A stretch of 43,435 nucleotides of DNA from Lachnospiraceae bacterium (GTDB taxonomy: Bacteria; Bacillota; Clostridia; Lachnospirales; Lachnospiraceae): contig JAFQCK010000114.1 in the NCBI GenBank assembly GCA_017416465.1, forward strand, positions 1 to 43,435. Direction: 5' to 3'. The notes below the pieces were generated by a model. That model worked only from the letters and a program-made list of their open reading frames with translations, was not told the DNA's origin and did no database searches. This document shows, in pieces, positions 1-43,435 of the stretch (the first letter of the stretch is position 1; each line of letters starts with the position of its first letter). Position numbers and translations under genes: made by a program.

Positions 1-1480
1 ATTAAAGGCATCTGTACCTGCTGGTAAGGGTCTTGGCGCTTCTCCCGGTGCTGCTTGCGGTAAGGTTGTATTCACTGCTGAAGATGCAGAAGAATGGAAC
101 AACCGTGGCGAAAAGGTTAACCTCGTTCGTTTGGAAACTTCACCTGAAGACATTACAGGTATGAAGGCTTCTCAGGGTATCCTCACCGTTCGTGGTGGTA
201 TGACAAGCCACGCTGCCGTTGTTGCACGTGGTATGGGTACCTGCTGCGTTTCTGGTTGTGGCGACATCGTAATGGATGAAGAAAACAAGAAGTTTACACT
301 CGCTGGTAAAACATATAACGAAGGCGACTATATTTCAATCGACGGTTCTACCGGTAACATCTACGACGGCATTATTCCTACCGTTGATGCTGAAATCGCT
401 GGCGAATTCGGCCGCATCATGGAATGGGCTGACGAATTCAGAACCCTTAAGGTTCGTACCAATGCTGATACACCTGCTGACGCTAAGAAGGCTCGTGAAC
501 TCGGTGCTGAAGGTATCGGTCTTTGCCGTACCGAGCATATGTTCTTTGAAGCTGAACGTATCGCTGCTTTCCGTGAAATGATCTGTGCTGACACCGCTGA
601 AGAGCGTGAAGTTGCACTCCAGAAGATTCTCCCCTATCAACAGGGCGACTTTGAAAAGCTTTATGAAGCACTTGAAGGCAACCCCGTTTGCATCCGCTTC
701 CTTGACCCGCCTCTCCATGAATTCGTTCCTACTGAAGAAGCTGACATCAAGGCTCTTGCTGACGCTCAGGGTAAGACCGTTGCTGATATTAAGGCAATCA
801 TCGCTTCTCTCCACGAATTCAACCCCATGATGGGTCACCGTGGCTGCCGTCTTGCAGTTACCTATCCTGAAATTGCTAAGATGCAGACCGCTGCTGTTAT
901 CCGTGCAGCAATCAACGTTAAGAAGGCTCATCCTGACTGGAACATCGTTCCCGAAATCATGATTCCTCTTACCGGTGAAGTTAAGGAAATGAAGTACGTT
1001 AAGAACGTAGTTGTTGCTACCGCTGATGCTGAAATCGCAGCTGCAGGTGTTGAACTTAAGTACGAAGTTGGTACCATGATGGAAATCCCCCGTGCTTGCC
1101 TCACCGCTGACGAAATCGCTAAGGAAGCTGAATTCTTCTGCTTCGGTACTAACGACCTTACCCAGATGACCTTCGGCTTCAGCCGTGACGACGCTGGTAA
1201 GTTCTTAAGCGCTTACTATGACACCAAGATCTATGAAAACGATCCCTTCGCTAAGCTCGACCAGACAGGCGTTGGTAAGTTAATGGATATGGCTGTAACT
1301 CTTGGTAAGAAGACCCGTCCTGAAATCCACTGCGGTATCTGCGGTGAACACGGCGGCGACCCTGTTTCTGTTGAGTTCTGCCACAAGCTTGGCCTTGACT
1401 ATGTATCATGCTCACCTTTCCGTGTGCCGATCGCACGCCTCGCTGCTGCACAGGCTGCTATTCGCGAAGCGCACAAATAA
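1..1480 (+). CDS. ppdK: Pyruvate, phosphate dikinase (C-terminal part)
   Basis: The reading frame is open from base 2 to the TAA at 1478-1480, so the gene starts left of the window; about 492 codons are present. The enzyme interconverts pyruvate, ATP and Pi with PEP, AMP and PPi in the cytoplasm. Seen here are the end of the swivelling phosphohistidine domain, with the motif GGMTSHAAVVARGMG (catalytic His codon at 209-211), and the PEP/pyruvate-binding TIM barrel ending in HCGICGEHGGD, whose Cys is the family's proton donor. Codon use (GCT, GGT, CGT, GAC, AAG) is visibly more biased and GC-richer than in all downstream genes, as expected for a highly expressed central-metabolism gene. A strong terminator follows, so it is not cotranscribed with what comes next. 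Identity is very secure. Confidence 0.97.
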   Translation, partial: LKASVPAGKGLGASPGAACGKVVFTAEDAEEWNNRGEKVNLVRLETSPEDITGMKASQGILTVRGGMTSHAAVVARGMGTCCVSGCGDIVMDEENKKFTLAGKTYNEGDYISIDGSTGNIYDGIIPTVDAEIAGEFGRIMEWADEFRTLKVRTNADTPADAKKARELGAEGIGLCRTEHMFFEAERIAAFREMICADTAEEREVALQKILPYQQGDFEKLYEALEGNPVCIRFLDPPLHEFVPTEEADIKALADAQGKTVADIKAIIASLHEFNPMMGHRGCRLAVTYPEIAKMQTAAVIRAAINVKKAHPDWNIVPEIMIPLTGEVKEMKYVKNVVVATADAEIAAAGVELKYEVGTMMEIPRACLTADEIAKEAEFFCFGTNDLTQMTFGFSRDDAGKFLSAYYDTKIYENDPFAKLDQTGVGKLMDMAVTLGKKTRPEIHCGICGEHGGDPVSVEFCHKLGLDYVSCSPFRVPIARLAAAQAAIREAHK

Positions 1481-1520
1481 TAAGGTCTTGTCCATCTTAT
1501 TAGTGTAATGGTTTAAATAA

Positions 1521-1560
1521 AAATCCCACATTCTTTGATGAAAGAATGTGGGATTTTTTC
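1521..1560 (+). terminator. Rho-independent terminator of ppdK
   Basis: A perfect 16-bp inverted repeat (1521-1536 with 1541-1556, loop GATG) is followed by a T-run. It lies 40 bp behind the ppdK stop. The A-run on the other side means it may also stop transcripts from the recombinase side. It marks the boundary between housekeeping DNA and the putative integrative element. Confidence 0.93.
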
Positions 1561-1590
1561 TATTGGGTTTATGTTGTCATATTTAAATAT

Positions 1591-3327
1591 TTACATCCAT
1601 ATACTAACATTTAAATCAACCCAATTATAAAGACGTCGTTTTGTCGAAAAACTATACAAATACTTTTTTGCTTCTTCAAATGTAATTTTAAACTCGGCTA
1701 TTTTCATTCTCTCCCGGTCTTTACTTTCATTCATTGTATCCGAAACACGCAAATACCATCTAAATTCATTTTTTGCTACCCATATTTTTTCAATAAACGC
1801 CTCAACTACACTTTCAGGGATTTGTGAACCATCGCACTTTGCAACTTGTTGAAGTTTATTTTTAAGCATTTTTAAAGCGGCTTCAAAATCCTCGGTTGAC
1901 TGTTCTACCTTTTTAGGGGTTAACTTTTCGATTTCATCCGTTAAAGATTCTAACTTTGCTTCAATCTCTGCCTTTCTTATCTTGAAATGTTTGCTGTCAA
2001 TATCTCCATCTTCTCGCATTTCAAATAGGTTTGCTTTCTTACGGTTATATTTTTCTATTTCTTCCTGTTTGCAGCGTATAATATCAGTATTATCGGGTAT
2101 TTCTTCTTGGTCGGCTATATGCTTTTCCAACATAGTATATGCAAGGTTAATTGTCGACTCTATATTTTCTATATACCCCGAAAAAATATACTTTGCCATC
2201 ATATCAAGTTTCCAATCAGGAATAAATGGCGAATCACAAGCACCATCAATAGATAATCCTCGTTTAATTCTTTCATTGTAACTTCCTAAATTAACAGAAG
2301 TATAACATTGATAATATACACCTGAGTGTCGACCCTTTCTAGCGTGAAAATGTTGATTAAATTTTTTTCCACATTGACATATAAGTAATTTGCCCCATAG
2401 TGTTCCTTGTGGCTTCTGCCCTGATTTTTTCGTATCAGATATACTTTTGGTTTTTCTATTCATCATTTCAATGACTTGTTTATATTCTTCTTCAGTTATT
2501 ATAGGTGTATGGTTGCCTTTCACTTTCACATATTCTAATACCCCGTTATTTTTAATTTTTTGTTGTTTTAAATAATCTGGAGTATATTCTTTATGATATG
2601 TAATTATACCGCAGTAAAAGGAATTTTTAAGCATTTTAGAAATATACGCAGGAAACCATTTGGTTTTTCCCATTGATGTAAGCCGGCCTTCTTTTTCTAA
2701 CTCATATTGTATTTTTGTTACACCCATTCCACTCAAATACATATCAAAAATCATTCGAACAGTTTTAGCTTGTTCAGGATTAATAACTAAATCCTTGCCA
2801 ACCCTATCATATCCAAGGATATTGCCGTTTCCGTATAAAACACCATTTTCCATTGAAGTTTGTTGACCCGCCTTAACTCTCAATGAAGTTTTTCGGCTTT
2901 CGTCCTGTGCTAGCGTCGCCATTATTGTTAAACGAAGTTCTCCATCGCCGTCAAAAGTTTTAATGTTATCGTTAATAAAAAACACTTCTACGCCGTATTC
3001 CTTAAGTTTTCTAGTAAACTGCAATGTATCAACGGTATTTCTCGCAAAACGTGAAACTTCTCTAGTTATTATCATATTAAATTTTTTCTTTTTTGCATCT
3101 TCTATCATTTTCATAAATTGAGGACGTTTCTCAGCAGAAGTTCCAGTTATACCTTCATCGACATATTGAGCAACCAATGTCCAGTCAGGTCTAGCGGTTA
3201 ATATCGGCTTATACCAATCCATTTGATTTTCTAATGCTGATAGTTGAGCCTCGTGTTCCGTAGAAACACGTGCATAAATAGCAACGTCTCTTTTTTGAAA
3301 ATCTGAATTTAATTCGTAAGCGTACAT
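1591..3327 (-). CDS. Large serine recombinase (site-specific integrase)
   Basis: This 578-aa protein has the architecture of large serine integrases of clostridial mobile elements. An N-terminal resolvase catalytic domain spans about residues 13-155: YARVST with nucleophile Ser22, the DEGITGTSAEKRP loop, and SRFARN. A recombinase domain follows (about 170-290), then a zinc ribbon with Cys317, Cys319, Cys341 and probably Cys364, and a coiled coil rich in Glu and Lys (about 400-495) that in this family controls synapsis and directionality. The gene ends only about 30 bp from the ppdK terminator hairpin, the usual position next to an attachment site. It starts with ATG behind a good Shine-Dalgarno (AAGGAGTTGGAAA). 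The upstream 59-aa ORF ends 12 bp before the start, so the two are probably cotranscribed. The reading frame is intact and the catalytic residues are present, so it is likely active. Confidence 0.95.
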   Translation of the reverse strand: MYAYELNSDFQKRDVAIYARVSTEHEAQLSALENQMDWYKPILTARPDWTLVAQYVDEGITGTSAEKRPQFMKMIEDAKKKKFNMIITREVSRFARNTVDTLQFTRKLKEYGVEVFFINDNIKTFDGDGELRLTIMATLAQDESRKTSLRVKAGQQTSMENGVLYGNGNILGYDRVGKDLVINPEQAKTVRMIFDMYLSGMGVTKIQYELEKEGRLTSMGKTKWFPAYISKMLKNSFYCGIITYHKEYTPDYLKQQKIKNNGVLEYVKVKGNHTPIITEEEYKQVIEMMNRKTKSISDTKKSGQKPQGTLWGKLLICQCGKKFNQHFHARKGRHSGVYYQCYTSVNLGSYNERIKRGLSIDGACDSPFIPDWKLDMMAKYIFSGYIENIESTINLAYTMLEKHIADQEEIPDNTDIIRCKQEEIEKYNRKKANLFEMREDGDIDSKHFKIRKAEIEAKLESLTDEIEKLTPKKVEQSTEDFEAALKMLKNKLQQVAKCDGSQIPESVVEAFIEKIWVAKNEFRWYLRVSDTMNESKDRERMKIAEFKITFEEAKKYLYSFSTKRRLYNWVDLNVSIWM

Positions 3328-3339
3328 TTTCCAACTCCT

Positions 3340-3519
3340 TTATATCGATTCTTTATCGTCTTTACGGCATTTGAAATCTGCCATTGATAAATTCTCGCCA
3401 TAATCTTTAATTATATTACGAAAAACATATCCCGGAATTAGTCCATCTAAATATAACAATTCGATAAATTTCAATGCCCCGAAGATGTTTTCACCTTTAT
3501 CGCCTACTATTTTATTCAT
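3340..3519 (-). CDS. Small hypothetical protein (59 aa)
   Basis: A short ORF fills the gap between the Cys-rich protein and the recombinase. It begins with ATG at 3519, 6 bp after the stop of the upstream gene. The ribosome site (AGGAG) lies inside that gene's end, and its own end carries the AAGGAG that serves the recombinase. The protein starts MNKIVGDKGENIFGALKFIE and ends with a charged tail (KCRKDDKESI). No domain is recognised. Tight packing and good ribosome sites on both sides are the main evidence that it is real. By position it could be a recombination directionality factor or other helper of the recombinase, but this is only an inference. Confidence 0.6.
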   Translation of the reverse strand: MNKIVGDKGENIFGALKFIELLYLDGLIPGYVFRNIIKDYGENLSMADFKCRKDDKESI

Positions 3520-3525
3520 CTTCGT

Positions 3526-3786
3526 TCATCTCCTCAAATGTGCGATTTTTTCATTTCGTATATTTCGTAATTGCCATACATAAAAATCATAGCCGCAACG
3601 TTCTTTACAAATGATACAAGTTTCTAAGAAAAATTGATATTTATAAACACGCTCTATTCCGTGGTCTGGCATAGAGTAAAAAGTTGATGCACATCTACTA
3701 CATAAACATATTTCTATTTCTCCATCATGAGGTACTCTATTTTGATTTTTTACATTAAGAAGCTTTAAAAATTCTTCATTATACAT
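3526..3786 (-). CDS. Small Cys-rich (putative zinc-binding) mobile-element protein
   Basis: An 86-aa protein with two CxxC-type knuckles: CLCSRC near residue 28-33 and CIICKERC near 57-64. This pattern suggests one or two zinc sites and a nucleic-acid or protein-binding role. The gene sits in a short leftward run from the sigma-like gene to the recombinase, with about 20 bp to the upstream gene and 6 bp to the downstream one. The ATG at 3786 follows a usable AAGGAG. No named family can be assigned. Such small zinc proteins are common next to serine recombinases in Clostridia. Confidence 0.7.
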   Translation of the reverse strand: MYNEEFLKLLNVKNQNRVPHDGEIEICLCSRCASTFYSMPDHGIERVYKYQFFLETCIICKERCGYDFYVWQLRNIRNEKIAHLRR

Positions 3787-3805
3787 TTCAATTACTCCTT
3801 AACAC

Positions 3806-4318
3806 TCAATTATTTGTGATATTAACAACTGATGCGAAAACAACCGTTGAAAACAATTTTTTAAACTTAGATATTTTTTTATTTATTGACTGAATTTTAA
3901 CTCCACGTATTTCAGCAATTTCTGCGCGATTATATCCTGTAACCAAAAACGTCAAAAATTCCTTATCGCGTTCAGGCAATTCCACAATTAAGTTATAAAG
4001 TTGTTTATTTTCTATATCATCAATCCATCTAAAGCGATTTGGTTGAATTGAATATTTATCAGTAACAGTTAATGTTTCTGATAAATTTTGCAAAACTGAA
4101 GATTTACTTAGATTTTCTTCCTCGTTGATATCATTTATCACTCCGATTAGAGATTGTCCTCGTTCTCTATCAGCTCGAGTTCTATTAAAAACTCTTAAAT
4201 CAAATTCGTACATTTCTTTAATCACAGATTCACTCATTCCAGCATCTGTATATTCTTTTCTAAGATTTTCCCATTTTCGTTCAAATTTTCTTCTTTCTAA
4301 ACCATTATTAAATGCCAT
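3806..4318 (-). CDS. Sigma-70-like helix-turn-helix protein of the integrative element
   Basis: The protein begins MAFNNGLERRKFERKWENL, 170 aa. This start is preferred over an in-frame upstream one (4366) because AAGGAG lies 7 nt before ATG 4318. The N-terminal half is charged and helical. The C-terminal part (about residues 110-160) reads LPERDKEFLTFLVTGYNRAE followed by AEIRGVKIQSINKKISKFKK, which has the layout of sigma-70 region 4: acidic LPERD, then a helix-turn-helix. It probably regulates the element's own genes, for example the recombinase operon. It could act as a minor sigma factor or as a sigma-like DNA-binding regulator; the sequence does not decide. It lies directly downstream of two terminator-like hairpins. 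Confidence 0.7.
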   Translation of the reverse strand: MAFNNGLERRKFERKWENLRKEYTDAGMSESVIKEMYEFDLRVFNRTRADRERGQSLIGVINDINEEENLSKSSVLQNLSETLTVTDKYSIQPNRFRWIDDIENKQLYNLIVELPERDKEFLTFLVTGYNRAEIAEIRGVKIQSINKKISKFKKLFSTVVFASVVNITNN

Positions 4319-4413
4319 AATTGTAATCTCCTTAAAATTGATTTTTGAAATTGTTTTAGTTATCAAAAACCGGAGATTACGGATATTTAGCGATATAACT
4401 TTCCCATTTAAAC

Positions 4414-4456
4414 AAAAAAATTGCTCCCTTCAGATTTATCTGCCGGAAGCAATTTT
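4414..4456 (-). terminator. Terminator-like hairpin 2 in the leader of the sigma-like gene
   Basis: A 17-bp imperfect stem (4417-4433 with 4440-4456, loop ATTTAT, three mismatches) is followed on the minus strand by seven T. On the plus strand the stem is followed by TTTTCTTTT, so it may work both ways. A 19-codon ORF (MLKRKLLPADKSEGSNFFV, minus strand) overlaps the stem, which would be compatible with attenuation, but its ribosome site is weak. Confidence 0.6.
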
Positions 4457-4483
4457 CTTTTAAGCATTTTTCTTACCGAAAAC

Positions 4484-4541
4484 AAAAAAGCCACCGGCAA
4501 GATAGACTGAGCCTATAAACTCAATCAATCTTGTCGGCGGC
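4484..4541 (-). terminator. Strong terminator hairpin 1 downstream of the zinc-ribbon gene
   Basis: Arms 4490-4511 and 4520-4541 form a 22-bp stem with four non-Watson-Crick positions (some G-T) and an 8-nt loop. Six T follow on the minus strand. It closes the transcript that starts with the zinc-ribbon gene and contains the structured 3' region. Confidence 0.85.
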
Positions 4542-4693
4542 CTCTCATGTCTGCATAATGCAAGTCTGGTTTAACCAACCGAAGTGTTCTCAAAGCAAGT
4601 GACCTGGAGATGGAATTACGTAGCCTGTTTCATCTCAACCATTCCGTCGTGATGCCGTATTCATTTTTTATTATAGTTATGTGTTATTTTACA
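4484..4693 (-). ncRNA. Candidate structured RNA / 3' untranslated region of the zinc-ribbon gene
   Basis: The 210 bp between the stop of the zinc-ribbon gene and the terminator hold no convincing ORF but many interleaved complementary segments. On the minus strand GGAAT pairs with ATTCC, while GAGATG, which lies between them, pairs with CATCTC outside, a pseudoknot-like layout around 4600-4645. Further down are a self-complementary GGTTTAACC and TGCATAATGCA before the terminator. I do not recognise a known riboswitch or RNA family. It could be a processed small RNA, a long structured 3' UTR, or a cis DNA site such as a transfer origin. Confidence 0.35.
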
Positions 4694-4891
4694 TTACGCA
4701 TAACTTACTTGCCCAACCGGGCAATAAATATCTATACAAGTATGCCGTCTGCCCTTTTGGGTTCGTACCGCAACAATCTTACATCTATTGCACTCGTATC
4801 GTATACTGCCTTCTTCGTTCCTATGACCGTAAATAAGCTGCCCGCAGTTGGAACAATACATTGGGACAGGTGTCCATTCTTCTTTTTTCAA
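4694..4891 (-). CDS. Small zinc-ribbon protein (65 aa)
   Basis: The protein reads MKKEEWTPVPMYCSNCGQ and continues with ECNRCKIVAVR and HTCIDIYC. Two CxxC knuckles about 19 residues apart form a classical zinc ribbon. The start is TTG at 4891 with AGGTG 6 nt upstream. It is divergent from the XRE repressor, sharing the approximately 250-bp region with the repeated operator, and may be controlled by it. Proteins of this size and pattern occur widely on clostridial mobile elements; their role is not known. The plus-strand frame that runs across this gene is antisense to it and lacks a ribosome site. Confidence 0.72.
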   Translation of the reverse strand: MKKEEWTPVPMYCSNCGQLIYGHRNEEGSIRYECNRCKIVAVRTQKGRRHTCIDIYCPVGQVSYA

Positions 4892-4993
4892 TCAAATCAC
4901 CTAACCAAAATAATAAATATTTTTCTTTTTCCAACTTTAGTAAAAGCAAGCTCGGCATCAATACTTTTACATGGTCGATTTTTGCGAAATTCC

Positions 4994-5114
4994 TTGACAA
5001 ACACGTTGTCGTGTTGTATTATTAACTTGCGACATCTATGTCGTGTTTACAGGTATGATTATACCACGACTATTTTGGTGTGTCAATACCTTTTAACGAA
5101 TTAAATGTCGTGTT
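4994..5114 (+). promoter_or_regulatory. Promoter and repeated operator of the XRE-ImmA operon
   Basis: TTGACA at 4994-4999 and TATTAT at 5017-5022 are exactly 17 nt apart, a near-consensus sigma-A promoter. The 9-mer TGTCGTGTT occurs three times as a direct repeat: 5007-5015 (between -35 and -10), 5039-5047, and 5106-5114 (just before the repressor gene). The second copy is part of the palindrome GACATCTATGTC (5031-5042). This is the expected design for autorepression by the XRE protein encoded next to it and perhaps for control of the divergent zinc-ribbon gene. Confidence 0.8.
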
Positions 5115-5141
5115 CGCAAAAAATTATACGAGGTATATTTT

Positions 5142-5543
5142 ATGAAATTCAACCAACGATTAAAGGATTATAGAGAAAGCAAGGGTTGGACCCAAGTTGA
5201 GCTTGCAAAAAACTGCGGTATTTCCTCACGTATGATTCAAAGATATGAGGCCGGCACTTCCCGTCCCCGTTGGGATGCTGCCGAACAAATTGCAAAAGCT
5301 CTTGATATATCTGTTGTTGACCTTCTCGGACAAAGCGGTATGTTAGTGGCCGAAGCTGCCGAAAAAGGCGGTGCCAAAAGTGCACGTGAAATGGCAAAGC
5401 TTGTAGATGAAGTTGTAGGTATGTTCGCAGGCGGCACCTTGCCAAAAGAAGATAGAGATGCATATATGGCTGCTATATCTAAGGCTTATTTCGAATCAAC
5501 CCAAGAAAATAAAAAATACACGCCTAAAAAGCATCGTAAGTAG
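5142..5543 (+). CDS. XRE-family transcriptional repressor (ImmR-like)
   Basis: A 133-aa protein with an N-terminal Cro/CI helix-turn-helix at residues 1-62 (LKDYRESKGWTQVELAKNCG, then SSRMIQRYEAGTSRP). An Ala/Glu-rich C-terminal part is probably helical and used for dimerisation. The ATG at 5142 has GAGG about 9 nt upstream and a consensus promoter 120 bp upstream. The next gene in the operon, 68 bp downstream, is an ImmA-type metallopeptidase. In ICEBs1-like elements and many prophages this pairing forms a switch in which the peptidase cuts the repressor to induce excision. The role as immunity repressor of the element is inferred from this context. Confidence 0.87.
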   Translation: MKFNQRLKDYRESKGWTQVELAKNCGISSRMIQRYEAGTSRPRWDAAEQIAKALDISVVDLLGQSGMLVAEAAEKGGAKSAREMAKLVDEVVGMFAGGTLPKEDRDAYMAAISKAYFESTQENKKYTPKKHRK

Positions 5544-5611
5544 GTACTACATTTGGGACACAACGTATGTAATAATATACTTACAATAAGGCGTGTAAAG
5601 GAGAAATATAG

Positions 5612-6118
5612 GTGTCTTTAAAAAATATTACAAATAAAGGCTCCAATCTCGTTAAACGTTGCAATACGCGTGACCCATTTAAAATAGCTGAATCCATCGG
5701 TGTAAAGGTAATGTTTGTAGATAACTTTGAAAAGCTGAAGGGAGTGTATCGGGTTATCAAGCGTAACCGTTGGATATTCATCAATTCCAACCTTTCAGAA
5801 CGGATGCAGCGTATTGTTTGTGCTCACGAGCTTGGACACGACCAACTCCACAGGCATCTTGCCAAAGGCGACGGTTTAATGGAGTTTGTATTATATGATA
5901 TGGCTTCCCGCCCTGAATACGAAGCTAATATCCTTGCTGCACAAATTCTATTACCGGATGACGAGGTCTTGGAACACATCTACAATGGTTATGATGCTGA
6001 ACAAATCGCACGTATTATGGATTCCGACATTAACTTAGTTGCTTTAAAGGTAGCTTCGTTAAATCAGCAAGGGCATAATTTTAATAATCTTAACCACAAT
6101 AGTAGATTCTTAAAATAG
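5612..6118 (+). CDS. ImmA/IrrE-family metallopeptidase
   Basis: A 168-aa protein with the zinc-peptidase motif HELGH at residues 72-76 and a downstream EYEANILAAQILLP helix (about 102-114) that supplies the third metal ligand in this family. The start is GTG with AAGGAG 8 nt upstream. It follows the XRE repressor in the same operon, so its likely job is cleavage of that repressor, as ImmA does with ImmR. The frame is intact and the active site complete. The short sequence after its stop resembles the start of another gene of this window (see 6152-6190). Confidence 0.9.
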   Translation: MSLKNITNKGSNLVKRCNTRDPFKIAESIGVKVMFVDNFEKLKGVYRVIKRNRWIFINSNLSERMQRIVCAHELGHDQLHRHLAKGDGLMEFVLYDMASRPEYEANILAAQILLPDDEVLEHIYNGYDAEQIARIMDSDINLVALKVASLNQQGHNFNNLNHNSRFLK

Positions 6119-6151
6119 CCCATAATAGCAAAAAGCACAGGAGATTTTTAA

Positions 6152-6190
6152 ATGGTATTTAATGCAAATAAAGTGATTTCATATGCGTGA
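6152..6190 (+). pseudogene. Short remnant resembling the 5' end of the HipA-like gene at 7863
   Basis: CAGGAG followed by an ATG frame of 12 codons (MVFNANKVISYA) ends in TGA. The ribosome site and first codons resemble those of the gene at 7863 (MIFNTNELILNT): both share CAGGAG, a TTTAAA spacer, ATG and TATTTAAT-CAAA. This suggests a vestige of a second copy of that gene directly behind immA. The match covers only about 40 bp, so chance cannot be excluded. Confidence 0.35.
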
Positions 6191-6238
6191 AACCACTTTA
6201 TAATTAGATATCTCATTATATTTTGATATTATCTAATT
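6170..6238. terminator. Two hairpins between convergent immA-like and hipA-like genes
   Basis: Hairpin one: AAAGTG-TTTCA (6170-6181) with TGAAA-CACTTT (6188-6199), one internal mismatch, loop TATGCG. Hairpin two: AATTAGATA (6202-6210) with TATCTAATT (6230-6238), a perfect 9-bp stem with a 19-nt loop overlapping the last codons of the hipA-like gene. Neither has a clear T-run, so they may only be weak terminators or mRNA-end structures. Confidence 0.45.
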
Positions 6239-7042
6239 GAAGAAATATTGATATTTTCTCATTTGCTCAAATAATATTTCTTCAACTCTTTTAATAATTT
6301 TTTCATCAAAAATATCAGCCAAATTGTTTGTAATCTCATAAATATCTTTTCGCGTAAAATTAAAATTTAGATAAGAACCATACATTTCTTCTACTGCATC
6401 TAATTGTACGTCAAAGCTTACATCAAATGGTTTTGCTTGAATTTTTCTGATGTTATCATAAATATCTCGTTCAAAAAGATAATCGTTTGTATCTGACAAT
6501 AACGCTAAACCGTTATCAAAAATAGGAGCAAATCTATATTCCAGCGTTTTCTCATTTCTAATTACTGCTATATTGTTTGTATGTCTGTCTTCATTTAGAA
6601 AAAAAGCATCTGCCGCAAGCAGAAAAGAAAAATATTTACCCACATCTCTAAGCCCTGTTATTTCTTCAACAAACTTAACTGTATAATCAATTTTTTCATT
6701 CACGCCGCTTTGGGCAATAGCATCAGCAAGACCTATACCAAAATATTGACGATGCAATTTTTCAAGTGGTATTAACATTTCATAATTTTCCTTGAAATTT
6801 TCACTCACACACCCAATAGTTTCTTTACCGTCATATTTTATTCCTACTAATTCATAACTAACAAAATTTTTCAAGTTAGACCTTTTTAAAAGTTGAGATA
6901 CCATATATTCAGCAAGAGCCTCATAACCCATATGGTCAGCTTTGTACCACTTATTTCCTATGTGCCATTTTGGTTGATTACCTTTAGATGTATGATTTTC
7001 AATCTTTTCTTTTTTAATATTAGTTAAATCAATTGTTTGCAT
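6233..7042 (-). CDS. HipA-like protein kinase (second gene of an HTH/HipA module)
   Basis: A 269-aa protein with the C-terminal kinase motifs of the HipA/CtkA superfamily. Lys34 lies in the ATP-site strand, the catalytic loop is LNEDRHTNN (Asp152, Asn157), and the metal-binding site is FDNG (Asp176). It lacks the N-terminal HipA_N domain of E. coli HipA, which makes it a short CtkA-like form. In this superfamily such kinases phosphorylate a tRNA synthetase or other target and cause growth arrest. Its ATG (AAGGAG 8 nt upstream) overlaps the end of the HTH gene by 14 bp, so translation is coupled. All key kinase residues are present. Toxicity is not proven by sequence; it could also be a signalling kinase. 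Confidence 0.8.
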   Translation of the reverse strand: MQTIDLTNIKKEKIENHTSKGNQPKWHIGNKWYKADHMGYEALAEYMVSQLLKRSNLKNFVSYELVGIKYDGKETIGCVSENFKENYEMLIPLEKLHRQYFGIGLADAIAQSGVNEKIDYTVKFVEEITGLRDVGKYFSFLLAADAFFLNEDRHTNNIAVIRNEKTLEYRFAPIFDNGLALLSDTNDYLFERDIYDNIRKIQAKPFDVSFDVQLDAVEEMYGSYLNFNFTRKDIYEITNNLADIFDEKIIKRVEEILFEQMRKYQYFFN

Positions 7043-7616
7043 TTATTTCTCTCCTTTGTGGGTAATATTTAAACTTAATCCACAAATTATCCTCCGCTGT
7101 TCTCCCATTTGTTCTTTCAACGATACGTAATGGATCATATACATCAAGCTGCATATCTTTCAAAATTCCTTTGACGTTTCCCCGTGTTTTTGGGAAACAT
7201 CTATCTGTTAAAAATTCTTCAAACTGTTCCCACGTTGGTTTTTCAACAACTCCAAATGCCCTATGCATTATATCCTTAGTACGATTTTTTATTGCAATTC
7301 TTTCGTTCAAAAAATCTACATCAATTATTGTACAAGGATTAGGACCATACATATATATCATTCTCATTGTATATCCTTTTTGTGGAGGACGATTTATATA
7401 TTTATCAATTATTTGCCGTGATGTGCCAAACTTATCCGCAACTGCTTTCATTGTCATTCCATCTTCAAGAAGCTTTTCTATGCTTTCAATTTCTTTTTTA
7501 TTGAATTTTTGCTTTCTTCCAGCGTTGCGATTATCTTTTACTTTTTTTGCTATTTTCTTAAGTTCATTAATATCATCGGTTCCAAATAATTCAATACATA
7601 TTGCTCTATAATCCAT
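7029..7616 (-). CDS. HTH DNA-binding partner of the HipA-like kinase
   Basis: A 195-aa protein. Residues about 38-75 (KFNKKEIESIEKLLEDGMTM, then KAVADKFGTSRQIIDKYINR) form a resolvase-type helix-turn-helix with the GRKQKF linker typical of such domains. The C-terminal half contains the conserved block DRCFPKTRGNVKGILKDMQL followed by YDPLRIVERTNGR and EDNLWIKF. I have the impression this block recurs in genes placed before short HipA-like kinases in Firmicutes. It precedes and overlaps the kinase gene in the manner of an antitoxin/autoregulator. A 9-bp perfect palindrome over its -35 box is the likely operator. Confidence 0.75.
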   Translation of the reverse strand: MDYRAICIELFGTDDINELKKIAKKVKDNRNAGRKQKFNKKEIESIEKLLEDGMTMKAVADKFGTSRQIIDKYINRPPQKGYTMRMIYMYGPNPCTIIDVDFLNERIAIKNRTKDIMHRAFGVVEKPTWEQFEEFLTDRCFPKTRGNVKGILKDMQLDVYDPLRIVERTNGRTAEDNLWIKFKYYPQRREINANN

Positions 7617-7665
7617 TTTTGCACCGCCTCATTCTTAATATATGTAATCTTTTTAATTTATTTAC

Positions 7666-7712
7666 ATTATACTCAATTTTTGAAGTTATGTCAATAGTTT
7701 TTCCATAACTTC
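7666..7712 (-). promoter_or_regulatory. Promoter and palindromic operator of the HTH/HipA-like operon
   Basis: On the minus strand the promoter is exact consensus: TTGACA (7689-7694), 17 nt, TATAAT (7666-7671). The -35 box is buried in a perfect inverted repeat GAAGTTATG (7682-7690) and CATAACTTC (7704-7712) with a 13-nt spacer. A protein bound to both arms would block RNA polymerase, the usual autoregulation of toxin-antitoxin operons by the DNA-binding partner. Confidence 0.87.
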
Positions 7713-7862
7713 TTGTCTTCAAAAAAATATCAAAACATTATATTATAAAGCGACATAAAAATTGTTAAATTCCTTAATAACATACCCATAACTGGCTATG
7801 TGCATACAGAACAATGACGTTTACAAAATCACAGGATCATATAACTCAGGAGGATATTTAAA

Positions 7863-8669
7863 ATGATATTTAATACAAACGAACTAATCCTAAATACTGA
7901 AGATTATAATTTCACCTTATTTGAACACCAGGGTTTTGGTGGTAAAAGAAAATATATTGCAACACCCAAGAAAAGCGGCTTACCCAAATTGATTGTTAAG
8001 CACAAGGGTGAATTTGCCCCGCCTTGTAACAGCTTCATATACGGCAGACTTGCTCAATTGCTTGGTATGAATGTTCCCAACACATATATGATGAATCTTT
8101 CAATTAATAACGCTGATTTATTTGATTCAACTTGCGTTGTTGGCATAGAATTCATTGAAGGGCTTACCGCTTTAAATATGGATGATATAAAAAGTAATGA
8201 ATCACTTAAAAAGCAATTTATACATTGTTTTATTCTATGCGGCCTTTTCACACAGTTTGAGGATAGTATGCAGTGCGCCTATCTTCCCGGCAAAGCGGTT
8301 ATTCCTCTTGACTATGACGACAGCTTTGGATTGGAATACCCCACCTTTAATGCCGCTCTTAGAGGAAACGAAATGGATGAACTTATAATTAAATATCAAC
8401 TTGAAAACGCTTGGCGACACAATCTTGATATTTATTTAAAAATTTGTATTGAAATGTCAGCAGAACAACTTGGAATTTCAACAGAAGAATCAACCCATGA
8501 ATTTATAACCGTTTTAGAACGGTTCTGCGAACTCAAGGATGAAGAAATATCGTCAATAACCAATGTATTGCTAGAGTTCTTTCCTCCGTTGCTAGCCGCA
8601 TATTACGAAGAATACATAACAATACTTCAATCGAAAACCATATTTTACATTAGAAAAATAATTAGCTAG
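7863..8669 (+). CDS. Divergent HipA-like kinase-fold protein
   Basis: A 268-aa protein with layout resembling HipA/CtkA kinases: a possible ATP-site Lys in LPKLIVKHKGE (about residue 46), a helix SFIYGRLAQLLG, then LFTQFEDSMQ (Asp134) and PLDYDDSFG (Asp150/152/153), which may correspond to the catalytic loop and the metal-binding Asp. The canonical Asn five residues after the catalytic Asp is missing (Ala139), so activity is uncertain. It has a strong AGGAGG 8 nt before ATG and stands alone, divergent from the HTH/HipA pair. Assignment to this fold is tentative. The alternative is an unrelated hypothetical protein. A terminator follows 28 bp after the stop. Confidence 0.55.
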   Translation: MIFNTNELILNTEDYNFTLFEHQGFGGKRKYIATPKKSGLPKLIVKHKGEFAPPCNSFIYGRLAQLLGMNVPNTYMMNLSINNADLFDSTCVVGIEFIEGLTALNMDDIKSNESLKKQFIHCFILCGLFTQFEDSMQCAYLPGKAVIPLDYDDSFGLEYPTFNAALRGNEMDELIIKYQLENAWRHNLDIYLKICIEMSAEQLGISTEESTHEFITVLERFCELKDEEISSITNVLLEFFPPLLAAYYEEYITILQSKTIFYIRKIIS

Positions 8670-8697
8670 TTCAAGCCAATATATTTTTGAAAAACTT

Positions 8698-8725
8698 AAG
8701 CCGCAGGCACTTACCTGCGGCTTTT
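8698..8725. terminator. Bidirectional terminator between convergent genes
   Basis: A perfect 10-bp GC-rich stem (AAGCCGCAGG, loop CACTTA, CCTGCGGCTT) is followed by TTTT on the plus strand and flanked by A on the other side. It lies between the stop of the HipA-like gene and the stop of manA and is probably used from both directions. It is also a plausible right boundary of the mobile region. Confidence 0.9.
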
Positions 8726-8733
8726 GATGTTTA

Positions 8734-9690
8734 TTAAAATGTAGTAACTATTATTTCGGCGTTACCAGATATTTGTGTTTTGCATTTTCGAGGAATAAAA
8801 ATACTGTTGCCTTTACGAGCAATAAATTTATCATTATTAAACTTAACTATAATCTCGCCTTCTAAAATCAAAAGTGATACACAAGTAGTTTCTCTTTGAA
8901 TATATTTAACACCATGCAAATCAAGTTTAGAGGTTTTAAAATACTCGCAATTAGCCAGTTGACGTTCACACCAATTTGCAGTATTTTTCACACTGCCAAC
9001 CTTACCGTATGGAATTTTAGGTGTTTCACATTTGGTAACCGCCAACGCTTTATCAATATGTAATTCGCGCGGTTTGCCATCGGCACCAAGTCGTCCGTAA
9101 TCCGAAACACGATAGGTGGTATTTGAATTTTGCTGTACTTCGGCAATAAGTATACCCTCGCCTATTGCGTGAAGGGTACCTGCTTCTATAAAGAAAACGT
9201 CACCCTTTTCAACGGGAACGGAATTGCAAACTTCCATTAATGTATTATCCTTAATACGTCTTTCAAATTCTTCGCCGCTTATATCCTTTTTAAAGCCATA
9301 AATAATCTCGGCACCCTGTTCACATTCGACAACGTACCACATTTCAGTTTTGCCGTATTCCCCTTCAACTGCCAATGCATAATCATCATTAGGGTGCACC
9401 TGCACCGAAAGCTTTTGTTTAGCGTCAATAAGCTTTATTAAAATTGGAAAATATGAAAAGTTGTCGGCATTTTTACCAAGTGCCCCTTTACCCCAAATAT
9501 CCAATACCTCATTTATGGTTTTTCCTTTATGTTCGCCATTCATAACGACATTCATACCATCCTTATGGCAGGACAGCATCCACGCTTCTGCGGCTATTTC
9601 CTTTACGGTTTCAAAGTCAAAGTCGGTTTTTAATTTTGTTCCGCCCCATAAATAATCCTTTATTAGCGGGCTCAATTTTAATGGATACAT
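8734..9690 (-). CDS. manA: Mannose-6-phosphate isomerase, class I (short Bacillus type)
   Basis: A 318-aa cupin enzyme interconverting mannose-6-phosphate and fructose-6-phosphate. Zinc ligands are visible: Gln97 and His99 in LSVQVHPND, Glu116 in KTEMW, and His174 in GTLHAIGEG. Length and the start PLKLSPLIKDYLWGG match the roughly 315-aa Gram-positive enzymes. ATG 9690 has a GGAGTG ribosome site at a rather long distance (about 14 nt). The gene stands alone, with decayed DNA upstream. It could feed mannose units from the glycan genes in this window into glycolysis, and fits the phosphohexomutase at 23.5 kb. Confidence 0.93.
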   Translation of the reverse strand: MYPLKLSPLIKDYLWGGTKLKTDFDFETVKEIAAEAWMLSCHKDGMNVVMNGEHKGKTINEVLDIWGKGALGKNADNFSYFPILIKLIDAKQKLSVQVHPNDDYALAVEGEYGKTEMWYVVECEQGAEIIYGFKKDISGEEFERRIKDNTLMEVCNSVPVEKGDVFFIEAGTLHAIGEGILIAEVQQNSNTTYRVSDYGRLGADGKPRELHIDKALAVTKCETPKIPYGKVGSVKNTANWCERQLANCEYFKTSKLDLHGVKYIQRETTCVSLLILEGEIIVKFNNDKFIARKGNSIFIPRKCKTQISGNAEIIVTTF

Positions 9691-9880
9691 ATTATATTTT
9701 CACACACTCCAAACAAGATAGACCAACTGATTTTAACACATTCGCCTATTTCTTTGCACATATAATTAATTATTTAACCATTTAAAAATTTATGCTAAAA
9801 TCATTTCTCCATTAATCTTTAAAAATTTAATACTTTCAAACTTCCATAAATCGTTATTTTAATGGTAACATTTCTATATT

Positions 9881-10300
9881 TTAATGAAGAAAGTTATGAT
9901 TTTTGACCGAAAAACTTCCTATAGGTGCAAAATGCATCCAGGTTTCTCCAAAGCTTCTACCTGCAAAATTCATATAAACATTTCGTAAATATGCTATTGC
10001 ACGCCACATCTAATATGGTTCAGCCCTACATTCGATAATTCCTTTTCCTATCTACCGCCACATATTCCACCCGTCAAAGGATGGTAAATCTACGCAAATT
10101 GATAAAACAAAAGGAAATTTTATACTAATTAGAAAACTCTTCATCAAATAAATATATTTTTCACATAAAAATAGCATCTGCCCCTAAGCCCTAACCATGA
10201 CGACCACACTTTAGCGATATGTCTACCAAACCCGTTCCATCCGACGTATCGTATCTTTTAAAACTTAGTTGTACATATTTGATACCGTATTTACTTACCG
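9881..10300 (-). pseudogene. Decayed coding region upstream of manA
   Basis: The 690-bp gap (9691-10379) has no intact gene, but the minus strand shows protein-like fragments in different frames, broken by stops. From high to low coordinates: about 10290-10150 contains YVQLSFKRYDTSDGTG, DISLKCGRHG, a stop, and GADAIFM. About 10090 contains VDLPSFDGWNMWR. Positions 10009-9881 form a 42-codon frame with NFAGRSFGETWMHFAPIGSF. The first fragment has the look of the end of a beta-sandwich (carbohydrate-binding-like) domain. I cannot name the parent gene. The pattern fits an old secreted or glycan-related gene lost by frameshifts and deletions. Confidence 0.4.
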
Positions 10301-10379
10301 TTATTGATTATTTAATTAAAAGCATTTCTTTTCAAGAAAATATGTACATGAAACATAACATATTATTATCTAATACAAA

Positions 10380-11528
10380 TTATGTCATATCTATAAGCTG
10401 TTTTACTGGTGTTATAGCTATATCAACTCCGCCCTTAACAGTTGTTGTGCAAATAATATTTTCACCATCTTTTGTAAATTGCGGATGCGGATCAATATGC
10501 CACCTTGATCTTATCCCAGCAGGATATTTATCACAACGAGGTGCCGGCATAGCAGAAAAAATATCAATTTTCTTTCCTGTGCTACGATTTAAAAACATAA
10601 CCTTACAATTTTGTTTAGGCCAATCATATGGAGATTGATCCGCAACCCATAAACTTCTATCAACATTACAATGAGCGTGACAAAGCGGTTCTTTCCAAAT
10701 ATGATTTGTTTCTGATGTATCCACATCCATTTCATATGCACCTTTTTTATAATCTATCCAGCATATTTTACCGTCTTGTGACCAAAAATCATGGCAAACC
10801 ATAGTACCATCATGTCCATGCCAACTACGCTGAATAACAGGTTCAAATAAAGTAGCTTCCGTATCACAAAGCCATATTCTATTTTTAAAAGCAATCCATT
10901 TGCCTGAAACGGGATCGCACCTTGAATCTTGAGACAACAAAAAGAGATTAGGATGTACCGGTGAAAACTGAGCGTGATTGTGAAAATTTTGATACTCATT
11001 AATAATTTTGAACTCTCTTGTCTTCATATCAAGTATAGTCACAAAGCCATAAGTCACAAACATAGCATCAATCAACATATATTTGCCATCGGCAGAAATT
11101 GTTAAATGCGTACTGAAGCGTGTTACAAGCTTATTGTCTATAAAGCTATTGTCCATTTTGGCAAATAGTTCTATGTTACCATTTAAATCAATTGTATAAA
11201 CCGCGCAATCAGAATCATCTATTCCTGTAAAATATACTTTATCACCTTCCGGAGCCACCAATGGTGAAGCACCGCTAAAAACCGCCTGATTAAAAACTCT
11301 CACAAAAGTATTTTTCGGGTCTAATGATACAACTCCTAAACAATGTTGCTTAAGCGGTGGATAAAAACAATACATCCATAAATACTTATTATCTTCAGAT
11401 AAAGATTGATTTGTAAAATAAAAACTTTGAACAAACTCGGCCGGTTTCTTATTTAAAATATAACTTTTTACTCCGCTTTCTTCATCAATATATTCTTCAA
11501 AATAAGGTAATTTATCAAATTCGATCAT
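10380..11528 (-). CDS. Oligogalacturonate-lyase-like beta-propeller protein (PL22-type)
   Basis: A 382-aa protein with no signal peptide, hence cytoplasmic. Repeated beta-propeller blades are visible (PEGDKVYFTGID, SADGKYMLIDA, SQDGKICWIDY, TKDGENIICTT). The blocks HNHAQFSPVHPNL, SWHGHDGTMVCHDF and RWHIDPHPQFTKDG correspond to the conserved His-rich segments of oligogalacturonate lyases, where His and Gln residues bind manganese and a His acts as base. PL22 enzymes cleave unsaturated or short oligogalacturonides by beta-elimination. It is last in the leftward operon headed by the UroD-like gene, 27 bp after the dehydrogenase. The substrate may be another uronide. Family level is fairly secure, exact activity is not. 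Confidence 0.7.
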   Translation of the reverse strand: MIEFDKLPYFEEYIDEESGVKSYILNKKPAEFVQSFYFTNQSLSEDNKYLWMYCFYPPLKQHCLGVVSLDPKNTFVRVFNQAVFSGASPLVAPEGDKVYFTGIDDSDCAVYTIDLNGNIELFAKMDNSFIDNKLVTRFSTHLTISADGKYMLIDAMFVTYGFVTILDMKTREFKIINEYQNFHNHAQFSPVHPNLFLLSQDSRCDPVSGKWIAFKNRIWLCDTEATLFEPVIQRSWHGHDGTMVCHDFWSQDGKICWIDYKKGAYEMDVDTSETNHIWKEPLCHAHCNVDRSLWVADQSPYDWPKQNCKVMFLNRSTGKKIDIFSAMPAPRCDKYPAGIRSRWHIDPHPQFTKDGENIICTTTVKGGVDIAITPVKQLIDMT

Positions 11529-11555
11529 AAAAACTTCTTCTCCAATCTTATGTAA

Positions 11556-12557
11556 TTATGCCATTGTTTCAAGCATTTTGTTATTAACTTCACAAGTAAG
11601 TGTATCACCCGATATATATCTTATAAATTCTTCTGCTATATATTCTGCCATACGGAATGTTTCACGTCCGCCACTTCCAGCAATATGAGGTGTAATAAAA
11701 CAATTGTTTAAAGAAAAAAACGGATGCCCCGTTTGAAGCGGTTCATATGCAGTAACATCTAAAACTGCCGCCAAATCATTTCGTTCATTCAATGCTCTTG
11801 CCAAATCATTTTCAACCACCTGTGCACCACGTCCTGTATTAATAAACGTAGCATATTTAGGCATTGACATAAAATGTTTATAAACAAATATACCTTGAGT
11901 TTGTTCGTTGTTGGCAAGATGATTTGATACCACATTACATGTTGAAAAAAGTTCATCCAATTCTACTTTTTGAACCCCCAACTGCTTTGCTTTTTCATCA
12001 GACAAAAATGGGTCAAAAACCTTCACATTCAATTTGTAATTTTTCAGCATTTCGCAAACTTTTGCACCAATCATTCCTGCGCCGACTATACCAACATTGG
12101 AATCATAATTTCCAATATAATTTTCCCTTATTATATATGCTTCTTTTGTTTCTCCTTCGCTCATTTTTTTACATGCTGAAAAAAATCTTTTTCCAGCAAG
12201 TATTATTTGAGCAACCGTATATTCGGCGACAGGAATTGCGTTTGCAGACCAAGCCGAAAAAACCCTTACACCACAATTGATAAATGGTCGTGCAAAGAAT
12301 TGAACTGTGCCCGCAGCATAAAATACACACTTTAAATTAGGAAATACTTGTTTAATTTCAATTTCAGTAAATGTTGGCATACCCCAAGTTGAAAAAATAA
12401 ATTCAACATCAAAAAACTCACCGATATGTGCCATCACATATTCCTTATCATATACTTCATCAATAAAGCCGGCGTTAACCTTTAGAAATTCAATAGTATT
12501 ATCCGAATAAACTTTCTTATAATTATTCTTATCATTACATATGAAAACAGATTTCAT
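11556..12557 (-). CDS. D-isomer-specific 2-hydroxyacid dehydrogenase
   Basis: A 333-aa NAD(P)-dependent oxidoreductase. The Rossmann motif VGIVGAGMIG lies at about residues 154-163. The catalytic residues of the family are present: Arg in NTGRGAQVVENDL, Glu in DVTAYEPLQ, and His in FITPHIAGSGG. It reduces a 2-oxo acid or oxidises a D-2-hydroxyacid. The start ATG abuts the stop of the isomerase gene, whose last codons (GGAGGAGGC) provide the ribosome site, so the two are tightly coupled. In this operon it may handle a keto acid formed from a uronic or aldonic sugar. The substrate is not predictable. Confidence 0.9.
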   Translation of the reverse strand: MKSVFICNDKNNYKKVYSDNTIEFLKVNAGFIDEVYDKEYVMAHIGEFFDVEFIFSTWGMPTFTEIEIKQVFPNLKCVFYAAGTVQFFARPFINCGVRVFSAWSANAIPVAEYTVAQIILAGKRFFSACKKMSEGETKEAYIIRENYIGNYDSNVGIVGAGMIGAKVCEMLKNYKLNVKVFDPFLSDEKAKQLGVQKVELDELFSTCNVVSNHLANNEQTQGIFVYKHFMSMPKYATFINTGRGAQVVENDLARALNERNDLAAVLDVTAYEPLQTGHPFFSLNNCFITPHIAGSGGRETFRMAEYIAEEFIRYISGDTLTCEVNNKMLETMA

Positions 12558-13310
12558 TTAAACGCCTCCTCCGGCAAGTAACTTTAAATACCTACTCTCA
12601 TCAATCAAAGAATCGATTTTATCATCAGGCATAAATTCCAAAAGTAAAGTTTTGGTTTTTGAAAATTGCGCAAGATAAGCCTTCCAATGTTCTATTCCCT
12701 CGCCTAATGAAAGCCGTTTATCTTTTACCCAATTAAAAATATGTATGTTTTCAACGAAAGGGCTTATTTCCTTAGCAAATACAACATTTTCTTCAAAGCA
12801 CAAAAACGATTGCGGCTGCCAATACATACGAAATGCATCACTATTTACTGCCTTCATTAGTTCCAAAGAAGATTTGGCAGTATTTGTATATGTACCGCTA
12901 TGACACTCCATACAAAGCTTCACATTATTTCCTTGAGCAATCTCCGCCAGCCTTCTACATTCATCGAATAATTCCGCTTTTTCTGATTCGCTGTATTTTT
13001 CAGAATCCTTATTTCCACACCAAAGTCTCAAAACATCTGTGCCCAATATTTGAGCAGCACGAATATAAGCTTCCAATTCTTTTGTTTTTGTGGTGCCTAT
13101 CACAAAATAGGTACCGTAAGAGGAACACACAATATCGTTTTGATTTTGTAATTCAGAAAGAAGTTTTAAATTTTCAATGTTATCTTTGGGAGCGTGAATA
13201 TCGCTTCCCCATTCAATATAAGATAGACCGACCTTTTTCATCGCAATAAGAATTTCCTGTGGTGATTTATCTCTAAATGAAACTGAAACCAAGCCTAATT
13301 TATAATTCAT
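12558..13310 (-). CDS. Sugar phosphate isomerase/epimerase (xylose-isomerase-like TIM barrel)
   Basis: A 250-aa AP-endonuclease-2-type TIM barrel. It begins with LGLVSVSFRDKSPQEI and has barrel strands SYIEWGSDIH, VKLCMECHSG and NIHIFNW, with Glu and His residues in the metal positions typical of hydroxypyruvate isomerases, tagatose epimerases and related enzymes. It is cytoplasmic. It lies 12 bp downstream of the flavoprotein gene and directly joined to the dehydrogenase. Members of this superfamily isomerise ketoses or open 3-keto-sugars, including in some C-glycoside cleavage systems. The partner beta subunit of those systems is not seen here, so the reaction remains open. Confidence 0.85.
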   Translation of the reverse strand: MNYKLGLVSVSFRDKSPQEILIAMKKVGLSYIEWGSDIHAPKDNIENLKLLSELQNQNDIVCSSYGTYFVIGTTKTKELEAYIRAAQILGTDVLRLWCGNKDSEKYSESEKAELFDECRRLAEIAQGNNVKLCMECHSGTYTNTAKSSLELMKAVNSDAFRMYWQPQSFLCFEENVVFAKEISPFVENIHIFNWVKDKRLSLGEGIEHWKAYLAQFSKTKTLLLEFMPDDKIDSLIDESRYLKLLAGGGV

Positions 13311-13322
13311 AAAACATCAACT

Positions 13323-15221
13323 CTAATATATATTCTTGTTATCTCTGTACTGTCTCCAAATATTCTCAAAGAAATCTGCATTTTGCGGTATTGGTCTTAC
13401 ATCGCGCCAACAAGTTACAAATCCGTTTCCATTAAGAACAATTTCTTGCACTTTGTTGCGCATATTATCATCTTCCTCAGTAAAACGAAAAACTTCCTCA
13501 AGACCTTTTCGCAATTTACCATTTTCATCGAAGTAAAGACTCGAACCTCGCGTATTACCGACCGTTTTTGCGTAATCTATCATAGCTGTCAGAACTGCAA
13601 ACTGCGTATAAAGAATATCTTTAAACTTAAAATACATATGAATTTGAGATGAATCTTTAACCCCTATACTTGAAAGGCCAACTATTTGCTTCTTGGTGTT
13701 TTCTAGAGCCACTCTCATATTTTCAATATTTCTGATAGCCGCCGCATTATCACTCATATTTCTTTGGGCAGTATTTAATAATAACTCTATATTATTGACA
13801 TTGTTAGTTAAGTTAGCCGTTTCTGCTTTTGCCTTTTTTTCAGCGGTAACCGCAATTATTTCAAAGGCGTTATCATCAATAAGCTTATTACCGTTTTGTG
13901 ATATATATTGCGCCGCACGAAGACTTCCAACCTGTCCCGCATTAAGCGCACTACCGCCCGGACGAGTAATACCATGAGTTCCGGCACACTCTCCGGCTGC
14001 AAAAAGACCTTTTACGCTTGTCTGCCACCACATATCAACCGAAATACCACCGTTATTATGCTGAGCACAAAGAGCAATTTCAATATACTCTCTCGTAATA
14101 TCCAATCCCTTGCTTATATATAGTTCAATAGCAGGATTGTTCATTTTAGCAAGTCTATCTATAGGCATACCAAACAAAGCATCTGCTTTGTTCAAATAAT
14201 CAAACGCTTCTTTTGATAATTTATTATATTCTATCTTCTGCATACCAAAAGGATTCTTTGTGAAATCAAGGTAAACCCTTCGTTTTTTGAGTACAGTTTC
14301 GCGGTAAACCAGTAAATCTATTATAGAAGAGCCATTAAGTACCTTTTTAGAGTCAAACGGCCATTGATATCCTTTTAAAAACACCATTGAAAGTGCTTCA
14401 TATTTATCCTCAAAATAATCAGATAAGAATTCATATTCATTACCGTTTTCGTCTACTGATACAAAACGAGGCAAAACCTGCATATATGTGCCTGACACGT
14501 TCCAACGGGGATTTATTGAAGCCAAACCATACTGCCATTCAGTTAGGTTTTGTGCTTTTGCACCCGCAAGCAAAGCCAAACTTGTAGTGCCTGTGTGACA
14601 TTTCGGAAAAACACTATCAGCATAAATACCTGCAGGACCACCCGTACACATTACTATATCTGCACAACAAAAAGCAACGAATTCTCCACTTTTCTTTTCA
14701 ATACATAAAAGACCACAAATGGCATTCATCGTCTTTAAAATTTCTATCGCAAGATATCCGCTATATACCTCAATTCCTAAATCATTGGCATTTTTTTGTA
14801 ATGCTTCGGTCATAAATTTAGATGTTAACGGCCCTGCACTTGTAGCGCGTGCATAAGGATCATGGTCGGTTTTATAACCAACGTATTCTCCATAACGGTT
14901 TACGGGAAAAGCTACGCCCAATTCGCATAAATTCATAAACGAACGAACCGAAAGTGCCGCTTCGCAAAGCGCATTGTCACCATCAACGCTACCGCCTGCA
15001 AATAAATTTTCCGCCATTTTATATACACTATCAGGACTATCTCCGCCAAGTCCAAGCTTATAATATGTCTGCTTATCACTACCTGTATTTCGTGAAGTCC
15101 CACAACCTGTCGCTTCAGTAACAATAGCAACACTCTTACCAAATTGTTTTAAACGACAAGCCGCATTATATCCTGCCGCGCCTGTACCAATAACTATTGC
15201 ATCATAAGTATAAGTTTTCAT
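13323..15221 (-). CDS. FAD-dependent fumarate-reductase/aspartate-oxidase-like flavoprotein
   Basis: A 632-aa protein. An N-terminal FAD-binding Rossmann motif (AIVIGTGAAGYNAACRL, about residues 8-24) and the C-terminal FAD block GLFAAGECAG with GGSALNAGQVGSLRAAQYI are those of the succinate dehydrogenase/fumarate reductase flavoprotein superfamily, followed by a helical C-terminal domain. It has no signal peptide or heme sites, so it is a soluble reductase or oxidase. Its ATG overlaps the TAA of the SDR gene (TAATG) and uses AGGAG inside that gene. Together with the Fe-S old-yellow-enzyme and the SDR it suggests redox chemistry on an alpha,beta-unsaturated or keto compound. Substrate unknown. 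Confidence 0.87.
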   Translation of the reverse strand: MKTYTYDAIVIGTGAAGYNAACRLKQFGKSVAIVTEATGCGTSRNTGSDKQTYYKLGLGGDSPDSVYKMAENLFAGGSVDGDNALCEAALSVRSFMNLCELGVAFPVNRYGEYVGYKTDHDPYARATSAGPLTSKFMTEALQKNANDLGIEVYSGYLAIEILKTMNAICGLLCIEKKSGEFVAFCCADIVMCTGGPAGIYADSVFPKCHTGTTSLALLAGAKAQNLTEWQYGLASINPRWNVSGTYMQVLPRFVSVDENGNEYEFLSDYFEDKYEALSMVFLKGYQWPFDSKKVLNGSSIIDLLVYRETVLKKRRVYLDFTKNPFGMQKIEYNKLSKEAFDYLNKADALFGMPIDRLAKMNNPAIELYISKGLDITREYIEIALCAQHNNGGISVDMWWQTSVKGLFAAGECAGTHGITRPGGSALNAGQVGSLRAAQYISQNGNKLIDDNAFEIIAVTAEKKAKAETANLTNNVNNIELLLNTAQRNMSDNAAAIRNIENMRVALENTKKQIVGLSSIGVKDSSQIHMYFKFKDILYTQFAVLTAMIDYAKTVGNTRGSSLYFDENGKLRKGLEEVFRFTEEDDNMRNKVQEIVLNGNGFVTCWRDVRPIPQNADFFENIWRQYRDNKNIY

Positions 15222-15946
15222 TATAATCTCCTGATATGGAAGCCGCCATCCACGTCTATTGACTGTCCGGTAACATAAGGTAAACTACCGTTACAAAGTG
15301 TCCATACCGCCTTAGCAACATCTTCAGATTTTCCCCAACGCTTTATGGGTAATAATCCGTCTTCAATCAAATCATCGTATTTCGCTTTAACCTTGTCCGT
15401 CATACCTGTGGCAATTATACCCGGTCTTATTTCATTAACCAAAATTCCATACTCTGCAAGTCGATCGGCGAATAGGGTTGTTATCATAGTAACGCCTGCT
15501 TTGGATATACAGTATTCTCCACGGTTCGGACTACTTGTATAACCTGACATAGAAGAAATATTCACAATACTTCCCGTTCGTTTTTCCTTCATTACGTTAG
15601 CAACCAATTGTGTTAAGAATAACGTTCCCTTTGTGTTAATATTCATAACGAAGTCATACGATTCTTCAGTCATTTCCAAAATATCATTTCTAACCTTGGG
15701 CGCCACACCTGCAACGTTTACGAGTATATCTATTTTGCCGAATCTATCCAGCACGGTTTTTACATAGTTTTCTCTGGATTCTTTATTACTTAAATCGCCC
15801 TTAAAATATGTAAAATTTCCTTCCAATTTTTTAGGCATATCGGATACCACATCCATACCAACTACCGCAACACCATTTTTAAGCAAGAGTTCAGCAGTAG
15901 CAAAACCTATACCACCTGCAACACCTGTAACCAATGCTACCTTCAT
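15221..15946 (-). CDS. Short-chain dehydrogenase/reductase (FabG-like)
   Basis: A 241-aa classical SDR. Cofactor motif TGVAGGIG is at about residues 7-14, NVAG at about 87-90, catalytic Ser in NISSMSG, and YCISK for the Tyr-Lys pair. The C-terminal DVDGGFHIRRL is usual. Asp at the end of the second strand (VGMDV) suggests NAD preference. It overlaps the upstream reductase by 4 bp (ATGA) and the downstream flavoprotein by 1 bp, so it is translationally coupled on both sides. In this operon it more likely oxidises or reduces a hydroxyl of a catabolic substrate than acts in fatty acid synthesis. Confidence 0.92.
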   Translation of the reverse strand: MKVALVTGVAGGIGFATAELLLKNGVAVVGMDVVSDMPKKLEGNFTYFKGDLSNKESRENYVKTVLDRFGKIDILVNVAGVAPKVRNDILEMTEESYDFVMNINTKGTLFLTQLVANVMKEKRTGSIVNISSMSGYTSSPNRGEYCISKAGVTMITTLFADRLAEYGILVNEIRPGIIATGMTDKVKAKYDDLIEDGLLPIKRWGKSEDVAKAVWTLCNGSLPYVTGQSIDVDGGFHIRRL

Positions 15947-17139
15947 AATTTTATCTCCTTATATAGATTTCTATAATATTCGTCAAATACAGCACATCCC
16001 GAAACCTTTCCCGCACGCATCAGTTCCGTACACTTTGAACAGGCGAGGCATGTTTTATTTGCATCAAATAAGTTATTGATGTATTCCCAATAGAAATTAG
16101 GATATGCTAGCCACATTCTGCCTAATCCTACCATATCACACGTTTGATTTGAAAGTAGTCTTTCGCATTGTTCAAACAAATCCATTCGATAGAAAGATAA
16201 ACCCGAACCCACAACAGTTAATGACGGAAATCTTTCTTTTATATGTTTTTCAATATATTCAAATCTTTCAAGACCTTGTTGCGGCAATTCCGGAGGCATA
16301 TAGGTGCCTTTGCGATAAGGACGATTAATGTGTGGATTATAATATGGATTTCCAACCGTCACATTAAGAATTTGTAAACCCTCAGAAATCAATATGCTTA
16401 CAAGACGGTCCGGCTCTGTGAAATCAACTTCATTTTCCTCTGTTGTTCCAAAACCATACGGTTTGGGAACCATATCCGAAACACTCAATCTGCTTGCCAA
16501 TATCAAGTTTGAAGAAAGCTCGGATTTAACAGCGCGAAAACAATCAAGATATAAACGAATTCTATTTTCAAACGAACCGCCATATTTACCTTCTCTAGTA
16601 AATGCTGATAACAGTTCTTGAAAAAGATAGCCGTGACAAGATTTAACATCCACACCGTCAAAACCCGCTTTTACAGCTAATCGAGCCGAATGAGCATATT
16701 TTCCGGCAAGTGTATCTAAATATTCATCAGTTACAATGTTTTCATCGGTTACAGGACGACGTTCCTCATATATCGGATTTCTGTAAGCTATCATTGGCTT
16801 AATGCTTTGTCTTCCGGAATGAGTAAGCTGCAGAATAAATATAGGCGAAACCCCACATTCTTTTCGGGCAATTTCACGCATATCACACAAAAGTGTTTGA
16901 AAAGTTTCGATATTTTCCTCCGTTAGCATCATCTGACGGGGGTTGGTGCGCCCTTCTGGACATACAGCATTTGCTTCAAACCAAATAAGCCCCGCGCCAC
17001 TTCTTGCAGCATTCAAATATTTTTTGACCGTAAGATTGCTTGGACTTCCGTCAAAATTGCAGTCACAACCTTCCATTGGTTGTAAAACCACGCGATTTTC
17101 TATATTTTTTGTTCCTACTATAATGGGATCATTAATCAT
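15943..17139 (-). CDS. NADH:flavin oxidoreductase with 4Fe-4S site (old yellow enzyme family)
   Basis: The start is put at ATG 17139 (MINDPIIVGTKNIENRVVLQ), which fits the family's N-terminus; an in-frame GTG at 17154 sits on the ribosome site. The 398-aa protein contains the FMN TIM barrel (FILQLTHSGRQS; GFDGVDVKSCHGYL, with His near the substrate; FENRIRLYLD). At the C-terminus lies the cluster motif CLACSKC plus a Cys 11 residues later, as in 2,4-dienoyl-CoA reductase and bile-acid Bai-type enzymes. The C-terminal FAD/NAD domain of those roughly 670-aa enzymes is missing. A separate flavoprotein is encoded two genes downstream. Likely reaction: reduction of a conjugated double bond. Confidence 0.9.
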   Translation of the reverse strand: MINDPIIVGTKNIENRVVLQPMEGCDCNFDGSPSNLTVKKYLNAARSGAGLIWFEANAVCPEGRTNPRQMMLTEENIETFQTLLCDMREIARKECGVSPIFILQLTHSGRQSIKPMIAYRNPIYEERRPVTDENIVTDEYLDTLAGKYAHSARLAVKAGFDGVDVKSCHGYLFQELLSAFTREGKYGGSFENRIRLYLDCFRAVKSELSSNLILASRLSVSDMVPKPYGFGTTEENEVDFTEPDRLVSILISEGLQILNVTVGNPYYNPHINRPYRKGTYMPPELPQQGLERFEYIEKHIKERFPSLTVVGSGLSFYRMDLFEQCERLLSNQTCDMVGLGRMWLAYPNFYWEYINNLFDANKTCLACSKCTELMRAGKVSGCAVFDEYYRNLYKEIKL

Positions 17140-17191
17140 TTTTTCAATAAACACCCTTTACAAGATAGATACTTTTCATCATTGTGTAAGA

Positions 17192-18208
17192 TTATTCCGT
17201 CAACTTATTCCAAGTCTCATATATGAGATCTACATTATTAGGATTTGCGGCCGGACCGTATTCACATTGTGCTATACATCCCCCATTGTCCCATAAATGA
17301 TCGTATACCGATTTAACGGCAGTTTTAACATCATCCGGACTACCGTTTGGTATAATATGCTGACGGCATATTTCACCCCAAAACGTTATTTTGCCTTTAA
17401 ATTGAGACAGATTTTCAACACCCATACAAAAAATCTGCGAATTCACGGCATCGACACCTATTTCGATAAGGTCCGGTATTATATCCAAAATATACCCATC
17501 CGAATGCATAAAAATTTTTTTACCATGCGAATGAGCAATGTTAACATAATCTTTATACATAGGCTTAAATATTTCTCGCCAGAGCTTAGGATTTATAAGT
17601 AAACTTTTTTGAGAGCCCCAGTCATCCATAAACCACAATGCATCAACATCCGTCATCGCCCACTTTTCAAATACACGACAATAAAATTGGTGCATTTTCT
17701 CTATAAAATCCACCAATCCCTGTGGCATGAACATAAGATCCATATATAAATTCTCAGTGCCTCTAATAAATTGTAATCGTTCGAAAGGTCTTGCATAAAA
17801 ATCAGATAGCATAAACTTATCACTTTTTGCACATTCCTCATTAACTTGTTCAATATCGAAAGATAGCAAATTTTCGGGAAAAACGACATTGGAAATATCA
17901 TTCCATTCATCATCAGTAACAATAGGCTCTTTTACTTCCCCGATAATACCGGCATGTACACTTTTAAATTTGCATCCCCATACATCGACATATTCACCTA
18001 CTACATATGGGTCGCCCGATTCGACCGTAGAACATTCTTTATAAATCACTTTGGGAGTATCTATATCCCAAATATATTTATTGACTATGCGATCATAATC
18101 TTCTTTTTGAAACATTTCCGCCCATTTGAGCGACCATAATTCTCTTGGAGCACGATTTTGAGTGTTTCTAAATTCTAATGTTGAGTAAACTAATTCTCTG
18201 CTTGTCAT
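17192..18208 (-). CDS. Uroporphyrinogen decarboxylase-like protein (UroD/MtaA superfamily)
   Basis: A 338-aa TIM-barrel protein of the superfamily that includes heme-pathway UroD and corrinoid methyltransferases (MtaA, CmuA). Visible blocks: DVWGCKFK, FMDDWGSQKSLLINPKLWRE, MHSDGYILDIIPDLIEIGVD and NPNNVDLIYETW near the end. The zinc motif HxC of MtaA-type enzymes is replaced by His-Ser-Asp-Gly, so a classic thiol methyltransferase is unlikely. No corrinoid protein or heme genes are nearby, so it is a catabolic paralogue. ATG 18208 is preferred over GTG 18217 because GAGGTG then has correct spacing. It is the first gene of the seven-gene operon, divergent from the AraC regulator. Confidence 0.83.
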   Translation of the reverse strand: MTSRELVYSTLEFRNTQNRAPRELWSLKWAEMFQKEDYDRIVNKYIWDIDTPKVIYKECSTVESGDPYVVGEYVDVWGCKFKSVHAGIIGEVKEPIVTDDEWNDISNVVFPENLLSFDIEQVNEECAKSDKFMLSDFYARPFERLQFIRGTENLYMDLMFMPQGLVDFIEKMHQFYCRVFEKWAMTDVDALWFMDDWGSQKSLLINPKLWREIFKPMYKDYVNIAHSHGKKIFMHSDGYILDIIPDLIEIGVDAVNSQIFCMGVENLSQFKGKITFWGEICRQHIIPNGSPDDVKTAVKSVYDHLWDNGGCIAQCEYGPAANPNNVDLIYETWNKLTE

Positions 18209-18230
18209 ATCCAGCACCTCATAAACTTAA

Positions 18231-18538
18231 ATTATAAATTAATAAAATCCAAAACTTTGTTGTTATGTTATTAGTTTTTTATTAAAAGTCAGCCCCTTCC
18301 ATCATATCACTTGCTGAAACGATAAAACCGTAAGCTATGCCACTTTTAAGTTAACACAGTCGACATACTTGCTTTTGTTTTCAATAGTTATAATAAATCT
18401 TCTATTGTTAAAAATCAGACTTTGTCATATCTTAACCAAAAGTTTGATAAGCCGTTTTCATTAAAACACAATTTAAAAGAAATGTACATAATATATTTTG
18501 CAAATTATATTGCCTTTCTTGCAAATTTATATTACAAT
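18231..18538. promoter_or_regulatory. Divergent control region between the UroD-like operon and araC-type gene
   Basis: Rightward promoter: TTGCCT (18510-18515), 17 nt, TACAAT (18533-18538). Overlapping it are two direct repeats TTGCAAATTATATT (18498-18511) and TTGCAAATTTATATT (18519-18533), offset by 21 bp (two helical turns), the geometry of AraC-family half-sites. Leftward promoter: TATAAT (minus strand, 18231-18236) without a recognisable -35 box, consistent with activator dependence. An inverted pair CAATAG/CTATTG (18382-18387, 18402-18407) lies between them and could be a further operator. No gene is seen in this 350-bp stretch. Confidence 0.7.
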
Positions 18539-18561
18539 GTATAAAAAAGAAGGTGTTAAAT

Positions 18562-19326
18562 TTGAAAAAACGAATTATGATTAATGGATTTAATTTTGAA
18601 TATACCGAAAGTTTGATTAAAGAATCGATTTTATTGGAAAATCATTGCCACACACAATATGAAATGATTGCCGTACTAGACGGTATCGTCACAATTATGC
18701 AAGCAGGGAAAAAATATTGTTTAAGGAAAAATCAAATAATTATCATACCGCCACTGCTATATCATTCAGTTACAACAAAGGATAATGGTTACTACACCAG
18801 AATAACTGCATTATTTAACATTAAACAAATACCCTATGTTCTACAACCGGAATTCATAAATTACAGTAACGATATCCTGATTGCATCATTTGATATTGAA
18901 AAACTTAAAGAAATATTTTTAAAAGAAAATTTGCCGTACTATGCACCGCTGATTGAAAGTTCAATGATTGAAATTTTTTATTCTATTTTAAAAGGGTCAA
19001 ATTTTAAATCTTCACCCAAAATTGAAACAGATACATTTTTACAACAAGCTTGTCAATACATAGAACAACATTTACACGAAAAAATACTACTAGACGATTT
19101 AGCCAAACATACCGCAAAATCAAAATCGTCATTCTGCCATTTGTTTAAGGAAAAAATGAATATTTCTCCTAAACAATACATTTTGCAAAAAAGACTGACA
19201 ATGGCAAGTAAACTAATTGATGAGGGCGTACCTCACACCGTCGCCGCAAAACGAGTCGGATACGATAACTATAGTAATTTTTATAAACTTTATAAAACCC
19301 AACTCGAAAAAACACACCATATGTAA
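18562..19326 (+). CDS. AraC-family transcriptional regulator
   Basis: The start is taken as TTG 18562 because AAGAAGG lies 8 nt upstream; an in-frame GTG at 18553 is part of that site. About 254 aa. The N-terminal cupin (CHTQYEMIAVLDG, LRKNQIIIIPPLLYHS) is an effector-binding domain. The C-terminal double helix-turn-helix includes ILLDDLAKHTAKSKSSFCHL, KMNISPKQYILQKRLTMA and AAKRVGYDNYSNFYKLYKTQ. It is divergent from the UroD-like operon and probably activates it in response to a sugar or a glycan-derived acid. Phased repeats in its own promoter suggest autoregulation. It is the only obvious specific regulator of the glycan genes in this window. Confidence 0.92.
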   Translation: MKKRIMINGFNFEYTESLIKESILLENHCHTQYEMIAVLDGIVTIMQAGKKYCLRKNQIIIIPPLLYHSVTTKDNGYYTRITALFNIKQIPYVLQPEFINYSNDILIASFDIEKLKEIFLKENLPYYAPLIESSMIEIFYSILKGSNFKSSPKIETDTFLQQACQYIEQHLHEKILLDDLAKHTAKSKSSFCHLFKEKMNISPKQYILQKRLTMASKLIDEGVPHTVAAKRVGYDNYSNFYKLYKTQLEKTHHM

Positions 19327-19490
19327 ATTTGAAAATTTCTAATAAAATTTTCTCTCCAGCACTTTTATAAGTTCGTTATAATAACAACACTCACCATTTA
19401 AATGCGTTTTCATACTATAGCGTTCATTCCCATATAACCCACATCAATAATCCAAGTCTTATCTTTTCAATTGTCATGACCTTTAAATTT

Positions 19491-21284
19491 TTAAAGATAA
19501 TCTTTTTCGATTTTTGCAATTTGAACATTCGCGCTTCTTATTCTATCATACAATTGTTTTGAAAATTTAGGGGAACGATCATAGTAAAACAATCCATTTT
19601 GCTCCTGTTCAATATCTGTTAGTTGCGTCCAACAAAAACCGCAAACACGTGGGTGCTCTGCCATCACTCTTATTAGACTTTCATATCGTTGAACAAAATC
19701 CTCCTCTGAAGCAGGTACAGAACCATATCCCCACCCCAATTCTGCTTCATTTGAATTCCAAATTGTTCCGCCACATTCTGAGATCCAATAAGGTTGGCCT
19801 GCATAAATTTCCTTTCGAAGAGGCACTTGATTAACATAACGAGAAATAGGGCAATGAAAATTATCGTTATCTTCAAGCATTGGTTTTAAATATTCGTTTA
19901 ATTTTTCATGATTTTGTTCATAATCATGAACATCATATATATCTGTTTCATAATGGACACCCCCGCTTGATTCGATCACCGGACGATAAGGGTCTAGTAT
20001 CTTAGTCATACGATAAAGTTGACGCACAACATCTGAATCCAGCAACATATTGTGATATGTTTCGTTTGAACAAATCCAACCTATGACAGCAGGATGATTA
20101 TAATACTGTTCAATAGTTTCAATCCATTCCGGAAGAAAATCAAAAAGGCCTTGTGGACCACCCAAATCGCGTACACAATGTTCTGCCCATACAAGATATC
20201 CCATTTGATCTGCCCAATAAAGTGAACGTTCCTCAAAAACTCTCTGATGAAACCTTGCTCCGTTAAACCCTAATGACATTGAAAGTTCTATATCATGTTT
20301 TAGGGCTTTATCCGTTGGCGCTGTGTATACACCTTCGGGATGAAAACCCTGGTCAAGAATCATACGCATAAATATAACTTGGCCATTCACAGTTAATGCT
20401 CGGTCATTTAATGAAATATCTCTTAAGGCAAAATAACTATCTACATTATCAATAACCTCTCCCGTATTCGAATCGATTAATTCTATTATCATATCATATA
20501 TTTCAGGCATTCCGGGATTCCATATGTGAATTTCATCAACCTTAATGTGTATCGTTGCTTGGTTAAACGATATATTTGCTTCTCCCTTACCGACGACCTT
20601 TCCCTTATACTTGGCGGTTATTCTTATTTTTTCGTTCATTTGAGCATTATCTGCATTTATTCGAATGTCTACCGTACCGTCAGCGGCGTGTGGGGTTATT
20701 TTTGCCGTTTTCAAATAATGTTCGGGAACAAACTCCAACCATACAGTTTGGTATATACCTGTTGTTCGTGTATAGGAAGTTGCCGATGAGTTAAATTCGT
20801 CACATTGTTTTCCTCGTGCTTGCCTTCCTGAACGTTGATCATCCTCAACGTATACCGTAACTGTGTTTTTGCCTTTTTTTAATGCCCTGGTTATTTCTAT
20901 TGCGAAAGAAGTATATCCTCCCTTGTGGCTTCCGCAAAACACTCCGTTTACCCAAATCTCACAATAATAATCCACCGCCCCGAAGTGCAAAATTGCCCTT
21001 CCTTTCGGTATTTCATCAAACATTAATGTTCGTCGATACCATACCGCAGGTATAAAATCCTTATATTCTATACCGGACAGCTTACTTTCAGGACAAAACG
21101 GCACCAATATAGATAGCGGATAATCACCTTTTAAAACCATATCACGTGCTTTGCCGCTTTTACCGAAGTCAAAAGCAAAATCCCATTGTCCATTCAGACA
21201 ATACCAATTATTTCGTACCCATTGCGGTCTTGGATAATCTGTTCTGGGAATTTCTGAAGAAAAATTAACAAGTTTAGATTTCAT
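19491..21284 (-). CDS. Glycoside hydrolase family 2 (beta-glucuronidase/galactosidase-like)
   Basis: A 597-aa protein with the GH2 domain order: sugar-binding jelly roll (about 20-185, including FGAVDYYCEIWVNGVF), immunoglobulin-like sandwich (about 190-290), and TIM barrel (about 295-590). Catalytic acid/base Glu408 is in WICSNETY and nucleophile Glu503 in WISECGG. These differ from the textbook NxxSxGNE and TEY/TEFG forms, so the substrate may be unusual. Some GH2 with short barrels act on uronides or galactosides. There is no signal peptide, so it is intracellular. ATG 21284 has AAGGAGA 7 nt upstream. It has its own 130-bp upstream gap and is separate from the genes on either side. Confidence 0.88.
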   Translation of the reverse strand: MKSKLVNFSSEIPRTDYPRPQWVRNNWYCLNGQWDFAFDFGKSGKARDMVLKGDYPLSILVPFCPESKLSGIEYKDFIPAVWYRRTLMFDEIPKGRAILHFGAVDYYCEIWVNGVFCGSHKGGYTSFAIEITRALKKGKNTVTVYVEDDQRSGRQARGKQCDEFNSSATSYTRTTGIYQTVWLEFVPEHYLKTAKITPHAADGTVDIRINADNAQMNEKIRITAKYKGKVVGKGEANISFNQATIHIKVDEIHIWNPGMPEIYDMIIELIDSNTGEVIDNVDSYFALRDISLNDRALTVNGQVIFMRMILDQGFHPEGVYTAPTDKALKHDIELSMSLGFNGARFHQRVFEERSLYWADQMGYLVWAEHCVRDLGGPQGLFDFLPEWIETIEQYYNHPAVIGWICSNETYHNMLLDSDVVRQLYRMTKILDPYRPVIESSGGVHYETDIYDVHDYEQNHEKLNEYLKPMLEDNDNFHCPISRYVNQVPLRKEIYAGQPYWISECGGTIWNSNEAELGWGYGSVPASEEDFVQRYESLIRVMAEHPRVCGFCWTQLTDIEQEQNGLFYYDRSPKFSKQLYDRIRSANVQIAKIEKDYL

Positions 21285-21414
21285 AAAATCTCCTTTTTAA
21301 CCAAAAAACAACAACTTTTTCTAAATATTAGCCACCTAGTTAAACTATATCAATAATTTAAAACCGTATCATTCAAATCTATATTTCGTTTAAATTTTCA
21401 ACAGTACTATGGCG

Positions 21415-22590
21415 TCAATCAACCGTAATAAAAGCGGCTTCATATTCGCTTAAATCCACTCTGTAAACACCATCCGTATCCGATATTAGCCGACAGCATC
21501 CATCTAAACTCCAAAGATATACCGACTTGTTTTGTTTAACATAAAAGCTGAGAATATTTCCGGTAGAGTTAGGTTCCATAGAAAATACAAATATAGCTTT
21601 TGCCCCGTCTTTTTTTTCAAATTTACCAAGTAAGATGTCTTGTGATGAACAAATCAACTCGAATATATCAAACTGTGCAGTATTTCCAAAGTTAATTTTT
21701 ACTGTGTCAACCCATTGATATTTGATATATTCCGTTGTTAGACATCTAAGCTTATGATTTACATTTTTCAATTTCTCATACTGTTCTGTTTTGTTTCCAT
21801 ATATATCTAAAACATTGTTGTACCACCAACCTGCTGAATAACATGCCCAAGAAATGGCAAATGCACCATAAGCCAATGCGCTGAAAGCCTGAAAACATAA
21901 TTGTTGCTCACTTATGAAATCTTCTTGTTTTTGCGAATTAACCTGTAAAATGACGTAAAGTCGTTTTTTATTTTCATTACAAAAAGTGGCAACGGTAAAA
22001 AGATCATCAAAAAAACGTTCCTTGTCAGACGAATATACATAGTGATCAAAACTCAAATAAGGAAGTTCTATATATCTACAATAACTTTCGATATATTCTT
22101 GATAATCGACTGTTCTTAGTTCTTTTTCTATTTGCTCTATCGTATTGGAAGCGAGCATACCATATGACGGATATAAATTAAGATACGGGAATTTATCAGG
22201 CAACAATTGTTTTATAAGCTCAATTACCTCACTGTAATAAGGAAAATCTAATGCAGATGGCTCGTCTCCAATATCAACCCCTATAATTGCAGGATGATCA
22301 ACAAATGCTTCTATACCTTTTATGTATTCATCTATTTGATTCGTTTCACTCATACTGCCTGCATTATTTCCTTGTCCGCCAAACCATCCCGGTAATACCC
22401 CCGAAACAACTGCATATATTCCGTTTTTGTGTAAAAGTTCAAGTAAAGCAGTATCATTATCTATTCCAAACACTAAATCTATACCACAATTTTTCAAATC
22501 CTTTATATGACACTCAGTTCTTGCATTTTTTTGAAGAAAATACACACCTATATGGAAATCATCAAAAAAGCTTTTCAGTATTTCATTCAT
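21415..22590 (-). CDS. Putative clan GH-A-like glycoside hydrolase (TIM barrel)
   Basis: The start is put at ATG 22590 (GAGGTG 6 nt upstream) rather than GTG 22599; 391 aa. Barrel features: FHIGVYFLQ at the N-terminus, HPAIIGVDIGDEPSA (Glu110 as candidate acid/base, in the GDEPS context seen in many unclassified GH-A-like enzymes), YLSFDHYVYS, and GAFAISWACYSAGWW. A beta-sandwich-like C-terminal domain starts at about residue 300. The nucleophile cannot be assigned with confidence. There is no signal peptide. It has a good own promoter (22658-22686) and lies just downstream of the broken GH95/mgsA region. It could be a beta-glycosidase of a family not yet numbered. Confidence 0.62.
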   Translation of the reverse strand: MNEILKSFFDDFHIGVYFLQKNARTECHIKDLKNCGIDLVFGIDNDTALLELLHKNGIYAVVSGVLPGWFGGQGNNAGSMSETNQIDEYIKGIEAFVDHPAIIGVDIGDEPSALDFPYYSEVIELIKQLLPDKFPYLNLYPSYGMLASNTIEQIEKELRTVDYQEYIESYCRYIELPYLSFDHYVYSSDKERFFDDLFTVATFCNENKKRLYVILQVNSQKQEDFISEQQLCFQAFSALAYGAFAISWACYSAGWWYNNVLDIYGNKTEQYEKLKNVNHKLRCLTTEYIKYQWVDTVKINFGNTAQFDIFELICSSQDILLGKFEKKDGAKAIFVFSMEPNSTGNILSFYVKQNKSVYLWSLDGCCRLISDTDGVYRVDLSEYEAAFITVD

Positions 22591-22657
22591 ACGTAGCACC
22601 TCTGATTTGTTGCGCTGATTTTTAATTTATTTACTTTCTTAAAGCACCGACTATAAA

Positions 22658-22686
22658 AAAATATGTATTAAATAAACATCTGTCAA
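22658..22686 (-). promoter_or_regulatory. Promoter of the GH-A-like gene
   Basis: On the minus strand: TTGACA (22681-22686), 17 nt, TATTTT (22658-22663), about 70 bp before the start codon. Upstream (22731-22776) a motif TTCGCAGT followed by TTTGACA occurs twice on the plus strand in direct orientation, a possible regulator site. Confidence 0.7.
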
Positions 22687-22799
22687 TTCCAATAATAAAT
22701 AGATTATTCTAAGTTTTACTATTTTGAAATATTCGCAGTTTTAAAAATATCTTTGACACTATTTCGCAGTATTTTTGACATAGCAAACATTATATTAAA

Positions 22800-23218
22800 T
22801 CAAATGCTATAACGTTCAATTGATATAGTTTCTCCCGCTTCAATATTTAATTTCAATATTTTATCCTTGCATTTTATAATATCTTTTTCGCTTTTTGAAG
22901 ATATTATAATAGAATTTGAAGTGAAAATATTATAAATGTTCACAGTTGTTTTCTGCTCACTGCACAGACTTATTCTAACCAAACCATCAACATCACGAAC
23001 CGCAGAAACTAAAACCCCATTTGTACTACGAAGATTATTAAATGAAATTTCCCTATTTAACCACTTATCCGGAATTGCAGGAAATACTCTTATATATCCC
23101 ATATGGTCTTGCAACAACATTTCGTGTAAAGCATCGCAAAATCCAAAAGATGCTTCTAGTGTAAACGGACGATATTTATACCCCGAATATCCTCGGTTTT
23201 TAAAATCACTATTAAGAT
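22800..23218 (-). pseudogene. C-terminal remnant of a second GH95 gene
   Basis: The minus strand encodes about 139 codons, from HLNSDFKNRGYSGYKYRPF through MLLQDHMGYIRVFPAIPDKW to the end IEAGETISIERYSI. They align without gaps with the last part of the intact GH95 gene at 34.9-37.1 kb (HLNGDFKNRGYSNYHYRPF, MLLQDHMGYIRLFPAIPDKW). The upstream 80 percent of the gene, including the catalytic domain core, is missing. At the 5' end the sequence switches abruptly into an mgsA fragment in another frame. Many substitutions separate the two copies, so they were diverged paralogues, not a recent duplication. Confidence 0.92.
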
Positions 23219-23444
23219 GATTAAATCTAATTCACCCACCGCAAGCATAGCACCAATTTGTTGATCGCCGCCCTTTGGTCCACTATTCATGCGCTCGATT
23301 TTTAAGCCTGTTTTGTCCATAATCAGGGTGCCTGTAGTACCCGTTACATACAAATCGTATTTTGCAAGAACGTCCTTATACTTCTTAACCAGTTCAATAA
23401 TTTCATTTTTCTTTTTTATCGTGTGCAATTTATGCAATCTTCAT
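23219..23444 (-). pseudogene. mgsA: Broken methylglyoxal synthase gene
   Basis: The original start is recognisable: AAGGAG, then ATG at 23444, reading MKIA, a TAA stop where Leu is expected, then IAHDKK. After one extra base in an A-run the frame continues LVKKYKDVLAKYDLYVTGTT and, further on, MNSGPKGGDQQIGAMLAVGE, which is unmistakable MgsA. The gene stops at GELDLI where it joins the GH95 remnant, so the catalytic FxxDP segment and the C-terminus are gone. Three independent lesions (nonsense, frameshift, truncation) show it is dead. It follows the phosphohexomutase by 21 bp, so it was probably once its operon partner. Confidence 0.92.
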
Positions 23445-23465
23445 TTTAAGCTCCTTAAATATACA

Positions 23466-24938
23466 TTAATTAATAATCGACAGTAATTCAAACTTTGAGA
23501 AAAATTCTTTTAACACTTCTAATACCTTATCATTGCCACCTAAAATATTACTTTCGATATTCAATACCATAACCGGATCATGTACACTAAGGCGCAACAA
23601 GAACCAACCGTGTTGAGTAGAAAACCGTATGCCTTCTCTATTATCTTCAGCAATTTGACAATTGGGTTTATTAGAAAAATGTTTTTCAAATTCAAAAAGT
23701 ACATTTTTACCGTACTCTTTAAAATTTTCAGTATTTATAGTTAATCTAACTTCTTTTTCTTCAACAGGTGTTTTAAGGGTTGATAAAATGTCTTTTATAT
23801 TCTGTCCCTTTGCCAATTCGATTACAATTTTTGTGGCAAGATAAGCCCCATCATCAAGAAAGTAATTTTCCTTAAAAGCAGCGTGACCTGAAGTTTCAAT
23901 TGCTAATGGGCAATCTATACCTGACTCGGTAAATTCTTTAGCTTTATTTATAACATTTTTATAGCCTCTGCGGTACCTGTAATGCTTACAATCAAGAGTA
24001 TTTTCAATATATTCTTTTAATCCATCACTTGTAACCGAATCAGTAACTATAACAGCGTCTTTTCTTCCATTTGTTGCTATGTAAGAAGCCAAAGCAATTA
24101 AGCTGTTGCGATTTATCTCTTTGCCGTCCGCACCAACGCAAGCCGACCTATCAACATCGGTATCAAAAATTAGTCCCAAATCGGCTTTGCTTTCCAACAC
24201 CGCTTCACAAATGCTTTTCATTGCCTCAGCATTTTCAGGGTTAGGAATATGATTCGGAAACATACCGTCAGGTTCCAAATATCTACTGCCTGTAATATCC
24301 GCACCTAACTTTTGTAATACATCCTTTGCATAAAACCCACCGACGCCATTACCAGCATCAACAGCAATTTTAAATCCCTTCAACGGGAGTTCTTCTTCGC
24401 TTTTGCCTGTTTCATCACAAATCATTTTTCTAAGTTTTGTAGCATAATCTGCCATATAATCAATTTTTGTGATATAACCTTTAAAATCATTTTTTATAAC
24501 TTTAATATTATTGGCCAAAGATATTATTTCTTCAATATCTTCGCTATCCAGGCCACCATTCCTGGTAAAAAACTTCAGTCCGTTTCGATCGAAAGGATGA
24601 TGGCTTGCCGTTACCTCAATTGCAGCAACAGCACCAAGTTCTACTGTTGTCATAAACATGGCGGGTGTTGACGAGAGACCGCAATCAATAACATTTATTC
24701 CCGAATTCACAATTGCTTGTTTTACAATTTCAGATATATCCCCACTTGTAATTCTTGAATCATGACCAACTGCAATCTTTAAACGCGTTATATCTCCACC
24801 ATATTTCTTAATAACCCACTCTACAAATGCAGAGGTGATTTCATATATAGCAGAGGGTGTTAGAGTAACAATATTACCGTCATCGTCTGTTGCTACACCC
24901 CTAATATCTGTTCCGCTTTTTAATAAACTATAATCCAT
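23466..24938 (-). CDS. Phosphomannomutase/phosphoglucomutase
   Basis: A 490-aa alpha-D-phosphohexomutase. The phosphoserine loop TASHHP has Ser112, the metal loop is DTDVDRS, the sugar-binding loop is ETSGHAA, and the C-terminal phosphate loop lies around NREGIRFSTQHGWFLLR. It converts mannose-6-P or glucose-6-P to the 1-phosphate in the cytoplasm; the choice of sugar cannot be read from the sequence. ATG 24938 has AAAGGG 7 nt upstream. The gene is 14 bp behind the YitT gene and followed by the dead mgsA, so an ancestral order deacetylase/YitT/mutase/mgsA is likely. It is probably core metabolism rather than part of the glycan set. Confidence 0.93.
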   Translation of the reverse strand: MDYSLLKSGTDIRGVATDDDGNIVTLTPSAIYEITSAFVEWVIKKYGGDITRLKIAVGHDSRITSGDISEIVKQAIVNSGINVIDCGLSSTPAMFMTTVELGAVAAIEVTASHHPFDRNGLKFFTRNGGLDSEDIEEIISLANNIKVIKNDFKGYITKIDYMADYATKLRKMICDETGKSEEELPLKGFKIAVDAGNGVGGFYAKDVLQKLGADITGSRYLEPDGMFPNHIPNPENAEAMKSICEAVLESKADLGLIFDTDVDRSACVGADGKEINRNSLIALASYIATNGRKDAVIVTDSVTSDGLKEYIENTLDCKHYRYRRGYKNVINKAKEFTESGIDCPLAIETSGHAAFKENYFLDDGAYLATKIVIELAKGQNIKDILSTLKTPVEEKEVRLTINTENFKEYGKNVLFEFEKHFSNKPNCQIAEDNREGIRFSTQHGWFLLRLSVHDPVMVLNIESNILGGNDKVLEVLKEFFSKFELLSIIN

Positions 24939-24952
24939 AAATATCCCTTTGT

Positions 24953-25837
24953 TTAATACTTAGTTTGTTTTTTTATGTGCTTAAAATTACCGTAAGTTTC
25001 ATTTATAATCTCGTAAAAAGAGAATGTATTATCATATTTGGCAATAATTGTTTGAAAGTCGGCGAGTTGGTGCTTATTAACAACACACAGTAAAACCGAT
25101 TTTTCAGCGTTTGTATAAGTGCCAATGGCATTGATTTTAGTTGCACCATGGTGCAGCACATCGCTAATTTCAGCCACAATTTCATCTGGGTGGGTTGTAA
25201 TAACTGTAAACTTATATGCTGTTTTTGTGCCCTTTAAAATTTGGTTGCCGACAAATGTAGAAATAAAGCAATACGTAATACAAAGAGCAACGGGCTTGTA
25301 ATCCATTGCATTTTCAGAATACACGAACAAAGAAATAATAGCCACAATTGCGTTTAACGTAAAGGTAACAACAAAAAAGTTGGTTTCAGGTCTTACCTTA
25401 TTAATATATCTTGAAACAATATCAGTACCACCCGTCGAGGCGTTATTCTTAAAACAAATACCATATACGACACCACTTATTACTCCGCTTATAATTACAG
25501 GGTAAATTGTATCGTGACCTTTAGCATTATATTGTATACTATCAAGTCCCACATTTTGCAAAAACAGGTAAAGAAACGAATATACAAGTGAAAAAATGAG
25601 GGTTTTAACCGCAAAGGATTTCTTCACTAAGAAAAACACTAAGGTGCAAAGCGGAATATTAATAAGCAACGACATATAGCTTATGCTAAAACCCGTCTTA
25701 TACTGTATCATAGTCGCAATACCGTTAAGACCTGCAGGTGCAAAGTTATTTGTAACAATGAAAATGTGGTAATTAAAGGCAAGTAATACTGCCACTGTTA
25801 TAACTGATAAATAAGAAAATATTCTTTTATTTTTCAT
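24953..25837 (-). CDS. YitT family membrane protein (DUF161 plus DUF2179)
   Basis: A 294-aa protein with five or six hydrophobic helices in the first 200 residues (YLSVITVAVLLAFNYHIF, YMSLLINIPLCTLVFFLV, TLIFSLVYSFLYLFL, VIISGVISGVVYGICF and others), the signature NNASTGGTDIVSRYIN, and a C-terminal cytosolic DUF2179 domain (FTVITTHPDEIVAEISDVLH). The function of YitT proteins is not established; transport has been suggested. The ribosome site is weak. It lies 13 bp behind the deacetylase and is cotranscribed with the phosphohexomutase. Confidence 0.93.
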   Translation of the reverse strand: MKNKRIFSYLSVITVAVLLAFNYHIFIVTNNFAPAGLNGIATMIQYKTGFSISYMSLLINIPLCTLVFFLVKKSFAVKTLIFSLVYSFLYLFLQNVGLDSIQYNAKGHDTIYPVIISGVISGVVYGICFKNNASTGGTDIVSRYINKVRPETNFFVVTFTLNAIVAIISLFVYSENAMDYKPVALCITYCFISTFVGNQILKGTKTAYKFTVITTHPDEIVAEISDVLHHGATKINAIGTYTNAEKSVLLCVVNKHQLADFQTIIAKYDNTFSFYEIINETYGNFKHIKKQTKY

Positions 25838-25850
25838 ATCTAATCCAATT

Positions 25851-26708
25851 TTAAATAAATGTCAATGTTTCACCGGGGTTAATACAATAATCTTTCCCAT
25901 CTGCAACAAACCAAATTGAGTGCTGAGTTGGATTATAGCATATCGTACGATCAACATTAAACTGCAAAGAACGATACGCCATAGTATAATCATAAATTTC
26001 AATATTTGTTGCGTACCAAATATCATCACGGCTATATAGCTTTTCGCAAATCAATTCCAATCTGTCCCAATTATTGTTGCGGTCAAATTCAGCCGAATGC
26101 CCCCATATATACATAAGAAGAGGTCGACGACGTGCAATATAAATTGAATTAATGTCACGTGCTATGAAATCATCAATCCAATTCAAAAGTTCAGGATTAT
26201 CGTGATGTGCGGTCGGCATCCAATTATGCCAATCATCAGGTAATAAAAATTTCGAATTATCCCCGCCAGTAGAACGTGCATATACAATACCTAGGTTTGA
26301 AAGGTAAGCTTTAACATCACTATATGCGGCACCGTTATCCATTACGCAAACACCCGAATTAGGATACGCAAGACCTCTTATAATGCCACCAAACATTCTT
26401 TCTAATTCTCGTCGACCGTCAAGCATTTCACATATACCATCGGTTAATGAAAGTGCTCCCGGTGCTCTATGCTTTGCACCATGATTAGCAAGTTCATGTC
26501 CTTTGTTTAAAATATGCTCAACAATTTCTTCCTTATCAAGTACAACTTTCTCATTAACAATATTATAACTGCTAATGTTAAAAGTGCACTTCATATTATA
26601 CTTATTAAGAATTTCCAAAAGCTTATAATCCGAACGGCAACCGTCATCATAGCTAAATGTCACTGCTTTACATTTCCCATTAGGAAATCTCATAAAATAA
26701 TGATTCAT
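25851..26708 (-). CDS. Polysaccharide deacetylase (NodB/CE4-like), copy 1
   Basis: Start ATG 26708 (AGGAG 7 nt upstream); 285 aa. NodB motifs: SYDDG (motif 1, catalytic Asp and metal Asp), HELANHGAKH (motif 2, HxxxH), and LAYPN (motif 3). A C-terminal beta-rich tail of about 50 residues (VDRTICYNPTQHSIWFVADG) is shared with copy 2 at 32.4 kb and a broken copy at 29.1 kb. There is no signal peptide, so unlike most cell-wall deacetylases it acts inside the cell, probably on imported N- or O-acetylated oligosaccharides. It is first gene of the unit with YitT and the mutase. Confidence 0.88.
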   Translation of the reverse strand: MNHYFMRFPNGKCKAVTFSYDDGCRSDYKLLEILNKYNMKCTFNISSYNIVNEKVVLDKEEIVEHILNKGHELANHGAKHRAPGALSLTDGICEMLDGRRELERMFGGIIRGLAYPNSGVCVMDNGAAYSDVKAYLSNLGIVYARSTGGDNSKFLLPDDWHNWMPTAHHDNPELLNWIDDFIARDINSIYIARRRPLLMYIWGHSAEFDRNNNWDRLELICEKLYSRDDIWYATNIEIYDYTMAYRSLQFNVDRTICYNPTQHSIWFVADGKDYCINPGETLTFI

Positions 26709-26872
26709 TAAAAACTCTCCTAACAATATCTACTAGTCATATTACTTATTCAGTTGAAAAATATTTTCCTAAATCTCTTCATTTTATCTATACCATCATT
26801 TGGATGTTCTGTGTAATATGATGTGATTTTGTACAATTAAAAATAAAATTGCATATGTATGACTTTAAAAAA

Positions 26873-28432
26873 CTAAGTTTCGTTCATTTGTTTTATTAAT
26901 CTAACCAATACTAAACTTTGTGCATTTAATATAAGTTCAATTTGAGCTTCGCTGTTTTTTACGTTTACAACATCGGAATAACTAACTGTAAGTTCACCCA
27001 TATTTTTTATTCTCTCTTTTTCAAAGTCTGTAAGATTTTTCTTTCTACCCATATTTTCCCATAGACGAAAGCTGTTATTGTTTATTTTATCCATCAAATA
27101 ATATTGAACATAATATCTACCATCTTCCAAATCTTTAAAACGCAGTGAAAAACTTTCGCTTTCGCCTTTTCCTTCAACATCGTACTCTGTAAATTTATAA
27201 ACTAAGGCTTCGACAGAATGTTCATTCGCAGCAGCAAGACAACCTGAATCACCACCTGGTTTTAAACCTTTTGTGTGAACTATATTTTCACTAAGAAGTG
27301 ACAAGATGTCAAACATAGTGCCTATTGGCTTTAAAATATGATGTGCCGTTGTTATACTCCTATTTCCATTAAAGATATTGTTAAAATGATCTTCTCCACA
27401 AAATCCCCAATATAATAATATATTTAGTTTCAGATTATATTTAGCCTTCAACTCAAATATTGAATCTACAAGCTTTGCCATAAATAAAGCGGAATACTCA
27501 CTATTTCTTATATCAAGTATTGGATAATCGCTAACGTTTCTCTCATAATTGCTCACTACACCCCACTCATTAATTTGAATTTCTGTATTTTTAAGAGAAG
27601 GGTATGCATCAATTGTTCTTTGCAACCACATCAATTCCTGTGTAAAACGTTGTACTGTTGGCATAATTAATGGCCATTCATCAAGCCAACCACCGCTCAT
27701 TCCATAAATATGATAAGAAATAAAATCACAACGTGTTCCTTTTTTTTGCGTAACAAAATTTTTTTCATTGGTAATATGATTTAAGAATGGATGCATAAAG
27801 TTGTTTTTAAAGCATCCTGGCCCCCCCACTTTAAGTTGATCATCTACACTAGTTATGGCATCAACAAACACATCATATAATTTGTAAAAATCTTGCCAAG
27901 AATCTATAGGCCAAGAATCCGGTTCATTCCACACCTCAAAGTACCAAGTTCTTGTTTCTTCGACTCCAAAATTATCTTGCAAATTCTTTGTAAAAGCAAC
28001 AAGTAAATTCCTCCACTTGTCCCAATCTTTAGGCAAAAATCTCTTAGTTTCAATATGCCCAGTGCCTTCTTGAATGATTTTTTCTTCTATTAAAAGTTCG
28101 TCTGGTACAAAGTCCATTTCAACTATCAATTTTATACCCTTGTCTACAAAAGTTCTAAATACACTATTAATCCACTCAAAATCATATTGTGGATTGCCAA
28201 ATTCATCTTCACTATAAACTTCACCACCACACCTTAAACCATAACGATAACAAGCACTTAATGTAAAATGATTACGAACATACTTTAATGTGGCATTTTT
28301 GCTCATTTTATCAACTATATATTTACTAGCATCGGTATGAGCAAACGCAAACAATTCGTCAAGCCCTAAAGCACGCCAAAATTTATCGTTTTTTATTTTT
28401 TTGCTTTTAGTAAAAATAGCTATATCCTTCAT
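26873..28432 (-). CDS. Glycoside hydrolase family 39-like (beta-xylosidase/iduronidase type)
   Basis: A 519-aa clan GH-A enzyme. Acid/base Glu170 in YFEVWNEPDSW and nucleophile Glu289 in IQINEWG are the GH39 hallmarks. The N-terminal part includes a substrate loop and YVRNHFTLSACYRYGLR (His near the subsite). A beta-sandwich C-terminal domain starts at about residue 400 and carries VNVKNSEAQIELILNAQSLV at the end. GH39 members cleave beta-xylosides or alpha-L-iduronides. It is intracellular, with no signal peptide. ATG has AAGGGG 6 nt upstream. It lies 41 bp downstream of the SGNH esterase gene in the same direction, so the two likely act on one acylated oligosaccharide. Confidence 0.87.
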   Translation of the reverse strand: MKDIAIFTKSKKIKNDKFWRALGLDELFAFAHTDASKYIVDKMSKNATLKYVRNHFTLSACYRYGLRCGGEVYSEDEFGNPQYDFEWINSVFRTFVDKGIKLIVEMDFVPDELLIEEKIIQEGTGHIETKRFLPKDWDKWRNLLVAFTKNLQDNFGVEETRTWYFEVWNEPDSWPIDSWQDFYKLYDVFVDAITSVDDQLKVGGPGCFKNNFMHPFLNHITNEKNFVTQKKGTRCDFISYHIYGMSGGWLDEWPLIMPTVQRFTQELMWLQRTIDAYPSLKNTEIQINEWGVVSNYERNVSDYPILDIRNSEYSALFMAKLVDSIFELKAKYNLKLNILLYWGFCGEDHFNNIFNGNRSITTAHHILKPIGTMFDILSLLSENIVHTKGLKPGGDSGCLAAANEHSVEALVYKFTEYDVEGKGESESFSLRFKDLEDGRYYVQYYLMDKINNNSFRLWENMGRKKNLTDFEKERIKNMGELTVSYSDVVNVKNSEAQIELILNAQSLVLVRLIKQMNET

Positions 28433-28473
28433 TACTTACCCCTTGTGTTAGTTGTATTTTATTGTACATACAA

Positions 28474-29106
28474 TTATTTTATTAATTCAAAAGCCTCTAA
28501 CCACTTCTTTTTTATCATCTCATGTCCAAACGTTGTTGGATGTATACCATCAATTGACCAATATGAAGAATCTGCTTTTTGGCACATTTCATTAAATGCT
28601 GATTGCAGTTCTATAAACGGAAAACCGTATTTGAAGGCGATTTTCCTGCACACCTCAGCCTTTTTTGCCGTGTCTTCTTCAAATTGAGAGAATCTATTTG
28701 GTAAAGCATCTGTGTTGCATGTCGATACTCCTTCAAGAACAACCGGCGGAATAATTATAATTTTAATTTGCGGACAAGCTTCAAGTATCTCACATATCAT
28801 CATATCATAAATTTTTTCAAATTTTTCAGTCGCTACGCCATTGTTATTACAAATTTCATGCGCCACATCATTTATGCCAATAAAAATACTTGCATAATCA
28901 GGATTTAAATTTATAAAATCAGATTTAATTCTGGCATATAAGTTAACTATGTCGTTTCCGCTAATACCACGATTGATAAATTCATATTTTTGAGGATTTT
29001 GAAATCCCAAAGTTGCAGCAACTAAATTAGCATATCCTGTACCAAGCCCATTTCCTCTATTACAATCTGTAATAGAATCGCCTTGAAAAAGAATTTTTTT
29101 ACTCAT
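28474..29106 (-). CDS. SGNH/GDSL-type esterase
   Basis: Start at ATG 29106 (AGGTGG 11 nt upstream); 210 aa. Block I is FQGDSIT (nucleophile Ser), Gly in INRGISGN, block III is FIGINDV, and the Asp/His pair is DGIHPTTFGH. It hydrolyses acyl esters, in this setting probably acetyl groups on sugars. There is no signal peptide. It precedes the GH39 gene and follows a small remnant of a deacetylase gene. It is complete, in contrast to the second SGNH-type gene (DUF4886) at 34.1 kb. Confidence 0.9.
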   Translation of the reverse strand: MSKKILFQGDSITDCNRGNGLGTGYANLVAATLGFQNPQKYEFINRGISGNDIVNLYARIKSDFINLNPDYASIFIGINDVAHEICNNNGVATEKFEKIYDMMICEILEACPQIKIIIIPPVVLEGVSTCNTDALPNRFSQFEEDTAKKAEVCRKIAFKYGFPFIELQSAFNEMCQKADSSYWSIDGIHPTTFGHEMIKKKWLEAFELIK

Positions 29107-29140
29107 TAAAAATACATCCACCTATCTTTTTATTTAAATC

Positions 29141-29230
29141 ATCCATACAAACCATATTTCATATTGCGTTGGATTATGGCAAATTGTTCTATCAAATAAA
29201 AACTTATAGAGACATTTACCAAATATCATT
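29141..29230 (-). pseudogene. Remnant of a third polysaccharide deacetylase (C-terminal tail)
   Basis: The 220 bp between two genes contains, on the minus strand, NDIW then a gap and LYKFLFDRTICHNPTQYEIW followed by FV. This matches the tail of copy 1 (DDIW, then VDRTICYNPTQHSIWFV). About 12 residues between the two parts are missing and a frame change lies there. Nothing of the catalytic domain is left. The rest of this gap is AT-rich without recognisable genes. Confidence 0.85.
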
Positions 29231-29326
29231 ATTAAAAAATATTTTTAATACCAAAATTTTATAATACAATTAATATTAAAGCCTTTTATAAAACATCTAT
29301 ATAATTTATAACATAATTCAATAAAT

Positions 29327-30883
29327 TTAAGATAATGCTATTAATAATTCTTCGTATGTACTTTCAAATGTTTCAATCTGTACAGAATAATCCACAAAAG
29401 AGCGAACACATTTGGAAATGATTGGTTTGGATTTTTTATTATCCAACATCTTCAATAATTCGTAATCCTCACAACCAGCCCGCATCATCTCCAAACGCAC
29501 ACTTCCCCAAGGTTTATCTCTCCCAGGATAAACAATATGCGTATCTCCGCAAGGCAATGCTTTGTCTTCTAAATACCCTACTTTGCCGGAAGAAGCATTG
29601 AAAGGATGCGTTGCACAGTTATAGCAATTAAGTCCCCAATGAAGATAGCCGGTTAAGTCATAAAGTTTGTTTGCCCAATGCAAATATCTAACGCGCAACA
29701 GTTCACCATCAAGAAATCTATTTAAATATTTACCACCAGGCACACAACACGTATAAAACCACAACTCATCACCATTTGTACGTTTTTTATTAAAAGTTTC
29801 CCATTCACTTGCTATCTGATTGTTTTTTGGAACCCAAATATCTACGGCACCATCCAAATTTGAGGTTTCTACCGCTTCTATTATTTTAATTCCTGGCATA
29901 AATTTGCGAACCATATCGGACAAAATTCGATATTCATTTACACAATTATCGTGCGGTTCATCTGCTACGTGCTGCACAGTTATATCAAGCCAACCATTTC
30001 GTTTCAACATATTATATAGTCCCTCGCAATAACCTTGAATATACTCATATGCTTTTGCTGAGATAGCGGGAATACTCTGTTTTTCTAAATAAATAACAAA
30101 GTTGTTATCCTCCCATAAATTTCTATGTATTGGGAGCATAGATTCTATATAACTAAAACCTAATGATAAAAACAATTTTATATACTTCTCTGCACGTGAA
30201 AAATCAAAAATATATTTATCGTCTGAATTTTTAGTAATATCAACTATATATGACGTCAATGTAAAATCTGTCTGTCTTGCATGCCGCATTAAAAGAGCAT
30301 ATTCTTTCATTAGTTCCCAATGCTTGTCGGACATCTCTTCAGTATTATGATATGTTGCCATATCAGCAAGTGAAAACCAATTAGTAATGCGCAAAGTTTC
30401 CTTCTTGGGAATCTCCACATCATAAACTCTTATTGATACTTCTATTTTGTTATTATTTATAGAGATAGTACCATTATATTCACCAGGTAATATATTTTCG
30501 GTGGACCACCTAAAATACAATGCCATTACCTCTTTATCACTTGTAATGGCTGATGACTCAATAGGTTCCATAGCATCATACACCCAAAAAGGTGCCTGAC
30601 GCGTATAATGATCGGCCGTCGCTCCTATTGGCATTGTAAAAGACTCTACTCCTGTATTCATATCAGCACAAACTTGATGCAAAACAAAAATTTCAGGATT
30701 TATATCACCAAAACACGAACCTAAATCCCAAGATATTTTTATAATTTCGTCTGGATTAGAAATTAATACTTGTGCGCAAGCAAAACTCTGTCTTGCCGCA
30801 ACTAGTTTAATATTTGATTTACCTAATTCAATAGCAGTATCAGGATATAACCATTCATTTGCTGAAAACACTTTACATATCAT
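29327..30883 (-). CDS. DUF4091 / GH123-like glycoside hydrolase
   Basis: A 518-aa protein. An N-terminal beta-sandwich (about 1-155; LPGEYNGTISINNNKIEVSI) is followed by a TIM barrel with QHVADEPHD (Asp308-Glu309), the Asp-Glu pair used by GH123 for substrate-assisted catalysis on 2-acetamido sugars. Other DUF4091 marks are FYTCCVPGGKYLNRFLDG, LTGYLHWGLNCY, YPGRDKPWGSVRLEMMRAG and CEDYELLKML. There is no signal peptide. If it works as GH123, the substrate carries N-acetylhexosamine, which would match the two deacetylases nearby. The ribosome site before ATG 30883 is weak. Upstream 96 bp are AT-rich. Confidence 0.85.
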   Translation of the reverse strand: MICKVFSANEWLYPDTAIELGKSNIKLVAARQSFACAQVLISNPDEIIKISWDLGSCFGDINPEIFVLHQVCADMNTGVESFTMPIGATADHYTRQAPFWVYDAMEPIESSAITSDKEVMALYFRWSTENILPGEYNGTISINNNKIEVSIRVYDVEIPKKETLRITNWFSLADMATYHNTEEMSDKHWELMKEYALLMRHARQTDFTLTSYIVDITKNSDDKYIFDFSRAEKYIKLFLSLGFSYIESMLPIHRNLWEDNNFVIYLEKQSIPAISAKAYEYIQGYCEGLYNMLKRNGWLDITVQHVADEPHDNCVNEYRILSDMVRKFMPGIKIIEAVETSNLDGAVDIWVPKNNQIASEWETFNKKRTNGDELWFYTCCVPGGKYLNRFLDGELLRVRYLHWANKLYDLTGYLHWGLNCYNCATHPFNASSGKVGYLEDKALPCGDTHIVYPGRDKPWGSVRLEMMRAGCEDYELLKMLDNKKSKPIISKCVRSFVDYSVQIETFESTYEELLIALS

Positions 30884-30979
30884 TTTTTAAATTTCCATTT
30901 TTACTATAATATTTTATAAATAATTATCAATATAATATTTGCAACAAAACACACTACAATATTTTAAATCAAAATAATA

Positions 30980-32374
30980 TTAGAAAAATTCCTTTAAATA
31001 TTCTTTTGTGTTCTTAACCATTTCATCAAACAATTCACGTGATTCATGCAGTGTCAGCGTGTTTTGTGTGTCGGTAATAAATGCAATGAACGCCTTATCT
31101 AAATCTCTTTCCCAACAAGCATCTAAAATCATTCGTTGAACATCAACATTCCTATCAACTAATGGTTTTATAGTTGTTGGAACATTTCCAGCAAAAACAG
31201 GAGTTATTCCACCTGCACAAAATCGTGCATTTGTTTCTACTATAGCACCTAAAGGCAAATTCGGTATTTGACCATAGTTTGGTAAGTTAACATTCGTAAT
31301 GAAATCGTTAAGCCCTAACAATGCGCAAATTTGGTTAACACCCTCTTCTCCTGTTAAGACTATTTTCATCTCCTCTTCACCAGACAATAATCTATCTTTG
31401 CGAGCAAGTCTACCTCGCAATTCTTCCTTTCGCCATTTAACAGAAGTAAGTGCATATTTCCATGCTGCTACTGTTGCTGGATCTTTTAAATACCAATTAG
31501 GAGGACAAAATTCAACTAAATGTCTATCGCCAGCAGCAGCAATGTATCCAAACTTTAAGAATAAGTCCATCTTAACTCTTTGACCGTCTGTAAATACACC
31601 TCCACCATTACAAATAACATCTTGGTTAGAATCATCCTCATTTTTTCTTGCCTGTTTTTTGCAAAAAGACTCATATATTGGAAACAAATCAATATCATTG
31701 TAGTACGCCTTTGTTAACCATGTAAAATGATTTGTACCAACTATATTAACTTTAATATCATTTCTTTTAGGTTTTTCAATTCCTAATTCATTTGCAACAA
31801 TACGGCACAAAAAATCCTGCGTGTGAAAAACTTCATGACAGCATCCAAAACATTTTATTTCTGGGAACGCTTTATAAAGTGCTGCAACACACAAAGCCAT
31901 TGGATTTGTATAGTTGATAACAAAGGCTTTCGGGCAAAATTCTTTTATTTTCTCGGCAAACTCAAAAAACATTGGTAATGCTCTTAGCGCCCTAAAAACA
32001 CCGCCTATACCAGTAGTATCACCAACAGGTTGATAAATACCATATTTTTCAGGAGTATGAACATCAGATTCCATTTCATCAAAAGTGCCCGGCAAAATTG
32101 AAATCACAACAAAATCAGCATTTGTTAAAGCCAATTCATAAGTATCTGCGGCAACATATTTAAAATTACCATAATTAGAATCAATTTTGGAAATAGAATT
32201 ACCGATTTTTTCATTATCATATGCCGCTTGCTTATCAATATCATATAAATAAACTGTGCCAGAAATCTTATCACAAAGGGCAAGGTCGCTCATAAGTCCC
32301 CAAGCCCATCCGCGACTACCGCCGCCGATATATGCAATCTTTAATTCTGTTACTTTACCGTTTTCATATTTCAT
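30980..32374 (-). CDS. GH4 alpha-galacturonidase (CHEV subgroup)
   Basis: Start ATG 32374 (GGAGGAG 6 nt upstream); 464 aa. GH4 enzymes use NAD and a divalent metal. Dinucleotide motif IAYIGGGSRGW is at about residues 13-23, sugar/metal residues lie in INYTNP (Asn157), and the metal Cys is in CCHEVF (Cys179-His180-Glu181-Val182), with His216 in GTNHFTW. Cys-His-Glu-Val is the signature reported for alpha-galacturonidases of GH4, distinct from the CDMP, CNVP or CHSV forms of glucosidases and galactosidases. It is intracellular. It follows deacetylase copy 2 by 65 bp and fits the PL22-like lyase in indicating a galacturonic-acid-containing substrate. Confidence 0.88.
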   Translation of the reverse strand: MKYENGKVTELKIAYIGGGSRGWAWGLMSDLALCDKISGTVYLYDIDKQAAYDNEKIGNSISKIDSNYGNFKYVAADTYELALTNADFVVISILPGTFDEMESDVHTPEKYGIYQPVGDTTGIGGVFRALRALPMFFEFAEKIKEFCPKAFVINYTNPMALCVAALYKAFPEIKCFGCCHEVFHTQDFLCRIVANELGIEKPKRNDIKVNIVGTNHFTWLTKAYYNDIDLFPIYESFCKKQARKNEDDSNQDVICNGGGVFTDGQRVKMDLFLKFGYIAAAGDRHLVEFCPPNWYLKDPATVAAWKYALTSVKWRKEELRGRLARKDRLLSGEEEMKIVLTGEEGVNQICALLGLNDFITNVNLPNYGQIPNLPLGAIVETNARFCAGGITPVFAGNVPTTIKPLVDRNVDVQRMILDACWERDLDKAFIAFITDTQNTLTLHESRELFDEMVKNTKEYLKEFF

Positions 32375-32439
32375 AACAAACTCCTCCAAAATTTAATGAT
32401 TTTAACATTTAACATAGAATAAATGTCCTAGATTTACTA

Positions 32440-33288
32440 TCATTTCAACACTACGGTTTCACCTTTTTTTATTAGAACATTTTCTTTTCCAACAGCAACA
32501 AATACGTCAATATTTGTTGGATTGTATATAATTTTACCATTTACGGAACGACGTAATGTTCTATAAGCAGAAATATAGTCTATTATCTCCATATTGGTAG
32601 CATACCACACATTTTCTCTATTGCCTATTTTTTCGCACATCTGCTCTAGAGAATCCCATTTATTCTCATATTCATAAGAATGACCCCAAATAAAGAATAA
32701 TTTTGCTTTTGTTTTTTCTGGCCGTTTTATATCATCTGAACTAAAAAATTTTTCAACTAATTCATCAAATTTTGAATCAAACATATGGCAAGTTGGATGC
32801 CAACGAAGATAATCAAAAGGAATGTTGAAGTTCCGCGTAGATACGGTAGTTCTGCCATATCTTATCCCACACTTTTCTATACAATCAATCATTCCTTTTG
32901 ATTCGCTTAAACCGAACGGATAAGCTAATCCTTCAACTATTCGACCCGTTTTTTCTTCAAGCACTTCCCTATCCTTAATTATTTGATACGCTACACCCGG
33001 CATATCCAAAAAAGCAAGTTGTGGATGAGTATATGTATGCGAAGCAATTTCGTGATTTTTATATGCTTCGGCAATTTCTTCATAAGGTATTCTGCCGCCA
33101 TGCCAAATATAATCGGCCGTTTTTTCTTCCTCAATACTACCAGCATTCAGATTAAACGTGCATTTTATTTCATAACGGTCTAAAACTTCAATCATTTGTC
33201 GGTCAAATTTCCAACCGTCATCCATGCTGAGTGTAACCGCCCGAGATTTAAACTCAGGAAATCTCATATTAAGTTCATAATATTCCAT
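32440..33288 (-). CDS. Polysaccharide deacetylase (NodB/CE4-like), copy 2
   Basis: A 282-aa paralogue of the gene at 25.9 kb. Motifs: LSMDDGW (motif 1), EIASHTYTH (motif 2, HxxxH), and GLAYPFG (motif 3). The same C-terminal beta tail is present (VNGKIIYNPTNIDVFVAVGK). Motif 2 is closer to the CE4 consensus than in copy 1. There is no signal peptide. ATG has AGAGGA about 8 nt upstream. It is 27 bp behind the alpha/beta-hydrolase and precedes the GH4 gene, so it is part of a leftward unit of de-esterifying, deacetylating and hydrolysing enzymes. Confidence 0.9.
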   Translation of the reverse strand: MEYYELNMRFPEFKSRAVTLSMDDGWKFDRQMIEVLDRYEIKCTFNLNAGSIEEEKTADYIWHGGRIPYEEIAEAYKNHEIASHTYTHPQLAFLDMPGVAYQIIKDREVLEEKTGRIVEGLAYPFGLSESKGMIDCIEKCGIRYGRTTVSTRNFNIPFDYLRWHPTCHMFDSKFDELVEKFFSSDDIKRPEKTKAKLFFIWGHSYEYENKWDSLEQMCEKIGNRENVWYATNMEIIDYISAYRTLRRSVNGKIIYNPTNIDVFVAVGKENVLIKKGETVVLK

Positions 33289-33315
33289 AAGAAATATCCT
33301 CTTTCATACAATGCT

Positions 33316-34083
33316 TTAAAGCCAACTATTATCAATTAACCAATTCTTTAAAAGTGTCTGCCATTGCGAAACAAGAAAATTTCCATTTGCTAGTCCCATC
33401 CCATGACCGCCTTTATGGAATATATGCATTTCACAAGGTATTTTATAGCGTTTTAAGGCTATTGCATACAAATAACTATGCATAACATCATCAGCAGAGG
33501 TTTGCCAAATAAATGCCGGAGGTGTAGTTTCGCTCACAAGCAGATCGGGTGATATCGTTTTATGATATTCCTTATCTATCAATCGTTCAAAACTACTGGA
33601 TTGCATAATATTAACACCATCAGGGTAATGTATTACGGGATAACAAAGACTTGTTGCATTTGGCATATAACTAACATTATCAACGTCATCTAAATTTTCA
33701 TTTTCAATAGATTCATTATAGTTAGAAACCAAGGCCGCCAAATGACCACCTGCTGATGAACCCATAACCGCAATTTTATTGGGGTCTATTCCGTATTTTT
33801 CAGCATTTGTACGAACAAATCTAACCGCACGTCTGGCATCTAAAAGTTGTACAGGAAACCTTGCGGGATAAACACGGTAATCACAAACAAATGCGTCCAT
33901 ACCTATAGAATTTAAGAAAAGAGCATATTCCTCACTTTCTTTTGCAGTTCTATATGCATAACCGCCGCCCGAAAAAACAATTATTGTAGCATTAGTTTTT
34001 TTGTTTTCGGCGGGATAATGTGCCAACATAGGTTCTTCATCTTTTAAAAAGGGAGCCTTATCCCAAAGTTTTAATCTTTCCAC
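33316..34083 (-). CDS. Alpha/beta-hydrolase (BD-FAE / acetyl-xylan-esterase-like)
   Basis: The start is put at GTG 34083 (AAAGG 8 nt upstream, 16 bp after the previous stop); 255 aa. An in-frame start at 34155 would overlap the upstream gene. Oxyanion region FSGGGYAYR, nucleophile elbow GSSAGGH, Asp in QTSADDVM and His in KGGHGMG make a complete triad. The hallmark YRVYPARFPVQLLDARRAVR is typical of bifunctional feruloyl/acetyl-xylan esterases and lipase-like carbohydrate esterases. It is intracellular. It probably removes acetyl or feruloyl esters from imported oligosaccharides, alongside the SGNH and NodB-type enzymes around it. Confidence 0.88.
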   Translation of the reverse strand: MERLKLWDKAPFLKDEEPMLAHYPAENKKTNATIIVFSGGGYAYRTAKESEEYALFLNSIGMDAFVCDYRVYPARFPVQLLDARRAVRFVRTNAEKYGIDPNKIAVMGSSAGGHLAALVSNYNESIENENLDDVDNVSYMPNATSLCYPVIHYPDGVNIMQSSSFERLIDKEYHKTISPDLLVSETTPPAFIWQTSADDVMHSYLYAIALKRYKIPCEMHIFHKGGHGMGLANGNFLVSQWQTLLKNWLIDNSWL

Positions 34084-34099
34084 AATAATGACCTTTCTA

Positions 34100-34873
34100 T
34101 CATTTGTTTTCAAATTGTTTAAATTGATATGGATCCAATATAGCCCTTTGTGCAAACCTTACAGCAAGATTCTTCTCATTCTCAGTTACAACGGTTGGCA
34201 TCCATGATATTTGAGATATATCAACGTCTGTAATACTGCCAACAAAAGTGAGGGCAGCCATAAAACGTCCCAGTCCATAAGAAAGATGATACCCATCACG
34301 TGTAATTAAGATATTTTCGTTGCGTGCATTTTGAACAGCAGTGCCAAATGGAATAATGCGCCAAAACTCATTTGTCGGAATAACATATTCACGTATTCTG
34401 TCACAAATCATCGACATAACAAGCTCTTGATTCCCGTTATATAACGCCAATTCTTTTTTGGGATTTTCTTTATCGCTCAACCAAGTTAAGCTATATAATA
34501 ATTTCACTTTTGGTGATGCAAGCGATTTTATATATTCAATTAAATCACCCAACAATTCATATGCTTCATGACCCGAATGCATATTTCCATCACCGGTGCC
34601 CGGAAAAATTCCAATAATATCCCAATCATCAGATTTTATGGCGGTATCAATTGAAACATTTTATGTTGCAACCCATCCATTACCATCATTTTCAAAATAC
34701 GAATAAACCCCTGATTTTTTTAGAGCATGATTCAAATGCATTTTCAATGAACAAGCCGCATAATAAAGATTTCCGACTTTTATGTCCTTAACCCCAAAAT
34801 TGTGCGCAACCTCAACACTATACTCTAAACCATCAATAGAAAAACTGTTCCAAATATAAAGAATCTTCAACAT
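34100..34873 (-). pseudogene. DUF4886 SGNH-type esterase gene with an in-frame stop
   Basis: The frame from ATG 34873 (AAGGAG 8 nt upstream) to the TGA at 34100 is continuous except for one TAA at 34661-34663. Before it: ILYIWNSFSIDGLEYSVEVA, VGNLYYAACSLKMHLNHALK, NGWVAT. After it, in the same frame: DWDIIGIFPGTGDG, then SGHEAYELLGDLIEYIKSL and ITRDGYHLSYGLGRFMAAL, with the Asp-x-x-His pair of SGNH enzymes. The total of 258 codons is the usual DUF4886 length. No other damage is evident, so the lesion is recent, a sequencing error, or a readthrough site. An internal ATG at 34582 would give only the C-terminal half, without the nucleophile. Confidence 0.85.
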
Positions 34874-34888
34874 AATATAATCTCCTTT

Positions 34889-37105
34889 TTAATGGATTTG
34901 TTCATAACGAGTTATACGTAATGTTTTCCCAGCCTCAATTTTTACTTTTATGATTCCATCTTCATTTTTTACGATTTGCTTTTGACTATTAGAAGATATA
35001 ATAATGGCATTTGAAAGAAAAGAATTATAAACGTTTAATATTATATCCTTTTCGCTATTCAAACTTATCTCAGCCAAACCATTAGTATCGCGAATGGCTG
35101 AAACCAAAACTCCATTCCTGCTTCGAAGATTAGTAAATGATATTTTTCGGTCAGACCACTTATCAGGAATAGCGGGAAATAACCTTATATATCCCATATG
35201 GTCTTGCAACAACATCTCGTGCAAGGCATCACAAAAACCAAAGGAAGCTTCAAGTGTAAATGGTCGATAATGGTAATTAGAATAACCACGGTTTTTAAAA
35301 TCGCCATTTAGATGAAAACCATTTTCCTCAACAAAGCCATCGGCAAACTTATAAAGATTCTTATAGGCGCCATTACCATTTAGTGCCATAGCGTATATTT
35401 GTGCTGCCGTTCCAAAACTAAAACCGACCCATTCAAATGTGCCTAATCTTTCTAATTCTTTTAATGTACAATCATAAATTGCCTTGTTTTTTTGTGAATC
35501 ATAATTAATCTGATGCAACGGATAAAGGCACATTAAATGTGATAAGTGTCGATGTGACTCGTTTAATGCTTCATCCTTAGCCAATAAAATTTTATCACCA
35601 TCAAGTGCTATATCATCTAATTTTTCAAATAAAGCCTTCCAATGTCGGTTTGATTCCACTTTTCCTAAAATTTTCGAATATTTTACGAGAGTATCAAACA
35701 AATATCTTAATAAAGATAAATCAAAGTTAGAATTTGGAGTCAAATATGCTTCTTTACAATTATCGTGAATCTCGGGTGATGTCGAAAGTGGCAAAAACAA
35801 CTTTCCATCCTGCTCCACAAGTATTCCTTCTATGGCTTTTCCTATTTCTTCAAAAAAAGGATACGCTCGCGTTTTTAAAAATTCAATATCACCTGTATAT
35901 AAATAATACTCATCAAAACTTTGCGCCGTCCAAATAGCCATAGTTGGTGCCTCAGTATATTGCGGCCACCCCCCCATTAATTTTCCATCAATTGTTGATG
36001 CACCGGGAATTAAGATACCGTCTACGCCAAAGAAATCGTGCGCATATGTACTAAAGGCTTCGCGCAGGCTCCACAAATAATCCAAAAACACTTTACCTTC
36101 AAGTAAGTGATTAGCCTTTAAATATGATTGATAAGATAGTTGTGTATTTGTATCATGATGATAATCGCCTTTCCATGGTGGAAGCCTATCGTTATCTGCT
36201 GTCCAAACGCCTTGTAGCGGCATAGGATAAAAGCCCTCACGACTGCAGGAAGCAAACAAATACCACGAACGGTAATACACGCTTTCTATCATTGGATCGC
36301 CTATATCAATTTGCGATTTTGACCAATACTCATTCCACCACAAAGTATGCTCTTCAAATAATGCTTCGTAACCCTTGCCCGCACATTTAATAAGTTGTTT
36401 CTTTGTATCCTCCAAGTCGTTACTTGAATCATTATTAGTTGTAATGGCAAAATATAATTCACTATATTCTCTAAAAGTTTTTTGTAATACAACAATCCCA
36501 TATTCAAAGTCAGTATGTGTTTTTTGCCTATAATAGTAAAATCCATTTTCAGATATAATTTCCGCCAATGGATAATCCATACACGGTGAATCGTTTAGTT
36601 TAGAATCTTTAGATATATAATCAGGAATATGCAAATCAAGTGAATAATCACCATAAACTCGCATAACGCCTATATATTCCGTTGCACTTGCAAATCCGGA
36701 AATGCGAATTTTATTGTTTTCATCTATCACATATGCTATCGCGTTTTCTATAGACAATAAAAAATCAGGAACAAACTCATCCTTAAAATTTAATTCTATT
36801 CTACCCGCAGTAATCTTAGATGGATATGCACTTTTGCGGTTATAATCATTAAACATGCGTAAAAACTCTTGCCAATCGGATTCGTTTTCACTCTTAACAA
36901 GATGTTCAAGATTTTTATAATTAAAACCTTCTTCATTTGTCAACGGTGCAACTCTAGTATCCCATAAATCAACACGGTCTAACGAAATACGTATATTATC
37001 TGTACCATAAAGCAACATTCCAATTTTACCATTTCCTAACGGTAACGCTTGGTCCCAGTTGGCAATGCCTGAATACTGCTTGATATCATAATCTTTCAAA
37101 TTCAT
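34889..37105 (-). CDS. Glycoside hydrolase family 95-like (alpha-fucosidase/galactosidase type)
   Basis: Start ATG 37105 (MNLKDYDIKQYSG; GGTGGG just upstream) is preferred over GTG 37132, which would overlap the previous gene; 738 aa. An N-terminal beta domain with ALPLGNGKIGMLLYG is followed by an (alpha/alpha)6 barrel. PPWKGDYHHDTNTQLSYQ carries the catalytic Asn region, STSPEIHDN the Glu, and ESHRHLSHLMCLYPL is the GH95 signature. A C-terminal beta domain ends at KTLRITRYEQIH. Family members release alpha-L-fucose or alpha-L-galactose. There is no signal peptide. A truncated paralogue lies at 22.8 kb. The gene sits 19 bp behind the BtrH-like gene, so it seems to be read from the exporter operon. 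Confidence 0.9.
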   Translation of the reverse strand: MNLKDYDIKQYSGIANWDQALPLGNGKIGMLLYGTDNIRISLDRVDLWDTRVAPLTNEEGFNYKNLEHLVKSENESDWQEFLRMFNDYNRKSAYPSKITAGRIELNFKDEFVPDFLLSIENAIAYVIDENNKIRISGFASATEYIGVMRVYGDYSLDLHIPDYISKDSKLNDSPCMDYPLAEIISENGFYYYRQKTHTDFEYGIVVLQKTFREYSELYFAITTNNDSSNDLEDTKKQLIKCAGKGYEALFEEHTLWWNEYWSKSQIDIGDPMIESVYYRSWYLFASCSREGFYPMPLQGVWTADNDRLPPWKGDYHHDTNTQLSYQSYLKANHLLEGKVFLDYLWSLREAFSTYAHDFFGVDGILIPGASTIDGKLMGGWPQYTEAPTMAIWTAQSFDEYYLYTGDIEFLKTRAYPFFEEIGKAIEGILVEQDGKLFLPLSTSPEIHDNCKEAYLTPNSNFDLSLLRYLFDTLVKYSKILGKVESNRHWKALFEKLDDIALDGDKILLAKDEALNESHRHLSHLMCLYPLHQINYDSQKNKAIYDCTLKELERLGTFEWVGFSFGTAAQIYAMALNGNGAYKNLYKFADGFVEENGFHLNGDFKNRGYSNYHYRPFTLEASFGFCDALHEMLLQDHMGYIRLFPAIPDKWSDRKISFTNLRSRNGVLVSAIRDTNGLAEISLNSEKDIILNVYNSFLSNAIIISSNSQKQIVKNEDGIIKVKIEAGKTLRITRYEQIH

Positions 37106-37124
37106 AAGACCCACCACACTTCTG

Positions 37125-38096
37125 TTATACACCTTGTATGCTATTCACCAAGTGTTGCATAATCTCTTTTTCTATTACTGTTATATTCTTGATAATGTCA
37201 GAAATTCTTCGCAACACATCTTTGTTAAGTGATAAATTGTATTTTAAGAACAAATTATGTACTATTATTGATTTTTGATATATCTCATAGTATTCATTTA
37301 AAATATTTAAATCGGAAATGTGACCTAACTCGGTTAAGATTTTTATGCGCTCAAACATTAATTTATGATGCTCCATATAACACCTGCTAGACCTAAGGTC
37401 TGCCTTGTATTCTAGTTGCAAAATATTATTTGCAAACGCAACCCAAGCATTAAGACCAAATATTTCGGGTCTTGGTTCAAAATTTTTATTGTGACACGAA
37501 AACAAATAATCCTCAAGCTTTTTCTTTATATGTAAAATATTTATTTTCGCTTCATACTCGCTATTAATCACATAATAATTCACAGATGTCTTCATACCGT
37601 CATTTTTTATTACGGCATCCAAATAATCATCATATGATATATCAAAAAATTTATATGTCTCATCCATCATATAGGCCGCCGACTGAAACGTTCTGTTTTT
37701 TTCATTATAACCGAAAATAACGTAATCGTGATTGTAATGAAAATTTTTATACGCATGCTTACCGGGTATATAAAATTCATCATAACCACCTGTTATATAA
37801 CACCCCTCACGCAGCATAGACTTATTATAACAAATTAAATCCAATCCCTCAGCTCCTAATAAACTAGGTTTTATAAAAAAATGCTGCATAAACGTCAAAC
37901 CATCTTTTGCGGACCAAATATCATCATCTATTGAATCCAATGTTCCGTTTGCTCTTAGTATGCAATTTATAAGCTTGTTGCATAACCAAATATCATAATT
38001 TTTTATATTGGGTTTAATTATACCCAATGGAAAAGATTTATTATGATATGTTTTCACTTCTATATCAAGGCTAAATGGCAAACTGCGTTTTTCCAT
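37125..38096 (-). CDS. Protein resembling the BtrH N-terminal family (natural-product-associated)
   Basis: Start ATG 38096 (GTGGTGA 5 nt upstream); 323 aa. The middle part (about residues 95-165) has GCYITGGYDEFYIPGKHAYK, NHDYVIFGYN and FFDISYDDYLDAV. This is the pattern (control of access, Asp-x-Tyr, His-rich loop, GY turn, then ISYDDYLDA) of papain-fold BtrH_N-like proteins found in antibiotic and peptide clusters. The N-terminal His-Cys catalytic signature of that family is not evident, so it may be inactive or diverged. The C-terminal 120 residues are helical. No transmembrane segment. It lies 10 bp behind the second ABC exporter gene. The family call is tentative; the link to the exporter by operon structure is strong. 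Confidence 0.5.
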   Translation of the reverse strand: MEKRSLPFSLDIEVKTYHNKSFPLGIIKPNIKNYDIWLCNKLINCILRANGTLDSIDDDIWSAKDGLTFMQHFFIKPSLLGAEGLDLICYNKSMLREGCYITGGYDEFYIPGKHAYKNFHYNHDYVIFGYNEKNRTFQSAAYMMDETYKFFDISYDDYLDAVIKNDGMKTSVNYYVINSEYEAKINILHIKKKLEDYLFSCHNKNFEPRPEIFGLNAWVAFANNILQLEYKADLRSSRCYMEHHKLMFERIKILTELGHISDLNILNEYYEIYQKSIIVHNLFLKYNLSLNKDVLRRISDIIKNITVIEKEIMQHLVNSIQGV

Positions 38097-38118
38097 ATAT
38101 ATCACCACAAATCAATTT

Positions 38119-39903
38119 TTAAGTATATTTACTTGCCTGCAAATTAAATAGCTCAGCATATTTGCCGTTTTGTCTCAAAAGTTCGAAATGAGAACCTTGC
38201 TCAATGATGTGTCCATCACCGATAACGAGGATCTTATCTGCAAGTATTGTATTTGAGAGACGATGCGAAATTGTTATAGAACTTTTGCCCTCACTCAAAT
38301 GATAGAGTTGTTCAAATATTTTGTCCTCTGAAATTGGGTCAAGCGCGGCGGACGGTTCATCAAGAATCATATATTCACTATCCTTAAAATACGCACGGGC
38401 AAGTCCAATAAGTTGCCATTGACCACCCGAAAGATCTTTACCGTTATCTGCATAGTAGCGACCTAGAACACTATCAAAACCGTTTTCCCAATCTTTAATA
38501 ACCTCACTTGCACCACTGATATCGCAAGCCCTTTTCAATTTTTCATCATTAAATCGCTCGTCAAAATCTGAAAGCGCAATGATTTCACGAAGCGGCAAGC
38601 AGTATGTAACATAATCTTGAAACAGCACTCCAAATACTTTGCGCACAGCATAAATATCATATTCTTTTAAATCCACGTCATCGAGCTTTATACATCCTTC
38701 TTCGGGATCGTAGAAACGGAACATCAGCTTGATAATCGTAGATTTCCCCGCACCATTGAGTCCTATCAACCCAATTTTTTCATTCGGCTCTATTGTAAAA
38801 GAACAATCCTTTAACACGTACTGTTCTGCATTTGGATATCGAAAAAATACATTGCAAAACTCAATTTTTGGATTATTTGAAGGCTTCAGCGTTCCACTCT
38901 TTTCCACCTCGGGCTCAATATCCATAAATTCTTGTAACTCGATTAAACGTGTATTATTATTGAGAAAACTATTAACATTATTCATCAACGCTTGTGCTTG
39001 GGCACGCAATCTTGATACCATACTAAGATTGTATTGCAGGTCACCGATACCAATATGTTTGTTTACAACATCGAATACCGATACCGTAAGAACTAAAAAC
39101 TCACTTGATACATTGATAATCATAATCAGCGTATTGATGATGTTGTGTTTAATATCCTCAGCCTTATTAATTTTGTAAAGTTTCTGCCATGTTTCCTTAT
39201 ACTTATCAATAAAATAGGAACCAATATTATTCAGCTTAATCTCAAATTGGATATCATTGTTGAAGAAAACACCACTATAATAATCTTTTTTTCGATTATC
39301 ACGGAGCTGTTCTTTTTCCATCTCTAATTTTCGTTCAGTACGTTTTTTGTTATAAAGCATAAATGGTATTAAGAGAATAAGTGTAACAATTCCAAGCCAC
39401 CACTTGTAAGTGCAAACGATGACCAATGTTGCTATAACATTAATAAAAGCTGAAAGAATATCAAACACCAACCAAGTCATCTGCGTCATAACACCGAAAT
39501 TGTTTCTTGCGTGGCGAACTTTATCACCCATTTTTGCAGAATCAAAGAATGACAAGTCCATACGAGATGTTTTTTCCATCATAACCATCTCAATGTAGAA
39601 TTGTAATTCATCACCATAACGGCTATTCACATATGTGTTGAATTGAGCCAATAAATATGTTGTAAGCTGCAAAGATAGGTAAACAGCGAGACAAACTATT
39701 ACAGTTTTACTGCTATTTTGATAATCAACAATTCCGTTCAATACTTCCTTCCACAACCATATATTCACTAACGGAATAGCAGTAGTAGAAACAAGGATCA
39801 ACAACTTCATTAAAAAATAGAACTTAGAGGCCAAAAAGCTTGTTTTTATTCCGAACCATACATTTTTGAAGAGTCCAGAGAAAAATCGCCTGATTTTATT
39901 CAT
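38119..39903 (-). CDS. ABC exporter half-transporter (NisT-like), subunit 1
   Basis: A 594-aa protein with an N-terminal transmembrane domain of about six helices (residues 20-330) and a C-terminal ATPase. Walker A is GLNGAGKST, Q-loop FGVLFQDYV, signature LSGGQWQLIGLARA, Walker B MILDEPSAALD, and switch His in TISHRLS. The SGGQWQ signature and lack of a C39 peptidase domain are typical of lanthipeptide exporters such as NisT and SpaT. It starts 3 bp behind the partner gene with GGAGG inside that gene's end, so the pair most likely makes a heterodimer. The substrate is probably a small peptide, inferred from the subtilisin-like gene upstream. Confidence 0.93.
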   Translation of the reverse strand: MNKIRRFFSGLFKNVWFGIKTSFLASKFYFLMKLLILVSTTAIPLVNIWLWKEVLNGIVDYQNSSKTVIVCLAVYLSLQLTTYLLAQFNTYVNSRYGDELQFYIEMVMMEKTSRMDLSFFDSAKMGDKVRHARNNFGVMTQMTWLVFDILSAFINVIATLVIVCTYKWWLGIVTLILLIPFMLYNKKRTERKLEMEKEQLRDNRKKDYYSGVFFNNDIQFEIKLNNIGSYFIDKYKETWQKLYKINKAEDIKHNIINTLIMIINVSSEFLVLTVSVFDVVNKHIGIGDLQYNLSMVSRLRAQAQALMNNVNSFLNNNTRLIELQEFMDIEPEVEKSGTLKPSNNPKIEFCNVFFRYPNAEQYVLKDCSFTIEPNEKIGLIGLNGAGKSTIIKLMFRFYDPEEGCIKLDDVDLKEYDIYAVRKVFGVLFQDYVTYCLPLREIIALSDFDERFNDEKLKRACDISGASEVIKDWENGFDSVLGRYYADNGKDLSGGQWQLIGLARAYFKDSEYMILDEPSAALDPISEDKIFEQLYHLSEGKSSITISHRLSNTILADKILVIGDGHIIEQGSHFELLRQNGKYAELFNLQASKYT

Positions 39904-39906
39904 AAA

Positions 39907-41712
39907 TTAATCCTCCTTTATAGTGTATTTTTCGCGTTGGAGGTTGTAAAACTTTGCATATAGACCGTTAAGTGCAACAAGCTCGTCATGTGTGCCTTGC
40001 TCGGTAATCCTCCCTCCGTCAAGCACTATAATTTTATTAGCCATACGAGCACTTGATATTCTGTGAGATATCATAATTCCTGTTTTGCCATCGGATATCG
40101 ATTCAAAATTCTTAAATATACGATCTTCAGCCTCTGCATCAAGGGCCGCAGAGGGTTCATCAAAAATAATGATTGGCGCATTTTTGAAATAAGCGCGAGA
40201 TAGAGCAATCTTCTGCCATTGTCCTTTGGAGAGTTCGGTTCCCTTGTCATCAAATTGGCGAGTCATAAAAGAATCCAATCTGTTTTCAAGTTTGGGTTTA
40301 ATATCCTCATATACACCACTTTGTCTTAATACACTTTCTATTTCATCACTATCGTCAATACGTTCAAGTGAGGAAAGTGCGATGTTTTCCCGCAAGGTCA
40401 GTGGATATTGCACAAAGCTTTGGAAAAGTGCAGAAAAAAGTTTTCTAACATCTCTTATATCATAATCAGACATAGGATATCCGTTGATTAAAATTTGACC
40501 AGATTCAATTTCATAAAGACCAAGCATCAGTTTGATAATCGTGGATTTACCCGAGCCGTTGATTCCGACGATTGACAGTTTATCTCCTTTATTTATTGTA
40601 AAAGAAACACCGGTCAGTACGTATTTATCTGTGTGCGGATATTTGAAATACACATTATCAAATGTCAAAGAGTCAAAATTTTCAATCATTCTAAATTGTT
40701 GTCGAACGTTCTTTTCGGTTGTTTCAACAAATTGGATGAATTCAAAAAAACGCTTCATGAAATTAGAACGAACAAGGTAATATTCTACGCACAAATCAAA
40801 CACACTTTTAAAAGATTCTGTTGCACCTATAGCAAGGCTAATGTACAATGCAACATCACCTACACTAATTGTTCCGGATATGGCATCATATGCAACAAAA
40901 ACCACAAATGCAATTTCACCCAATCGACGAATCAGTTCTGTAAAAAGTAAGGCGATACATTTCCGCTTATCTATAGCTTTATTTTTTTCTATATAAATAA
41001 ACTTTTCTTTTTGGTATCGTTCTTTCAGTGGAGATGTCAAATCATACATCCTAATATCTTTAGCCGGAGACTCGTTGGTAAGCATCCAACGATAATAACT
41101 TAACCTACGGGCATCAGGAGCCATTTTATATCGTAACCAAGCCATCTTATCATTGAAATATGCATTTAAAATAATGCTTGGCACTGTAATTATGATATGA
41201 AGAGTAGAAAAAAGCAAACTATATCCTGAAAGAACTATATATGAAATAACAAATGAATATATAACTGATACTATCTTAATAAAATCTAATGAAAATTTAA
41301 CGGCAATATCATCAGTTGTCGAAACATCATCTATCTGATCTCTACCCTCTGAGGAATCTAAAAATGACATAGGAAGATTTACCAAATTACTGATTAAGTC
41401 ACACCCATACTGATGCCTCGCCTTTTTCACTATATCCAGAAACAGGAACGAAAGGTACGCGTTTATAAAGTGCATTATCACAAGGATAAAAATATATAAT
41501 AATATATATAATAAAGCGACATTTATTACAGTATCATTTACACTTAAACTATCGATGATCAGTTTCAACGAGTAGCTACTTAGTAACGGCAGTAAAACAC
41601 TCATTAGAAATAGCCCAAAGTAAAGAAAGATATGATATCTGTTGGAACGTAGAATCAATTTAAATGAATAACACAATGACTTTGCAAGTATTTTCATTCG
41701 TTTCATTTTCAA
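39907..41712 (-). CDS. ABC exporter half-transporter (NisT-like), subunit 2
   Basis: A 601-aa protein starting with TTG 41712 (GAGGTG 7 nt upstream). The transmembrane domain is at about 15-320, with HIFLYFGLFLMSVLLPLLSS as the first helix. The ATPase has Walker A GINGSGKST, signature LSKGQWQKIALSRA, Walker B IIFDEPSAALD, and His in MISHRIS. Both ATPases keep the catalytic Glu and His, so neither site is clearly degenerate. It is transcribed ahead of subunit 1. Upstream lie a promoter-like pair (41791-41820) and a 10-codon ORF, then the S8-DUF1611 gene. It probably exports the product matured by that protease. Confidence 0.93.
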   Translation of the reverse strand: MKMKRMKILAKSLCYSFKLILRSNRYHIFLYFGLFLMSVLLPLLSSYSLKLIIDSLSVNDTVINVALLYILLYIFILVIMHFINAYLSFLFLDIVKKARHQYGCDLISNLVNLPMSFLDSSEGRDQIDDVSTTDDIAVKFSLDFIKIVSVIYSFVISYIVLSGYSLLFSTLHIIITVPSIILNAYFNDKMAWLRYKMAPDARRLSYYRWMLTNESPAKDIRMYDLTSPLKERYQKEKFIYIEKNKAIDKRKCIALLFTELIRRLGEIAFVVFVAYDAISGTISVGDVALYISLAIGATESFKSVFDLCVEYYLVRSNFMKRFFEFIQFVETTEKNVRQQFRMIENFDSLTFDNVYFKYPHTDKYVLTGVSFTINKGDKLSIVGINGSGKSTIIKLMLGLYEIESGQILINGYPMSDYDIRDVRKLFSALFQSFVQYPLTLRENIALSSLERIDDSDEIESVLRQSGVYEDIKPKLENRLDSFMTRQFDDKGTELSKGQWQKIALSRAYFKNAPIIIFDEPSAALDAEAEDRIFKNFESISDGKTGIMISHRISSARMANKIIVLDGGRITEQGTHDELVALNGLYAKFYNLQREKYTIKED

Positions 41713-41744
41713 CTAGTTTCACCTCATTATAAATAATTGCTTGT

Positions 41745-41777
41745 TCATATGTCTTTAGAAAAACCATTTGACATCAT
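41745..41777 (-). CDS. Possible leader peptide (10 codons) between protease and exporter
   Basis: MMSNGFSKDI followed by TGA, with GGTGG 6 nt before the first ATG. It lies 33 bp before the exporter start and just after a promoter-like element. The good ribosome site is the only evidence. It is too short to be an obvious precursor; it could be a regulatory leader or chance. Confidence 0.25.
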   Translation of the reverse strand: MMSNGFSKDI

Positions 41778-41790
41778 TAAAAACCACCAT

Positions 41791-41820
41791 ATATTAATTA
41801 TTGCCGAATATAATAGTCAA
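41791..41820 (-). promoter_or_regulatory. Promoter-like element before the exporter genes
   Basis: Minus strand TTGACT (41815-41820), 18 nt, TAATAT (41791-41796). It would allow the two ABC genes and the genes downstream to be read independently of the protease gene. Confidence 0.45.
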
Positions 41821-41845
41821 ATCTATATTGAGATGAATTTAAAAA

Positions 41846-43435
41846 TCATGAAAAGAAAGATATTATTAGTTTGTACAATTTTTCCATATCACCGTCATCG
41901 GTAATATTATATAAGGGTATATGAAATTCAGAAATAAACAATTCTTGAACTTTGCAAAATTCTTTAGATGGTCTAAGTGTTTTTAGTATATCAATAGAAT
42001 TATTACCATTATTTTTTACAGCAAACGGAATGGTTGCCAATGCAATAACTTTTGAATTTACAGATGACTCTAAAAAAGAAATTGTTCTATGAATATATTC
42101 AAAAGAATCAAATAAATTTACACAAAGAATTATACAGTCTGGCAATGAACCTAGTAACAGAGCATATTGTGATGTTGGAAATTGCGAAATGTTGCCATAA
42201 TCATATGCTATAGTTCCTGATTGTGAACCAACTATTATAATATCTTTATTGTTTAAATTCATATTATGTATTGCTGAATTTATATAGCGAACCGCATCAT
42301 CGTTATTGATATATACAGTCGAATTGTATCCCATTGGAAAAGCAAACTCCATACCATATAATTGTGATGTTGGTTCTGTACCTAACTGACCAACAGAAAA
42401 CCCATCTTTTAATAACAATTCTCTTAGTTTCAATTGAAGTGTGAATTTTCCCTGCTTTGAACTAGTTCCAAACACTCCTAAAACCGGTTTTGTAATTCTA
42501 TGTAACATACCAAGTCTATTCGGCGGCAAATCGTTAATTGTTATTAAAGGAGTATATAAATTCTGACACTCAGTTAAATCGAGATAAGAAACATCATCAA
42601 AAGAGAATATATTTTTGTGATGTTTTAATGCATCAGCTATTAGATTATCAATATATTTATTATCTCCCAACACAGAAGACAATTCATCCATATGACCAAT
42701 GATTAGTGTGTCAAAATTATTATAATTTATTTTATCAATATTTTTAATTACATAATCATTGGTATAATTAGCATTTAATAAATGATTAGTTGTTGCACCT
42801 ATCTTCGCAGAATATTTCGTCTCATATATATCTGCAATTTTAAAATTAAGCAAACGTTCATATCTTACTAAGTTTTGCATTTCTTTGCCAAAAGGAAAAA
42901 GTGCAGCAACATTAATATTAAATGGCAATTTTTGCATAGAAAAAACATTCAAGGAATCATTGTTTTTAATGGATATTTTTTTAAAATTATTTAACAATTG
43001 TTCTTTTGTTAATTTTTTCCGAGAAAAGAACATCATTTCCGCTATTTTAGCTGTTGTATGAGCACATGCAAAGCTATTCCCCGAAAGGAAAACACTTTGA
43101 GGATTATCCCATGCCAATCTTTGTAGACTGCCTTTTGCACCAACATTTACAACTTGATCTTCAAAATACTCAAAATCGTCAACTTTATGACAAGAATTTC
43201 GATTCACAACTCCAATTACATTATTAAATGCTGCGGGATAAGATATGCTTCCCGCATTATCAAATGCTGAAACAATAATAGTACCTTCTGATGTCAATTT
43301 CGAACAAACGTCATAGAGCTCTTGAATATGATTGCATTCAGACACCCCTAAACTCAAGTTAATTATATCAGGATGAATACTTTCATATATGTAAGATAAT
43401 GCCGATATTAAAGTATTTTCATCTATTCCATTTTC
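41846..43435 (-). CDS. Subtilisin-like (S8) protease fused to DUF1611 P-loop domain (N-terminus outside window)
   Basis: The frame is open to the right edge (ENGIDENTLISALSYIYESI, DIINLSLGV), so 529 codons are the C-terminal part. S8 features: NLSLGVSECN, GTIIVSAFDNAGSISYPAAF (Asn of the oxyanion hole) and nucleophile LSGNSFACAHTTAKIAEMMF. The catalytic Asp and His are outside the window. After a linker, a Rossmann-like part (NFDTLIIGHMDELSSVLG) is followed by the DUF1611 NTPase: Walker-A-like GVFGTSSKQGKFT, QLGTEPTSQLYG, DIIIVGSQSG and a C-terminal LPDCIILCVNLFDSFEYIHR. DUF1611 members elsewhere have been linked to N-acetylation of D-glutamate; a fusion to a protease is unusual. There is no membrane segment in the visible part. 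It precedes two peptide-type exporters. Confidence 0.85.
   Translation of the reverse strand, partial: ENGIDENTLISALSYIYESIHPDIINLSLGVSECNHIQELYDVCSKLTSEGTIIVSAFDNAGSISYPAAFNNVIGVVNRNSCHKVDDFEYFEDQVVNVGAKGSLQRLAWDNPQSVFLSGNSFACAHTTAKIAEMMFFSRKKLTKEQLLNNFKKISIKNNDSLNVFSMQKLPFNINVAALFPFGKEMQNLVRYERLLNFKIADIYETKYSAKIGATTNHLLNANYTNDYVIKNIDKINYNNFDTLIIGHMDELSSVLGDNKYIDNLIADALKHHKNIFSFDDVSYLDLTECQNLYTPLITINDLPPNRLGMLHRITKPVLGVFGTSSKQGKFTLQLKLRELLLKDGFSVGQLGTEPTSQLYGMEFAFPMGYNSTVYINNDDAVRYINSAIHNMNLNNKDIIIVGSQSGTIAYDYGNISQFPTSQYALLLGSLPDCIILCVNLFDSFEYIHRTISFLESSVNSKVIALATIPFAVKNNGNNSIDILKTLRPSKEFCKVQELFISEFHIPLYNITDDGDMEKLYKLIISFFS

Follow-up and report, generated by a model that had tools for sequence, protein, structure and literature searches.

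Closest described systems

The closest described relatives of the locus analyzed here are the CLI_3235/CcpM peptide clusters, in which, according to the available parts of two reports, the S8 subtilase and the TIGR04066 protein are encoded by separate genes (PMC4573289, PMC10731318). The components of such clusters, e.g. that of SacP23 in Paenibacillus polymyxa, are given in the available part of one of them as a TIGR04068 radical SAM enzyme, TIGR04066, a TIGR04069 carrier-like protein, an S8 protease and ABC proteins, and a role in immunity was guessed there for TIGR04066 (PMC10731318). The pairing of DUF1611 with peptidase S8 was not found in PMC full text, and the TIGR04066 literature, as far as it was available, has the protease and TIGR04066 as separate genes.

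Papain-fold proteins of carrier-dependent amide formation, i.e. CcbD, CtaG, AziU3 and BtrH, are relevant to a neighboring gene. DUF1611 itself is known from DgcN, an N-acetyltransferase that acetylates D-Glu. In the available parts of two reports, DgcN is placed in the D-Glu pathway (PMC12363236, PMC10845958).

A protease and a DUF1611 domain in one open reading frame

The window, i.e. the whole stretch of DNA that was analyzed, is the entire contig C101 of 43,435 bases. An open frame at its right end, on the minus strand (41846..43435), encodes the C-terminal 529 aa of an S8 protease-DUF1611/TIGR04066 fusion, the N-terminus of which lies past the contig end. An earlier note, made from the sequence alone, had read a complete DUF1611-type domain and the half of an S8 protease with the serine nucleophile in this one frame, and the profile searches bear this out. 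Both Pfam cut-offs were passed, by Peptidase_S8 (PF00082; aa 9-147, 3e-9, 37 bits against a cut-off of 21.8) and by the DUF1611 P-loop domain (PF07755; aa 314-439, 6.6e-10, 39 bits against 25). Among the NCBIfam models, TIGR04066 matched aa 177-527 over model positions 3-358 of 361, with 90 bits and thus under its cut-off of 200, while the protease QhpE matched aa 7-152 with 73 bits, under its cut-off of 165; the DgcN equivalog NF041892 gave no match to the window fusion at 0.1. Since the TIGR04066 match is near full-length, the C-terminal part is a whole two-domain DUF1611/TIGR04066 protein, with the P-loop as well as the rest.

The serine half of the subtilase occupies 42968..43435 (minus strand; aa 2-156 by the S8 profile). 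The nucleophile motif GNSFACAH can be read at 43058-43081 on the same strand, with the Ser codon at 43073-43075, and the positions of the S8 Asp and His fall past the contig end. The two-domain DUF1611/TIGR04066-type region follows at 41849..42916 (minus strand), and its P-loop, GTSSKQGKFT, at 42440..42469 (minus strand), is kept in relatives. When PF07755 was searched across the phylum, 48 of 398 genomes matched at E 0.001 and nine were over the cut-off, the match in the window being the strongest; this, together with the agreement in fold described below, rules out a chance P-loop match.

Distribution of the fused architecture

A TIGR04066 search among 299 genomes of the same family gave matches in 25, and among the stretches taken from it, 11 (L032-L042, from nine genomes) had S8 and TIGR04066-like parts in one ORF. 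By this profile search, which used no peptide pattern, the P-loop motif is intact in the window and in eight of the 11 fused ORFs, and absent in L036, L037 and L040. An alignment of eight fused proteins was then used as query against GTDB species genomes, which yielded 61 related loci. A single ORF matches both the S8 and the DUF profiles in 59 of these, a count that includes L113, with its DUF part divided over two ORFs, and leaves out L109 and L115, where the S8 and the DUF match, respectively, are absent. Contig ends cut L098, L107, L112 and L117, and L103 is without its N-terminal part. The recurrence in 59 of 61 loci, isolates included (three species of Paenibacillus, Tumebacillus flagellatus and Anaeromicropila populeti, for example), rules out an assembly error joining two genes, against which the earlier note had cautioned.

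According to the record titles, many of them metagenome bins, the fused loci are distributed over Lachnospiraceae and other Clostridia, Paenibacillus, Tumebacillus, Sutcliffiella, Treponema and other Spirochaetota, Latescibacterota and Gemmatimonadota. The phylum of L112, a Gastranaerophilales bin, was left out of the count, as its taxonomy is doubtful: the 27-aa precursor at 1950-2033 is identical to those in two Clostridia loci (L097 and L101), which is probably a binning mix-up.

At the scale of the phylum the fused architecture is rare. In the A2 scan of 398 sampled genomes, 34 matched at 1e-30, and only the match in the window reached the C-terminal end; the others stay within positions 1-243, i.e. 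the S8 part, apart from G309, which covers 4-380. A first scan with the window protein as query gave no relatives in 29 stretches, and a plasmid search for the fusion gave one record, which was S8-only.

The earlier note had known of no described system with this fusion. Among the NCBIfam and Pfam matches there is indeed no family model for the architecture, and neither the window protein nor the 11 fused proteins scanned had a curated NCBIfam equivalog over its cut-off. The novelty is narrower than that, however, since the partners are known as separate genes from CLI_3235/CcpM, and a more divergent fused form occurs in a locus of the lachnocin system, which is curated by NCBI. In this locus (L036, genome G104), the S8 and TIGR04066-like fusion (8257-9927) adjoins the lachnocin radical SAM enzyme (NF038170, 825 bits) and the lachnocin peptide NF038169; a similar fusion is found in L037 of the same genome (8662-10323). 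Both are divergent and have lost the P-loop, and the lachnocin-type fusions differ from the window type in being without the P-loop and the K/E residues. No carrier or papain-fold match was found in L036, L037 or L040, and the word "lachnocin" was not found in PMC full text. The parts and their partnership were already known, and the fused branch with an apparently intact DUF1611 domain points to a system for which curated models are lacking.

Conserved residues and predicted fold

In the alignment of related loci, the S8 Asp and His, which the earlier note had proposed to look for, are kept in all 58 rows that cover them and the Ser in 60 of 60, while 52 of 60 rows share the oxyanion Asn with ordinary subtilases. 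The best NCBIfam match of the S8 part is the QhpE type, with 92-140 bits in complete relatives and 64 in L042, all below the cut-off of 165.

Ten residues of the DUF1611/TIGR04066 part (K262, E263, G399, T400, Q404, G405, K406, E430, Q481 and D519, in the numbering of L057) are identical in 56 of 56 fused rows, although GTS[SQ] was part of one of the two peptide patterns by which the 61 loci were retrieved, so that the conservation of the P-loop is here partly due to selection. These rows span Bacillota, Spirochaetota, Latescibacterota and Gemmatimonadota. A different picture is seen in the 17 rows of stand-alone TIGR04066: Q481 is replaced by Pro in 15, E430 by Lys, Arg, Asn or His in 16, G405 by Asn or Asp in ten and D519 by Tyr or Ala in 12, while the P-loop Lys and G399 are each kept in 14. 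The P-loop Gly and Thr, E430, Q481 and D519 are thus mostly gone from the stand-alone rows, and in three lachnocin-type fusions the P-loop motif is gone except for the Lys. A domain tree built by a quick method separates the fused rows (the 56, the three lachnocin-type ones and one long-branched stand-alone row, L023) from the 17 stand-alone ones with an SH-aLRT of 98. L023, which stands alone but has its P-loop intact, is outside the 17-row residue table, and duplicates were removed from both tree and table along with two distinct stand-alone rows (L045 6243 and L048 14251).

The DUF1611 domain of the fused branch hence looks catalytically intact and that of the stand-alone branch mostly does not, as far as residues can tell. 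As the residues just named are mostly missing from stand-alone TIGR04066, the P-loop Lys being kept, the role shared by the two branches need not be catalytic.

A confident predicted model of a complete fused relative matches subtilisins as well as the DUF1611 structures 2g0t and 2obn, the DUF1611/DgcN N-acetyltransferases, at 14-20% identity; the two-domain DUF1611 fold is present in the model, a comparison that the earlier note had proposed, and a Gln of the fused domain aligns with 2g0t. Here, the domain differs from these in being fused to S8 and placed in a peptide operon. The DgcN N-acetyltransferase model NF041892 matches two fused relatives (L104 and L105) weakly, with 28-29 bits against 480. 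All VIA-align rows for the fusion are subtilisins, and the absence of another family from those rows carries no meaning.

A candidate for the other half of the operon

Another contig of the same genome, C30 (L053; 4,864 bases), was found through its radical SAM enzyme, which is 38% identical to that of L033. It also harbors a carrier protein (PP-binding, 6.7e-7), an ABC exporter and a precursor candidate of 57 aa, which is rich in Cys and Gly and has the leader box described below. The N-terminal 57 aa of an S8 protein are encoded at its very end, with VDSG and GHGTA and a match of 7.1e-7 to the S8 profile. The gene order agrees with that of L038, i.e. radical SAM, carrier, ABC and fusion. C30 therefore probably holds the missing half of the window operon, including the S8 Asp and His, a link that we infer from these features. 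The exact overlap of the ends of C30 and C101 is four bases, and a stop in the C30 frame ends 16 bases before the contig end; this stop may stem from raggedness at the end of the contig, from variation between strains or from a gene that is broken. When the genome was searched with the first 110 aa of L057, C101 and C75 (E 0.26) matched and C30 did not.

The C30 radical SAM enzyme is nearest to TIGR04463 (183 bits against a cut-off of 525) and scores 71 bits against the cut-off of 500 for TIGR04068 (CcpM); NF038170 is not among the best 25 families listed for it. If C30 and C101 do belong together, the system thus differs from CLI_3235/CcpM also in having a radical SAM enzyme of another clade. 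The 57-aa candidate has no NCBIfam match at 0.01 and thus matches neither the CLI_3235 precursor family nor lachnocin NF038169, and none of four precursor candidates had a curated NCBIfam equivalog over its cut-off.

The other end of C30 (2-889, plus strand) encodes the C-terminal part of a galactarate/altronate dehydratase, with a G+C content of 0.43 compared to 0.29 in the adjoining peptide genes, a contrast which suggests that the operon may have been inserted.

Neighboring genes

Downstream of the fusion and on the same strand, the window contains two ABC exporters of 601 aa (39907..41712, minus strand) and 594 aa (38119..39903, minus strand), both with ABC_membrane and ABC_tran domains by Pfam, followed by a 327-aa gene and a GH95 gene. 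As neither ABC protein has a C39 peptidase match in Pfam, C39-type exporters in the window are ruled out.

The 327-aa protein (37125..38108, minus strand) gave no Pfam family at E 10, no PDB sequence match at E 1 and no NCBIfam match. Its predicted fold, however, is the papain-like one of CcbD, CtaG and AziU3, and agrees with a BtrH/CcbD/CtaG-like protein, at about 10% identity. BtrH_N matches, counted at E up to 1 (best 8e-6), were found in 11 of the 28 members of its family, the window protein not among them, and no curated NCBIfam equivalog over its cut-off in any of the 28. In a sequence alignment, as opposed to superposed structures, the window protein has His22 at the column of the catalytic Cys, and the His of the site is kept. 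Unlike in the CcbD-type proteins, a Cys is present at this column in only five of the 28 members, the window's not being one of them, and an ordinary acyl-enzyme route is therefore unlikely here. The papain-fold protein also sets the window fusion apart from CLI_3235/CcpM, as no match to it was found in five comparison stretches from four genomes (L044-L048).

The frequent neighbors at the fused loci, which were tabulated as the earlier note had suggested, are ABC exporters, a phosphopantetheine-type carrier protein, a SPASM-type radical SAM enzyme and a papain-fold protein like CcbD, CtaG and BtrH, in gene sets that are mostly co-directional; families present in three to eight loci were left out of this annotation. 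The serine of the carrier protein was recovered in 45 of 46 ORFs by a loose pattern allowed anywhere in the ORF, which in some rows falls elsewhere. The loading enzyme for the carrier protein is possibly encoded elsewhere in the genome. A radical SAM match is absent in 19 of the 61 loci, several of which are cut short, including all ten from Latescibacterota and Gemmatimonadota (L100, L102, L104, L105, L107, L108, L110, L111, L113 and L117), where perhaps a different modifying enzyme is used.

Precursor candidates

Small ORFs with an MKK-like start, which also have a stretch rich in Lys, an aromatic box and a short core that in most cases contains Cys, were found on the fusion strand in 35 of the 61 loci and on the other strand in none. 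The pattern, which was drawn up after examples had been seen, gave 40 matches among 388 candidate starts on the fusion strand, at least three of which look spurious (L058 6782, L073 13624 and L076 6516), and none among 194 on the opposite strand. When the Lys-rich ORFs were instead defined without regard to Tyr and Glu, 41 of 53, spread over 38 of 62 stretches, had a [YF]x(1-3)E box; it is absent in the other 12, and some of the 41, e.g. L087 4224, look spurious. In 15 loci, no more than 350 bases separate the start of the peptide gene from that of the fusion ORF downstream of it. In stand-alone-type systems, by contrast, the Glu is missing, as judged by eye, from the AY-type or similar box of five precursor candidates. 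Together with the radical SAM enzyme and carrier protein on C30 and in relatives, these are candidates for the precursor and modifying enzymes for which the earlier note had proposed to look.

In Treponema and other Spirochaetota (L079, L083 and L086), several precursor candidates per locus were found, some of them up to 82 aa with many Cys.

Putative function of the fusion

We propose, with a probability of about 0.5, that the fusion is a bifunctional cytosolic enzyme that would both cut and modify the peptide of a carrier-protein-linked, RiPP-like pathway. Its membership in the operon and its role as a leader protease are highly probable, while acyl or carrier chemistry by the DUF1611 domain is put forward tentatively. 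The suggestion of the earlier note, that cleavage and a second step act on the same peptide beside two exporters, is still the best reading, that of a peptide-maturation operon, with the proviso that the analysis shows gene content, conservation and fold, while the chemistry of the second step is something we infer.

The radical SAM enzyme would cross-link or otherwise modify the core. The S8 domain would then cut off the leader, at the conserved YxxE box or close to it; this should take place in the cytosol and before export, since the window exporters lack a C39 match and the catalytic Asp is so close to the N-terminus that there is no room for a signal peptide and a propeptide. The DUF1611 domain, via its P-loop, might act on the freed end or on a carrier-held group, most likely by N-acyl transfer or activation, the papain-fold protein would make or assist an amide bond, and the ABC proteins would export the product. 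The fusion would keep leader cleavage and the DUF1611 step on the same peptide.

A more specific version, in which the S8 domain cuts just before the Glu of YxxE and the Glu thus left at the N-terminus is acylated by the DgcN-like domain (D-Glu being the substrate of DgcN itself) with an acyl group passed from the carrier via the CcbD/CtaG-like protein, is improbable. Support for it, drawn after the fact, comes from the presence of YxxE in precursors of the fused branch and its absence from the five of stand-alone systems, in step with the kept and lost DUF1611 residues. If true, the peptides would form a class of their own, capped at the N-terminus and often modified by radical SAM enzymes, and a peptide would be the substrate of the orphan DUF1611/TIGR04066 domain.

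The alternatives overlap with each other, and their probabilities are not required to sum to one. The most serious of them, though we consider it rather unlikely, is that the DUF1611/TIGR04066 part serves for binding or as a scaffold and has no chemistry of its own, holding the leader or docking the radical SAM enzyme, the carrier and the protease. The stand-alone proteins and lachnocin-type fusions, retained in peptide-maturation clusters even though the P-loop and other residues are mostly lost, would be explained by this, and docking fits a second, different fusion of the domain, i.e. a 726-aa frame in L047 (9006-11186, minus strand; G152) with a radical SAM enzyme and a TIGR04066-like C-terminal part. 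Ten residues identical in every one of the 56 fused rows across four phyla, however, are beyond the needs of a scaffold.

Less likely still is an ordinary CLI_3235/CcpM system, its chemistry unchanged, in which two neighboring genes have merged. The same functional parts, i.e. TIGR04066, S8, carrier-like protein, radical SAM and ABC, come together in one cluster in both, as does a Cys-rich core, and a Lys-rich start and an aromatic box are common to the leaders of both. The differences are found in the clade of the C30 radical SAM enzyme, in the added papain-fold protein, in the box (YxxE against the AY-type in the five peptides judged by eye) and in DUF1611 residues that are kept, not lost, whereas the stand-alone rows, L023 apart, have a broken P-loop. 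The least probable alternative makes the S8 part a peptide ligase or macrocyclase with PatG-like logic instead of a simple leader protease. Its intact triad and the short cores would be compatible with this, as would the fact that several fused relatives match PatA/PatG weakly, at about 18-22 bits, but these matches are far under the 421-bit cut-off and also under the matches to QhpE and mycosin, and the oxyanion Asn is mostly kept, as in ordinary subtilases.

Under the preferred reading of a cut-and-modify enzyme, the fused branch ties an apparently intact DgcN-like domain to a leader protease, with a carrier protein and an amide-forming fold nearby. TIGR04066, an unexplained companion of Cys-rich peptide clusters, would thereby be connected to a testable tailoring step, and the leader box and the fusion profile provide sequence handles for mining.

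Other features of the loci

Just upstream of the carrier protein in L033, the minus strand encodes a small basic peptide (12246-12404) and a membrane-like protein of 197 aa (12379-12972). We take these to resemble AgrD and AgrB, presumably making quorum control a possibility.

In the window, tRNA and Rfam scans gave no hits in either case. The peptide operon is adjoined by a glycan-use region: the longest frame of the GH95 glycosidase (34889-37132, minus strand) overlaps the 327-aa gene by eight bases, and GH2, GH39, GH123 and GH4 proteins are also found. Lastly, a serine recombinase with Resolvase and Recombinase domains (1591-3327, minus strand) is located near the opposite end of the window, a possible sign of a mobile element.
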